Assembly: GCA_964023275.1 (NCBI GenBank)
Contig: OZ029916.1
Coordinates: forward strand, 17,252,150 to 17,316,149
Length of the DNA: 64,000 nt
Direction: 5' to 3'
DNA from: Norana najaformis
Lineage: Eukaryota > Annelida > Clitellata > Crassiclitellata > Hormogastridae
The notes below the pieces were generated by a model, which did not search any database, was not told the origin of the DNA, and saw only the letters and a program-made list of their open reading frames with translations. Of the stretch, positions 1-64,000 are shown piece by piece (position 1 is the first letter of the stretch; each line of letters opens with the position of its first letter). A program made the translations under genes and the position numbers.

Positions 1-3000
1 ATGGCTGAGTATTAATACGTAATGTGGATGGGTTTCAGAAATAGCGAATATCAATCAAATTACTGCCAGCTTTGCAAACAAAAAATGACAACGAGCCATA
101 CAAAGAAACATAGGGCACAGACAACCAACAGATCATCTTCCTCCAGTTCATTTGGATCAGTTGCTTGTCCAACAAACAGTCATTGAAATTATTAAGTTCT
201 GAACTGAGATTAAATATCTAAAAATCAGTTGTTCTCAGACGTCAGCTTAACAGAGGCAAAAATCTGCAATGTTCACTTGATACACTTGTTTTTGTCCATT
301 ACAGATATTAGACGACAGAAACAGAAACACGTAAAATGACTGAATGTTGAGATCGTAGTAGAATTTAAAGTAAACAACTGTCAGGATGGATAATACACCA
401 TGCAAACTAAAAGACTGGATAGTGCAATGGCAATGGCTATATACTGAAATATGTGTGCCTTTCACCATCTTTTCAAGGTTTAAAACTGGTAAATAATGTG
501 AAACATGCAGCTAAAGAATATTTAACTGAAATGAAAAACTGAATAAGATCACATGTTTGGAATAGAAATTGACCTGTACAAAATTTTTTAATGCTATCTG
601 TAAATACAGAAATCAACTTGTATGGTAAGTAAATAACCAAGTGTTGAAATAGGCGCGTATAAACTTGATGTTACCGCCTATGGAACCCATATACAACTGC
701 AATTTCTTTTTGTGATAGGGTAACTCTAAATAAAATGACCAACTTGGTTCTTTGTGATTATTCCCTCTGCCACTCATTGTTAGGCTTATATGATTGTTAG
801 CATTATTGTTAAACTGTTGACTTCAATTCAGTTCAGTTCACTACCAAGCCGTACAAAAAGAAAGGAGTTTGCCAACAGTTGCATTGCTACTGTTTTATTT
901 GAGCTACAAAAAATACATCTGTCAATTTTAAGACCACACCTTAGCAGACTGTTCTGATCTTAAAAGCACTAGAATTAAGCAAATCCAGAATGTGGATCAG
1001 CAAAACTATTAAACTTTTTGTAGTTGCCTGGAAAAACAGAAAAGTTTATGTATATTTCTTTAAAAAGTTGCAATCCCATCTGTAACTCAGCACTCACAAT
1101 AACCACTCAACATGTTTCTATCATAGCTAAGTATTTTAATTTAATATTTTAATACTTTCAAGGCATAGTGTTGCGGACAATACCTATTTACACAATGATG
1201 CTTATTTATTTCTTAGCTTCTGACACTGTCTTTTTAGTACTATGCTTGACCAACAAAATTTTTTGTGCGAGGATTCACTAAAATACTTTTAAAATATTCA
1301 TCAGTGCGGCATTTAACCATTTGTTGTGTTTAGAACCACAAGGAGTTGAATTTAATTGAGTGCACTGTGTTGATTTTGTAATCCTTGTTGATGTTAAAAA
1401 TAAGCACAACTGGAATGGAGCTGAACAGAGCAACCAACAATAAAAGCTGGAAACATGGAGGATAACCATTTGATATATAATGGCTTGGCATAAGCAATGA
1501 AAAAATTCAACTGAAATGGGTCAAAACTGTGGTAAAAATAGACTCTCATACAAAAGTAACGAGATATATTGTGTTTTATTAGCAACACACATTTTACTTC
1601 AAGAATAAATCAGTTTGACCAGAAAGTAAAAGCCAAAAAAGATGCCTTGCCAAAGGATGACCGCTTAAGTGCAAGCCGACTGCTGAGGCACTGAAATCTG
1701 TGTCATAACTCTGCACAAGGGACCTTCATCCAGCAGGAATGGCAAATACATCCTCTGTTATTGAATGTGCTTCTTATTTCTTTGCCAGACCGATACGTTA
1801 ATTCGTGCATCAGAGCAGTGTCGATGGTTCCACAAGGACCTGCTGAGCTCGTTGTTGTTCTCTTCTATTATTTACAGACTGTGCCTCTCGCCACAAACTT
1901 CCGAGTATGCGCTCAGATTTGCATTTATATTGGAACTTAATCATCCGTATTATGCCATCTTGGTCCATGCTAAGGCTATGGCAGTGACCAGGCCAAGGCA
2001 AATACACACTTTATATAAACACCCACTGACCAATGCTGTAAAGAGTCAGTGTACTGTTACCAATGGACCATTACCACTGTGATTCTGAATGCCAAGATTT
2101 TAGATCTCCAGTTAGCATACAAAAGTTGTGGAAAAAGCAAACATTGTGTTTTCACTTAATCAGTTAGTCCCAAGCAAAGTTTGCCCTATAATTTTCATTT
2201 GTTCAGACTTCTAATGTGACCCATTCTGCATTTTCAGAATAAATTCTCTCTTTTGCCGTAATTTTTATGTTCTGAACAGTGTTCGGACATTTATTATCGA
2301 AGGCTTGTGTGTCGCCACTGGACTCATCAACCTTGAGGGGTACAGGTTTTCTACACTCTGAACACAGTGGAGGTGCAGTTAGAAAAGCCAAGGGAGTCCT
2401 TGTGACGGCAATGTCCATCCAACTGTGGATGTTCTATGACCAACTGGCCGGCTGCTGGAGAATGTCCTCTTTCACAGAACTGATGGTGGAGGACTGTCCA
2501 GACACTGCATTTTACTATCTGCAAGAAACTGCTGGACAGTAAGGCTATTGTGTACTGAGAGTTTCATAACCTGTCGCTGTTCCTCTCCTTCGATGCTACA
2601 TGGTCCTGGAGCTCTGAACTGTCAACTGTCAACTGTTAATTGTCAAGTCTGGTGGGAAATACATTAGTTGGGCTCTGCTAGCATTGGCAGCGCTTTTGCG
2701 AGGCGCTTAAAGACAATCGGAAACGTTTGCATTCATACATACATACATAAATACATGGGTCCCAAGTGAAACATCATATCAAAAGTAAACACATGCACAC
2801 ACATACATGTATAAATCATCACAAGTGTTTGTGTAATAGACCTTAATCGCGAGATGTAGCTACTTGGTATGTAAGCAGATATTTATATTTGTTTGCTGTG
2901 TTATGTATTTAATTGTTTGGTGTTTGTCCACGCCTACGATTCCTTGCTCAGCCAAAGGAGTTATGACACGTTAAAAAATGCATTACTTTCTCACTTACTT

Positions 3001-3110
3001 GCCTGCTTTCTTAGCATAATTCCCTAATGGAGCACCAAGTTAGATTTCCATGTTGAGGCTGAGTTAAAGACAGACAGGATTTTTTCCAATTTAATAGGTC
3101 TTTTTACGAA
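1..3110. other. AT-rich DNA, no gene recognised
   Basis: No reading frame here has coding character or flanking splice signals that I trust. The segment is AT-rich, with short CATA runs near 2,735-2,810. It lies downstream of the last minus-strand exon at 4.8 kb and is probably intergenic. Confidence 0.5.
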
Positions 3111-3111
3111 T

Positions 3112-3630
3112 TAGAATGAAAGAATAGATGGGTGAATGATGAATGAACAATGGATGAATCGATGGATGGATGCACGAATCATTATATGGCATGCTAGATG
3201 AATGTACTGATGGATGGATTAAAGTATGGATGAATGGATGGATGAACAGAATTGAACCAATGGATGAATCGATGACAAGATAACACAACAACATGGCATA
3301 ATAAGGGTTTTAAGTGGTTCAGAAGATGTGTAATCTGTGTTAGAACCACTGAAAATTAACCAGGAATGCTTAATTGCCAATCCTTCCTCTCTTCTTCTTA
3401 AAAGCTCCGATAATGCTCACTGAGATAGTACTATCAACCACACTAATCCACAAGCCTACAACTCTAGCATTAAAAAATTTCTGCCCTATTATTAATAATT
3501 TATGTCCTAGTTTTTAAAAATGAAAGAATAGATGAATGGGAGAATCATAAATGGATAGGAACTAATCAATGGAAAGACAGATGGATCAATAGATGGATGG
3601 ATCAATGATGGATCAAGGGGTCAATGGATG
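3112..3630. repeat. Imperfect GATG/ATGG simple repeats
   Basis: Two clusters of degenerate GATGGATGAATG-type tetranucleotide repeats lie at about 3,112-3,260 and 3,530-3,625, separated by unrelated DNA. The apparent minus-strand ORF rich in HPSIHP is only a reading of this repeat. Confidence 0.8.
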
Positions 3631-3751
3631 GCGCTGAATACAAGAAAATGAGATAGTCACATGATTTAACGAAGAAAGAAAATATCGAACAGCTAGTTGG
3701 GTTCAGTAAATGTATATCAAACTAGATGTCAAAAAGTCAGGTTCCATATGA

Positions 3752-3860
3752 CTGTTATCTTCTGAGACTGAAACCAAGTCACAAACTCATCAGCATAAAA
3801 CAAAACCAAAACATACATACATACATACATAAATACATGTTCGAGAAGAATTGACATAAA
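3752..3860. repeat. Dispersed repeat, copy 1 of 2
   Basis: About 60 bp from 3,752 recur almost unchanged at 6,844-6,900, and both copies continue into a similar GAAGAATTGACAT segment. In this copy a short run of CATA repeats has grown between the two halves. Family unknown. Confidence 0.7.
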
Positions 3861-4039
3861 CATAGGCTCAGAATACCTCCATTAAACCCAAGGACTGCAA
3901 CATAAAGTAAGCGCCAAAGCAGTTTGAATGAGATGCTATTGAAATTCTGTCTGAAGTTCTGTCTGATACTCCACATAGAACACAAAATACAAACCAAAGT
4001 CTATGCTAGATTTCTCGCTGAAGCCAACACTTGAGTTTA

Positions 4040-4778
4040 CCATATTATTTCGGGTATAGTGTGCACTCGTGCATAATGCGCACCCCGAGTTGCAAAATTT
4101 ATCCTAATGTAAAAATCTTAGTACCTATGTATAATGCGCAGGGTGTAACTGCTAGTCCCAGACTAAGTTCGGCTTATGCCCGACTAGCGAATTAGTTCGG
4201 TATACACCACGTGGTCATAGCACACTATGCCCTAGTCTGCCCTGCAAGCAGATACAAATGAACTAGTCTGAGCTTAATAAAGGAAAACAAAATGGTGGCT
4301 GTCATAATTCGTCACATTCCAGGAAGTTTTCATCGTCAAATAGTGTTTATGCCTCGTCGAAATCCACTCAAATCATTCTTGTATGATGAAATTTATTACG
4401 ACTTTCATTTTTGCCATCACAAATTGCTAATAATATGTGACTGGCTGCCGACGTCGAATTCACCATTGTGCCACATTAGAGGCCTTTGTTTTCCGTGATG
4501 CATGTATGATATATTTGAAGCAAAATTTTCATGTAATTACTATTCAAAGAATTGACTACTTGTTTTAATATTTACTAATCCATTGTATTGTATGACATTA
4601 ATGATGCTGATAATACTGATATTTCTTACTTAGGCCATCAACATGTTGCTTTCATTAATGCCGCAAGATCGATGTTTTTCAAAAACATCTAAGAACTTTT
4701 TCCTATGTACAATATGCACCCAGACTTTGAGCAGATTTTATTCAGAAAAAAGTGCGCACTATACCCGAGATAATACGG
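4040..4778. mobile_element. Pogo/Tigger-like MITE with TA target duplication
   Basis: The left end reads CCATATTATTTCGGGTATAG and the right end read in reverse is CCGTATTATCTCGGGTATAG, so the two ends form terminal inverted repeats of about 27 bp. A TA dinucleotide flanks each side (4,038-4,039 and 4,779-4,780), as expected for Tc1/mariner/pogo elements. The 739-bp interior has no transposase-like frame, so this is a non-autonomous copy. The right end also holds an AATAAA on the minus strand (4,737-4,742), just beyond the stop codon of the last exon of the minus-strand gene. Confidence 0.8.
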
Positions 4779-4834
4779 TAATTCAAGTCGACAAAATGGC
4801 ACAACGAAGAAACATACAAACACAAACACAAAAA

Positions 4835-5074
4835 TCAACCTCTCAACATTCTGACTATCATCTGCAAAGAATGCCTACCATAATTTTCAAGGCAGCTGTT
4901 TGGCCTGGATTCTTCTTTGTTTTGGACAGAAGGCGGCAAGGTTATGTCACTGGTTGACTTCTTTTTTGTAAAGATCCGTATGGTGATGCCTAATACCATC
5001 AACACAAATCCTGTTGCGACAGTACTAAATGTCACCAGCAGGACATTTATGGGAGAAGCCGGGGCAGTGTAGAT
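4835..5074 (-). CDS. Last exon of a type I membrane protein (TM helix and cytoplasmic tail)
   Basis: A minus-strand exon entered in phase 0 after the acceptor TTTTGCTTTCAG encodes 79 residues and a stop. It starts IYTAPASPIN, followed by a hydrophobic helix of about 22 residues (VLLVTFSTVATGFVLMVLGI), a basic stop-transfer patch (RIFTKKK) and a polar tail of about 45 residues. This is the layout of the C-terminus of a single-pass surface protein. An AATAAA lies about 95 bp beyond the stop, inside the neighbouring MITE. The nearest upstream exon found is at 21,391-21,540, which leaves in phase 0 and so fits directly. The protein family is not recognised. A CatSper-type auxiliary subunit (long ectodomain, one C-terminal helix) is one idea, without firm support. 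Confidence 0.6.
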   Translation of the reverse strand: MYTAPASPINVLLVTFSTVATGFVLMVLGITIRIFTKKKSTSDITLPPSVQNKEESRPNSCLENYGRHSLQMIVRMLRG

Positions 5075-8000
5075 CTGAAAGCAAAATTTTATAATACAAT
5101 TTACCAAAAACTTGAATGCAGCATATAACTGGCATATGTTGAAAACAGATAACTGGATACAACCACCTGTTCATTCATTTGCTAACTATCACAACTTCGA
5201 TAGCATAAACTTTGATTTCTCAAGAAATTTTATGTCAATTTCGGTTAATATACAGTATTCTTTAATGAATATGAAGTTGTAAAAAATACAGGGTTTTTAT
5301 TTTCAACCAATGTTATTTGAAACGAAATAATTTCATATAAAAGAATTCAATTTCATCAAGATAAATATATAATTTTAATAATGAATCATGCTGCTGTTTT
5401 TACACTGAAAATGTTGTACCAATATGTCGGTATTCCGATAAATATGAAACACTGATATTTTGCTGAGATCTACTGATGTTCTGAAAGTTTAAACAACTGA
5501 AATATTTATGTTTTGTAAATGGGATTGCACTGTAACACAGCATTTAAAGGTTGATAACTTTTACAGTAACTTTTGGCTTTCAAAGCAGGCTCTTGAAATT
5601 TTTTTGGGTTCAGTTCTGACCCACCTTTTAAGCAATAGAAAGAATCAATTAATGCATGCTATTTTGCAACATCTCACTTCAACATTCACTGTTGGAGTCA
5701 TAAAAACTCCCAAAACATTTCATTCACAGGTTCTCAGTTCAGGCACATTATGACAGCAAAATCAGTTAAGTAATTTCATAAAGCAAAATTAGTGGAACGA
5801 AAACTACAATATAGTATATTTGGAAACAAAATTTCAGAAAAGGTCAATTCATCCTATGCAAACAAAGAACAGAAAATAAGAAAAGCAGCCTAAACAGACA
5901 GTTTTAAAGTCCTTTAGTTTTAAGTTAAAAACTGTAATGAAACTGGTCCTTGGGATCTTAGGCTTTTTGAACCTCCAATTCATTAAATGATTAAGTGTGC
6001 AATGCAAGTCAATTCAACACTAAGTTAGAGTTATTCCAATGCAGCTTTGTCACTGCAACTAAAACCATTACACAGACTGGGTTTTCAAAGCCAAGGACAT
6101 CAAGAAAACTTAGGCAGATGAGCCCTAATTTATCACGCGTAAATACTAAAGTGCAGTCTCTGATGAGACACATTTAGATGACCTCTTATAACCCTTGATC
6201 TATAAAAAATCACATGCTTTTGCACCATGGCATACTGCAAGGTTCCAATGCTACTTTCACACAGTGTGCAGACAGTTGATCCTTCAGAGCTCAGCATGAA
6301 CGCATAAATCAAAATAGGTTCCCCAAATGCCCTTGCCTACACAACTATCACAGCTCCCATATTTCATCACACATTGCTATCATCAAATCGCTTCATTGGT
6401 CACATATCCCACAGGATGCAATGTAACATTCTTTTGTTTGAAGCAGTTGTGCTAGTCTATCTGGTCTCATCTCTTTCAGAATCATTCTGTACTAAATTCA
6501 TCAGCCATCTTGTGTCATTTCATGAGATAAATTCATCAACTCTTGTAAAAATCTGATCATCAAATATGAAAACACTCCATTGTCACCCATGCTTTGCCCT
6601 TGCTACTGTCTAGTTAATTCTTCAACTCAGCATATCTAACACACAAGACCAACAATCTAATTAGATGTTTAGAATCTCGCAGGTCTATCCTTGACCACAT
6701 AGCATCTTCTGTTGAACATACTGGCACAACGCACATGTCCGTTTCTGGCACCATACAACTCCAACAACAAAGCAGGGCAAAATGAAAAATGAAGACCTCT
6801 CAATAGCATCCTGCAAAGTAGCATGGTTACATATTATTGCATATTGTTATCTTCTGAGACTGAAACCAAGTCACAAACTCATCAGCATAAAACAAAACTA
6901 AACGACAACAAAAAACTGTTCAAGAAGAATTGACATGCCATGAAAAGACTGAAGGAAATGGAAGCCTTATCAGAGATATTAAAAGGCCAAGCATTTAACC
7001 AACGAGAGGCCTTACAAGACCAATTTGTCATACTCATATCTCTATGACACTTCAATAAAGTTTTTGCATAGCACACTTCTGCTGAAGCGATTTAATCTCT
7101 TCCATGGTATTAAGCAGACTGTGGTTAGACCCATTTAGGATTGTGCAAAGGAAGTATGGTGGGCAGAAGAGCTGCAAAGCTATACAGGGTGTTGATGTCC
7201 TGCATCTTGCCATGTATATCTTAACAAAAGCGCCAAGCCAAATGTGACGAAATGTCAATAAAAGAATTCACAGGTTTTACAAATGAGATGCTTTATTTTA
7301 TAAAAAATTGCCCCAGATATTATTGCTGCTAGAAATTACCCATCAAAGCTCCAACCGTTCTGTGACATCATCCCAAAATATTCAAATGACTGGGGTGGTG
7401 CATGCACTGGTGCTATAACCAACAACTGATAATTCGATTGGACATAATATTTGAATTAATTAATATTTAATCGGACAAAATAAATTAAGAACAAAAGGCC
7501 TCTGGCATTATTTATGTCTTATAGCTCAACGACAGAAAAAAGGGGCTGTTTGCTATTCTATACTAGCACTGTTGTGACTCGTATGTGTAGTGTTGTAGAA
7601 GCACATCAAATATTCTATTAATGCAAAAGCTTAACAGTTTATGATTGTGAATGACTAAAATAAAAACAGAAGTAAAACATAAAAACCACAAACATATATA
7701 AACCAGAAAAAATTAAATTCAACCTGGAGCAGGTGACTAACAGAAAGTCTAATTTTTTAGGATTTGCTTTCATTTTCTCTGATGTACCATTTCTGTAGTA
7801 TAGTGGTTAACATTCATTCTTAAACAGACAAGTCTCTTAAATTAATGTCATGTGTCAATGCGATGATATGCATAAAATGTGACATGTGTTTGAATTTATC
7901 TATGCATAGTTTAATCCTAAAAAGTAACAAAATTATTTAATATCTAAAATATAATTAAATTATTATACTGAAATATTATTTTTAAATGTGACTTTTTAGT

Positions 8001-8280
8001 TGCCTCATATTTCCATCAACTTATATTCAAGATTCTTTCTTAATTGGGGCAGTTTTGTTGAGGGGCACTTGCTGTGAAACTCTTGTCTTAGGCACTTCTG
8101 AAGAGCCATTGATTCAGGTTGCTTAATTCAGTTTTATGGCAGTTTGGGTGCTGTGGATGTGATGCCGGCAAGCATAGTGAAGTTCATCAACGTTAAGCTA
8201 GGTTCTTTTTTATACAGCACCACGCCGTCTGGGCCAACTTAACTCAGTGTCCTGTAGTTGGAATACCATTGTCGTGTTTG
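5075..8280. other. Presumed intron, no exon recognised
   Basis: AT-rich DNA between minus-strand exons. It contains the second copy of the dispersed repeat (6,844-6,940). No frame with both splice signals and coding character was found. Confidence 0.4.
6844..6940. repeat. Dispersed repeat, copy 2 of 2
   Basis: Matches 3,752-3,860 over about 60 bp plus a GAAGAATTGACAT segment, without the CATA expansion found in the other copy. Confidence 0.7.
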
Positions 8281-8284
8281 CACT

Positions 8285-8551
8285 TCAGCCATAAGATCCT
8301 TCAAACCACAGTACCATGCTTCTGAGAAGTTTCTGTAGAGACATGTAAACAAGTGTATTGCCTTTATCTGTCAACCTCTCTTGCCATATGAAATTGAAAA
8401 TTTGGATACCAAAACTATTTGGCGGATGGAGTGCTCCCTTATTTCGGTGTCGCCAAAATGACCTTTCAAAACACAAATCACTCCTCTGAGCAGCATCATT
8501 GAAGGTAAGTATAAATGGCTGAAAACCTGTGAATTGTACAGCATTTTGCAT
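8285..8551 (-). other. Open minus-strand segment of unknown nature
   Basis: An 88-codon open frame on the minus strand has plausible amino-acid composition (for example FNDAAQRSDLCFERSFWRHR). A possible acceptor, TTCACAGGTTTTCAG, precedes CCATTTATAC at about 8,521. No family is recognised and no convincing donor was found. It may be a transposon-derived fragment or chance. Confidence 0.2.
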
Positions 8552-8874
8552 AATTTTAACTTTTCAAAAATGATAAACCAGTCACTGCTTCCAACTATAC
8601 CTTACTATATCTTAGGTGCCAGTGGAATCCACATTTTAGCATAAAGTCCTAGTAAATTCTTTCTGACATGCCTATTCTTGAAAATGAGCTTCATTCATCT
8701 GCTACTGAGAAGGTGGTATCATCTGCTTGATGCCAATAAGCTTTAGCAATTTCAAGCTGCATTCAGACATAGTTTCACCATGTGAAAAATCCTTGATGCG
8801 GCAAAAGCTCGTGAACACAACAGAAGTGATTTGAACCTGCTGCACAACTAGTTTCTGATTGATCAGCTATCAAT

Positions 8875-9706
8875 ATGTCATCATGCATAAATAGTATTAA
8901 GTAAGTTGCTAACTACTTTGCAAGATTCATGATTGGCAAAAGTATACAATTTTGTGTTGGTCTGCCGTCAATCTCTCATCGTGCATAAATAGTATTAAGT
9001 AAGTTGCTAACTACTTTGCAAGATTCATGATTGGCAAAAGTATACAATTTTGTGTTGGTCTGCCGTCAATCTCTCATCGTGCATAAATAGTATTAAGTAA
9101 GTTGCTAACTACTTTGCAAGATTCATGATTGGCAAAAGTATACAATTTTGTGTTGGTCTGCCGTCAATCTCTCATCGTGCATAAATAGTATTAAGTAAGT
9201 TGCTAACTACTTTGCAAGATTCATGATTGGCAAAAGTATACAATTTTGTGTTGGTCTGCCGTCAATCTCTCATCGTGCATAAATAGTATTAAGTAAGTTG
9301 CTAACTACTTTGCAAGATTCATGATTGGCAAAAGTATACAATTTTGTGTTGGTCTGCCGTCAATCTCTCATCGTGCATAAATAGTATTAAGTAAGTTGCT
9401 AACTACTTTGCAAGATTCATGATTGGCAAAAGTATACAATTTTGTGTTGGTCTGCCGTCAATCTCTCATCGTGCATAAATAGTATTAAGTAAGTTGCTAA
9501 CTACTTTGCAAGATTCATGATTGGCAAAAGTATACAATTTTGTGTTGGTCTGCCGTCAATCTCTCATGCATAAATAGTATTAAGTAAGTTGCTAACTACT
9601 TTGCAAGATTCATGATTGGCAAAAGTATACAATTTTGTGTTGGTCTGCCGTCAATCTCTCATCGTGCATAAATAGTAATAAGTAAGTTGGTAACTAAATT
9701 GCAAGA
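8875..9706. repeat. 98-bp tandem repeat, about 8.5 copies
   Basis: GCATAAATAGTATTAAGTAA recurs at 8,885, 8,983, 9,081, 9,179, 9,277, 9,375, 9,473 and 9,568, with a degenerate last start at 9,666. The period is exactly 98 bp except for one 95-bp unit that lacks CGT. Interior units look identical, which indicates recent expansion or active homogenisation. No ORF crosses it. Confidence 0.97.
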
Positions 9707-9879
9707 CTGAAAGTAACCAAAAAAGTACCAACATTGCAAAACTGCAACCATACATAAAACAACAATACGTAAATATCAAGCAAATTATAAAATTATTGAA
9801 TAATCAATGTAAAACCTCCTACATTGAAAAGCTGCCAAGTGCTGACAATAAAATACACTTTCAGGCACACATCAAACTC

Positions 9880-10075
9880 GGTCTCAACCCAGCCTTGTCT
9901 CGAAGGTCAAAACATTTCAGCTTCATCCTAGAGTCCCTAGGTCTTGGTCTCAGTTTCATCTTAGGAGACTCAAGATCTTGATCTCAGTCTTGACTCAGAC
10001 TTTTAGGTGAACATCTCGGTGTCAGGCGGGATATCTCGGGTCTCAGTCTCAGCCCAAGGGTCTTGTGGGCACCCC
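9880..10075. repeat. Degenerate TCTCAGTC/CTTGGTCTC-rich stretch
   Basis: Short phrases such as GGTCTCA, GATCTCAGTCTTGACTCAG and GGGTCTCAGTCTCAG recur irregularly, suggesting an old decayed minisatellite. No gene is seen between here and 10,440. Confidence 0.4.
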
Positions 10076-10439
10076 CGGTAGTCCTCAATTTATGGTCGAT
10101 GTGAGTAATTGATGGATAGATTGTCAGTGGTGGTTAAGCTAGAGGTGTGGGGGCATTTCACCTCCACACTCCTCTCTGTTATATGTCAGCATCGATCAGA
10201 CTGGACTTGTGCATGATGGACTGTCAGAATGTGGTGCCCCTCTGGAATGCTCTTGTCCCCCCCAACACAAGCAATCTTGGAGCTGCCACTGAAAGGCATT
10301 ATATTAATAAACAAAAATACCAAATTTTACTGCAGTAGTTAGTTTCTATGACTTCAAAAATACTGGCATTACTTATAATAACATAGATATTGAGATTAAT
10401 TAGTTTTATTACTGACAATACTTTTGTGCTTCATTCAGT

Positions 10440-12562
10440 GCATCATTCGAGCTCTTCCATCTTCTTCAAACAGCCAACTCATATCAGTCCTTTCTTTTCA
10501 AACAAAATTAGTACTCCTCATCTTTCTCTTCAATCTCTCCTCCCCCAAAACCACCAATAATCCACCAGATGACACTCCCTCCCAACTCATGACTCCCCAG
10601 CTCAATTCTCATTATCTGACTTTCAACCCACAGTACACACTTAAACATTACATCTGCTAAAATTGCTTCCAAACAAACAGTACAAACTTGACCCTATACC
10701 CACCTTCATACTGAAAAACTGTGAATCTGTTCTTGTTCCGGTCATTACCAAAACTGCTAACCTCTCCTTGTCTACTGGTAATTTTCCCATACTTTTCAAA
10801 CACTCTTTAGTTATGCCACTCCTCAAGAAACCAACACTTGACAAAGAAATCCTTCTGAACTACTGACTTGTTTCTAACCTGTCTTTTCATTTCCAAATTA
10901 ACTGAACCGATTGTTCTCTCTCGGATCAGTGATTATCTAGCTTGCAAATCACTCCTTAACCCAACCCACACCAATCTGGTTTCACTAAATGCCACTCAAC
11001 TGAAACCCTACTCACTTCTCTATATAACAAGCTTGTTTCCACCATCTCTCATCAACAGGTTTCTTGCCTCTGCCTCCTTGATATTTCAGAAGCCTTCGAT
11101 ACTACTGATCACAACATCTTACTCCAAAGACTGTCAACCTGGTTTGGTTTTACTGACACTGCTCTTCTCCTCTGAGACCTACCCCTCCTCCCGCTCCTTT
11201 TCCATTAAAACATCAGAAGCCTCATCCCAATCATGCCCTCTCACTTGTGGAGTTTCATAAGGCTCTGTTCTTGGACCTCTTCTGTTTATCCTTACATTAC
11301 CCCACTCAGTTAATTCACTAAAGCATCCTCAGTTGACCATCACCTGTACACTGACGACACCCAGTTATTCATCTCTTTTTCTCCAAATTGTTTCAATGAG
11401 TCTATAGATCATCTTCATCGTGTGTTTAAACAAATCTCCTTGATGACATCTAATCTCGTGCCTGAACCCATCTAAAGCTGAATTTGCCTATGCGACCAGT
11501 TCAAGAAAATTTCTGACACCTCTATTTCCCTCAGCCTGGACTCTGCCTCCACTCACATCTTTAATACTAGCTTCCTGTCTGCAATTTAGGTGTAATATTC
11601 AATCAAAACCTCACCTTTTCTGATCATATCACTGATCTTTTCCACTCTTGCTTCATGCATATCTGTGACTATAGAATCCACCCAATCCTTGACTTCAAAA
11701 CTGCATCTACCATCACTATATCCATAGTCCATGCCAAACTAAATTACTGCAATGCACTTTTCCTGAATACAGACACAACCCAGAATAAATCACCTTCAAG
11801 CAATCCAGAATGCTCTCGCTCATGCCATCACCAAAACCCCAAAACACCATTACATCGCTCCTGTTCTCAAATCACTTTACTGGCTAAAAAAACCTGACGA
11901 ACAGAGTACAAAGTTTTATCACTTACCTACATCCAGGACACCCAAGCATCACCATGTCAGTCCTGTCTTGAAATCACTCCACTGGCTGAAAATTCCAGAA
12001 TGCATTCATTTCAAAGTTCTTTCCTTAACAAATTACTCCCTCCAATTTTCCCAAACTACTTGCCTTAGCAAACTATTTACCATCCAATCCGACCTACCTT
12101 AGCAAACTATTTACCATCCAATCCCAGCTCTTTTCACTCATCCCTTTACCTCATTCTTGCCCATCCCTCTGCAGCTACTCATCTTAACTTCTCTGACCAA
12201 TCCATATACTACACTGCACCTGGGCTCTGGAATGATCTCCCTCCTGAATTATGCAAATTCTCTGCTTCTTTATCCCTTCTGTTGTTCACTCTTTCTATTA
12301 CTCCTCTGGTGTTTTATTCAAAATGGGTATCACCTTTTCAAGAAATCTCACCCTGATCGGTCTTCCCATCTCTCTCGCTTAAACACAACCCACCCTAGCA
12401 TCCTATCCCCTCCTCTCTCTGGTCTCCTGGCAACCAGACTTCGTTCTTGACATGGCATCTTTGGACAACCCCACAGACTTGACGCAGCACTCGTGAATAA
12501 GCTGATGCCTCGTGCTTAGCTTTTAATCAGTGCTTTAGAAATATCACGTTTACGATTACAAC
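10440..12562 (+). mobile_element. L2/CR1-like LINE, decayed copy A (reverse transcriptase to 3' end)
   Basis: Plus-strand frames, repeatedly broken by stops and shifts, spell reverse-transcriptase pieces in the right order: LDPIPTFILKN, then LSLSTGNFP, then LLDISEAFDTTDHNILLQ in the frame near 11,070-11,130, then GSVLGPLLFIL at 11,262-11,300, then the C-terminal FKTASTITISIVHAKLNYCN. The 3' end (TTTAGAAATATCACGTTTACGATTAC) matches the end of the copy at 16,300-17,250. The phrase about KSLHWLK(I)PE occurs twice (near 11,870 and 11,970), so the copy contains an internal duplication or a nested insertion. Not functional. Confidence 0.85.
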
Positions 12563-13320
<758 letters not shown>

Positions 13321-13329
13321 ATTGGGTAT

Positions 13330-15270
13330 AATAGAAATGTTGAATTTATGATTACCTCTGGCAGATCAAGATTATGGTGAAAAGGTCATTTCATGTGGGA
13401 AACGCTGGAATTCTAGTTATTCAACTGTTTGGTGGGGATATAATAAAGTCAGCTCAAGACTATGGAATGAAAGATACATGATATACTACACTATGTACAT
13501 ACATCCATATATATATAACATGTACTGTTTTGTATACATACATAAACTTTATTAATGTTTCAGCCTATATATAACATAAGATAATAATAGGCCTACAAAG
13601 GCAGAACCAGCAGGGGCTCAAATAAGACTTCACCCTAGACCAATTAGGCTCTGAGCAGCCTCTCCACTGAACTAAGGACTTAGAGTTATGCCACTGCATA
13701 GGACCGGAAAGACTAATATTCCTCTGTATCAGCAGAAAAATTTGAATAGTAAGAGATTAATGTGCCAGGCATAAAAAAACTTAAATCAGAGGCAGATCCA
13801 GTTAGTTGTCTACTGACAAGGAATCGTCTACACGCAAATAAATAAAAATTCCGACATCACATTAGCCACCCAGCATTTCAAACAACGCCAAGCCTAGCCA
13901 AAAGTCAGGCCAATTTCCGAAAGTTTAATCCAAGTTGTAGGTAATTCAATGAAGTTCAGATCAAAACAAAATAACATAAAGGGAAAAGATAACAGCTGTG
14001 GAATACTTCCTGATAAAGGAATAACCGAAAAGCCCATTGTCTGTGTATCGATCTCCTGGTGAAACCAGATCAGTGGTATTCCAGGGCATATGTAGTAATA
14101 TATTAAAACCTAGAAAGAAGACACAGCGTGTCCAATCAGACACCCAATCAGAAACAGCCATCTGAACTGACCTAACCTCTGGGTCAATGTCAGTCAATAC
14201 TTCTAGGCAAGAGCTTGGGGTGTTGACTTCGTTTTGCTGCACCCAATAAACTATTTTTCGGATACAAATGGTTTGCATTTAATCTGTTAATCTTAACAGG
14301 CGCCAGTTTAAACGGCCTTGGTCAGATTGTTTTTAACGCAGTCATTTGATGACGGTCTAGTTTGTCAGAGGATGTCAGACAAGTTGAGTGGGCAATTACC
14401 ATGGTAGGCTGACAACTTCTCCTCTGCTGACGTGGTTCTAAGTTAGCTGCAGGCCTGCATGTGTTTAACAGCCGACTGCTTGCTTCTTTTAGCTCCACTC
14501 CTTCAGAAGGGGCACAATTTTTGGAAATTTCCATCGCTTTAAGACCCTTAGAAATCATATTTTACAATGTATCAGTTTCAACAAATGCTTTAAAACAATC
14601 TTTTTTGTTATTGCTCCAGAGCCAACAAGGTAAAATCCGGTAATGGACTCCATGCCTACCCGGTGAAATACAGCAATGGACTTTAGAGGTTTAATGTAAG
14701 AAACACCTACCAAAGTCAAAAGGGGTTACTCGATAAAACTAAGTCAACGTTATTCCATCTGTGTTTTTACAAAAGTCAGTAAAAAACACAGTCTACATGA
14801 CTTTGCATGAAGGTCAAACGCCACTAGACCAGGCCCTAGGTCATGGGTTTTTAGAAAGAGCTTACAAACTGAACAAGGAATAATCAATTGTCATGAAACT
14901 GTTCTGCAAGCTCCCAAACATAGCTCAGTGATATGGGGAGATACTCATCCTACTGTGACATATGTGGGGTGAGGATAGGACACAAAAGGGCACTGACTGG
15001 CAATTCAAGAGGCCCAGTACTAGCAAGTGCCATCTGGAGACCGACAAAGCATTTGACCAGTGAACTGCAGACAACCTAAAAGCAAAACAGTCAGAACATG
15101 GTAAGATATTCGGAGCACAGTAGAGGGTAAAAGGTCATATAATTTACTCAAACAGATACAGACATACACATGTACTTGTAGATGTGAATGTCTGTGTTTA
15201 GACAAATGGATCACAAGAAAATTATCTGCAGCAGCAAAATGCCAGAACCCGCAATGTAATGAATATGAAT
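13330..15270. other. No gene recognised; contains a repeat shared with 15.3 kb
   Basis: About 75 bp at 13,741-13,815 (AGAGATTAATGTGCCAGGCAT) are matched at 15,285-15,345, so part of this stretch is probably the 3' end of the same minus-strand LINE family. Two minus-strand frames (13,961-14,278 and 14,322-14,558) lack recognisable domains or splice support. Confidence 0.4.
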
Positions 15271-15274
15271 GAAC

Positions 15275-15615
15275 GAATATTAAGAGATTAATGTGCCAGA
15301 CATCAAAAATAATTTGCATCAGAGGCACGGTCAGTTGCTCAGGGGAGTCAGGCAGTAGCAAATGAGGGAAAACTAGATGATAGGCGAGTTGGCAAAATAG
15401 GTTTTAAGTTACCACCTGAAGCACAAGACTGATGGAGCGGAACGGACAGAGAAAGGAATGTTGTTCCAAATCACAGGTGAGGCAGAACAGAAAGCAAGTT
15501 CCCCAATAACTTTGCCCAAATAAGGTTGTTGCAGTTTCAGAGGGTCACTAGATCGTGTGCTACGAACAGGAACATGAAAATCAGTTTTGATGAAATTGAT
15601 GCTATGATTGCACTT
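15275..15615 (-). mobile_element. LINE 3' fragment (reverse-transcriptase C-terminus)
   Basis: The minus-strand frame contains VPVRSTRSSDPLKLQQPYLG and SPVIWNNIPFSVRSAPSV. These match the conserved C-terminal signature of L2/CR1/RTE reverse transcriptases (RSTRS..L......A..WN.LP...R...S). The downstream segment shared with 13,741-13,815 is its 3' tail region. Truncated and decayed. Confidence 0.7.
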
Positions 15616-16215
15616 GTTCAAAATTGAAAATCACCAATTCCTTCATACACTCATTCTTTGTTTCTTTCTCTCTTTCTTTACTTTCTCTCTTTCTTTACTT
15701 TGAATGTTTACAGTGCATCAAACAAGAAAAATGCAGACAGTAAACAATGAAACAGACTCATTTGAAGCTGCACCATCTAAAGGCAACCCATCAAGTCTTT
15801 CTTTGGTGAGCCGCTAGTCATGCTGTTTCGTGACCTGATTAAACATACCACTGCAGTTACCCAAGGTAACCTGATAAGTTTCCTATTCACTCAGCCAACA
15901 GAACTTCACTCAGCCAACCTACTACTGCAACCTGCACAGCACAAATCCATAATAGCCCGTATCAAAGCGAACCGAGGCAAAGGCCTGCAACACTTGGACA
16001 GACAACAGGATTAAGTGATTCTCCAGACTATCCAGTAACTTATAAAAACCAACCTCTCTCAGTTAACAATTTCTCTCACAGGTTTAAATGATAATAAAGT
16101 ACAAAGTTGCTGTGGATGGTTGAAAATATGAGCAAACAACATTGGAAAACAAAAGAGCACAGGAGACTCAAGGATTGAAGCTTACAATATTGTCTGTGGA
16201 AAGGAGATAGTACTA

Positions 16216-16262
16216 AAATGAGCAGGGTCAAGGCCATATGGTCACTATATAAAACCATGGAC
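16216..16262 (+). repeat. Short TATA-containing dispersed repeat, copy 1
   Basis: AATGAGCAGGGTCAAGGCCATATGGTCACTATATAAAA is matched at 44,427-44,455 and 27,137-27,175. Each copy is a GAGCAGG..GAGGCC..ACGGTC..TATA block. Its origin is unknown; it may be the end of a SINE or a promoter-derived repeat. Here it directly precedes a LINE copy. Confidence 0.6.
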
Positions 16263-16289
16263 ATTTACATTTATGTGAACTGGCACCAA

Positions 16290-17250
16290 GAAAGACCCAA
16301 CAATCCTGACCCATCTATCTCCCTCAGCCTAGACTCTGCCTCCATCCACACCTTTAATGCTAACTCTTCTGTCTGCAATTTAGGTGTTCTTTTCGACCAG
16401 AACCTTACTTTTTCTCATCATATCACTCATCTTTCCCGCTCCTGCTTTATGCATATCCGCAACCTTCGCAGAATCTGCCCTATGCTTGATTTCAAAACCG
16501 CATCTACCATTGCCACATCCATAGTCCATGCAAAACTTGACTACTGCAATTCACTTTTCCTCAATATTGACACAACCCAGATTAACCACCTTCAAGCTAT
16601 CCAGAATGTTCTCGCTCGTGCTGTCACCAAAACCCCCAAACACCATCACTTCACCCCTGTTCTCAAATCACTGCACTGGCTAAAAATACCAGAACGAATC
16701 GAGTACAAAGTCCTATCACTTACCTACAACACACTTCAATCTTCCCAACCCTCCTATCTTCGTCAGTTATTTACAATACAACCGCTTCGCTCAACCCGCT
16801 CTTCTTCTGCCCTAACACTTCTACGCCCTCCGGTCACCTCATCCTTAAAATTTGGTAATCGCTCCATAGCCATAGCTGCCCCACCACTCTGGAATAAACT
16901 CCCCCCAGAACTGCGACAGTTTTCGGACCCATCATACAAACTCACTGATGCTCCACCGCTTGCAATTTCTGCTTTGGCCTTTCACTCAAAACTCAAAACG
17001 TTCCTCTTCCACAGGTCCTAACTGACACCCCTTCTTCCTCTTATCTGTCTCTCCTCTCCAACCCCAAACATCACCCACCGTAGCTACCATGCTGTCTCTC
17101 TGCCTGACTCTTGGATCTTGACCCGGAACCAAACCCTTTTGCCTATCGATTTTGTTTTGACTGATGCCTGTGAATAAGCTGGTCCCCGCGGCGCGGCTTT
17201 TGTTGGGCGCTGTAGAAATCTTGGAATTACGATTACGAGTACGATTGCTC
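16290..17250 (+). mobile_element. L2/CR1-like LINE, 5'-truncated copy with intact RT C-terminus
   Basis: An open frame to 17,021 encodes the last ~240 residues of a LINE reverse transcriptase. Visible in order are LGVLFDQNLTFSHHITHLSR, IVHAKLDYCNSLFL, VLKSLHWLKIPERIEYKVLS, PLRSTRSSSALTLLRPPV, APPLWNKLPPELR and a C-terminal FHSKLKTFLFHRS. The 3' UTR (17,022-17,250) ends GAATTACGATTACGAGTACG and is shared with copies at 12.5, 13.3 and 44.5 kb. This is the best preserved member of this family in the window. The unit is 5'-truncated, so it cannot move by itself. Confidence 0.88.
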
Positions 17251-18560
17251 TAAGTAAGTTGATGTCCATGACACAGTTTTTATGTGGTGCAGAAAAATTT
17301 TGAGGACCTACATTACAAGAAAACTGTTTTTGATCAGCAATGCACAGGATAATCTGGGGCCATAAACAAAGGTTGCTTAATTAAGAAAATTGTAGGACTC
17401 ACAAGTGAGGGTTTCACAGTAGACACAACAGAAGTGTTTAAGATGAAGTTAAAACAAATTGGGAGTACACACTGTGATGGTTCTGACACTGGCAAAAACC
17501 ATTTTACATTTATGTTTTACACAGCCATCTTATTAATGAATCATGCTGCATCACATAACACCTGATAATTGTTTCAGATGTGGATTCACAAAAATTCAAA
17601 TGATTTACAATATGCTATTGTAGAAGTTTAATCTTTTGCACTATGTTTTGCTAATACCGTAATTCCACAGTTTTAATAAAGAAAATACTGGATCAATGCA
17701 GATCATTGATACAACAACCCTAAAGCATAAAAAGGACTTGCCTTTCCCATAAGAAAATATGTAAGGTCATGTCCCCTTAAAGTTCAATATAATGGGATTT
17801 CTTGAAAATAGAAGACAACTGTTGTTCCATAACCTCTAAAGCTAAAACAACTGTTGTTCCACAACCTCTAAAGCAAACCACAAAATGCATGGTGTTGTTC
17901 TGTATAAGCGATAAAATGTTGGCAAACTGAGTTCTTAGATAACTGGCAATCATTTAAAATATATAGAGATCTTGGTATAAATCCCTGCACATGCATTATA
18001 TATACACAGGAAATGGTATCATGACGTTCCCTTGGATATTTCTTGAGACAATTTTGCATGGATATTTCCCTCTGGGCAAAACCCCTTATTACTCTCCCAC
18101 GTGATCACTTGCTATGCAAAGATACATAGATCTACCGAAAAGAAGACATAAAAAGAACATAAAAAACATTTCTTTATTTTTTACTCTGAATTATGAAATA
18201 ATATAGAAATAGTGCATCTGCAAATTAAGAAAGCAACATACATAGCAGTCTCAGTGACTGATTCAGCATTGGCAGAATTTGCAAGTTAAGTAGGTCTATA
18301 AAAATTAAAGTTTTAAAGTTACAAGCAGCTATTCGTTAGAAGTTATGCAATCATACATCAGACCATTTACATACTGATCCTCTTAACAGCCTAAATTTTG
18401 GAAAGGATGACAAGTCTGCAGGCAGTCATGCAAAGCTCACAAATGTCAATAAGGTCCACATTCACAGGCTCTCACACACACGCAGCAAGCAGCCAACAAA
18501 TTTCTATTCAAGGTTCACATACAGTTACCACCATATTGTAAAAAAGATTTTCCTTTACGT
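17250..18560. other. No gene recognised
   Basis: AT-rich sequence. A 30-bp phrase about CTGTTGTTCCA.AACCTCTAAAGC is directly duplicated at 17,818-17,875. Nothing else could be supported. Confidence 0.4.
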
Positions 18561-18566
18561 CATCTG

Positions 18567-18770
18567 TTATGTCCAGCGAAGCATTTGTTCCAGTGTTGCC
18601 AGTTCTGTAATATCTGATAGTGGAAAACGTTTATTAAAGTTCTTCTTCAAAGTCATCAACAATCGATAGCTAAGTGACTGGTTTCGACTTGAGGGCTTAG
18701 CAACGGCAGTGATGGCGGCTGTTCTTGGGGCAATGCATAGCAGTAAACAACACAGTACAACAGCCATCAT
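18567..18770 (-). CDS. Hypothetical small secreted protein or peptide precursor (67 aa)
   Basis: The minus-strand ORF begins with ATG ATG after CTTAAA. Its N-terminus MMAVVLCCLLLCIAPRTAA is a textbook signal peptide, with a likely cleavage near TAA/ITAV. The remaining ~48 residues contain RNQSLSYRLLMTLKKNFNKR, then FPLSDITELATLEQMLRWT before the stop. The basic NKR followed by a short amphipathic segment would suit prohormone cleavage, though no peptide family is recognised. It could instead be the first exon of a longer gene, since no terminal-exon signals were verified. It lies within the presumed large intron between 21.4 and 5.1 kb, on the same strand. Confidence 0.4.
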   Translation of the reverse strand: MMAVVLCCLLLCIAPRTAAITAVAKPSSRNQSLSYRLLMTLKKNFNKRFPLSDITELATLEQMLRWT

Positions 18771-19342
18771 TTTAAGCAGAGGTCTTATGATGCAGTCGAC
18801 ACGAATCAGAGCACAATAATGCCCAAACAGTACACAGCCTGAGGGTTTAAAGGTAGTTTAGAGGGAACACAAGAAAAAGATGTTTTATACTACCTTTTAT
18901 TATCTTAATTCATGCTGTATATAGAAAGTGCACAACAAAAATCACAGTGGAGAATTGTCCTGAAAAAAGGCCCAGAGGAAAGTTAATAGAAATTTGTTCA
19001 AAGGGAAATGTCACAACATCAAAAGAAATAGAGGCCTATAAACAGGAAGACACACAGATAACCATTCTGCTGATGTATAAACACAAGCCCAAGTGAATAA
19101 AATGCCATTGCATACCTAAAATGGAAACAAGATGCTAGAAGTAAGATTTTTCGTGCAGAAGTTATTAGAAAAAAACAAGATCCAAACTATGTGAAGCATA
19201 GCTGCTCAGTTTTATACTGAAAACTTGCAACTGAGTGTTAGTTGTGTCCGTTGTTAGCTTTTTGGTTCAGTTCAAAAGCATTACATTTTGAAGTTCAATT
19301 CCCAGTTGTCTAAACCATGGACCAATATTATGCATCATTTAA

Positions 19343-19435
19343 GGCAGAAGTTTATATTTTACTCATACTTTATGGCAGAAGTTTATATTTCACTCATACT
19401 TTATGGCAGAAGTTTATATTTCACTCATACTTTAT
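19343..19435. repeat. 31-bp tandem repeat, three copies
   Basis: GGCAGAAGTTTATATTTCAC begins at 19,343, 19,374 and 19,405 with a 31-bp period and one substitution in the first copy. Confidence 0.95.
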
Positions 19436-19439
19436 GACT

Positions 19440-20815
19440 AGCTGTGTAATAGGTGTTTTTCCCACTGCATTACGCTTCCAATACATCAACTGATACAGGT
19501 TTTATTGCAAACTAACAGATCCAAAATAGCAGGTTGCAAAATAATTAACAGAACTGAATGCATTACATCATATGCACTGGTCAAAAATGAGTGTTTAGCA
19601 AAATAAATAACACTCCACTGTACTTAAACTTATATAAGGCTTATTACAGTTTAGCCAAACAATTATTTTGATGGCTATTGATTTATCCAGAGTTCCACAA
19701 CTTTACAGCAGAAAAGCAATGAATTCTTAAGTGATATGACACCAGTTTATGCTTCCTACAATGTAACTTGTCGGAAGAAAAGTTATAATAGGCTACCTAG
19801 TAATTACAATTTCATGCACAGCTCAGAACTTCTAATTAATTTTCAACTTAAAATGTGCAGATTAATTGTTAGAGTAAATCATAACCCAGCTTCTAAATTG
19901 GTCAAAATTGCTTAGATTTGCTCAAAAAATTCATCAAAACTGCTGGGGGCTTAGAGTGCTCACCAGACATCCTAGCTGGAATAGGATGTATATCCCTCCT
20001 GCACCAGCCATCCCTCCCTCTTCAGAGTCCTCCCAAACTTTTGAGCTCATGTTGTGGAAGATGCTCTAAATTTAGAACATTTTGTCATGCTTCCTTCACA
20101 GTACAACAATACATCACAACAAATCACTCATGATCCTAATTTCCACAAGCATGTTGTAGCATAAGAACAGAGTAACAACCATGGGGTAGAAGGTCACAAC
20201 AAACAAACAAAAATCCTGCATTATGCAATATTATCATCATGGCATGTCATCATTTGCATGCTCATGAATAGGAGATTAAAACTGTTCCATACATAACCAA
20301 GTATGCACCTAGTATACTTAAAGTACAATGTGTACTAAAGTGATTGAAGACAAATATAAGAAGAATGTCATTAAGCTTTTTAGGGCATACTCTGAATACA
20401 TTTTATTCAGGATGGACATGTAACACACCTGGAGTCTCATAAACTCGCTGGTACCCAACTTAGGAAATCAATATTGCATTAAAATATGTTATAACATGGA
20501 TTTTACACCTTTAAATGGCCCAGATTCAAATATGTGTGAATTCATAGGAATTGTATCAGTCATTCATATTTTAACTTTGAATGTACATAATTGAAAATAT
20601 GAGGACTTCTAATAGCTTCAATACTCCTTGCCACATATTTAATGTGATTGTTCCACTTTTGCAACTAAAAAGTACTTTGATTTTTTTTTTATTTTTTATT
20701 CACTTCCAAACTATTAATCAACAAGTTTCACCCCTTAATTTAATGTGGGCTATCAACTAATGGGCAAACATTTACGATGCTGGCATCACAGTGAAGTAAA
20801 GCAATGTTAATTTAT
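19440..20815. other. No gene recognised
   Basis: AT-rich DNA with a T-rich run near 20,680-20,700. The short ORF at 19,918-20,133 has no domain or splice support. Confidence 0.4.
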
Positions 20816-20819
20816 TGTA

Positions 20820-21205
20820 ACTGTAAGAAAGATTTATGTAGCACCTCTTCAAGAGAGACTCATCAGAGGCACTCCCAACCATGTAACAGAAAACCAGGTA
20901 TACCTCCAATGGGCCGGGCAGCAGCATTCAAGATTTAGCCGTGCATAAATAGCATTGCAATAATCAACCCTGGTGCATATGAATTCATGCATCAGGGTCT
21001 TGGTGGCTTGAGTTATAAGTGCACTACGTACTGCTTGAATCTTGCATGGGTGATAAAAACACCTTTGAAATGCTCTTCTGACGTCAATTCCTGGCCCAAG
21101 GTCTCAAAGGTTAGTGATTGGACAGGTGACTGCCCAAAGCGTACCAACACAATTTGAGAGGTTAACAAGTGTTCTGTTACTGGATTGTTGTTATTTTGGT
21201 GCTTC
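20820..21205 (-). mobile_element. LINE 3' fragment on the minus strand
   Basis: The minus strand, allowing for shifts, spells the L2/CR1 C-terminal segment: FKQYVVHL followed by a decayed MHEFICTRVDYCNAIYARL, the family's (F)..SRLDYCN motif. The end near 20,820 (read as GAGGTGCTACATAAATCTTT on the minus strand) looks like the usual GCTATATAAA-type 3' terminus. Decayed. Confidence 0.65.
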
Positions 21206-21390
21206 ATCTGAGCAATCCCTCAAACATGCTTATGAGAAAAAGAAGTATCTACAAAAGCATTTAAATAAGAGGTTACTTTTATCTTTACGATAGTCCCTGA
21301 TTAGCCAACAACAGATTGAAGTAACAAAATCTCATATTCTGATTTAACTTAGTGAAAAAATACATATAAAAAGTATTACTGACTGCTCAC

Positions 21391-21540
21391 CACATTAAGT
21401 ATAAGTGCTGCTCCTCCATGTTCTAAGTTAACCTTCTTATGACTGAACTTAACTGAAGATGCGTCTTCTTCAGTTGTCAACTCCTTGATGATGTCAACTT
21501 GCAAGTCATTTGTATCTCTATCACTTATCTCCACATGGCC
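21391..21540 (-). CDS. Internal exon, extracellular part of an unidentified protein
   Basis: The acceptor GTTTGCTGTTCACAG is followed by 150 nt open in one frame and then a good donor (AATGTG|GTGAGC). It enters and leaves in phase 0 and encodes 50 residues: GHVEISDRDTNDLQ, a Glu-rich middle (KELTTEEDASS), then VNLEHGGAALILNV. The alternating hydrophobic pattern suggests beta strands of an ectodomain. Phase and strand allow direct joining to the transmembrane exon at 4,835-5,074, which is why I place both in one gene. Family unknown. Confidence 0.55.
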
Positions 21541-23055
21541 CTGTGAACAGCAAACGAACATCAGTTGGTAATTTATCAGTGAAAATGTCAGTTTCTTAAA
21601 ATGATGATGATAAATTAGGTTACAGCAGCAGTAAGTTGGCAGCTCAAGTAAAAAACATAAGCATTTTTCTCAGGACTCTGTACAGTGCTCTTGATATTGC
21701 TTTGCTATTGAACTACTACACTGTGTACATTTTCTTTGCTAAATTACATGACAGTAAATGTAAATTATAATGTAAAGTAAGTGTAAATCTCAGTCATTTC
21801 TCAGCACCACACAAAAGCTGCATCAGGGAGACCATCCTAGTCACCAGTGGCAAAAATTGCACATTCAAGATCAGTGCCTTTAAGATTTTCTACATAAGCA
21901 GTATTCTGTTGCATACATATATTACAGATGCACTGAAACACCACTTATAATCAAAGTTAGCCAAAAGAAAAAGATAATTCAAATATCCATATTGGAGAAA
22001 ACACTGTTGATAACTGAAAATTAATTAGTCAAACAACAAAGATTCCACTGGTTGGGTTGTTCACAAAGGCCTAGCAGTGATGACTTTTCAGTTATTTCAG
22101 AAGCACTGTCTATTTAGGGATGAATTTGTCCTTATGAAATCTAACCTTATATACTGTAGGATAGCAAGAAGCACCTTCAACAGGTGCACCTTACATTGCA
22201 CTGTAAAATATTCAGTTCACCGAGTTACTAGCTAACATATATATGTATACATATATATTTATATGAACTGCTATATAATAGTTGTTTTATGAACCTATAC
22301 AATAAGGACACACATACAATTCCGGGCTACAACCCTGTTCACCTGTACATGTTTATAGAGCCCCATCTCCTTACAGTGTTGGGTCATATACATAAAGTAA
22401 GAATTGGACCTAATTAACAGTGACATGTATATATATATATGCATGCATACATGTCAGGTTTTACAGAGAATTTATGAACAGGACCATATTCAGGCATGTA
22501 TATGTATATAAATTGGAATTTAACTCACCCTAGAGGGTCTTATGCACAATATCAGTACAGAGTTATATTCAGAGCTATACAATAGATTTAAACTCACCTT
22601 GTGGGTCTTATTTAATACATTGTAAGAATAGAACAGTAATTAGAAGGGCACACATATATACAGGACCGAGCTTACCACCCAACCCCCAATCAATATACAT
22701 ATAGACTGATCATGGGTCTATTTATAAGTCTATATATACACACATATACAATGTTACATTTGGCCTATTTCAGATAGAGGGGTTATGGTCATGGAGGCTG
22801 AAAAAGGAGGCCACTGGTGGGTTTGTTATACAGTTACATTAGAACATTTCCTATCTTGGTCCACTGGGAATGTTTCAGTTTTGCTGTATTGACTTTATGG
22901 TGGGTTGAAGTCTTTTGCAGGTTTCGATCATTGGCTATTACTCCATGAGGTTTTACCCTTATGCTCTAATAATAATAACAGATGGCTGTCATTATTCAAT
23001 AATCATCATCCTCAATGCAACACACACCAGGAATAAATTGTCAACAGTCAAGCTG
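21541..23055. other. No gene recognised; ATAT-rich dispersed phrases
   Basis: Between 22,225 and 22,760 there are many TATATACATA runs and two copies of a phrase like AACTCACC(C/T)T..GGGTCTTAT (22,523 and 22,594), suggesting an old repeat. Nothing coding is seen. Confidence 0.4.
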
Positions 23056-23059
23056 GAGA

Positions 23060-23830
23060 AAAAATAATTTTTACAACTCATCAGCGTACGCAGTCTTCCT
23101 CTTCGCATTCATCTACTGACCTTGCAGGAAACCAAAATCCCACTCTCAGACAAAATTAAAACTCTCAGTGTCACCATTGACAACTCGCTCACTATGGCTT
23201 CACAAGTAGGCCTATCTTCGATTTGCAGGTATTGTCTCTACCACATCAAGGTATTTTGTCACATCAGGCATTCTCTGACTAATGACATGGCTAAAACAGT
23301 GACAAGTGCACTTGTTGGTTCTCAATTAGACTTTGCGGTAAATCCTCTTTCAACATAAAAAGCTTCAGAGGGTTCAAAACTCTCTATCTAGGTTGTTAAG
23401 TGTCCTTCTTCTTCAAATGCACTTCACTGACTTCCTGTTGAGTGGTGTATTAAGTTTAGAATTGCATGCTAGACCTTAAAGGCTCAGAACACTGACCTTG
23501 CATCATATCTTAAAACACTGCATCATATCTGAATACACTGCTAATACATAACCCTCCTATATTCTTGTGTTCTTCTGATACTGGTTTGATGCAAGGACCT
23601 AGGTTCAGGACAATTGTAGGATCACGTGCCTTTTGCTGCTGTGCTCCTTGTATTTGGAAAAAGACTCGCTACCATCTTTTAAATCACTTGCTAAGGCTCA
23701 CTACTGCACCCTGGCTTTTGCATGACTGCATCTTGGCTCCTAGCAAACATATATCTGCATATCAGATTGAGATTTACTCACAGCACACGTTTTAAGTGCT
23801 GCGCTTTAAATAAATAAATAAATACATATA
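23060..23830 (+). mobile_element. CR1/L2-like LINE, 3' fragment (family 2)
   Basis: A decayed plus-strand reverse-transcriptase C-terminus. KTLSVTIDNSLTM, IRHSLTNDMAKTVTSALVGS, KLQRVQNSLSRLL and the final WLLHDCILAPS segment follow in order across frames. The 3' end is GCGCTTTAAATAAATAAATA, an AAATA-type tail. A second copy of the same family lies at 31,625-32,610. Confidence 0.8.
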
Positions 23831-24190
23831 AATACATACCTAAAGAACATACATACACACATAAAGAACATACATATGTACATAAAACTTGTTGCTCACT
23901 TTGACTGGCCATAAGCACCTTCAAGAGGTACTGAGAATACACAGCAATTGTCTAGTTACATTACACTATACAAAAAGGTGCACATAATATCAAGAAATAA
24001 ATGCATGTATGCATAAATACACACCAGTACATACATACATACATAAATACATATAATATCAGTACAATACATACATACATACATACATACCAAAGCAATA
24101 CATATATACATACATATTCATACATACTTACACACATACTAGTACAATACCTACATGATATATTCATATACACATACATGCATATGGCAT
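23806..24190. repeat. (ATAC)n/(CATA)n simple repeats
   Basis: Imperfect ATAC/CATA tetranucleotide repeats, partly grown from the LINE tail. The Tyr/Thr/His-rich ORFs on both strands are readings of the repeat. Confidence 0.9.
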
Positions 24191-25018
24191 ACTGTAGTAT
24201 AAGACTGATACTATACAAAATATAAGATCACAGCTGAGCAACAACATATAGCAATTAACTTTCTGGACTATAATTGGTGTAATTCAGTTGCCTGTACACA
24301 TTGTCATGTTGATCATGTTGGTCAGTAGCAGTGATCTTTTAATTTGAGTATGACAGAACTGGATCTGGACCACTGTGTTTCAAATACAGCAATAATTCAT
24401 GATCCTGATAATTCATCCTGCTTCGGACTGCAGTGTATTCATTCACCCCAAAACCACGGCTTTCTATGCAAGAATGGGTGGTTCTAAAATGCAACGAATT
24501 TTATAATAATAATTAATAGCACTATAAGGAAATTGCACAGTTCAAGATAATGCATGTCTAGGCACAAGATATAGCACTTTTATGTATCTTTCAAAAGCAC
24601 TGCACTTGCTAGCCTAAGTGATGTTAAAGTTAATTAAGAACAACATGCTTATCTGTAAGCAAATAAAAAATAATGTAACTCAGTTAACTGCAGATGCGCT
24701 AACAGTAGCTCAACCTAGTCTGGCAACACAAAGAAGTAGCCTGAGATTTCAGCAAAACTTTGAGTGCGGATATCAGCAGGCAGTCTAGTCAGCCTAGATG
24801 TGCCGAATATTCATGTTCATGCCACGATGGCTTTTCTAGACCGTGGAAGACCACTGCAATTTGTCAAATGCAAACATGGAACAAGGAACTGAATCAGCTG
24901 GTATGCAGTCCGTAGCAAGATCTAAGTGATGGTGCCAGTCCATACAACATATATACACTGGTCACCCAGCATGATGCTAAGTCTCTTGTAAAGCCTTAAA
25001 TATAAAAAGTTGTCTTAC
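24190..25018. other. No gene recognised
   Basis: Nothing beyond ordinary AT-rich sequence could be supported here; probably intron of the minus-strand gene. Confidence 0.35.
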
Positions 25019-25129
25019 ATTTCATGGTTGGTTGCTCAGTGGCAGTTACAGTTACTGCCTCAGCAACATCACATTTAATAGAAAATACTGAACACTTTAA
25101 AACCAGGACGATGAACCAGACTGGTGAAA
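25019..25129 (-). CDS. Candidate internal exon with hydrophobic start
   Basis: The donor ATGAAAT|GTAAGAC is strong. The frame reads SPVWFIVLVLKCSVFSIKCD followed by VAEAVTVTATEQPTMK. With the acceptor GGCTGTCAG|TTTCACC the exon is 111 nt, phase 1 in and phase 1 out, which matches the phase-1 exit of the candidate exon at 26.2 kb. Alternatively an ATG at 25,145 would make this a first exon with a signal peptide (MDRLSVSPVWFIVLVLKCSV). The sequence alone does not decide. Family unknown. Confidence 0.4.
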
Positions 25130-26198
25130 CTGACAGCCTATCCATAAAACAAAACTGTGTCTGTAACCATCATGTTCTGCATGCCAGAAAATGGAAAAAG
25201 TGAATGGCTTAATAAGAAATATTCGGATTAACTGAATAGAGAAGTTTGCATAAACCATAAGGAGCTGTCTAAATTTATGTAATCTTGTTCATTTTCAAGG
25301 CTGAAAAGTTTATCTACAGCCAGTTTTTGGGGTTTGGCTGATTAAATTTTGAAGACAATCCACAATATTGCCCAGTCAAGCCAACAAGCCAGATAAGCAA
25401 TCAGCCAGCAGTATGCAAGTAAGCCAGCCAGCCAGCCTGACAACCAGTCACTCAACCTGCAACTCAATTTCTACAATGCCCACGAAATACGAGTATCCAA
25501 AATGACCTAAAATCTTTTTAAGACTGGATGTTTTTAATGGATGTCCTCATTTTCTCCATGCTTTTAAGATCTAGACGTTCCCCATGTGAATGATTGCTTG
25601 AAGTTCCTTGATTTACAGAACCATTTTTGCATATTTATTTACTGAAGACCTTGAGTCTATTGAGCTGTAGGCATAAGCCCATTTACCAGTCGTGCTTATC
25701 CAGCCAAGCACAATCATTCCACTGCAAGCATGCCATGATCACATCATGCTGCAATCAGACAGAGAGATGTTATCAGAGGTGCTTAATCGTTTGAGGGGAC
25801 CCATCCTGTGTCGTCCCGCAGGCGTTCCTGCCTTTTTTGCAATTCGATTACTGAGATGACCAGGCAGGATAGAGGAAGCACATTGCAAATCTGCCTCCCG
25901 TTAATTCAACGTAATTACATTTCGTCCGTATCTGTGACATTTGAAAGAAAATAATGATATCACCGGTGCTACATTGTTTTGCCTTTTTCCTTTCTCATGC
26001 TTTCACCTAAACACTCAACAACTGATACACATTCAAACCAAGAATAAAGACCACATAAATAGCTATCTGACCTAGCACAATCGTAAAAATTTCAAAGCAA
26101 TTGAAACTGCAAACTGCTGCGCTACCTCTAATGTTATTATTCGACTAGATTTCTATAAAAAACCAATTTCAAGAAACCTTATGCTATTTTGTACTTAC

Positions 26199-26284
26199 CA
26201 TCTTCATGGATAAAAAAGTTCTGGGAAGGTGGCAGAGCTGTACTGCAACCCAGCGCATCCACAGGTGGCGCAAAGTGAAATGGC
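26199..26284 (-). CDS. Candidate internal exon partly abutting a LINE
   Basis: The donor GAAGATG|GTAAGTAC is near consensus. Upstream of it one minus-strand frame reads HFAPPVDALGCSTALPPSQN and then FFIHED, leaving in phase 1. The acceptor is uncertain. CTTCTTACTGAAG at 26,285 is possible, but there the sequence already resembles the 5' region of a LINE, so the true 5' edge may have been displaced by the insertion. It could join the 25.0-kb exon with a Val junction codon. Confidence 0.4.
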
Positions 26285-27078
26285 CTTCAGTAAGAAGGTT
26301 AACTGTGATATAAGTGGGAAGCCTCAACGACTAAGCAGTCATGGACCAACAGTGGCACTCTCATCAGGATGCAAGGCCTGATATGATGCATCATCTTTCT
26401 GACAATTCTTACAGACACCCAAGACGAAGACCAGAGTGTGATATTGCGAGTACAACAAGCCATTAAATAAGTTTGGCCCCCACTGCCGAGTAGGTGACTC
26501 TGGGAGGAGATTTGAGCTATAGGTGATAATCCAGAGGTCACATCCGGGAAGAGGGTGACCCGTAAGGGTGTACAAGAGAATTTGCACAGAAACACCCAGT
26601 CGTCTACTCCATGCTTATAGCAATTGGCTAGGGAAATTTTTGTTCTGCCAATGTATTGTTAATGATGTCTTCACCCATAGACGTTAACAGGTCTGCTCAC
26701 CAGGATGGCAGCCCACATCTGGCAGGAGGGATGGCAGGGGCCCTCAGGTCATTATCCAGCAAATCTCTGAATGATTAAGAGAAGGGTAGTAGTCTGAAAA
26801 ATCAGACTGCCCCTTCACGCAATTAACTTGTGCTCCAGAGGATGTCCTTATCTTTTGGAGCACGAGTTAAATGCCTGAAGATACTGGAGAGCCGTGGGTC
26901 TCAGTGAAGAAGCACCCGAGGGATTTGAGAAGATCACATGGTCAACCTAGGATTACTTGTAGCATATGTCAAGGTGCCTTTAGTTGTGAGGAAGCTAGTT
27001 TTCATACCGATTGTGGCTTACTCAGAGATTTGAATCTTGGGCTAGCATGGTCTATACATGAGGTCCATAAATAGCGTG
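26279..27078 (+). mobile_element. 5' region of an L2-like LINE, with possible ORF1 remnant
   Basis: AATGGCCTTCAGTAAGAAGG and the next ~300 bp resemble 59,026-59,320, which leads into the LINE at 59.4 kb, so this is the 5' UTR of that family. At 26,871-27,074 an open frame contains a Cys/His cluster (CSICQGAFSCEEASFHTDCG). It recalls the PHD-like first ORF of CR1/L2 elements; this link is inference. Confidence 0.6.
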
Positions 27079-27085
27079 ACACCCA

Positions 27086-27200
27086 TTCAAACGGGCAGCA
27101 CTGGTGAAGGACCTAACCCAATAAATTCATTGAAATATGAGCAGGACTGAGGCCAAACGGTTGTTATAGAAAAACGTGTACATTTACCATTTACATTTAC
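27086..27200 (+). repeat. Short TATA-containing dispersed repeat, copy 2
   Basis: GAAGGACCTAACCCAATAAA followed by ATTCATTGAAATATGAGCAGG corresponds to 44,388-44,455, including the GGCC..ACGGT..GTTATA block. Its 3' flank (CATTTACATTTACTTGGACT) also resembles 16,258-16,285. Confidence 0.65.
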
Positions 27201-27309
27201 TTGGACTAGAGTCATGGAGAAGGATCTGACAGACCTAAACATCAATTTTTGAGCAGCATGGAAGAAGGCGTAGGGCAGAATAGCTTGGCATCGTCTTGTG
27301 GGCATAGGT

Positions 27310-30300
27310 AATCTCAGCTGGGTTTGCCACTAGAGGGAAAGAAGAAAGAGGATAAAACAGTTGCATCAATTTCATTAAAAAAGGCTCACATCTTTGAATC
27401 GTTGACCAAGCTATGGAAAGATAGATGGATAGATAAACTCAATGGCTGTTTAACTAACTCATGCATAGTTCAATCAACTGAGTGATCATATACCATTCAC
27501 TGACCGACTGACTGACTATGTGACTGATTGGCAGTCTTCTTGGCCACTTCATTTGACTATGTAAAGTAAATTAATTATAAATTAATAGCTTATTTATTAC
27601 ACAAAGACGGATTGTTAGCAGATACGAAAGCAGGCATGATAAGAGCAATCCAACAGCAGGGTTATGGGTTAGATAATTCAGCAATGATTTTTCTTTTGCA
27701 CATGAGCATTAAAATTCGAACCTTTCGATGTTCGTAGGTCAACACATGATTCAACAAATGGCTACCATGACTTGATTGAATGATTGATTGACCAAAAAGT
27801 TCAGTAGTGTCATTACTCTAATAAGAAATCACTCAAAGCTGAATTAGTGTTGATGGCCTGATTTACACATAGAAACAGCCTGACCTGATCTGAGAGCTTC
27901 TCCATGAACTCACTTTGATTTATTGGAATAATACACAATACAGTGCCTTGTGCATTAGACACTGGCGCATTAGAAGTTGCTAATTATTATTATTATGTAG
28001 TAGCAAAAACCGCACATTCTATTCCAAAAGACATGGAAGACGAGCACTGCCCATGCCATGAAAAAATCTGAACTGTCAACAGTGGAAATAGAAAAAACAA
28101 TGAAAATATCAATATCAAACCGACGAAAATAATGAAACAACGAATATGCTAACACAATAAAAATACTAAGAACCAATGAAGTATAAAAAATAATGCAAAG
28201 TTTTCATTCACTAAAGTACACATTACAAGACAAAAATTCTAAATTAAAAGTACAAATGCACAATGGTTGCTGTCACAGATATCTGTCAAACAGAGCTAAC
28301 TAATTCCTGCTTTGAATGCACTTAGTGACAGGACTTCAGCAACAGAGGTAGCTGGCTCCCAGTATTAATGATATTCAACTTTTCTGATATTAGTGGCAGT
28401 GTGTGGTGACCAGACAGGTATACAGTATTCCAAAATTGGTCGAACACCATCAGTTGTATACACACTGGCAAAGATGTATAGATGTTGGCCATCCATTACT
28501 ATGATAAATCAGATATCAGTATCTTAAGGGAAATAACCAAAGATCGGTTAAACATGTTTTTGTAAACATCTTAAGAAACCTATATTAAGCATTTCACTTA
28601 ATTTCTGCTGACTTCATGTTCATCAGTGATTCCACAGCCACTCTGCTTGTGCAACTGCAGGTAGCCCAGGTGTGTCCCCAAAGCAGACTGTGAAAGCATT
28701 GTTACCTATCCGCTCTACTCCTATTGTATGTCGGTTTACCCGATTCAGAAGCAGCCAATGCTGCCATAGGTCAGAGAAAGAAAATTAGCACCAGTCCCAA
28801 GGCACACCATGGGGAGAACAATACCTGCTGGCGGTGATGCGTTCATTTCAAACTGACCCCCCCAGTGCAAGTGGAACATCATTCGAGCTTTGGCATTCTC
28901 CTTCTATGCTCCAAGATGATCTGTGCGACTCTGTGGTAGTCTAAGCTACTACTACATGGAAATGCAACAGTTTCCAAACTAAAAAGCCAACACCATCAGC
29001 AAGACACTTCCTACATTTTTACATCTAAGCCACGCTAACTCTACTTAGACGAAGAAGAAGGAAGTCATGCACTGAGAAACTACTGGAAAAGAAAGTAATT
29101 TACTTTTTTACCTGGGTTCTGTATTTAATTAATTTTGGAGAAAGGATGTGATTTAAACCACTCCTGCAGAAATCTCCTACTGCAAGTCCTAATTTTTCCA
29201 GTAGAGACAACTTATTAAACATTTTCAGCTCATCTCAATTTGAAAAACTTTAGATATTTTAGACAGCCATGTTTTCATGCCTTTTAGAAGTTCTAAAATG
29301 CACTACATAAATACATGTAGCTGTAGATATACACATACATACACATTACATCGCGTACCTTTTCTCATCCCATACTACATCACCTTTCAGATAAAATCAA
29401 GAGACCCAAACAACAATCCAAATACCAGACAACCTTATGTATCAACAATCTGTCCATTTCATATTATGCAAAAATAACTACCAATAGTGAAAAGCCTCAA
29501 GATATTAATGCTAATATCTTGCAAACTTTATCCCGTAAAAGACTTTTATTGGTTATTTGTTTTATTTTGCTAATCATTCTTATTCTTGGTTCTAGACAAG
29601 ATCCTGTTGCATATTACACGTGATTTCTGTTTACCTTACGGCACACTTGTTTGAATCAATTACACATCCGTGCAAGCAGCACTTCAGGAAAATGCTTGTA
29701 AGGCGCTGTATAAATTTTTTTTATACAATACATTGCATGTTGCATTCACCTGTAACTGAATTAACTCACCTTAGAATTATTTAATCTTCATGGAACTAGT
29801 AGGTGTTCAGGCATTTACTTGTATTATTTTGCTTCTTGTATAGTAAATTAGTGTTGACAAAAGTGTTCTGGATGAATTCGTTGGCCTACTTTCCTCTGTG
29901 CAACTCGTGGTCTGTGAGCAATTTCGGGTGGACAGTGGGAGATGCCATACTGTTCGGAATGCAAACTGATTTTCGTTCTCCATCACATTTCCTCTCGTTA
30001 TTCTGTATTTCTCATGAAGTTCATTGCTCTGACCAACTCCAACACTGGTATCTACATGAAGCGCACCATGCTGGATGTATCACATGCATTAGAGACTACT
30101 TCATCTTCCAAGTCAAATTAAATTCCAGGCCCCAAGACAGCTCACTAAAACTGAATGCAAATTTGCACTGAGCAGAAAACTAAGCCAATCCTCCTCAACC
30201 AAGTGATTATTCAAAGCTGTTTTGCAAAAATGCCATGCACAAAGAGAATAATCTTTCAAGAAACGGTCATCTTGTCGTTTTCACAAAGATCTTAACACTT

Positions 30301-30615
30301 TAGAGGCTGTTGTCGACAAAACTTGACATATATGGGTAATATTCAGCCTATAGCCCTGATTTTAAAAAATTATTTAGCCTCAAGTGTTAATTTACTCCCA
30401 TTCTTGGATGCTGATAGCAGAGGATGCACAATCATTTGGTTTCCCCATCTGTGCTGGCCACAAAATCGAAACCTGGTGGTCCCAGTAAACAGCTACATAA
30501 TCGTTTTGGCAAGATAAATGATCCTGTCAGACAGAGCATGAATATTCATACATGTTTCAAGATGAACACCAAAAAACTACTAAATTTCCATCAGAGAAAT
30601 AGATGACATAGACTT
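27310..30615. other. Presumed intron, no exon recognised
   Basis: Simple GATA/GACT runs occur at 27,415-27,540. A GTAAGGCGCTGTATAAATTT phrase at 29,698-29,720 resembles a LINE/SINE 3' terminus. The 122-codon plus-strand ORF at 29,803-30,171 has no recognisable domain, and I could not support it as a gene. Confidence 0.35.
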
Positions 30616-30617
30616 AC

Positions 30618-30690
30618 ATAGAAGCTGCAAGGCTGTTTTGTCTTCTTCTCAGGCTCAGGGAATTTTACAAATAATTTATCACTGCAAAAT
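30618..30690 (-). CDS. Internal exon of an unidentified membrane or secreted protein
   Basis: A strong acceptor on the minus strand (CTAATTTTTTTCCACCTAAATCTCAAG) is followed by 73 nt and a near-consensus donor (TTCTAT|GTAAGTC). The frame gives FCSDKLFVKFPEPEKKTKQP and then CSFY, entering in phase 2 and leaving in phase 0. Both splice signals and the codon composition are good, making this one of the better exon calls in the left half. Its upstream partner with a phase-2 exit was not found. Confidence 0.55.
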
Positions 30691-31059
30691 CTTGAGATTT
30701 AGGTGGAAAAAAATTAGAATGTAAAAAATTCTGCAGAAAAATTCATAAAATTGTCTTTAAGAAAGTGTGCATGCGTTGGTGTCAACAACAGGTACAATGC
30801 TGGTGACGTACTAAATTTTGTAAATGTCGTAAATTTAATCTGAACTCTCCCTATAGAGATCTTTGTGCTCTGAATATTTTCTCTAATTACCAAGACAATA
30901 CTAAATGAGCATCTGAGCTAAATTCAGAGTTCAGTTGTTTTGCTAAATTGTTATCTTAGACGCATTTTACTTTAATACTACATGGAGCTGCCACTCAAGC
31001 TATTTATGAATGATATTGTTTTTCCTAATCGATTTGCTTTGTTCAGAGTGCCAACTTGT

Positions 31060-31535
31060 ACTTTTGTATGTATATATGCCTACGTCTTTCTGTCAGTCCA
31101 TGTCTGTGGGTACGCTTATGTCTCTCTGTCTGTCTGTTTGTCTGTATATATGCCTGTTAGTGTTTTTGTCTATATATATGCCTATGTCTCTCTGTTAGTG
31201 TTTTTGTCTGTATATATGCCTATGTCTCTCTGTTAGTCATTTTCTCTGTATATATGCCTATGTCTCTCTGTTAGTCTTTTTGTCTGTATATATACCTATG
31301 TCTCTCTGTCGGTCTGTGTCTGTGGGTATGCTCAGGTCTCTCTGTCAGTCTGTGTCTGTGTGTATGGTCATGTATCTCTATCAGTCTGATTGCCTGTAAG
31401 TAGGCCTATATCTCTCTGTTAGTCTTTTTGTCTGTATGTATGCCTATGTCTCTCTGTCAGTCTGTGTCTGTATGTGGGCCTATGTCTCACTGTGAGTCTG
31501 TCTGTATGCCTCTCTGTCAATCTGTTTGTCTTTTT
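31060..31535. repeat. 38-bp minisatellite, degenerate
   Basis: GCCTATGTCTCTCTGTTAGT recurs at 31,180, 31,218 and 31,256 with an exact 38-bp period. Flanking units from 31,060 to 31,535 are more diverged (TATATGCCTATGTCTCTCTG, TCAGTCTGTGTCTGT). The overlapping plus-strand ORFs rich in SLSVC are readings of the repeat. Confidence 0.93.
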
Positions 31536-31624
31536 CTAGAATTTGCTGTGCAGCTCTTTCACATTATGATCGCAGTGAACTCATATCTCTCTCTCTCTCT
31601 CCATGATCCTGTTGCCTGTCATTC

Positions 31625-32610
31625 AGAACTCAGAATTCAGTCCTAGGGCCTCTTCCTTTTAAATCTTTATTTCGCGTATTTGTCAAATTCACACGTGCAA
31701 AATACAAAGGTCCAGTAGTATGCTGATGATATTCTAGGTTGCTCTTTCTGCTGCAGATCTCTCAACTCAGACTCTGCTTTTCCTCTCTTCACATCTGGCT
31801 CTGCTTTAAATAATGACCTTGCAATTAAACCAGATAGGTCAGAGGCAATTCTTTATTAACCCCCCCAGTGTATGCAGTCTTTCTCTTCCGGAAAATCCCA
31901 TAATATGACAAAATTAAAACTTTTGGTGTTACCACTGATAACTCTCTCACTATGACTCTCACATGTACCTTCTATTTGCAGGTCTTGTTTCCGCCACATC
32001 AGGGCATTTAATCACAACAGGCATTCTCTGAATAATGACGTGGCTAAAACAGTGGCATGTGCACTTGTTGGTTCTCATCAGACCATGCCAAAGAAGTGTT
32101 ATATATCGTACATCCTCTTTTAAACTAAAAAAGCTCCAAGGGTTCAAAACTCTCTTTCTAGGGTTATTACATGTTCTTCCTCTTGCCAAATACATCAGAT
32201 CACATTCACACACTTCACTGGCTTCCTGCTGAATGGTGTATTAAGTTAAAGATTGACCTTTAAGACCTAAAACACCACCCTTCCACCATATCTTAATACA
32301 CTGGTAACTCCATATTACCCTTCTTGACTGTTGCATTCTTCAGACACTGGTTTGTTGCTAGAACCTATGTTTAGGACAATTGTATGATCACATGCCTTTA
32401 GTTGCTCTGCTCCTCATATTTGGAATCATCTAGCACAAAAGGCCCAACTTGCCAACTTGCCATCACCATTTAAATCAACTGATGACTCACTATTTTAATC
32501 TGGCTTTTGCTTGACTCCATCTTGGCCCCTAGAGAACATACATCTGCACCTCAGATTCAGATTTACTGACACTGCACGTGTTATAAGTGCTTTAAATAAA
32601 TAATAAATAA
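31625..32610 (+). mobile_element. CR1/L2-like LINE, 3' fragment (family 2, second copy)
   Basis: The copy begins inside the reverse-transcriptase core. CAGTCCTAGGGCCTCTTCC corresponds to the SVLGPL motif, and AGTATGCTGATGATATT at 31,718 to YADD. It continues through the C-terminal region parallel to 23,100-23,800 and ends in GCTTTAAATAAATAATAAAT. Broken by stops and shifts. Confidence 0.8.
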
Positions 32611-34605
32611 GTATAATGAGTTTTCAGGAACCTCATAGCAAAAACAGCAACTGTCATCAGGAAATTCCACTGGGTTACTGACTCAATGATGAATAGATTC
32701 TCTGATAGGGTTTCAGATTCCACAACTGGTTTCACACTTTCTAAACAGCCATTATAGACTCAAAGAAAAGGAAGTGACTGGCAGAATGCCACAGTACTTC
32801 TTTAAAAGCATTAACAGTTACATATTTCATAAATATGCTTAGTGTAAATTACTCAAATACACTTAGAAAAGATCTACCAGACCTTGTGCATGTGTGCGTG
32901 CGTGCGTGTGAATGTGTGTGTGCATATAAGCATGTGCGTGTCTGCAGAAGTATGCCTGAGAAGAAAGCAAACTTTGAGATTAAATCCCTTAAAATTTTAA
33001 ATCCATATTCATATGGGGCTAAAACAAAATTATTAAAATATCAGCATGCTTCTTTAAACCCAAAATAAAATTTTAAGAATCAATAGGTCAGCAAATGCAA
33101 TTGTAATAGATTAGATTTATGCAATTAGATTAATACAGGTTTAATCTGACTATCTAGTTAGATCAGATCTAATCTAATCTGATTGGATCAGATCAGATCT
33201 GACTTCCGTAGCTGCATTAGCATGATGCATAAGCCATCAATCCACAAAACCTTGTTCAAAAATCACAACCTCTCAGAAAGGCCCAGTTGAAGCCCAGTTG
33301 GTCGCAGAAAATCGAAGTCAGTCTATGGTGATTATCAACAGCACAAATGACCTAAAAACTGAACCACTATACAGGAGCTAATAAAAATCAAAATTTAAAA
33401 ATTTCAAGAGGTGTGATGATGGTTGCTAAAATATGCAAAGATCTTGCTATTATTAGAACAGTATCTTAACTAACACTAGTGTCCAGTCCATATTATAGAC
33501 ATGGCACTAGTGTAAACTATGAACATTTTGCCTAAGAGTTATTTAAACTTTAATATTTACTTTTATGTTCTTGATTTTTGACATTATTACTTGTGCCCTT
33601 ATTATTTGGTACCTTCTGTACTGTATGCCCTTTTTAACTTCACCCTGTTGATTTGCACCCTTTCAGTAGCATGCCATAGGCTACATCTGGAGTTTATACA
33701 AGATGGACAGACCACAAATGACAGTAATCATTTTTGTTTCTCGTAATCATTTTTGTTTCTCGTAATTATTTTCGTTTCTCTTTCATCAATCCGTGAAACC
33801 TTAAAAAGGACGACCAGCAAAACATGCTGAGTAAATGCCATGATTACAGACTGAAGAGCCACAATTAACACTCCTCCAATTAGGGTTGGATTCTTCATTT
33901 CACAAACAACTACTGCTTAAGCAGCTGTCCAAAGCCTTACAGCGTATCTGGATGTGTGTCTGTCTGTATGTTTCAATCAATAAGTGAGGGTGTGATGTCT
34001 GTGTGTCTGTCTGTGTCTGTGTGTCTGTCCAATCAGTACCTGAGGGTGTGATGTTTCCTTGCATAACTGCACTTTGCTTACTGTATGCTTTCTATTAAAC
34101 ATAAACTTCTTTCAAGCATGAGGTCACAATTAAACGCCAGCATCCAATAGCCCCTTGGGAGTAAAAACAATATGTGCAAATAAGCATCAGCCTCCTTTAA
34201 AAACCACTCTCTAAAAAGGCTCTCATTATGCAGCTTATTTTGTACATATGCTACAATTATTTTACACAAACATGGCAGACGAAGCTCAGAAAGACATGCA
34301 ACTGACTTTTAGCTGTGCAGTCAGTGGTATGTGTGATAAAAGTACCAGAGGGTAAAATGAATTGTTAAAATAAATGCCGGGAGTGTTTACAGGAAGTTTT
34401 ATGGTATTTTAAAAGGGTTCATCTGAATCCAAAGCAGCCCTCCAGTGCTCATATTCAATTAACGAAAAACTGGCCATGTGGATTAATACTTTCACGAATA
34501 CTTGTTTGGTTCATACATAATACACACACAACAATGATTAATAAATTTAAATACATTTTGGTTGAAGTTCAGCCACAATACCAGTTCACGAATAACACAA
34601 CTGTA
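32610..34605. other. Presumed intron with small repeats
   Basis: Contains TG/CGTG runs (32,885-32,945), AGATCAGATCTAATCTAATC palindromic phrases (33,150-33,205), three tandem copies of about 20 bp of CGTAATCATTTTTGTTTCT (33,722-33,781) and TGTCTGTC runs (33,955-34,030). No exon is supported. Confidence 0.5.
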
Positions 34606-34608
34606 TAC

Positions 34609-34668
34609 TTGCGCATACTTCTCCAGAAACTCCTCACAAGCTTGTTCCCAAATTGAAGGATTGTTTGA
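34609..34668 (-). CDS. Internal exon (20 codons)
   Basis: The acceptor TTTTTGTGTTTGCACCTCAG is followed by 60 nt in phase 0 and the donor GCGCAA|GTATAC. It encodes SNNPSIWEQACEEFLEKYAQ, a plausible short amphipathic helix. Its length is a multiple of three with phase 0 at both ends, like the exons at 37.9, 41.75 and 21.4 kb. Confidence 0.5.
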
Positions 34669-34776
34669 CTGAGGTGCAAACACAAAAACAGCAATCCAAG
34701 GACAGGACACACTTTCCAACTTGCAGTGGCACTAACTTACCAACCAGTGAAGGTTGGAGGGATAACTGGTCAGCAG

Positions 34777-34866
34777 GTAGCATAGCATTCCATAGGCGGT
34801 CACCCATCCAAGTACTGACCTAGTACGGGTTAGCTTAGCCTTTTTGAGCCTACCAGCATTGTATCA
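34777..34866 (-). repeat. 5S-rRNA-derived repeat (pseudogene or SINE3-like head)
   Basis: Read on the minus strand it contains GGCTAAGCTAACC, then GGTCAGTACTTGGATGGGTG and ACCGCC. These are the internal control region and 3' half of a 5S rRNA gene (AGCTAAGC box A and the TAGTACTTGGATGGGTGACCGCC segment), with substitutions and a missing 5' part. It is either a 5S pseudogene or the 5S-derived head of a SINE; a tail could not be defined. Confidence 0.8.
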
Positions 34867-35109
34867 GCAACAACTAGTAGTCAGACGTACGAGTAACATG
34901 TCTCAAAAACAAATTTTCAAAACATATTTTCAATTTTCACCATGCAACAGAATGTTAACCATGCACCCATGTGTGAAAACATTCATTCAGCAATCAGAAA
35001 ACACGATGCAATTGGTAAGTTGCCCATTTGGTTCCCTGATGAAGTAATTATTGGATTAGCTGGTTGATTTTTCAAAGAACATCTGATGAAGCCATGTAAA
35101 GTTTTGATT

Positions 35110-35173
35110 ATGACGACGAAGACGCTCATGATGATGATGATGATGAATGTGGTGATGATGATGATTATAATGT

Positions 35174-35206
<33 letters not shown>

Positions 35207-35325
35207 CGACACGATGATTATAATGTTGATGTTGATGATGATGATAAAGTTGATGATGATGATGATGATGATGCTGATGATGATGATGACGATGATGATG
35301 ACGACGACAACGATGATGATGATTT
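35110..35325. repeat. (GAT)n trinucleotide repeat
   Basis: An imperfect GATGATGAT tract with GAC and TTGATG interruptions over about 215 bp. Confidence 0.95.
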
Positions 35326-35329
35326 AAAC

Positions 35330-37885
35330 CAACATTTTGATGTGAGTGATAATGACTTCAATACCATAGCCTTGGAACATAAAGGTAGATGCCCAGTCCT
35401 TCTTTTGTTCTCTTTTCTTCAACAGAGCACAGTCTCTATATTATACATTTTACAATAGTTTTCCAGAGGATAATGGTGGAAAAGAATTCTTAAAATGTCT
35501 ATTTTGTCCTGGCAGAAGTCTGAACCATAATCTCTGAATTATAAGTCTTGCACAATAGCCACACTGCATCTTACATGCCATATAAACTGGTCTAAGTATA
35601 GCACTGTTATATTACATATAATGCAATGTAACACTATTGTATTATATAGCAGCATAATATAATAGAGGAATTATGCTGTTCCTGTATACTCAGAATCACC
35701 TCCATTATTGCTGAAAGAAATGCTTGACAGATTAACAGATAGACTGGTATTTAATAATTAAAATCTAGCTGCAAATGAAAATGCATAACCAGAAGTTGGT
35801 CTACAGGAAAGCAACTGTTGTTCAGTTAAGACTGCATTTGACAATCAAGCTTTGCAACTGGCATTTGTGAAGCAATTCAAGTCTGTGCTGCCGGGAGGAT
35901 AAAGCTCAGGACTTCTGAGAGAAATTCAATGAAGCCCTTGCATTAGTGAGAAATCGACTGGCTCAGCACTTGCTTTGAAATGGAGACATCACGGCTCAGC
36001 AGCTAAGCGCTGCTGACAGAATGTCAGACACCATCATGCATCAAGAGTGTTTGCAACAAATCTGCATTTCAAATCAGTTACGGCAGTTGAACTTCAAAAC
36101 GAGATTCATTCCCAGGTATCTAAAAAGTGCATGAAATGAGTGAGTAACAGTCCATGAAAGGCAGAACTTTGCAGAACAATAAACACGCAACATCCCTGCT
36201 CTACTCTTTGACCAATTTGAATATACCCGGACTTCCAAACAACTCCATTTTGGGGAGGCTTTTAACATCTTGCAACAGCCACATGGACCCCAAAATTTAA
36301 ATCCCATACAGGCAATAAAATGCAGAATTCCTCAAGACACTCTGCCGACAGATTTCAGAGTTCAGGAATGATTAAAGTAAAACTGCATAACAGCCACTGT
36401 ATTGTCAGTAGGCTTCAGTGTGACAGTCTAAGTACTTTTTGTATTCTGTGTAAAAATAATGCCAATGACTCAAAAAACCAATTCATCGGCAATAAACTAA
36501 CTGTTCATAAAATCATCAGCTGGTAGGTAATAATCCACGCTGTCAGACAACATTATGGGGTCGACCATATTACCCTGGTAGCAGAAATTATTGGGAATTC
36601 ACTGGTTGGCTTTCTGCCAATCAGTTGTTGCATCTCAGGAAGCTAGCATGCTGCTAGCATTATCAATGGATAGTAATAACATTACCAATGGGACTGCAGG
36701 TATACTCTAAATGTGATGCCACTCTTGGGTTTACCATCAGTTTATGAAAGTAAAATGCACTGCCACAGAAGTAATATAGTAGCATCAGCCTTTGCATGAC
36801 TGGATATGCAAAATAGAAAGAATAAATTGTGAGGGTTTTGAGCTGAAAGAATGAGGACAGAGAGCATACAGAAAAAAATTCCTGCTTGATGTTGGCTTAT
36901 TATGCAAATTTCATGTTCTCAGCTATAATTAACTGAAGTAAGCCAAAACGAAGGCAATAATGCAGAGGTAGAAACTGAATGTATAATGTTCATAGGTCAC
37001 AATGGTAGACCGGCTAGAGTCAACCAGCACAGTCAATTCAGCATGCATGCACAACTTTTAACTTAATAGCAACTTAGATATTGCTTAAGACTGACAAATT
37101 GCTTGCTGCCAAAGTACCTGTATGTTCCAACAGAAACAATTTATTCAAAACAGTCGCCATATTTGTTGCATCTTGTAAGCAATCCAATAACTGCAAACAG
37201 TTACTGGTAAGGTATCTTCTTGCTGCAATAGGTGTTTCCGGTAAGCAATGTAAAGTATCGTCTATATAATAACAGCCTTACAGTTCATAATATTCAGTGC
37301 ATAGTCAGGCCATACACAACTTTTCTAGTTCTTCTAACAGTTGACTGCTAAATGATAAACTTTATGATCTTATGACATTTCTAACATCAATGAGGTTCGT
37401 GCAGAGAGCGCCACTGATGAGTTTACCTGAAGTGGTGCTATATAAATTTTAAATTACAGTTACAACAAGGATGTGCATGCTTATTCAAAATGTAGGTCAG
37501 AATCTTGCAGAAACTATTTGATTCCATCAAGAGCTTTCCAGCCAAAATGACCAAAGACTTCTAAATCACAGCACTACCTCATTTTCTGTTTTCCTACACA
37601 TGAACCCAGGCAACTGTATAACAGATTCAGTTATTGTTGGTTTTCTGATTTAGTCTTACTTCCAACTGGGACATTAAGGGCAAACAAAAAAGATATAGCA
37701 ACTGTTTCAGCAATGTTCTACATCAAGTGTTTCTTGTAGAACATTGCTTTTACAAATACATCACTCCCCACAAATCGGCCTTTAATCTTTGTCTATAGTT
37801 GTATGCACATGTATGTGTATGAAAATACGAAAGTATACAAGTATGCAAGTACACAAGTATGTACTGACACATCTGAATATTTAAA
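35330..37885. other. Presumed intron, no firm exon
   Basis: A weak minus-strand candidate lies at 36,082-36,119. It has a good acceptor, TTTCATGCACTTTTTAG, and the frame IPGNESRFEVQLP, but the phase does not match its neighbours. A GGTGCTATATAAATTTTAAA phrase at 37,435 looks like a LINE/SINE 3' end. Confidence 0.35.
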
Positions 37886-37891
37886 TAGCAC

Positions 37892-38011
37892 CTTTAAGAA
37901 TCTCTCAGGGTGAAGATTATAGACAGAAACACAGAGCTTCCAAGTTCTGGTACCACACTGATTATCAAGACCCACCCAAACAAGAAGATTTGAATGTATT
38001 TCTATCCTCAA
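37892..38011 (-). CDS. Internal exon (40 codons), Cys-containing ectodomain segment
   Basis: The acceptor CTGCTGTGGCTCCCAG is followed by 120 nt in phase 0, then TTAAAG|GTGCTA, a moderate donor. The encoded residues are LRIEIHSNLLVWVGLDNQCG and then TRTWKLCVSVYNLHPERFLK, with beta-strand-like alternation and two cysteines, as expected in an extracellular domain. The ORF continues beyond the donor into low-complexity codons, which supports a splice there. Family unknown. Confidence 0.55.
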
Positions 38012-41000
38012 CTGGGAGCCACAGCAGTCTCCTACAAATAATTCAAAATGTGTTAATTTTGGCAGGCAATCCTTCTGAAAAATGCATGCACAAAATCTGA
38101 TCCAGACTTGATGAACGCTCCAAATTTAAAGTCATGCGGTGGGTTAAAATAGTCCTTGTTCACTGTCAGCCAACTGCCCATTCTTACCCATTTGTGGCTA
38201 TGATATGTTTTTGTAATCCAACCCATTCTTACCTATTTGAAAGTATGTTATTGCTGTGAAATGCCGTTTTGGTCTGCAGTGGACCACTGGCAGCAGGCTA
38301 AACAATCTACTTTCCAATTTGCATTGTGAAGATCACATATGGCAGGCATAACAGAGCAGGGTAACATGAAATCCCACTCGGTAAGACAGCCAGAACCACT
38401 TTACAATGTGCATTGTTAATGTGAATCACAACATGATTACAGGGTCAGGAACTTGGTTAACATGTTTATTTCAATTGCAGCATGTGACCACATTTTAACT
38501 CAACTTCATAACTAAGCGTACTATTAAAATGTGCATGTAAATCATCGTTCGATAAGGACTGTTAGTTTATTATTACATTTTTGTCTATTAGAAAAGCACT
38601 AAATCTGCATGTACTCTTGTTTTTAATTGTCATTTATTGGACACATAATCCATTTTGGTCAAACGACCAATAACATAATCTTTGCTGTGATTGTGTAACC
38701 CTTTACAAGGGGACAATATCTCTTCCTTCTGAGTTTGCCCGTGACTCTCACTGATATATACCTTATATTTCCTAAATGTCTGGCAATCAGTAAACCCATT
38801 TTAATTCAATTTCATGCAGTGTTATGTTAAAATCCAGGCCATCACCATATATTTAATTTCCCCATTTGTGACTGAACTGCAATAGTAATCTTTCATTTCT
38901 TCTTCCTGGGAGATTTGGGATATAACACGCTTAGGAGACATTCATAAAGCTTGGGTACCCAGAGTACAGTCTGAAGTAATCCAAGCACAACTGCAGGGCT
39001 AAATTACACTGCCATCAGTGACAGACACTTGAGAAGGAACTTGCTAAGTTTATAGGTTTCCCCTAAAACAACAAGAGGCACTAAAATACAGTTATAACAC
39101 AAATAAAACTCAGGCCTTGCAAATACTTTTACCTACCTTTATGTGCATAACTAATTAAATGTATACTAGCCTATCATGCACAAAGCATCTGCGCTCAAGT
39201 TCATAAAATGTTCCGTCTGGAGAAAATCCTCTGCAGTTTTCCTTTCTCCCTCTTGCTCTCCTCTCCAGTCCCACAAATCCTCTGACCCTTCCCAACCTCC
39301 TCTTCCATCCCCTTTCCAGCATCTCTCTCTGCTGCTCCTTCTCTTACATTTTAGAAATTCCCTTTTGCTTTCCACTTCTCCCTCTCACTCTTCCTTCACT
39401 CTACCCTCCCACACCACTCCTGCTTTCCAATCTCTCTTCCCCAATATCCCATTCTCCTGCTTCTTTCTCTCCCAATTCCCCCCTCCCTCAGCTTCCCTCC
39501 CTTTTCCCGTCTCATCCACTCCCACTCTCTCTTTCTCTCTCTTAAATTTATACAGAATTCCTTGTTTCTTCCTATTTCCTTAGGCCATGAAAACAACTGC
39601 CAAAATGTTCTATGTTATTTGATCTATGTCGACTTCTATGTTAACCTTACCTTACCATTGCAATGTTCTGGATCAAATCATACTAAAGGATAATGTTGCT
39701 GATTGTATGGAACTTTTTACAGCATCTTATGGCTGCCAGGGCTGTTGAAGTCAACCTTACCTTAAATCATTGAATTTATGCTGATTATCTGTAGGTAGTT
39801 ACTGTTTAACATGCACGAGGTGCCACTAACTTCCAAGTACGGATCTAAGCTTTTTATTAATATAGATGTCCTTTTGAAATTTCTATTTATGTTTTTGGTT
39901 AGCAACAGTAAACCTCAGATAAATTAATTTTCTAGCAGCACATTATACATTCAAAAATTAACAATTTAATTGGACAATCCTTACAGCAGCCTTTTACTTC
40001 CTAATGAATACAGATCTTGAAATTGTCATTTTATTCCTACCTTATCCACATTCTGATGTTTTGTTTGAGCTTTGATCACAGAATAGCTACTACCGGTACC
40101 AAAACACAAGATCAGATGACAACCAATTTATTCTTTTGTATGGCTCTTGCATTCTTTCCTATCCATCTGCCCTATTTTTATTTCCTGTCCTCTCCACACT
40201 ACCTTCTTATTCATTCATTGTTTTATGCATGCATCCACCCACTGATCAGATGATTCCTTCATTTATGCTTGACTCACTCACATGTTTATTCAGTCATTCA
40301 ACTCATCCATCTTTTGAGCAACACGTTTCATATAACATCTCACATCCTGTGATAGAAGTTGCAAATGAAACCACGACATCCAGCGGAAAATTATCAGCTA
40401 ATCAACATCATGCCTTCGGTCTACCAAAATACTGACCCAAATCCGAGACTCCAGTAAACACCCATGACAGAAAGATATGACAGGCATGATAAAATTTGAT
40501 TACAGCAAAGCTACAGTCAATTTCCATACATAGAAATCAGCTTTTTATCAAACTCTCCTTCTTTCTGCAGCTCGTGCAAAAATTGCGTCCATCTGGTAGC
40601 ATTCCTTAACCAGAGCACTAACAAGGCTTTCTACATACAGAAATTGGTCGTAAGTGACAGACTTTGCCACTTATTTCATTTGCCTAGCTCTTGTTCTCAG
40701 TGCTTGTAAGAAAAACTTCTTGGTCTTTCTGTAACAATTTTTTTAACAAATAACAAAAGTTAACCACAAACTGAAGTAGAACTGCTATTAAAAATGTATT
40801 ATATCTTATTTCAAACAGTCCTAATTTTAAAATTATATAAGCATTTTAGTTTCACAGCCCTTACAGCCTGGAAAACAAAAAAAAATAAGGAATTATAGAT
40901 TAATGTTCCTTTTTTCTGTTAAATAATTTAATTTTTAAATGAAAATTTTAATTAGAGCTCTGCATTAGTAAGTCAGAGACATCATAAAATGGTTCCAGAC

Positions 41001-41750
41001 TGTATTATGTAACATTAAGAGTGAGCATCAGCAGCAGGATCAGGGAGAAACAAATTAGCATGATTACGAGAACAAAAATGAACTTGGCGCACCATTCTCG
41101 GTTTATTGCAGGCAGACACATTTGGTGGATGGCCTCAGTTTATGGGACTCACAACAGTCAATGCGATTTGGCGGCAATAAGTCTGCCACAAAGCGCAGCA
41201 ACACATGCCCAATGCACTACACACAATAAAAATAATACCCTATAAAACGAATGCATGCAAGTAAAAAGCAAATTGTATCTGCCAGCACTATCCTGTGATG
41301 CTGTGTGCTATGCTGATATTACATTCTACAGTGGTACTCCGGTGGCATATAAAAATGATGCAGCAACCTCAGCCATCAGAGTGCCTGACTGAACTTCAGG
41401 AATTTTAATTGTGCATTAAAGAAATCTAACAGATCAATCTGGAACTGTGTTGGGTAGTGGACAGGGGTTAACTTTCTGTTATCTGTGGAAAAACTATAAA
41501 TAAATAATAAAAGTAATAACACTGAACTCAAACAAATGCTTTAATTTCTCTTACAATTCCTTTACATACTGATGAAAAAAGATAATTATCTCTATTTTGC
41601 AAGATAATGCCAGAAACCCAGAATGTATACGATAAATTTACCCTGGTAGTTGAGGAAGAAAGTCTCATATGCAAATACCAATTGTAGGCCTTTAGAGGTT
41701 GAACATTTCCAGTTTCTTGAGATGTTTCTGGGTAGTGGTTCAGGATACTT
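38012..41750. other. Presumed intron; CT-rich block inside
   Basis: Includes a strongly polypyrimidine stretch at 39,236-39,545 (TCCCTCTCACTCTTCC and similar). The plus-strand Ser/Pro/Leu-rich ORF there and its minus-strand Arg/Glu-rich mirror are products of composition. A possible 27-nt microexon on the minus strand near 39,656 was judged too weak. Confidence 0.45.
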
Positions 41751-41752
41751 AC

Positions 41753-41809
41753 ACAACACCCATCGAAAGAGTTCACGAATCTTGGCCTGCTCCTTCCAAA
41801 TAGATGCAG
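41753..41809 (-). CDS. Candidate internal exon (19 codons)
   Basis: The donor TGTTGT|GTAAGTATC is consensus. The acceptor TTAAGTCACAACAG is mediocre. The 57 nt between are open in phase 0 at both ends and encode LHLFGRSRPRFVNSFDGCC. Phase fits both the first exon at 43.3 kb and the exon at 37.9 kb, but composition alone is not decisive at this length. Confidence 0.38.
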
Positions 41810-42069
41810 CTGTTGTGACTTAATACCAAAGGTTGCTGTCTTCTTGTAAGTTTTGGGGCTATAAGAGGTTTGGATCCCACTTTTTTAGCATGACCAACTG
41901 GATGAATCCAAATTTATTTATGGTTTTTACATAACTACATGGACTATCGGAAGGGTAACAGTGGAGAGCTTGAAGTATAAGAAATGTGGATGTGGGGAAA
42001 CTACCCAAAATCAGCTCAAAAGAGTATAAATCAAATGAGCAGGTGATGTACAGTACTTGATGCAGGAAG

Positions 42070-42320
42070 ATAGATTACTGGTGTATACAACAGAGAAGAG
42101 AAATTAACTGGATGGGTTACATACCTACTTCACGGGAATTAACTTTTGAAAGAAGAATTGAAGGAAAGAAAGCAATATGAAGGCCAAGAGTTATGCTGTT
42201 GGACTGGATAATGGATAAAGGAAGAAGAAGGGGCTATAAAGAAATGGAGGAAATGGAACAGAACACAGAAGAATGGCATGTTTGGATTCCTGGACCCACC
42301 TGAGGACAGAACACTAAAGG
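42070..42320 (+). mobile_element. LINE 3' remnant (RT C-terminus)
   Basis: The plus strand reads NWMGYIPTSRELTFERRIEG and then RPRVMLLDWIMDKGRRRGYK followed by EMEEMEQNTEEW. This is the well-known C-terminal GRRR...W.MDK-type segment of RTE/CR1-like reverse transcriptases (..G.RR.W..ML). There are internal stops and no ORF of any length. Confidence 0.65.
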
Positions 42321-42428
42321 AGAACCTAGTTATGCCCTGAATATGGGTGTGCAGTCATACATAACTTTTAGAAGTGCTGTCGAGTGGTTGAAATTCGTTA
42401 TCACCAATTACAACAATCAACCTATTTA

Positions 42429-43076
42429 TTAGGTGAGTTGAAAAAGGGACAGCAATATACGCCTTACATATTAATTTATATGCTTATTAATATGCTTATT
42501 ACGCTAACTGATATGCTTACTGTGTTACTATGCTTTTTTCACACAATTTACCAACACATTTCATGCTCAAATGTCATATTTACCACCAACTTAAATTTCA
42601 GAATCAATTTATATACTAAGGCTTCAGTCACATCCACAAGAATTTCTAAACCAGTGGAATGACAGGTGATGATGCATCATAGAAATTTTCAGGAAGAATA
42701 AAAAAAAGAAAACAATTTGACGATAATCATTCAGTAAGTAATCTCTATTAGCACAACACAAATGCCCACACTTTAAAAGCCAGAAGAAATGCAGCCAACA
42801 ACATCTGCATCAGAATACATCATGGGAATTAGGAATCGTCAATCAGTGTCCCAATGACTAAATTTCTCCCCCTGTAAGCTTCTGGATTTGCCAGGGTCTC
42901 AAAGAACAGGCAATGCTTTTCCTTCAGCAAGAGGAATGCAGGATTAACCTTAGGGAGGACAGATCCTTCTGCACATCCACACATTTCCAATCAATTTCAA
43001 ATCATATTTAAAATAACACTCATACTTACTGAATCTCCGTAGACCTATATTGCTGTCCCTACTTCAACTCACCTAA
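42429..43076. mobile_element. 648-bp MITE with ~31-bp terminal inverted repeats and TA duplication
   Basis: The left end TTAGGTGAGTTGAAAAAGGG plus ACAGCAATATA matches the reverse complement of the right end, TTAGGTGAGTTGAAGTAGGG plus ACAGCAATATA, with two mismatches. TA flanks both sides (42,427-42,428 and 43,077-43,078). No transposase is present. It sits within the presumed first or second intron of the minus-strand gene. Confidence 0.8.
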
Positions 43077-43343
43077 TATCAACCCCGTTTGGATGGCAGT
43101 CTGATTACGATCAAAAAGGTCGCAGTTCTTATACCTAATAGAAATATTTCATCCAATTATCGTCACCAAATCTTCTTAGGCGTGCTGCCGCTGGAAATGT
43201 ATGCCCCATATGCGTAAACAGAATCAGACAAAATGGGTTGTTGACTCGCTCATATGGTATTTCGTCCAGTCGGCCGACATGAACAAACTTTCTTGTTTAA
43301 AACGTTGGCAGCAAAATGTGCTAATATCAAATTCATAATTTAC

Positions 43344-43592
43344 CTTGAAATTATGTCTGATATGCAGCTCCTTCAGTTGACGTAAGTCCTTCTCACCCAA
43401 GTAGAATGTTTCTACGACCCTAACGGGGACCTCACAAGGTCCAGCTTGGGTCGGATGAGCTTCGTTTAAGACTAAACCGCTGACCAACTCGGAAGAAGCA
43501 ATTAGAACCAACTTAATGAACAATAAACGAAGACTGCTAAATTCCATCTGACTAAAGTAACGTATCGCCATTTTGTGGGAAACAACCCTCAT
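43344..43592 (-). CDS. First coding exon with signal peptide, secreted or membrane protein
   Basis: The minus-strand ORF has ATG codons at 43,592, 43,571 and 43,547. The third gives MEFSSLRLLFIKLVLIASSE, a good signal peptide with probable cleavage near LVSG/LVLN. It is followed by a short mature part containing HPTQAGPCEVPVRVVETFYL and GEKDLRQLKELHIRHNFK. The frame exits in phase 0 at TTCAAG|GTAAAT. The CpG-rich stretch directly upstream (43.6-44.1 kb) would be the promoter. This is the natural 5' end for the set of phase-0 minus-strand exons down to 4.8 kb. The family is not recognised. Confidence 0.55.
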
Positions 43593-43599
43593 GTTTCAC

Positions 43600-44150
43600 A
43601 AAGAACAAGCGTAAGTTATAATCTGGTTAGTCCCCTCATCTAACGGGTATACTATAGTAACGGTCTGCTTCACGTTCTTTCGCCTAAATGTACCTAAATG
43701 TATCAGACTTTTCTAGATGCAGTTTTCGATAAGTCAGTTAAGTTTACAGTCTCAAAACGGCAAAGATCGAGTAATTCCGAATCAGTCCGTTTCGTGTCGT
43801 CAGCCTTTAACGGCATCTGTCGTCTGCGCCCAGTGCCGTCTTCTTCGGCGTCCAGCATCATCTGCGTCCGTACCAAGCAACAATGTGCCGTGGATTCGTC
43901 TGCCACACGCGACCGGTTTTCGTCTGGTCCGTGGCTTGCGTTTCGCAGCGGCGAAGCTGTCGTTTGTATTCGATGCAGTCTCTCCCGCCGCCTCAGTCAT
44001 TGGCGTCTCGGTCGTTTGGCTCAACCCCACTCGCCGATTTTACGGGGTTTGGTTTCTTAGGCGTCACCAGGCCATTTGCGAGGTCGTTAATCATCTCGAC
44101 GCGAGTACATGGCGAGAAAACTCTTTGTCTCATTAGGCTACATGAAACCA
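43600..44150. promoter_or_regulatory. CpG-rich island, putative promoter of the minus-strand gene
   Basis: From about 43,740 to 44,110 the sequence changes from AT-rich to GC-rich with dense CG dinucleotides (for example CGGCGTCCAGCATCATCTGC, CGCAGCGGCGAAGCTGTCG), unlike everything around it. It begins just upstream of the signal-peptide exon. Several overlapping ORFs on both strands open here simply because stop codons are rare in CG-rich DNA. A bidirectional promoter or a 5' untranslated exon are both possible. Confidence 0.5.
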
Positions 44151-44344
44151 GAGAGAAACTCCAGAGGGACCCATTCTACTGATGGATGTATTTGTTGGCA
44201 AACACTTATGCATAATTCTGGCCGTATATAAAACCGTTAGGTTTATTACAGGCCAAAATGGCCGAATCAGAGCAATGATTTCCGTCAGCGCCCACATTAT
44301 ATAGGTCTACGATTGTTAGGCATTCTCGATAATAAGAAGCTCCA

Positions 44345-44455
44345 GTTTTATCATTCCATTCATGCAGTGACCCCGGCGGCAGTAGTGAAGGATCCCACCC
44401 GATCAATTCATTGAACAATGAGCAGGGTCGAGACCGTACGGTCGTTATATAAAAT
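44345..44455 (+). repeat. Short TATA-containing dispersed repeat, copy 3
   Basis: CCCGATCAATTCATTGAACA followed by ATGAGCAGGGTCGAGACCGT and ACGGTCGTTATATAAAA is shared with 27,112-27,175 and 16,218-16,256. It abuts the 3' end of the inverted LINE copy that follows. Confidence 0.65.
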
Positions 44456-45020
44456 CGAAATTGTAAATTCGAGATTTCTGCAGCGCCAAACGAAATCTAA
44501 AGCCGCGGGAACCAGCTTATTCACAGGCGCTCAGTCAAAACAAACTTGATAGGCAAGATGGCTTCGGTTCCAGGTTAAAGTCCAAGAGTCAGGCAGGCAG
44601 GCAGGCAGGCAGGCAGTCAAAAGGCTACGGTGGATGGTGTTTGGAATTGAATCTGCAGGACAGATAAGGAGAAGAAGAGGAATCAGGATAGGATATGCGG
44701 AAGAGGAGAGTTTTAATTTTTGAGTGAAGACCTGAGCATAGACTGCAAGGGGTGAAGTGACGGCGAGTTCGTAAGATGGATCAGATAACTGTCGTAATTT
44801 TGGCGGGAGTTTATTCCATAGCGGTGGAGCAACTATGACTATGGAGCGAACTCCAAATTTAAGGATGAGGTGACAGAAGGGCGGAAAAGTGTTAGGGCAG
44901 AAGAGGAGCGGATTGAACGGAGTGGCTGGTTTGTAAATAACTGATGAAGATAGGATAGTTGGGAGGATTGAACTGTGTTATAGGTAAGTGATGAGACTGT
45001 ACTCGATTCGTTCAGGTAAC
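44456..45020 (-). mobile_element. L2/CR1-like LINE, 5'-truncated minus-strand copy
   Basis: Read on the minus strand this is the same family as 16,290-17,250: SLTYNTVQSSQLSYLHQLFT, PLRSIRSSSALTLFRPSVTS, then the 3' UTR with six GCCT-type units (44,590-44,612) and the terminal GGCGCTGCAGAAATCTCGAA. The short GCCT run occupies the same place as the (TGCC)83 array at 12.9 kb. Confidence 0.85.
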
Positions 45021-45213
45021 CCATGTAGGCCTATATTTACATTTCTACTTTCGACATAGAATGGCCGTTCCGCACTATCTTGTCCATAGTGTCCATTCAC
45101 TCCAGTGAAGATTCAGGATGGGCTACTTCCTTAAGAGAGACAACACTATAGAGCTCTGTCTGTGGATCCGACCCTGCCTCTTCCGCGGTCGCCGGTTGGG
45201 CAACGTCCCGAGT

Positions 45214-45223
45214 NNNNNNNNNN
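45214..45223. other. Assembly gap (10 N)
   Basis: Ten unknown bases. The sequence to the right (AGAGCAGTACTAATAATTGC onward) matches 50,445 and 53,472, the junctions between TIR cassettes. The gap therefore hides the left edge of the array, and its true size is unknown. Confidence 0.99.
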
Positions 45224-45407
45224 TTCTTTGGGTTAGAGGTTTTTACAGAGCAGTACTAATAATTGCAATTTGCTATTAGGAATGCTTTGAACAGAATCTG
45301 AATATGAGGACCAGCTGATCTTTAAAGACTATCTTCTAATTAAAGTTCTTTTCATGAATTATCTGAATCAGATTCTATCTTCTAATTTTGTCTATTTCTT
45401 GTCATAG

Positions 45408-45519
45408 AACCCAGTTTGCTACATAAGCTACCTTGAGGAGGATTTAGAACTGTCAGAGGAGATTAACAGTGATCTTAATCAACATGGAATTGGAACTTTT
45501 TTCCCATGTTATGATTTAG
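45408..45519 (+). CDS. TIR cassette 1, exon 1 (SARM1-like TIR, N-terminal part)
   Basis: The acceptor TTCTTGTCATAG is directly followed by the frame NPVCYISYLEEDLELSEEIN and then SDLNQHGIGTFFPCYDL, and the donor is TTTAG|GTATGT. It enters in phase 0, because an in-frame TAG ends at the acceptor, and leaves in phase 1. CYISY..ED is the TIR box-1 strand (VFISY) and the following helix ends at the HGIGTFF strand, as in SARM1 (LHGFSVFI). It differs from the other three cassettes at 19 of 112 positions by my count. The 5' end of the host gene must lie elsewhere or in the assembly gap. Confidence 0.72.
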
Positions 45520-45727
45520 GTATGTATTGTACTTAATCAAATTTAAATGTTTATTTAGAAACTGCAACTTTTATAGCGGTGTCTTGGGAGTGGCGTTGGC
45601 AGACAACCACTGATAGGTTCTACAACCTATGTAGAGGTGTTCGACACTTAACCATCTACCAACATCTGTATTGTTTCCTATTATATTAATATTTTAATTA
45701 CAAAAAAAAAAACATTTATTTTTGTAG

Positions 45728-45829
45728 AAATTGATTCAGGTGAATCCAGATACTTGGCCATTGAACAAGGACCGATTTTTATTGCAATACTATGCCCAAG
45801 TTTTGATGACAGCTCAAACAGTGCGAAAG
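45728..45829 (+). CDS. TIR cassette 1, exon 2 (middle of TIR domain)
   Basis: After the acceptor TTTTTGTAG the frame reads (E)IDSGESRYLAIEQGPIFIA and then ILCPSFDDSSNSAK, phase 1 to phase 1. The segment D.G.....AI....IFIAILCPSF corresponds to the TIR BB-loop, second helix and core strand (SARM1: FVLVLSPG). The donor is AAAG|GTCAGA here and AAAG|GTGAGA in the other cassettes. Another phase-1 donor, TTAG|GTTATG, lies 21 nt on and would add seven residues, matching SARM1 spacing better. A strong GTAAGC donor 31 nt on would shift the frame. About 18% divergence from cassette 2. Confidence 0.68.
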
Positions 45830-45889
45830 GTCAGAGAATCGAGAACTTAGGTTATGATAGGTAAGCAAATTGAAAGAATTAAGTCTTAA

Positions 45890-46375
45890 ACTTACACGTG
45901 TTGGACACCAAAGAACTGCCAGAATGAAAATAACTTGCAATATTTTGTGAACCAACAGACACATTTTAAAACTGATTCTTTGCTCGATGGGCAACCAGTT
46001 TAATGAACGCATTGTTGGTGTAGTAAGCTGATAATTGGATGCCTTTGTCTCGGCACTGGCCTCAAAATTTTTAACAATTTTTAGTTTGTGCGAATCTCTC
46101 GGTGATCTTACTAAGAAATGTGTTATATTGGTCAGGTCTAGAGTAGCTAACGGTATTAAGACAGCATGAAGCAACAGAGACCTGATTTTACGTAGGTGAA
46201 ATTGAATGATGGTCTGCAAAGGGAGTCCAAATCTCCGTATGGCAGTAAAGAACGTTCACGGACGATTTCTTTAAGAGCCCCAAGGTGCATATGATCCATC
46301 GGGACTTAAAAACTTATTGGAGATGAGCAACGACATCTGTAATGGCCACTACTCGTGAAGTTCTGGCACGGAAAA
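45890..46375 (-). mobile_element. Antisense LINE fragment in TIR intron 2, cassette 1
   Basis: The minus strand encodes IIQFHLRKIRSLLLHAVLIP, a decayed SHKLKIVKNFEA and LNWLPIEQRISFKMCLLVHK, the C-terminal region of an L2/CR1 reverse transcriptase. The same insertion is present at the same place in all four cassettes, so it predates their duplication. The apparent ORF runs on into antisense exon 2; that part is not LINE. Confidence 0.7.
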
Positions 46376-46701
46376 TGTGCTGCAGAAAGCAGCTGTGTTA
46401 ATGCCAATTATTCTTCTTATTATTATTCTTGTAATTATTATTAATTTTTTAGGACCCAAGATACATATGGCCCTTTGGGGGTTAAAAACTTACTTATTAC
46501 TATTATTATTATTATTGTTATTATTATTATTACTGCCAAAGGTAAGTGTAATCCCTAAGGAATTAACAAAATTATTTTTATTATTATTATGGTTTTTGTT
46601 GTTGTTGCTGTTGTTTTTGTTGTTGAGGTTTGCATTGAGACAATGTATTGTGGTTCCAAATTATTTTAAACCGTAATCACTGTATGTTGCTGTTTGAACA
46701 G

Positions 46702-46878
46702 ATATTGCTGTGGCCTCAAGACTGGCAAAAGCCAGTGCTGTAATTATTCTCCAAGATTTTATTCCAAAAGGAATCGCGGGACTGCATCTGAGTTTGGAAT
46801 TCCATCACCTCATTGACAGTAGCAACTTTCGTGAGGGAACGGACATTCTCATAAACAAGATCAAGAAATATGTGGCAG
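46702..46878 (+). CDS. TIR cassette 1, exon 3 (C-terminal part, Asp at catalytic position)
   Basis: The acceptor TGCTGTTTGAACAG opens 177 nt, phase 1 in and out, ending GTGGCAG|GTAGGC. With the G from exon 2 the first codon is GAT: DIAVASRLAKASAVIILQDF, then IPKGIAGLHLSLEFHHLIDS and FREGTDILINKIKKYVAG. It aligns without gaps to the intact Glu-type copy at 55,550 and to SARM1 (EIVTAL...K.IVPII...). Asp stands where SARM1 has its NADase glutamate. The protein sequence matches cassette 4 rather than cassettes 2 and 3. Confidence 0.72.
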
Positions 46879-47143
46879 GTAGGCTTTCAGTTATTAAAAT
46901 GGTAGGTCAGCCTGATTGGTAGGGAAAAGTTCAAAATAGACCAGGTTAATTATTTGATTTGCCCATCGATAATGGATAACAACTGCATTGCTTATTATAA
47001 AGCGACCATAAAACTATTCAGACTAAACAAGTGTAAAACTTGTTGAATTATCGATGTAACCATTAGACTTTACAACGGAAGTCCGAATCATATTTATTTA
47101 TCAGTGACCGAGACATTCCCTCAAATTGAAAGCCACGGCCATC

Positions 47144-47514
47144 TGTCACGTTCCTCGTCTCACGTGTAGTCGTCGTCAGCACGTGTGTCCGGTGGTGCCC
47201 TCTGGTGTTCACTGATGGTAGCTGGAGGTGCGCCATCGGTGGGAAATTTTTCACTTGCCTGATGTGAGGAGGTGCCAGACAGGCTACTGGTGAAATGCAA
47301 GACTCGATCGAGGGAGTGTAAACTAGTTTAAAAGGGGGGAAAGTGGCTCTTTTAGTCAGACCGAGTTAGACCGAGAGAGCGACAGAGCCGCTAATCAGTC
47401 ATTGTTTGACTGTGCAGAACTGCAGTGAACTGCTGTTGAACTTTAGTTCGGTCCAAGTTACGTCTCAGTTAAATAATAAAAGACTTCTATTCGATATGAC
47501 TCGGCATCGTGACA
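47144..47514 (+). mobile_element. Probable solo LTR between cassettes 1 and 2
   Basis: A 371-bp segment begins TGTCACG and ends CGTGACA, an inverted terminal pair with the TG...CA ends typical of LTRs. It contains AATAAA at 47,475, about 40 bp before the end. Cassettes 2 and 3 lack it at the same site. The first 140 bp recur at 55,366-55,508. I could not confirm a target duplication; the right flank repeats AAAGCGACCATAAAACTATT from 47,003, implying a rearrangement. Confidence 0.5.
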
Positions 47515-47567
47515 AAAGCGACCATAAAACTATTCTATCTTCTAATTTTGTCGATTTCTCGTCATAG

Positions 47568-47679
47568 AACCCGGTCTGCTACATAAGCTACCCTGAAGAA
47601 GATGTTGAGATGTCGGAGGAGATTAACAATGATCTCACTGAACATGGGATTGCAACGTATTTCCCACGTTATGATTTAG
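47568..47679 (+). CDS. TIR cassette 2, exon 1
   Basis: Same boundaries and phases (0 to 1) as cassette 1. It encodes NPVCYISYPEEDVEMSEEIN and then NDLTEHGIATYFPRYDL. Acceptor TTCTCGTCATAG, donor TTTAG|GTATGT. Protein identical to cassette 3. Confidence 0.72.
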
Positions 47680-47885
47680 GTATGTATTGTACTTAATCAA
47701 ATTTAAATGTTTATTTAGAAACTGCAACTTTTATAGCGGTGTCTTGGGAGTGGCATTGGCAGACAACCACTGATAGGTTCTACAACCTATGTAGAGGTGT
47801 TCGACACTTAACCATCTACCAACATCTGTATTGTTTCCTATTATATTAATATTTTAATTACAAAAATAAACATTTATTTTTGTAG

Positions 47886-47987
47886 AAAATGATGCAGGTC
47901 AATCAAGATTTACGGCCATTGAGCAAGGACCAATTTTTGTTGCAATATTGTCACCAGGTTTTGATGACAGTTCAAACAGTGCAAAAG
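47886..47987 (+). CDS. TIR cassette 2, exon 2
   Basis: Phase 1 to 1. It reads (E)NDAGQSRFTAIEQGPIFVA and then ILSPGFDDSSNSAK. IFVAILSPGF is the closest match to the SARM1 core strand FVLVLSPG in the array. Donor AAAG|GTGAGA, with the same alternative donors as in cassette 1. Confidence 0.72.
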
Positions 47988-48044
47988 GTGAGAGAATCGA
48001 GAACTTAGGTTATGATAGGTAAGCAAATTGAAAGAATTAAGTCT

Positions 48045-48535
48045 TAAACTTACACGTGTTGGACACCAAAGAACTGCCAGAATGAAAATAACTTGCAATA
48101 TTTTGTGAACTAACAGACACAATTTAAAACTGATTCTTTGCTCGACGGGCAACCAGTTTAATGAACACAGTGTTGGTGTAGTAAGCTGATAATTGGATGC
48201 CTCTGTCTCGGCACTGGCCTCAAAATTTTTAACAATTTTTAGTTTGTGCGAATCTTTCAGTGATCTTACTAAGAAATGTGTTATATTGGTCAGGTCTAGA
48301 GTAGCTAACGGTATTAAGACAGCATGAAGCAACAGAGACCTGATTTTACGTAGGTGAAATTGAATGATGGTCTGCAAAGGGAGTCCAAATCTCCGTATGG
48401 CAGTAAAGAACGTTCACGGACGATTTCTTTAAGAGCCCCAAGGTGCATATGACCCATCGGGACTTAAAAACTTATTGGAGATGAGCAACGACATCTGTAA
48501 TGGCCACTACTTGTGAAGTTCTGGCACGGAAAATG
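48045..48535 (-). mobile_element. Antisense LINE fragment in TIR intron 2, cassette 2
   Basis: Orthologous to 45,890-46,375 within the array, with only scattered substitutions. It encodes LCSLNWLPVEQRISFKLCLL on the minus strand. Confidence 0.7.
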
Positions 48536-48862
48536 TGCTTCAGAAAGCAGCTGTGTTAATGCCAATTATTCTTCTTATTATTATTCTTGTAATTATTATT
48601 AATTTTTTACGACCCAAGATACATATGGCCCTTTGGGGGTTAAAAACTTACTTATTACTATTTTTATTATTATTGTTATTATTATTATTATTACTGCCAA
48701 AGGTAAGTGCAATCCCTAAGGAATTAACAAAATTATTTTTATTATTATGGTTTTTGTTGTTGTTGCTGTTGTTGTTTTTGTTGTTGAGGTTTGCATTGAG
48801 ACAGTGTGTTGCGGTTCCAAATTATTTTAAGCCTTAATCACTGTATGTTGCTGTTTGAACAG

Positions 48863-49039
48863 ATATTGCCGTGGCAGCAAGACTGGCAAAAGCGAATGCC
48901 GTAACAATTCTCCAAGATTTTATTCCAAAAGGAATCGCGGGACTGCATCTGAGTTTGGAATTCCATCACCTCATTGACAGTAGCAACTTTCGTGAGGGAA
49001 TGGACATTCTCATAAACAAGATCAAGAAATATGTGGCAG
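48863..49039 (+). CDS. TIR cassette 2, exon 3 (Asp type)
   Basis: 177 nt, phase 1 to 1. DIAVAARLAKANAVTILQDF, then the same IPKGIAGLHLSL...KKYVAG as cassette 1 except FREGMD. Nearly all differences from cassette 1 fall in the first 45 nt, around the catalytic position and the next strand; after that the two are identical apart from one codon. Confidence 0.72.
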
Positions 49040-49328
49040 GTAGGCTTTCAGTTATTAAAATGGTAGGTCAGCCTGATTGGTAGAGAAAAGTTCAAAATAG
49101 ACCAGGTTAATTATTTGATTTGCCCATCGATAATGGATAACAACTGCATTGCTTATTATAAAGCGACCATAAAACTATTCAGACTAAACAAGTGTAAAAC
49201 TTGTTGAATTATCGATGTAACCATTAGACTTTACAACGGAAGTCCGAATCATATTTATTTATCAGTGACCGAGACATTCCCTCAAATTGAAAGCCACGGC
49301 CATCTGTCGACTGACCATCAACTAACTA

Positions 49329-50455
49329 CCACATTATCTCGGGCATAGTGAACACTTTTTTTCAGAAAAAAATCTGCTCAAAGTCTGGGTGGACATTATG
49401 CATAGGAAGAAAGTAAAGTTTTAGGTAAACGCCGATTACGCGTAAAGACCACTTTTGCACTAACCAAAGGCAACAGACGAAGTTTACATCAGCTGAGATA
49501 CCTTATATTTTATTTGTTTACTTTATTTAACTTGCATGTCAGGAATCATGGGTAAGCCAAAACATCATCCACATAACTCTGCAAATGTTGAGGTCGGGCA
49601 AGCATCTACTTTATAAACCTGTTGCAGATTGATGCACTGTTCAGAAGACTGAACGGCATCACTTGAAACATGATACCATTACAGTTCATTCATTCCAAAC
49701 TGTTGTCTTGAAATACTGAAGCCGTTCCAAAACTCAACAAGGTTATCTACTTCAATAATGGTGCTGCATCCCAGTACAAAAACTCCAAAAACTTTGCCAG
49801 TCTGCTTCACTGTACCAACGATTATGGACTGGATGCTGAATGGAACTTTTTTGGTACACGTCATGGGAAGAATACCTGTTATGGGATAGGGGGCACTGTG
49901 AAACGTTTAGCCGCCAGGGCAAGTCTTCAGAGGAGCTTGGTGATCACATAATGACTTCCCAAGAGTTGTTTGACTGGTGTAGGAAGAATATCAAAGGAAT
50001 AACCTTCTTCTTTGTTCCTTCAGCTCTAGTATTGGAAGAGTCAACGGTAGTGTCTGAACGCTTTACACAATGCAAAACTATACCCAGAACCAGAGAAAAC
50101 CACCAGTATCTCAGTGTCAATTAAAGACGGCCAGAGTGTCTGGAGATTCAGACTCTACTATTACCAACGCTGGTGCATATTCACATCTACAAACAGTCAC
50201 TGCACCAGCAATCCGGGACAATATGTTGCAAGCATGTTTGAGCGAAGATGGTATCTCAAAACAATCATACAGTATGAAGAAGAGCATGACGATTATGAAA
50301 TTAAGGTTATGCACTCATGTGGGCTTGCCAAAGCTTACAGCTGGTCAGCCAGAGAAGACATCTGCTGGGTCCAAAAGATGAGCATTCTGTTTGGTGAAGA
50401 CACCAACTACAGCTTCTGGTCGACAGTATTGTCTGCTCGAACAGGGCAGTACTAA
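49329..50455 (+). pseudogene. Insertion: pogo-like end plus degenerate transposon-associated gene, copy 1
   Basis: CCACATTATCTCGGGCATAG and ~80 bp on match the inverted right end of the MITE at 4,040-4,778. Then come decayed plus-strand coding pieces: VIYFNNGAASQYKNSKNFAS, AEWNFFGTRHGKNTCYGIGG and TVKRLAARASLQR. After a frameshift these continue as MTSQELFDWCRKNIKGITFF, and after another as EEEHDDYEIKVMHSCGLAKA and REDICWVQK. I recognise this as a repetitive uncharacterised gene (AEW.FFAT.HGK...GIGGTVKRLAAR) often seen multi-copy in marine invertebrates and fishes, probably transposon-borne. It is disrupted by stops and frameshifts. Confidence 0.65.
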
Positions 50456-50603
50456 TAATTGCAATTTGCTATTAGGAATGCCTTGAACAGAATCTGAATA
50501 TGAGGACCAGCTGATCTTTAAAGACTATCTTCTAATTAAAGTTCTTTTCATGAATTATCTGAATCAGATTCTATCTTCTAATTTTGTCGATTTCTCGTCA
50601 TAG

Positions 50604-50715
50604 AACCCGGTCTGCTACATAAGCTACCCTGAAGAAGATGTTGAGATGTCGGAGGAGATTAACAATGATCTCACTGAACATGGGATTGCAACGTATTTTC
50701 CACGTTATGATTTAG
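50604..50715 (+). CDS. TIR cassette 3, exon 1
   Basis: Encodes the same 37 residues as cassette 2 (one synonymous change, TTTCCACG for TTCCCACG). Phase 0 to 1, same splice sites. Confidence 0.72.
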
Positions 50716-50921
50716 GTATGTATTGTACTTAATCAAATTTAAATGTTTATTTAGAAACTGCAACCTTTATAGCGGTGTCTTGGGAGTGGCATTGGCAGAC
50801 AACCACTGATAGGTTCTACAACCTATGTAGAGGTGTTCGACACTTAGCCATCTACCAACATCTGTATTGTTTCCTATTATATTAATATTTTAATTACAAA
50901 AATAAACATTTATTTTTGTAG

Positions 50922-51023
50922 AAAATGATGCAGGTCAATCAAGATTTACGGCCATTGAGCAAGGACCAATTTTTGTTGCAATATTGTCACCAGGTTTTGA
51001 TGACAGTTCAAACAGTGCAAAAG
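50922..51023 (+). CDS. TIR cassette 3, exon 2
   Basis: Identical to cassette 2 exon 2 as far as I can read; phase 1 to 1, donor AAAG|GTGAGA. Confidence 0.72.
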
Positions 51024-51074
51024 GTGAGAGAATCGAGAACTTAGGTTATGACAGGTAAGCAAATTGAAAGGATT

Positions 51075-51565
51075 AAGTCTTAAACTTACACGTGTTGGAC
51101 ACCAAAGAACTGCCAGAATGAAAAGAACTTGCAATATTTTGTGAACCAACAGACAATTTAAAACTGATTCTTTGCTCGAGGGGCAACCAGTTTAATGAAC
51201 ACAGTGTTGGTGTAGTAAGCTGATAATTGGATGCCTCTGTCTCGGCACTGGCCTCAAAATTTTTAACAATTTTTAGTTTGTGCGAATCTTTCAGTGATCT
51301 TACTAAGAAATATGTTATATTGGTCAGGTCTAGAGTAGCTAACGGTATAAAGACAGCATGAAGCAACAGAGACCTGATTTTACGTAGGTGAAATTGAATG
51401 ATGGTCTGCAAAGGGTGTCCAAATCTCCGTATGGCAGTAAAGAACGTTCACGGACGATTTCTTTAAGAGCCCCAAGGTGCATATGACCCATCGGGACTTA
51501 AAAACTTATTGGAGATGAGCAACGACATCTGTAATGGCCACTACTTGTGAAGTTCTGGCACGGAA
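51075..51565 (-). mobile_element. Antisense LINE fragment in TIR intron 2, cassette 3
   Basis: Same insertion as in the other cassettes. A 2-bp deletion (CCAACAGACAATTT versus CTAACAGACACAATTT) interrupts the minus-strand frame that is open in cassette 2. Confidence 0.7.
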
Positions 51566-51890
51566 AATGTGCTTCAGAAAGCAGCTGTGTTAATGCCAAT
51601 TATTCTTCTTATTATTATTCTTGTAATTATTATTAATTTTTTACGACCCAAGATACATATGGCCCTTTGGGGGTTAAAAACTTACTTATTACTATTTTTA
51701 TTATTATTGTTATTATTATTACTGCCAAAGGTAAGTGCAATCCCTAAGGAATTAACAAAATTATTTTTATTATTATGGTTTTTGTTGTTGTTGCTGTTGT
51801 TGTTTTTGTTGTTGAGGTTTGCATTGAGACAGTGTGTTGCGGTTCCAAATTATTTTAAGCCTTAATCACTGTATGTTGCTGTTTGAACAG

Positions 51891-52067
51891 ATATTGCCGT
51901 GGCAGCAAGACTGGCAAAAGCGAATGCCGTAACAATTCTCCAAGATTTTATTCCAAAAGGAATCGCGGGACTGCATCTGAGTTTGGAATTCCATCACCTC
52001 ATTGACAGTAGCAACTTTCGTGAGGGAATGGACATTCTCATAAACAAGATCAAGAAATATGTGGCAG
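51891..52067 (+). CDS. TIR cassette 3, exon 3 (Asp type)
   Basis: Same protein as cassette 2 exon 3 (DIAVAARLAKANAVTILQDF...FREGMD...KKYVAG); 177 nt, phase 1 to 1. Confidence 0.72.
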
Positions 52068-52356
52068 GTAGGCTTTCAGTTATTAAAATGGTAGGTCAGC
52101 CTGATTGGTAGGGAAAAGTTCAAAATAGACCAGGTTAATTATTTGATTTGCCCATCGATAATGGATAACAACTGCATTGCTTATTATAAAGCGACCATAA
52201 AACTATTCAGACTAAACAAGTGTAAAACTTGTTGAATTATCGATGTAACCATTAGACTTTACAACGGAAGTCCGAATCATATTTATTTATCAGTGACCGA
52301 GACATTCCCTCAAATTGAAAGCCACGGCCATCTGTCGACTGACCATCAACTAACTA

Positions 52357-53482
52357 CCACATTATCTCGGGCATAGTGAACACTTTTTTCAGAAAATAAT
52401 CTGCTCAAAGTCTGGGTGGACATTATGCATAGGAAGAAAGTAAAGTTTTAGGTAAACGCCGATTACGCGTAAAGACCACTTTTGCACTAACCAAAGGCAA
52501 CAGACGAAGTTTACATCAGCTGAGATACCTTATATTTTATTTGTTTACTTTATTTAACTTGCATGTCAGGAATCATGGGTAAGCCAAAACATCATCCACA
52601 TAACTCTGCAAATGTTGAGGTCGGGCAAGCATCTACTTTATAAACCTGTTGCAGATTGATGCACTGTTCAGAAGACTGAACGGCATCACTTGAAACATGA
52701 TACCATTACAGTTCATTCATTCCAAACTGTTGTCTTGAAATACTGAAGCCGTTCCAAAACTCAACAAGGTTATCTACTTCAATAATGGTGCTGCATCCCA
52801 GTACAAAAACTCCAAAAACTTTGCCAGTCTGCTTCACTGTACCAACGATTATGGACTGGATGCTGAATGGAACTTTTTTGGTACACGTCATGGGAAGAAT
52901 ACCTGTTATGGGATAGGGGGCACTGTGAAACGTTTAGCCGCCAGGGCAAGTCTTCAGAGGAGCTTGGTGATCACATAATGACTTCCCAAGAGTTGTTTGA
53001 CTGGTGTAGGAAGAATATCAAAGGAATAACCTTCTTCTTTGTTCCTTCAGCTCTAGTATTGGAAGAGTCAACGGTAGTGTCTGAACGCTTTACACAATGC
53101 AAAACTATACCCAGAACCAGAGAAAACCACCAGTATCTCAGTGTCAATTAAAGACGCCAGAGTGTCTGGAGATTCAGACTCTACTATTACCAACGCTGGT
53201 GCATATTCACATCTACAAACAGTCACTGCACCAGCAGTCCGGGACAATATGTTGCAAGCATGTTTGAGCGAAGATGGTATCTCAAAACAATCATACAGTA
53301 TGAAGAAGAGCATGACGATTATGAAATTAAGGTTATGCACTCATGTGGGCTTGCCAAAGCTTACAGCTGGTCAGCCAGAGAAGACATCTGCTGGGTCCAA
53401 AAGATGAGCATTCTGTTTGGTGAAGACACCAACTACAGCTTCTGGTCGACAGTATTGTCTGCTCGAACAGGGCAGTACTAAT
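52357..53482 (+). pseudogene. Insertion: pogo-like end plus degenerate transposon-associated gene, copy 2
   Basis: A near-identical copy of 49,329-50,455, duplicated together with the cassette. It shows single-base differences such as AAAGACGCCAG for AAAGACGGCCAG and one base fewer in a T run near 52,385. It carries the same frameshifts, so the gene was already dead when duplicated. Confidence 0.65.
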
Positions 53483-53629
53483 AATTGCAATTTGCTATTA
53501 GGAATGCCTTGAACAGAATCTGAATATGAGGACCAGCTGATCTTTAAAGACTATCTTCTAATTAAAGTTCTTTTCATGAATTATCTGAATCAGATTCTAT
53601 CTTCTAATTTTGTCGATTTCTTGTCATAG

Positions 53630-53741
53630 AACCCGGTCTGCTACATAAGCTACCCGGAAGAAGAAGCTGAGATGTCGGAGGAGATTAACAATGATCTCGC
53701 TGAACACGGGATTGCAACGTATTTCCCACGTTATGATTTAG
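53630..53741 (+). CDS. TIR cassette 4, exon 1
   Basis: NPVCYISYPEEEAEMSEEIN then NDLAEHGIATYFPRYDL, phase 0 to 1. Close to cassettes 2 and 3, with D-V to E-A and T to A changes. Confidence 0.72.
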
Positions 53742-53946
53742 GTATGTATTGTACTTAATCAAATTTAAATGTTTATTTAGAAACTGCAACTTTTATAGCG
53801 GTGTCTTGGGAGTGGCATTGGCAGACAACCACTGATAGGTTCTACAACCTATGTAGAGGTGTTCGACACTTAACCATCTACCAACATCTGTATTGTTTCC
53901 TATTATATTAATATTTTAATTACAAAAAAAACATTTATTTTTGTAG

Positions 53947-54048
53947 AAAATGATGCAGGTCAATCAAGATTTACGGCCATTGAGCCAGGACCAATTTTTG
54001 TTGGAATACTGTCACCAAGTTTTGATGACAGTTCAAACAGTGCAAAAG
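53947..54048 (+). CDS. TIR cassette 4, exon 2
   Basis: (E)NDAGQSRFTAIEPGPIFVG then ILSPSFDDSSNSAK, phase 1 to 1. It has EPG for EQG and VGIL for VAIL relative to cassettes 2 and 3, and shares the SF ending with cassette 1. Confidence 0.72.
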
Positions 54049-54104
54049 GTGAGAGAATCGAGAACTTAGGTTATGATAGGTAAGCAAATTGAAAGGATTA
54101 AGTC

Positions 54105-54595
54105 TTAAACTTACACGTGTTGGACACCAAAGAACTGCCAGAATGAAAATAACTTGCAATATTTTGTGAACCAACATACACAATTTAAAACTGATTCTTT
54201 GCTCGATGGGCAACCAGTTTAATGAACGCATTGTTGGTGTAGTAAGCTGATAATTGGATGCCTTTGTCTCGGCACTGGCCTCAAAATTGTTAACAATTTT
54301 TAGTTTGTGCGAATCTCTCAGTGATCTTAATAAGAAATATGTTATATTGGTCAGGTCTAGAGTAGCTAACGGTATTAAGACAGCATGAAGCAACAGAGAC
54401 CTGATTTTACGTAGGTGAAATTGAATGATGGTCTGCAAAGGGAGTCCAAATCTCCGTATGGCAGTAAAGAACGTTCACGGACGATTTCTTTAAGAGCCCC
54501 AAGGTGCATATGACCCATCGGGACTTAAAAACTTATTGGAGATGAGCAACGACATCTGTAATGGCCACTACTTGTGAAGTTCTGGCACGGAAAAT
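54105..54595 (-). mobile_element. Antisense LINE fragment in TIR intron 2, cassette 4
   Basis: Same insertion as in cassettes 1-3. It keeps MRSLNWLPIEQRISFK, the variant shared with cassette 1 rather than with 2 and 3. Confidence 0.7.
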
Positions 54596-54923
54596 GTGCT
54601 GCAGAAAGCAGCTGTGTTAATGCCAATTCTTATTATTATTATTATTATTATTCTTGTAATTATTATTAATTTTTTAGCACCCAAGATACATATGGCCCTT
54701 AGGGGCTTAAAAACTTACTTATTACTATTATTATTATTATTATTATTACTGCCAAAGGTAAGTGTAATTCCTAAGGAATTAACAAAATTATTTTTATTAT
54801 TATTGTTATGGTTTTTGTTGTTGTTGCTGTTGTTGTTTTTGTTGTTGAGGTTTGCATTGAGACAATGTGTTGTGGTTCCAAATTATTTTAAGCCGTAATC
54901 ACTGTATGTTGCTGTTTGAACAG

Positions 54924-55100
54924 ATATTGCTGTGGCCTCAAGACTGGCAAAAGCCAGTGCTGTAATTATTCTCCAAGATTTTATTCCAAAAGGAATCGCG
55001 GGACTGCATCTGAGTTTGGAATTCCATCACCTCATTGACAGTAGCAACTTTCGTGAGGGAACGGACATTCTCATAAACAAGATCAAGAAATATGTGGCAG
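54924..55100 (+). CDS. TIR cassette 4, exon 3 (Asp type)
   Basis: Encodes the same residues as cassette 1 exon 3 (DIAVASRLAKASAVIILQDF...FREGTD...KKYVAG). 177 nt, phase 1 to 1. Donor GTGGCAG|GTAGGC. Confidence 0.72.
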
Positions 55101-55365
55101 GTAGGCTTTCAGTTATTAAAATGGTAGGTCAGCCTGATTGGTAGGGAAAAGTTCAAAATAGACCAGGTTAATTATTTGATTTGCCCATCGATAATGGATA
55201 ACAACTGCATTGCTTATTATAAAGCGACCATAAAACTATTCAGACTAAACAAGTGTAAAACTTGTTGAATTATCGATGTAACCATTAGGTTTTACAACGG
55301 AAGTCCGAATCATATTTATTTATCAGTGACCGAGACATTCCCTCGAATTGAAAGCCACGGCCATC

Positions 55366-55508
55366 TGTCACGTTCCTCGTCTCACATGTAGTCGTCGTCA
55401 GCACGTGTGTCCGGTGGTGCCCTCTGGTGTTCACTGATGGTAGCTGGAGGTGCGCCATCGGTGGGAAATTTCTCACTTGCCTGATGTGAGGAGGTGTCAG
55501 ACAGGCTA
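55366..55508 (+). mobile_element. Truncated LTR fragment after cassette 4
   Basis: TGTCACGTTCCTCGTCTCAC and the next ~120 bp match the start of the LTR at 47,144. The match breaks off at GACAGGCTA, where the sequence switches to the flank of the next exon-3 copy. Confidence 0.6.
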
Positions 55509-55549
55509 TAACATATAACTTATATGTTGTTTTTTTCAATTCAACACAG

Positions 55550-55726
55550 AGATTTCTTTCGCATTACGGCTAAAAAAGCCTCTAGTGAGCGTGGTGCTGA
55601 ATAATTATGAACCAAAGAGCATCCCGGGCTTTCATTCGAGCCTTGGGACCCTTTTGTCGGTGTCTCCAGAAAGTTTCGACGAAGATATGGCACATGTCCT
55701 GGCAAAAATAAGAGAAGTGCTTGGAG
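55550..55726 (+). CDS. Solitary TIR exon 3, intact, with the catalytic Glu
   Basis: The acceptor TTTTTTTCAATTCAACACAG is strong, and 177 nt run to GGAG|GTAGGA with phase 1 in and out, exactly the size of cassette exon 3. The codon completed by an upstream G is GAG: EISFALRLKKPLVSVVLNNY, then EPKSIPGFHSSLGTLLSVSP and ESFDEDMAHVLAKIREVLGG. It aligns gap-free to cassette exon 3 (shared I, A, R, L, K, PK.I.G.H.SL, and the C-terminal helix). It retains the Glu found in SARM1 and other NAD-cleaving TIRs. No exon 1 or 2 copy precedes it, so it could act only as an alternative third exon. Confidence 0.65.
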
Positions 55727-56084
55727 GTAGGATTTCAATTATTAAAATGATAGGTAAGCCTAACTGATAGGGAAATGTTCAAAATGGACCAAGTTAATTT
55801 ATCTGCTTCGCCCATCGATAATGGATAACAACAGCATTGCTTATTATAAAGCAACCATAAAAACTATGAAGACTAAACAAGTGTAAAAAATGTTGAATTG
55901 TAGACGTAACCAATTAGACTTTACAGCTGAAACCATATTTAGTTATTTATCAGTGACCGAGACAGTCCCTCAAATTGAAAGCTACGGCCATCTGTCTACC
56001 GACCATCAACTAACTATATGATGTCTTACGTAGACTAAATTATGATTTATAACATGTTGCAGGTTATGATTTTATTAGATCAGA

Positions 56085-56290
56085 TCAGATCAGCGCCATT
56101 CATTTGTCAACTAGACAGCTCAGAGATGGCGGCTTCAACATCAATGGAATTCCAGGAGGTCCGATTGCTGGGTGCGGAACAGATGGTGGCTGATGGCTAT
56201 ACCGTCATATGGTTGGGTCCGGAGGCCTTAATCAGACAGTCAGGCGTTGCCCTGAAGGCCTTGTACCGCATGGCATCGGGTGCCGTCATC
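56085..56290 (+). mobile_element. RTE-like LINE endonuclease fragment
   Basis: CATTTGTCAACTAGACAGCT followed by CAGAGATGGCGGCTTCAACA parallels 62,528-62,640, the start of the LINE at the right end of the window. In the shared frame the latter reads RELRDGSFKIVEFQEARWLG, the start of an APE-type endonuclease. Here only ~200 bp remain, flanked on the left by AGATCAGATCAGATCAG repeats. Confidence 0.65.
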
Positions 56291-56516
56291 TTATGCAAAC
56301 CTTGCACATAACCAGTCTAGCTAAGCATATACATACATACCGTTAATCACAGGGCAAATCGCTAGTTCAGTCGAGGATCACTACAGGTTCCAAATTCTAT
56401 CGTAGGCTTGATAATTTTTGCATGTGCCTGATGTAACAGCAGTTGAAATATTGAAATTATTATTAATGTAGAAGTTATTCAATGTGGAAATTGCTGTTTT
56501 TTTTTCAATTCAACAG

Positions 56517-56612
56517 AGATATTTATCACCATATGGCTGAAAAAGCCATTAGTGATCATTGCTCTCAACAACTATGAGCCAAAGAACATCCCACGGTCGT
56601 TCATTAATGAAG
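56517..56612 (+). pseudogene. Solitary TIR exon 3, truncated (Glu type)
   Basis: After TTTTTTTTTCAATTCAACAG the frame reads (E)IFITIWLKKPLVIIALNNY then EPKNIP. This is the same type as 55,550, but homology stops around 56,612 and unrelated sequence follows to a stop near 56,703. The C-terminal strand and helix are missing, so it cannot complete a TIR domain. Confidence 0.6.
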
Positions 56613-56619
56613 CTAGCGG

Positions 56620-57600
56620 CATCTGGTCAGATCTCTATAGTGAACTCGGAGGCCATCTGCCGTCGCAATCAGAAGAGCGACGACGCTTTGAATGGAACGA
56701 TTAAGGTGGCCGTCAAAGAAACAATTGAGGACTTCACACACGGCCAGATCTGAACGAAACGGATATAAGGCCTGAGCCGAGCTTGGCTCAGTCAGGATCG
56801 TTCACGACGATGCTTAACAACAGCAGAGCTGATGCTGTGGTTCCAGATTGTCGCTGCTGAACTATTCTCTCAGTTGAACTCTCGTTACTGTGGCAGTAGG
56901 TAGACTTTCTTCGTTGTAAAGATTAGACTCTCCATAGCTGTAGTGAATAAATTATAGATACTGTACATCCTTCGCTGTTCTACAGTGTATAGGCCTACGT
57001 CACGATCTTGCCATTACAGTGAAGCAGGGTCATTTAAAGTAAGATTTCAGTTTCGACTCGGAGATTACAAAGTAGTCCTTCAATGAACCACACTCATCCG
57101 CATCCAACGTAAAACTGTCGAAAATAGAACGTTCTCGCCTTTACATGTACATCCTGCGCCACAGTCGTCTGCTGGAGCAGTGGCTTCCATTCAATTTCAC
57201 TTAGTCATGCAGCATAAACATATTTATCATTACTGCCATCATCTGTGAAATAATGGCCGATGATCAAAATTTGCATTGTCAGCAGATTTAGTTTCTGCCA
57301 GTTTTTGCTTCGATATAAATCCTTCGTCATCACACATCAAATCCTCATAACACTACGGTAATATATAACTAAGCTGGCCACTAACTTCAAGCTTCTTTAT
57401 CACACTACTGTATATGCTGACCTGCTTAACATGTAATCATACTTATGCACTTGTCACTAAAACTCAGTCTCTTTATATACACAAAACCTTTCACATAACC
57501 AATCTAGCTAAACAAATACATACATACCATTAAGCACAACAGTTGATATTGAAATTATTATTAATGTAGAAGTTATTTAAATCGGAAACTGTTGTTTTTT
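56620..57600. other. No gene recognised between the solitary exon-3 copies
   Basis: Nothing coding was supported. The stretch 57,480-57,600 repeats the flank seen before 56,517 (CATAACCAATCTAGCTAAAC, TTATTAATGTAGAAGTTATT), showing that the solitary exon was duplicated with several hundred bases of flank. Confidence 0.5.
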
Positions 57601-57614
57601 TCAATTCAGCACAG

Positions 57615-57790
57615 AGATTTCTTTCGCAATACGGCTAAACAAGCCTTTGGTGTGTGTGGTGCTCAATAATCACCAGCCAAGAAGCATCCCGGCCTTCACT
57701 CGGGCCTTGGGACCCACTTACCAGTTTCTGAAGAAAGTTTTGATGAATAAATGGTGCATGTCATGGCTAAAATAAGGGATGTACTTGGAG
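57615..57790 (+). pseudogene. Solitary TIR exon 3, broken (Glu type)
   Basis: Starts (E)ISFAIRLNKPLVCVVLNNH like 55,550. A single-base shift near 57,690-57,720 and a TAA after FDE interrupt the frame; the remaining KIRDVLGD is recognisable in another frame. The flanking introns match those of 55,550 (GATAGGGAAATGTTCAAAATG). Confidence 0.65.
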
Positions 57791-58200
57791 ATAGGATTTC
57801 AATTATTAAAATGATAGGTAAGCCTAACTGATAGGGAAATGTTCAAAATGGACCAAGTTAATTTATCTCCTTCGCCCATCGATAATGGATAACAACTGCA
57901 TTGCTTATTATAAAGCAATCATAAAAACTATTAAGACTAAACAAGTGTAAAAAATGTTGAATTGTAGACGTAACCAATTAGACTTTACAACTGAAACCAT
58001 ATTTAGTTATTTATCAGTGACCGAGACAGTCCCTCAAATTGAAAGCTACGGCCATCTGTCTACCGACCCTCAACTAATTATATGATGTCTTACGTGGACT
58101 AAATTATGATTTATAACATGTTGCATGTTATGGTTTTATTAGATCAGATCAGATATATATGCAAATATTCAGTCAAAATTATTGTCTGTTGAATCTGCAG

Positions 58201-58262
58201 ATGTTCCGCTTGTTCCTCCGCCTTTGCCATCGCCTCCACCACCACCACCTCCACCATCTATG
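58201..58262 (+). CDS. Proline-rich exon following the TIR array
   Basis: The acceptor TTGTCTGTTGAATCTGCAG and donor ATG|GTGAGA bound 62 nt. Entered in phase 1 they read (D)VPLVPPPLPSPPPPPPPPSM and leave in phase 0. The phase-1 entry matches the phase-1 exit of every TIR exon 3, so this is the natural next exon: a flexible or WW/SH3/EVH1-binding linker behind the TIR domain. The phase-0 exit then points to further exons beyond the window or lost to the LINE insertions. Confidence 0.55.
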
Positions 58263-58454
58263 GTGAGAACATACACATTATCTTAACTTAAAATGGTTAT
58301 AAAAACCAGCCACATTACCTACATAAACACATCTAAACACACACGATTGACTGGGTTTAACAGCATATCAGCAAATAATGTGTCTATTTAATGCCTTGGC
58401 TTGATATTAATAAAGCATCTACACATATAAATACACATAGACATGCATGCATGA

Positions 58455-58750
58455 TGCGTAAAGTAAAAGTAAAGTATCCCATATCCCTCATGTAAGAGGT
58501 AGGGGAGGCACTCATTTCCTTATATTTAGGCCCTTCAGCCGGCAATGGACGAATTCTCAGGCCCTGGACACCGGGCCAATGCATCACTGGACTTGCTGTT
58601 TACTTCTAGCTTACGCTGGTTCCAAATTATATTGTTTGGTGACAGAGGCACAAGTTGCGCAAATAACTTGCCCAGGGTTGCTACACGGCGTTGAACCCGC
58701 AACAGCATGATGATTGACCAAATGCGCTACTGATAGACCACTGTGCCACA
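58455..58750 (-). repeat. tRNA-derived SINE
   Basis: On the minus strand it starts with TGGCACAGTGG (box A, 58,738-58,748) and GGGTTCAACGCC (box B, 58,687-58,698), about 40 bp apart as in a tRNA-type pol III promoter. A ~200-bp tRNA-unrelated body follows, with a TACTTTACTTTTACTTTACG tail near 58,455. Confidence 0.75.
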
Positions 58751-58964
58751 TAATGCATACATACATATAAATGCATATATACACAATCATACGTACATGC
58801 ATAAACACCTAGAGACACATTATTTCAGTAATTCTACTTTAGAAATTGAGGAATGCATTTTCTTCTGATGTATAGGTCTAATTAATTTTCACAAAATTGT
58901 ATGATATGTGATGTAAAAGAAGCATTATTCACAAGATAACTATATATTTGATGGGAAAATTTGG

Positions 58965-61900
58965 CACTGGGAACTCTTCGCAGAGGTGAAACTGAAGCTC
59001 GGCGCGTCAACAGTTGGTGGATGATGGAATGGCTTTCAGTATGGAGGTTAGCTGCGATATAAGCGAGAACCTCTAGGGAATAAGCAGTCCAGGAGCAACA
59101 GTGACACCTCTATCAGGTTGTGGTGGGCTGGTGAGCGGTCTCACTACTTTATTCAAATGCAGACACCCAACTACGGAGCTGTGACCTGACGAGCACAGGT
59201 CACCAGTCACTAAGCTTGGCCTCAAACTTAGTGAATGGCTACTGGATTACATTGGGAGAAGAGGAAGGGAGACAACACGTATAGAAAATCTGGTAGAGTG
59301 ATATGCCACAAGGGCGCATTAGATTATTTATAAACAGAAAGTCATTTACCCATGCTTTTCTGGTGAGAGGCTGGGGTATCTCTTAGCCCATGATTTTTCT
59401 ATGATTTGCAGTAAAAGATATTTCATACATCATCGCTTGGCATCCTCATCGTCCGCTCGCTCGGAAATAAATCCTCTTCAGTGAAGGAACTAATTGTTTC
59501 CTCTAACTTCGACGTCTTCTGTGCGATTGAGACCTGGCATGAAGCCAACAACTCTCCGTCACTAATCCTGTCAACCCCTGACGATTACCACTGCTTCAAC
59601 CAGCCATGGCCACTCGGTCCAGATGAGAGTCGTCTGCTTGGTGGAATTTGTCTATTCCACAATAAAACCCTCTGTGCTACCAAACATGAACTAGGAAGGT
59701 TCACCTCCTGCACCTTCGAGCGTCTTTCCATTAGTATCATTTCCGTGTGCAAACAACTTCTGGTTGTTTGCCTTTACCGCCCTGGCTCTGACAGAGTAAC
59801 ACCCACCTTCTTCAGTGAGTTCTCAGAGTCCCTTTCACACCTATCTGTACTCTGTCAGCCTGTCTACTTACTCGGTGACCTAAATATACACCCAGACAAT
59901 GCTGATCTACCCGACACAGCCATCATTACTTGTCTCCTTGATTCCTTCTCTTTTGTTCAGCATATATCTGTACCGACTCATACCAGAGGCCACACACTTG
60001 ATGTCCTCATCACACCTACAAATGTATCCATCCATAACCTCTCTGTCTCCACTCCCAGCCTCTCTGATCATTCATTGATCAGCTTCAACATTGGTAGACA
60101 CACTATGTCATGAGCTTATGATGTTGTGAAACGCCGATGCTTCACTCACTTCAATCATGCTGCATTCACCGAAGACCTCCTCAACACTGAACTCTTTCAA
60201 TGGCCTCTTCACCTCAATTATCTGAGCAATCGTGTGAACCCAAGCAAGCTTTTCTACTCTATAACTCCAGGCTACAACACCTTCTGATCAACATTCTCCA
60301 CTACGCACCATCAGGATACGGCCAAGAGCAGGATGCCCATGGTTTGACGGTGAATGCTCAAAGTCAAAGAGATTAACCAGAAGACTCGAAAGACTGTATC
60401 GCCGCCTGAGAACTATTGAAACCCGAGAAGCCTGGATTAAACAAATCAACCAACGTCATCTTGACCAGAACAAGCATGCTGATTTCATACATAAACGACT
60501 TGCCGATTCAGAGGGAAGCAAAAGCACCTGGAACATTCTGAACGCACTTCTCCATCCAGTTCCTCCAGACTGCCAAGCCGGCACACCTGATGAATTGTTG
60601 CAATTTTTCCTAGATAAAGTTAAACTTGTTAGAGATAGCACTGTCAGTTCTCCCCCTGGCCTATTTGTTCTCACCACAACCTCAGTATCTACCCTTGAGC
60701 CTGTGACTCCTGACTTTGTCACTGACTTACTAAAGAAATCTACTTCCAAACACTGTGCACTTGATCCTGTCCCTACATGGCTTCTGAAATCACAACCTCA
60801 GATCTTTGCTATTATCCTAGCTTTCCTAATTAACCTTTCTCTTTCTACTGGCATACTTCCCTCCTCTCAGAAGTGGGCAGCTATACGTCCTCGTCTTAAG
60901 AAGAGTGGTCTCGATCCCACACTCTGTTCTAACTATAGACCTATCTCCAATGTTCCTTTCTTGTTTAAGCTGATAGAGAGAGTTGTCCATGCACAACTCT
61001 ACTCTTACCTCTCTGCAAACAGTCTGCTCCCAACCCTCTAGTCAGGCTTCAGGCAATTTCAATCCGCAGAAACAGCTATCCTGAAAGTCTATAGCGATCT
61101 TGTCCTTGTCGCTGATAAGAGATATGTGACTGCCTTAATACTCCTTGATTTTACCACTGCTTTTGACTGTGTAGATCACTGCATCCTATTCAAAGTCCTG
61201 CAACAGTCTTTTGGTATCTTGGGTAAAATACTTGACTGGTTTGTCTCCTACCTCTCTAACCGTACTCAATACGTTCGTATCGGCTGTCTCTCGTCATTCA
61301 TCTTTGCTGTGCTCTTCGGTGTCCCACAGGGTTCCGTCTTAGGCCCACTACTGTTCATCCTTTATACCTCAGCACACAGCACTATCAACCATCGCCTCTC
61401 GTCATGGCGTAGAAATCCACCTTTATACTGATGACACCCAACTTTATGTACACCTCCGGCTACAAGAAGCCCTTGATGCCACAAAGAGGCTCCGTGCCTG
61501 CATAGATGAAATTATCCTATGAAGTCTGTCTATGTGCCTCGAACTTAACCCCGACAAATCCGAGCTTATCTGGTTTGCCAGTTCCTCTAAATTCCTACAA
61601 TCCACTGAACTTCTTTTCCCTACTTCCTCCTCCTTACCCTCCCCATCCTCTGCTGTCCGGGATCTTGGAATCATGCTTGACTCAACACTCTCTCAAACCT
61701 CACATAGCTGCAGCTTCTTGAATATGCTTGTTTCACCTCAGAACGATCGACAACTTCGCTCTAGATTCAGCATCGCTGAAATTGCTAATATGCAGCCTTA
61801 TACTTACAAGACTTGACTGTTGCAACTCTATACTGTATGGTCTTCCTGAGTGCACACTTCTTCCCCTAACTAAAATACTACATCAGGCTGCAAGACTGTG

Positions 61901-62358
61901 TCTTGGACTTTCATCATGAGATCACATCACTCCTGCCCTTTGTTCTCTACACTGGCTTCCAGTATGTGACTGTATCTGCTTCAAGCTGGCTCTCTTCATG
62001 TTCAAAGCATGTTCAAATCATCTGTCATCCTATTTATTATCCACGGTTACACCTTGTAACTCTAGAGGCCGATCCTTTCTTCGGTCAGCATCTGCTGGAA
62101 AATATGTTGTTCCTCGCACACGTCTTGTCTTTGGCCCGCGTTCGTTCACAGTTGCTGGTCCCTCCATCAGGAACTCTCTACCTCCTTATGTTCGTGACTC
62201 TCCTACTGAGGCTATCCTTCGCTCTAACCTTAAAACTTATCTCTTCCAGTCTGCTTATGGTTCTTAATACTTTGCATAACCCGGCTTCTAGTGTACTTCT
62301 GAACTTTGTAAGGAGGGCATTAACAAATTTTAATTGTATTGTATTGTATTGTATCGCT
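58965..62358 (+). mobile_element. L2/CR1-like LINE, nearly full length but inactive
   Basis: The 5' region at 58,965-59,330 is shared with 26,279-26,640. From about 59,430 an APE endonuclease reads IRSLG-like start, FDVFCAIETWHE, LVVCLYRPG, VYLLGDLNIH, TRGHTLDVLIT and SDHSLISF, ending in a stop at 60,113. The reverse transcriptase follows in pieces: DPVPTWLLKS, SNYRPISNVPFLFKLIERVV, LLDFTTAFDCVDHCILFKVL, GVPQGSVLGPLLFILY, then YTDDTQLY in another frame, and the C-terminal RSFTVAGPSIRNSLPPYVRD. The end is TTTTAATTGTATTGTATTG, a TTGTA repeat tail. A TAG at 61,039 and several shifts break it. Confidence 0.9.
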
Positions 62359-62377
62359 TGTTGCATGGTTTACAAGA

Positions 62378-64000
62378 AGTGCGCATCCTGCAAGGCTGCA
62401 ATACCTCAGTCTGCAGGTTGTGTTAAGCAGGACACAGTGGATGAGCAATCGCTGCAACTGCCTCTCGAAAAACACTCCCTTTGGGGACCTGTAATGTGAG
62501 GTTTCTAACTGGACCCAGTGCCACTCGTTTGTCGACTAGAGAGCTCAGAGATGGCAGCTTCAAAATCGTGGAATTCCAGGAGGCCCGATGGTTGGGTGCG
62601 GAATAGGTGGTGATTGACGGCTATACCATCATATGGTTGGAACTGGAGGTTTCAACGTATGGGCCAATTCATGACGCATCCAAAGCTGACAAGGAAGCTT
62701 TTACAGGACTCTGGCCAACCAGGGCTGATGGCCAAGATGGGATGTGCAGTTATTGCCTGAGGGACTTCATCGAAGTTCCAGGCACGAACACTTCTGACTG
62801 CGGACATGTGCTAGGGCCTTTGAAAACGGCACAGCATATGACAACACCGAGTGACTGATCGACTTCTGCCTTGGGGCAGATCTCAAGATCAGTGGGTCAT
62901 GCTTCCAGGGCAAAGAATGTCCGAATGTCCTCGTTTTCAATCGATGGACATACAGAGGAGTTGGACCATATCCGTGTTAACACCAGAAGGAGTCTGCTGC
63001 AAAACTTTAAAGTGCAGCATGGCACGAAGTTCGACACTGACCACAGGGTGGTTGTTACCAGGCTGGAGGTCAAATTCAGATGCCAGAAAAGATTTCCACC
63101 AAATTCTCAGTTCAGTATTAATAGGCTGAAAGACCCGGGCACTGAAGTGCGTAGTTTGCCACCGTTATAGAAGAGAGGTTTGCTAACCGGTCACTGGATG
63201 ACTGCTGGGAAACCTTTCGTAACAAGCTCACCGAGGCAGTCGACAGACACCTGGGCACTGAGAGGGAGATCGGAAAAGACTAGATCACCTGCTACACATG
63301 GCAGCTAAAACAGACGAAGTGCCTGGCCAGGCTACAGGGCAGAAGAATACAGGCCCCTGCAGAAGAACTGCAGATCTGCTCTGAGACGGGATAGCCTGTT
63401 GTGGCAGACGAATAGGCGAGTTAAGCTTAACTGCTGTCCACAATGGACTGCCAAAAAACGCATTCGCCAACTTTTGGAAGCTGCTCAAAGCATGAAAAAG
63501 CCGCAAATTTCCAGCCCCGTAAAATCTCGGACAGCCGGCTTCTGAGCGAGAAGACCCATGAGATTCAGCAGTGGAGGGTATGTGGCAAAGAGCTCCTTAA
63601 CTGCACCCCAGCGCTTGCATCAGTGGACTAAAGCTCTCAAACTATGGAAGCTGATCCTTCAATTGACTGATCACCACCAATGGAGCAGGAGGTGGCTGCT
63701 GAGGTATGCCGGTTAAAGCCTCAGGAGTCTGCGCATACCAGCAGAGGTGCTCCAAGCCGAGGGGTTGGCAGATATGAAGTGGCTTACCGTATGTTTGAGG
63801 GAGTCTGCAGTTTTGCCTCAGTACCGAGTGACTGGATTAGTGGACTCATCCTCCATTTCTCAGAAGCAAGGGCAGCTGTTTGGACTGCCAAAACTACCGT
63901 GGCATCACCTTGCTATCAGTTCCCGGGTAGGTCTTCGCTGGCACCCTCCTGTCAAGGGTGATGAAGCACCTGCTAGAGCTGAGACGGATGGAGCAGCGTG
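62378..64000 (+). mobile_element. RTE-like LINE, broken, runs off the window
   Basis: The plus strand starts CNVRFLTG...RELRDGSFKIVEFQEARWLG (APE endonuclease start, near 62,490-62,605). It continues in shifting frames through DKEAF..., TDHRVVVTRLEVKFRCQKRF (the SDH-type endonuclease end) and a linker. The reverse-transcriptase start is near 63,850-64,000, where the third frame reads NYRGITLLSVPGK-like residues followed by LLSRVMKHLLELRRMEQ. It resembles the RTE-type elements often misannotated as craniofacial development protein 2. It is truncated by the window edge, and a related fragment lies at 56,085. Confidence 0.75.

Follow-up and report, generated by a model that had tools for sequence, protein, structure and literature searches.

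Exons more divergent than their introns in a tandem array of TIR exon cassettes of the annelid Norana najaformis

A tandem array of three-exon cassettes encoding a diverged TIR domain was found in the window, a 64,000-nt stretch of the Norana najaformis genome (GCA_964023275.1, contig OZ029916.1, positions 17,252,150–17,316,149), and in many comparisons its exons differ more between copies than the neighbouring introns do, the reverse of what is usual. The same inversion is present at two related loci, C9 and C10, on other contigs, and the pattern spans three chromosome-size contigs. Introns that look younger than the exons they separate, at three loci and with synonymous divergence near 1, make a strong natural case for the study of selection and gene conversion dividing a gene between them. 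The best reading, to which we give about an even chance of being right, is that gene conversion has homogenised the introns while selection has kept the exon variants.

The four three-exon cassettes proposed by the first-pass annotation are confirmed, with exons of 112, 102 and 177 nt and AG/GT borders throughout. The proline-rich exon downstream also stands where it was proposed, and its frame fits the intact third exons. The three third-exon-only copies between them fared unequally, X1 being intact, X2 partial and X3 dead. The features are as follows (window coordinates).

45214–45223: assembly gap of 10 N, directly 5′ of the array
45408–45519, + strand: cassette 1 exon 1, A type, 112 nt, phase 0 to 1, 19/112 differences from cassette 2
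45728–45829, + strand: cassette 1 exon 2, A type, 102 nt
46702–46878, + strand: cassette 1 exon 3, alpha type, 177 nt, Asp at the catalytic place
47568–47679, + strand: cassette 2 exon 1, B type
47886–47987, + strand: cassette 2 exon 2, B type
48863–49039, + strand: cassette 2 exon 3, beta type, Asp at the catalytic place
50604–50715, + strand: cassette 3 exon 1, B type
50922–51023, + strand: cassette 3 exon 2, B type
51891–52067, + strand: cassette 3 exon 3, beta type, Asp at the catalytic place
53630–53741, + strand: cassette 4 exon 1, B-prime type
53947–54048, + strand: cassette 4 exon 2, B-prime type
54924–55100, + strand: cassette 4 exon 3, alpha type, same sequence as cassette 1 exon 3
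55550–55726, + strand: X1, solitary third exon, intact, 177 nt, with Glu in the catalytic position
56517–56704, + strand: X2, third-exon-like copy, alike in its first part only, with a terminal stop codon
57615–57790, + strand: X3, dead copy of a third exon, with a frameshift, an in-frame stop and no remaining donor
58201–58262, + strand: proline-rich exon, accepting the phase 1 left by intact third exons

The first exons of cassettes 1–4 are spaced 2160, 3036 and 3026 nt from start to start, and the 300-nt families, with four copies each, are 82–100% identical to their reference copies, far above chance. When the three exons are joined, each of the four cassettes gives one open frame of 391 nt, with stops in the other two frames. 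The array is larger than the extent first given for it: five further cassettes lie 3′ of the window, the first of them 1.3 kb beyond its end, and the whole array comprises nine cassettes, of which six are distinct and encode four distinct proteins. Size, frame and splice sites are kept in all 27 exons of the nine. Like the exon arrays of Dscam, these are tandem homologous exons with equal phases. Because the joined cassette begins in phase 0 but finishes in phase 1, splicing it onto the first exon of the following cassette would break the frame. The 7.2 kb from 45224 to 52382 are identical to those that open the second array, with two differing columns before 52500; assembly duplication could explain such identity, and may account for part of the copy number.

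Exons 1 and 2 together, compared with intron 1 and the initial 300 nt of intron 2, differ at 37/214 versus 11/506 positions between cassettes 1 and 2 (p 2.7e-12; exon dS 0.57, dN 0.12), at 38/214 versus 16/504 between cassettes 1 and 3 (p 1.7e-10), and at 42/214 versus 9/505 between cassettes 1 and 4 (p 8.2e-16). The same comparison is not significant for cassettes 2–3, 2–4 and 3–4 (p 0.29, 0.14 and 0.15). Between X1 and X3 the exon differs at 35/176 positions and the downstream flank at 8/290 (p 1.4e-9). For cassette exon 3 the outcome depends on the flank chosen: the four differing pairs show 9/177 exon differences against 0–4/250 directly 3′ of the exon, but in none of the six pairs does the exon exceed a 290-nt flank, which reaches the junction of an inserted element. 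Compared with X1 and X3, the cassettes show likeness in the downstream flank only; in the 25 nt before the exon, 9/24 or 14/25 positions are different.

In the differing cassette pairs dN/dS is below 1. Most of the changes in the exons are silent, which points to old variants that were functional and have long been kept. X3 is dead and shows the pattern nonetheless; selection there must therefore predate its death. The groupings of the segments disagree, in that exons 1 and 2 set cassette 1 apart, exon 3 joins cassettes 1 and 4, and intron 1 joins cassettes 2 and 4, from which it follows, on sequence grounds, that the cassette copies have exchanged parts. The earlier suggestion of a diversifying locus with interchangeable parts is thus borne out, albeit by exon-confined divergence and discordant segment genealogies and not in the way first proposed.

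At C9, third exons a and c differ at 39/177 positions (dS 0.91, dN 0.13), while their flanks differ at 0/100 upstream and 8/194 downstream (p 2e-11 for the exon excess); pairs a–b and b–c differ at 34/116 and 31/116, again with 0/100 upstream in each. The three C9 exons have a pS of 0.53–0.60 beside upstream flanks without a single difference. Among the first exons at C10, the exon exceeds the flank in seven of ten pairs (p about 0.001 or less), as in pair 9159–6389, with 18/109 in the exon against 17/300 over the whole flank and 0/105 in its nearest part. The effect is absent in the other three pairs, one of which has 1.9% in the exon versus 7.1% in the flank. No intact third exon was found in 22.5 kb at C10. 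Over many pairs the exons are 17–33% different (51–57% when a cassette third exon is compared with X1 or X3), and their synonymous divergence ranges from about 0.5 to 1 or more, whereas the aligned neighbouring introns are 0–17% different and often identical adjoining the exon.

The pattern is absent from the four other TIR clusters compared. The exon lies below the flank in all 15 pairs at C8 (formed by 6 of the 7 matches listed), in the one pair at C1 and the three at C3 that have alignable flanks, and in four of six pairs at C14, where the other two exceed the flank by at most 0.3 points; the control covered these four of the TIR clusters in the assembly, and the C10b pair has no alignable flank.

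How could exons come to be older than the introns between them? The closest parallel is offered by the primate L/M opsins, gibbons included, where the pattern is explained by gene conversion in the introns, with conversion of exons selected against (PMC3213168). There too the copies are tandem and the exons, synonymous sites included, are more different than the introns, as they are here in the significant pairs at all three loci; the opsin synonymous divergence is 6.1–6.4%, however, compared with 0.5 to 1 or more here (PMC3213168). The present case also differs in that its exons are small and internal and its TIR family is spread over several loci. It is best read as resembling the opsins but stronger. 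We suggest an expanding array of internal TIR exons within one gene family. Gene conversion and unequal crossing-over would keep everything but the exons alike, and selection would act against conversions that overwrite an exon, since a set of distinct TIR variants is of use, probably in innate immunity. One upstream exon would be spliced to one cassette, or to cassette exons 1 and 2 followed by X1, and on to the proline-rich exon.

This homogenisation model is demanding, as repeated conversion has to be confined to a 206-nt intron between two exons, and a dS of about 0.6–1 normally leaves introns unalignable. A somewhat unlikely alternative is that young copies received diverged exons from a different TIR gene or haplotype. 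For instance, recombination with reverse-transcribed spliced RNA, homologous in the exons only, would give exon-sharp borders such as those upstream of the three C9 exons, and a LINE with matches to reverse transcriptase and endonuclease adjoins the array. On the other hand, recombination with cDNA usually removes introns, which are retained here, and no donor of A-type exons was found elsewhere in the assembly, all 18 matches listed lying inside the C4 array. Mutation targeted to exons, followed by purifying selection, would likewise produce high synonymous divergence next to young introns, and exon-targeted hypermutation was reportedly once proposed for conopeptides. We regard it as very improbable, for the exon substitutions (at C9, a mixed spectrum with third-position excess) include transitions and transversions over all base pairs and show neither adenine-only nor C-to-T mutation, and no mutator is known to us whose action would end at the two splice sites.

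The gap 5′ of the array and the 7.2-kb identity to the second array raise the question of whether some copies and exon differences are spurious, produced by haplotype duplicates or a mixed consensus. Such an artefact may inflate copy number but does not easily produce exon-only divergence; the inversion recurs at C9 and C10 in stretches read without N and is missing from the control clusters of the same assembly, so that we consider this explanation quite improbable. It is unlikely, too, that the cassettes are what remains of a number of small, independent TIR genes or pseudogenes and not the alternatives of one gene. No upstream exon or promoter is known at any cassette, and the broken copies include X3, one third exon at C9 and, at C10, one first exon out of five together with the third exon. 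Nevertheless, the acceptor before exon 1 carries an in-frame TAG and no upstream exon was recognised in the repeated unit, which makes a shared upstream exon the simplest reading; the integrity of the 27 cassette exons and the low dN/dS also argue against separate remnants.

Apart from opsins, Dscam is similar in its tandem homologous internal exons, with mutually exclusive use presumed here, and different in that an Ig domain is encoded there and a TIR domain here, with splicing predicted; gene conversion is reported to have left no sign among paralogous Dscam exons (PMC3236188). Snake venom genes subject to ASSET share the radical change of exon segments between gene copies, whereas our within-type changes are mostly silent, with low dN/dS and no toxin (PMC2711939). 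In the literature searched, with subscription papers mostly outside its scope, no description of a TIR domain with tandem or alternative exons was found.

Six-frame Pfam scans of the window gave the LINE reverse transcriptase and endonuclease as the only confident families, the place of the LINE being deduced from reading frames and likeness to a C9 frame. The scans covered the window except for 47601–48999 and 50501–54999 on the + strand, 49201–52500 on the − strand, about 12901–13300 on either strand and, at the gap, a stretch of at most about 100 nt. Weaker matches, such as New_glue (5.8e-4) and Ribosomal_L28 (0.0041), were taken as chance. On the + strand of the C9 region no family exceeded its Pfam cut-off; Deoxyhypusine synthase (7e-6) and DUF4844 (7e-5) fall just below theirs, no stretch passing alone. 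Searches for RNA families and tRNAs found none.

The TIR assignment holds, the joined cassettes being a diverged TIR domain (Pfam PF13676, TIR_2). Cassette 2 matches TIR_2 with an E-value of 2.4e-7 and 31.7 bits (curated cut-off 28), and cassettes 1 and 4 stay below the cut-off at 24.9 and 25.4 bits; a hybrid of cassette 2 exons 1 and 2 with X1 reaches 40.9 bits, and the C9 paralog 63.1 bits over the entire model. An intronless TIR-like piece at about 56062–56310 has no Pfam match in either frame. In tblastn searches with a hybrid protein, the best annotated matches are bacterial TIR proteins (best E 4e-5); PADLOC SAVED_TIR (best 8.4e-4, two of four members) and NCBIfam (best 0.051) match weakly.

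SARM1, named at first as the closest relative, is rejected in that role. A family profile built from the window, C9 and C10 proteins together matches the TIR domains of TLR15/TLR2 (3.1e-7), Cat1 (1.7e-6) and plant TIRs, in that order, with SARM1 well below at 0.013. The window proteins alone match no TIR structure at E ≤10, and the C9 protein alone matches 26 chains at that threshold, some non-TIR, with a TIR named ADP-ribosyl cyclase best (0.0094) and SARM1 absent. What is shared with SARM1 is a TIR domain by profile and an alignable catalytic Glu position. SARM1 has ARM and SAM domains beside its TIR; neither was found in the six-frame scans of nearly the whole window, although short single exons can escape such scans, which missed the TIR exons themselves.

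TIR NADases carry a catalytic Glu in helix C (WCxxE motif). Plant TIRs and Cat1, when aligned, fix this position. Each of the nine cassettes has Asp there, whereas X1 and the C9 exons have Glu, and the suggested NAD cleavage is accordingly doubtful for the cassettes. Because an intron splits the catalytic codon, Glu or Asp would be set by the choice of third exon, which could switch catalysis on or off, Glu giving a possible NADase and Asp probably a scaffold, a decoy or an altered enzyme. If splicing does pick between them, this would be a direct toggle of TIR enzymatic output in an animal gene. More speculatively, and in our opinion rather unlikely, the arrays may be an exon library, in which ancient variants are stored between like introns that ease exchange, cassette recombination builds new TIR halves, and third-exon splicing toggles catalysis. 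At the C9 paralog, proline-rich stretches also lie 3′ of two third exons.

The four tandem cassettes in the window each carry exons of 112, 102 and 177 nt with AG/GT borders, and the joined exons form one open frame in all four, as the first-pass annotation had described. A cassette begins in phase 0 at exon 1 and ends in phase 1 at exon 3, so that joining exon 3 of one cassette to exon 1 of the next would be out of frame. Because the acceptor TAG sits in frame directly 5′ of exon 1, this exon is taken to be internal. Of the three third-exon-only copies that had been proposed 3′ of cassette 4, only the first is intact:

55550-55726, X1, intact third exon of 177 nt with the same phases as the cassette third exons

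X2 resembles third exons in its first part only and ends in a stop, while X3 is frameshifted, contains a stop in frame and lacks a GT donor. The proline-rich exon reported after the array was recovered at 58201-58262 and accepts phase 1. From the phases, the common flanks and a repeated unit in which no exon 5′ of exon 1 could be recognised, we infer that the cassettes may be used alternatively. An intronless stretch at 56062-56310 looks like a decayed TIR by eye in two frames and has no Pfam match.

In the assembly (608 Mb, 17 contigs; window at C4:17252150-17316149), five further cassettes lie 3′ of the window, the first 1.3 kb past its end, and no other convincing TIR exon was seen up to 50 kb beyond it. 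The nine cassettes comprise six distinct ones by DNA and four by protein. The 7.2 kb at 45224-52382 show no difference from the start of this second array (C4:17317262), 19.9 kb downstream, and the identical stretch begins exactly after a 10-N assembly gap; hence both a very recent block duplication and an assembly duplication are possible. At least 66 six-frame TIR_2 matches occur in the genome, many of them clustered.

Pfam TIR_2 matched the joined exons of cassette 2 above its cut-off of 28 bits (31.7 bits, E 2.4e-7) and those of cassettes 1 and 4 below it (3e-5 and 2.1e-5). With X1 as third exon the score rose for all three types of exons 1 and 2, to 40.9 bits (cassette 2), 34.4 bits (cassette 1) and 34.3 bits (cassette 4, in a hybrid that also included the proline-rich exon). 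One hybrid protein hit plasmid-borne bacterial proteins annotated as TIR (best E 4e-5), and a related gene on contig C9 reached 63.1 bits over the full model. The window proteins by themselves matched no TIR structure in structure-sequence searches, which shows their strong divergence. A family profile of seven sequences (three made of window exons, X1 being the third exon in one; two from C9; two partial from contig C10) matched the solved TIRs of TLR15/TLR2 (3.1e-7), Cat1 (1.7e-6), flax L6 (3.3e-6) and SARM1 (0.013). Together with the TIR_2 matches, this identifies the predicted domain as a TIR, as had been proposed, and removes SARM1 from the place of nearest relative, since the other three outrank it.

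In several pairs of copies the exons differ more than the neighbouring introns or flanks, which we call an inversion. Cassettes 1 and 2 differ at 19/112 sites of exon 1 and 18/102 of exon 2 (dS 0.57, dN 0.12 by Nei-Gojobori for both exons) against 2/206 in intron 1, 27/872 in intron 2 and 1/250 past exon 3. Measured against intron 1 together with the initial 300 nt of intron 2, the excess in exons 1 and 2 gave Fisher p values of 2.7e-12, 1.7e-10 and 8.2e-16 for cassette 1 versus cassettes 2, 3 and 4; the three pairs among cassettes 2 to 4 were not significant. In the flank downstream, X1 and X3 differ at 8/290 sites, in the exon at 35/176 (p 1.4e-9). Between cassette third exons and X1 or X3, the exon difference is 51-57% and that of the downstream flank 12-17% in 8/8 pairs, with the 25 nt upstream also unlike (9/24 or 14/25). 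Among the cassettes, four pairs differ in exon 3, at 9/177 sites versus 0 to 4 in the 250 nt that follow; against a 290-nt flank, which in some copies extends to an inserted-element junction, none of the six pairs has an exon excess. The differences of cassette 2 from cassettes 1 and 4 fall at 8/44 of the first exon 3 sites and 1/133 of the remainder. Pieces of intron 2 recur at many places in the genome.

Genome searches, with either X1 or a third exon of C9 as query, gave matches in C4, C9 and C10 only, and the multiplied part varies by locus: whole cassettes and third exons on C4, third exons on C9, first exons on C10. The C9 locus (C9:23935000-23974999) has an exon 1, an exon 2 and three third exons, a to c (two of 177 nt, one stop-shortened), with proline-rich stretches behind two of them. 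Pair a-c differs at 39/177 exon sites (dS 0.91, dN 0.13), 4/300 upstream and 8/194 downstream (p 2e-11). For the other two pairs, a-b and b-c, the exon counts are 34/116 and 31/116, with 0/100 upstream. The first 2 kb of C9:23945000-23954999 resemble Deoxyhypusine synthase and DUF4844 slightly below the Pfam cut-offs, no single stretch passing. On the minus strand of C10:2500000-2517999 the first exon occurs five times, once with a stop in frame, together with a single second exon, a broken third exon and remnants. Exon exceeds flank in 7/10 pairs of these first exons (p about 0.001 or less) and shows no excess in 3/10. The inversion was absent from four other TIR clusters of this genome; a further cluster, C10b, gave no flank alignment. 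Exon was below flank in 15/15 pairs on C8 (six of the seven matches listed), in the 3/3 pairs on C3 with real flank alignment (three more had 9-12 aligned flank sites only), in the single C1 pair and in 4/6 pairs on C14, being slightly above in 2/6 (2.2 vs 1.9%, 1.4 vs 1.2%); in C8 and C14 the open frame extends into parts of the flanks.

How could exons come to differ more than their introns? Substitution types are mixed, third codon positions are enriched (22/39 in C9 a-c, 18/37 in cassettes 1-2) and, in those inverted pairs for which dN/dS was computable, the ratio lies at about 0.1 to 0.25; the exons are thus old and diverged under purifying selection. The introns are young. Segments also group the cassettes differently, exons 1 and 2 isolating cassette 1, exon 3 joining cassettes 1 and 4, and intron 1 joining cassettes 2 and 4, which makes exchange of parts between cassettes visible. 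Introns may have been homogenised by gene conversion while selection acted against conversion of the exons, a combination to which we give an even chance and which we favour. This is the known process that produces such a pattern, and PMC3213168 describes it for primate opsins. The alternative, a transplant of diverged exons into copies, would better explain the sharp borders than intron conversion does; its donor, however, was not found in this assembly among the matches listed.

The C9 paralog carries SPNYDDCTWCEKELGFAV, a WCxxE motif, and the Glu of plant TIRs and Cat1 aligns with the residue at which exon 3 begins. According to PMC9153377 and PMC10121217, NAD cleavage by plant TIRs needs this Glu, as does that by SARM1/TIR-1. 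The intron interrupts the codon at this position: exon 2 supplies the G, and the third exon adds AG (Glu) in X1 or AT (Asp) in the cassettes, Asp being present in 9/9 of them. Third exons with Glu or Asp might hypothetically act as a switch. A putative role in innate immunity is suggested by the TIR domain together with its expansion and retained diversity.

LINE-like frames at about 59415-62267, placed by reading frames and not by the domain scan, adjoin the array end (plus-strand scan: Exo_endo_phos 9.5e-12, RVT_1 5.5e-16), and a weaker RVT_1 match (3.7e-4) lies in the first 20 kb of the window. Copies of a mobile-element-like frame at 49748-50124 (between cassettes 2 and 3) and 52775-53151 (between cassettes 3 and 4) were duplicated along with the cassettes; two pieces had no Pfam match. 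A solo-LTR-like element of 371 nt with inverted ends TGTCACG/CGTGACA occupies 47144-47514, and part of it recurs where cassette 4 ends, from about 55366 on. The window also holds a tandem repeat at 8870-9706 (98-nt unit, 8.6 copies, 98% matches) and a perfect CTGC microsatellite at 12916-13248 (4-nt unit, 83 copies).
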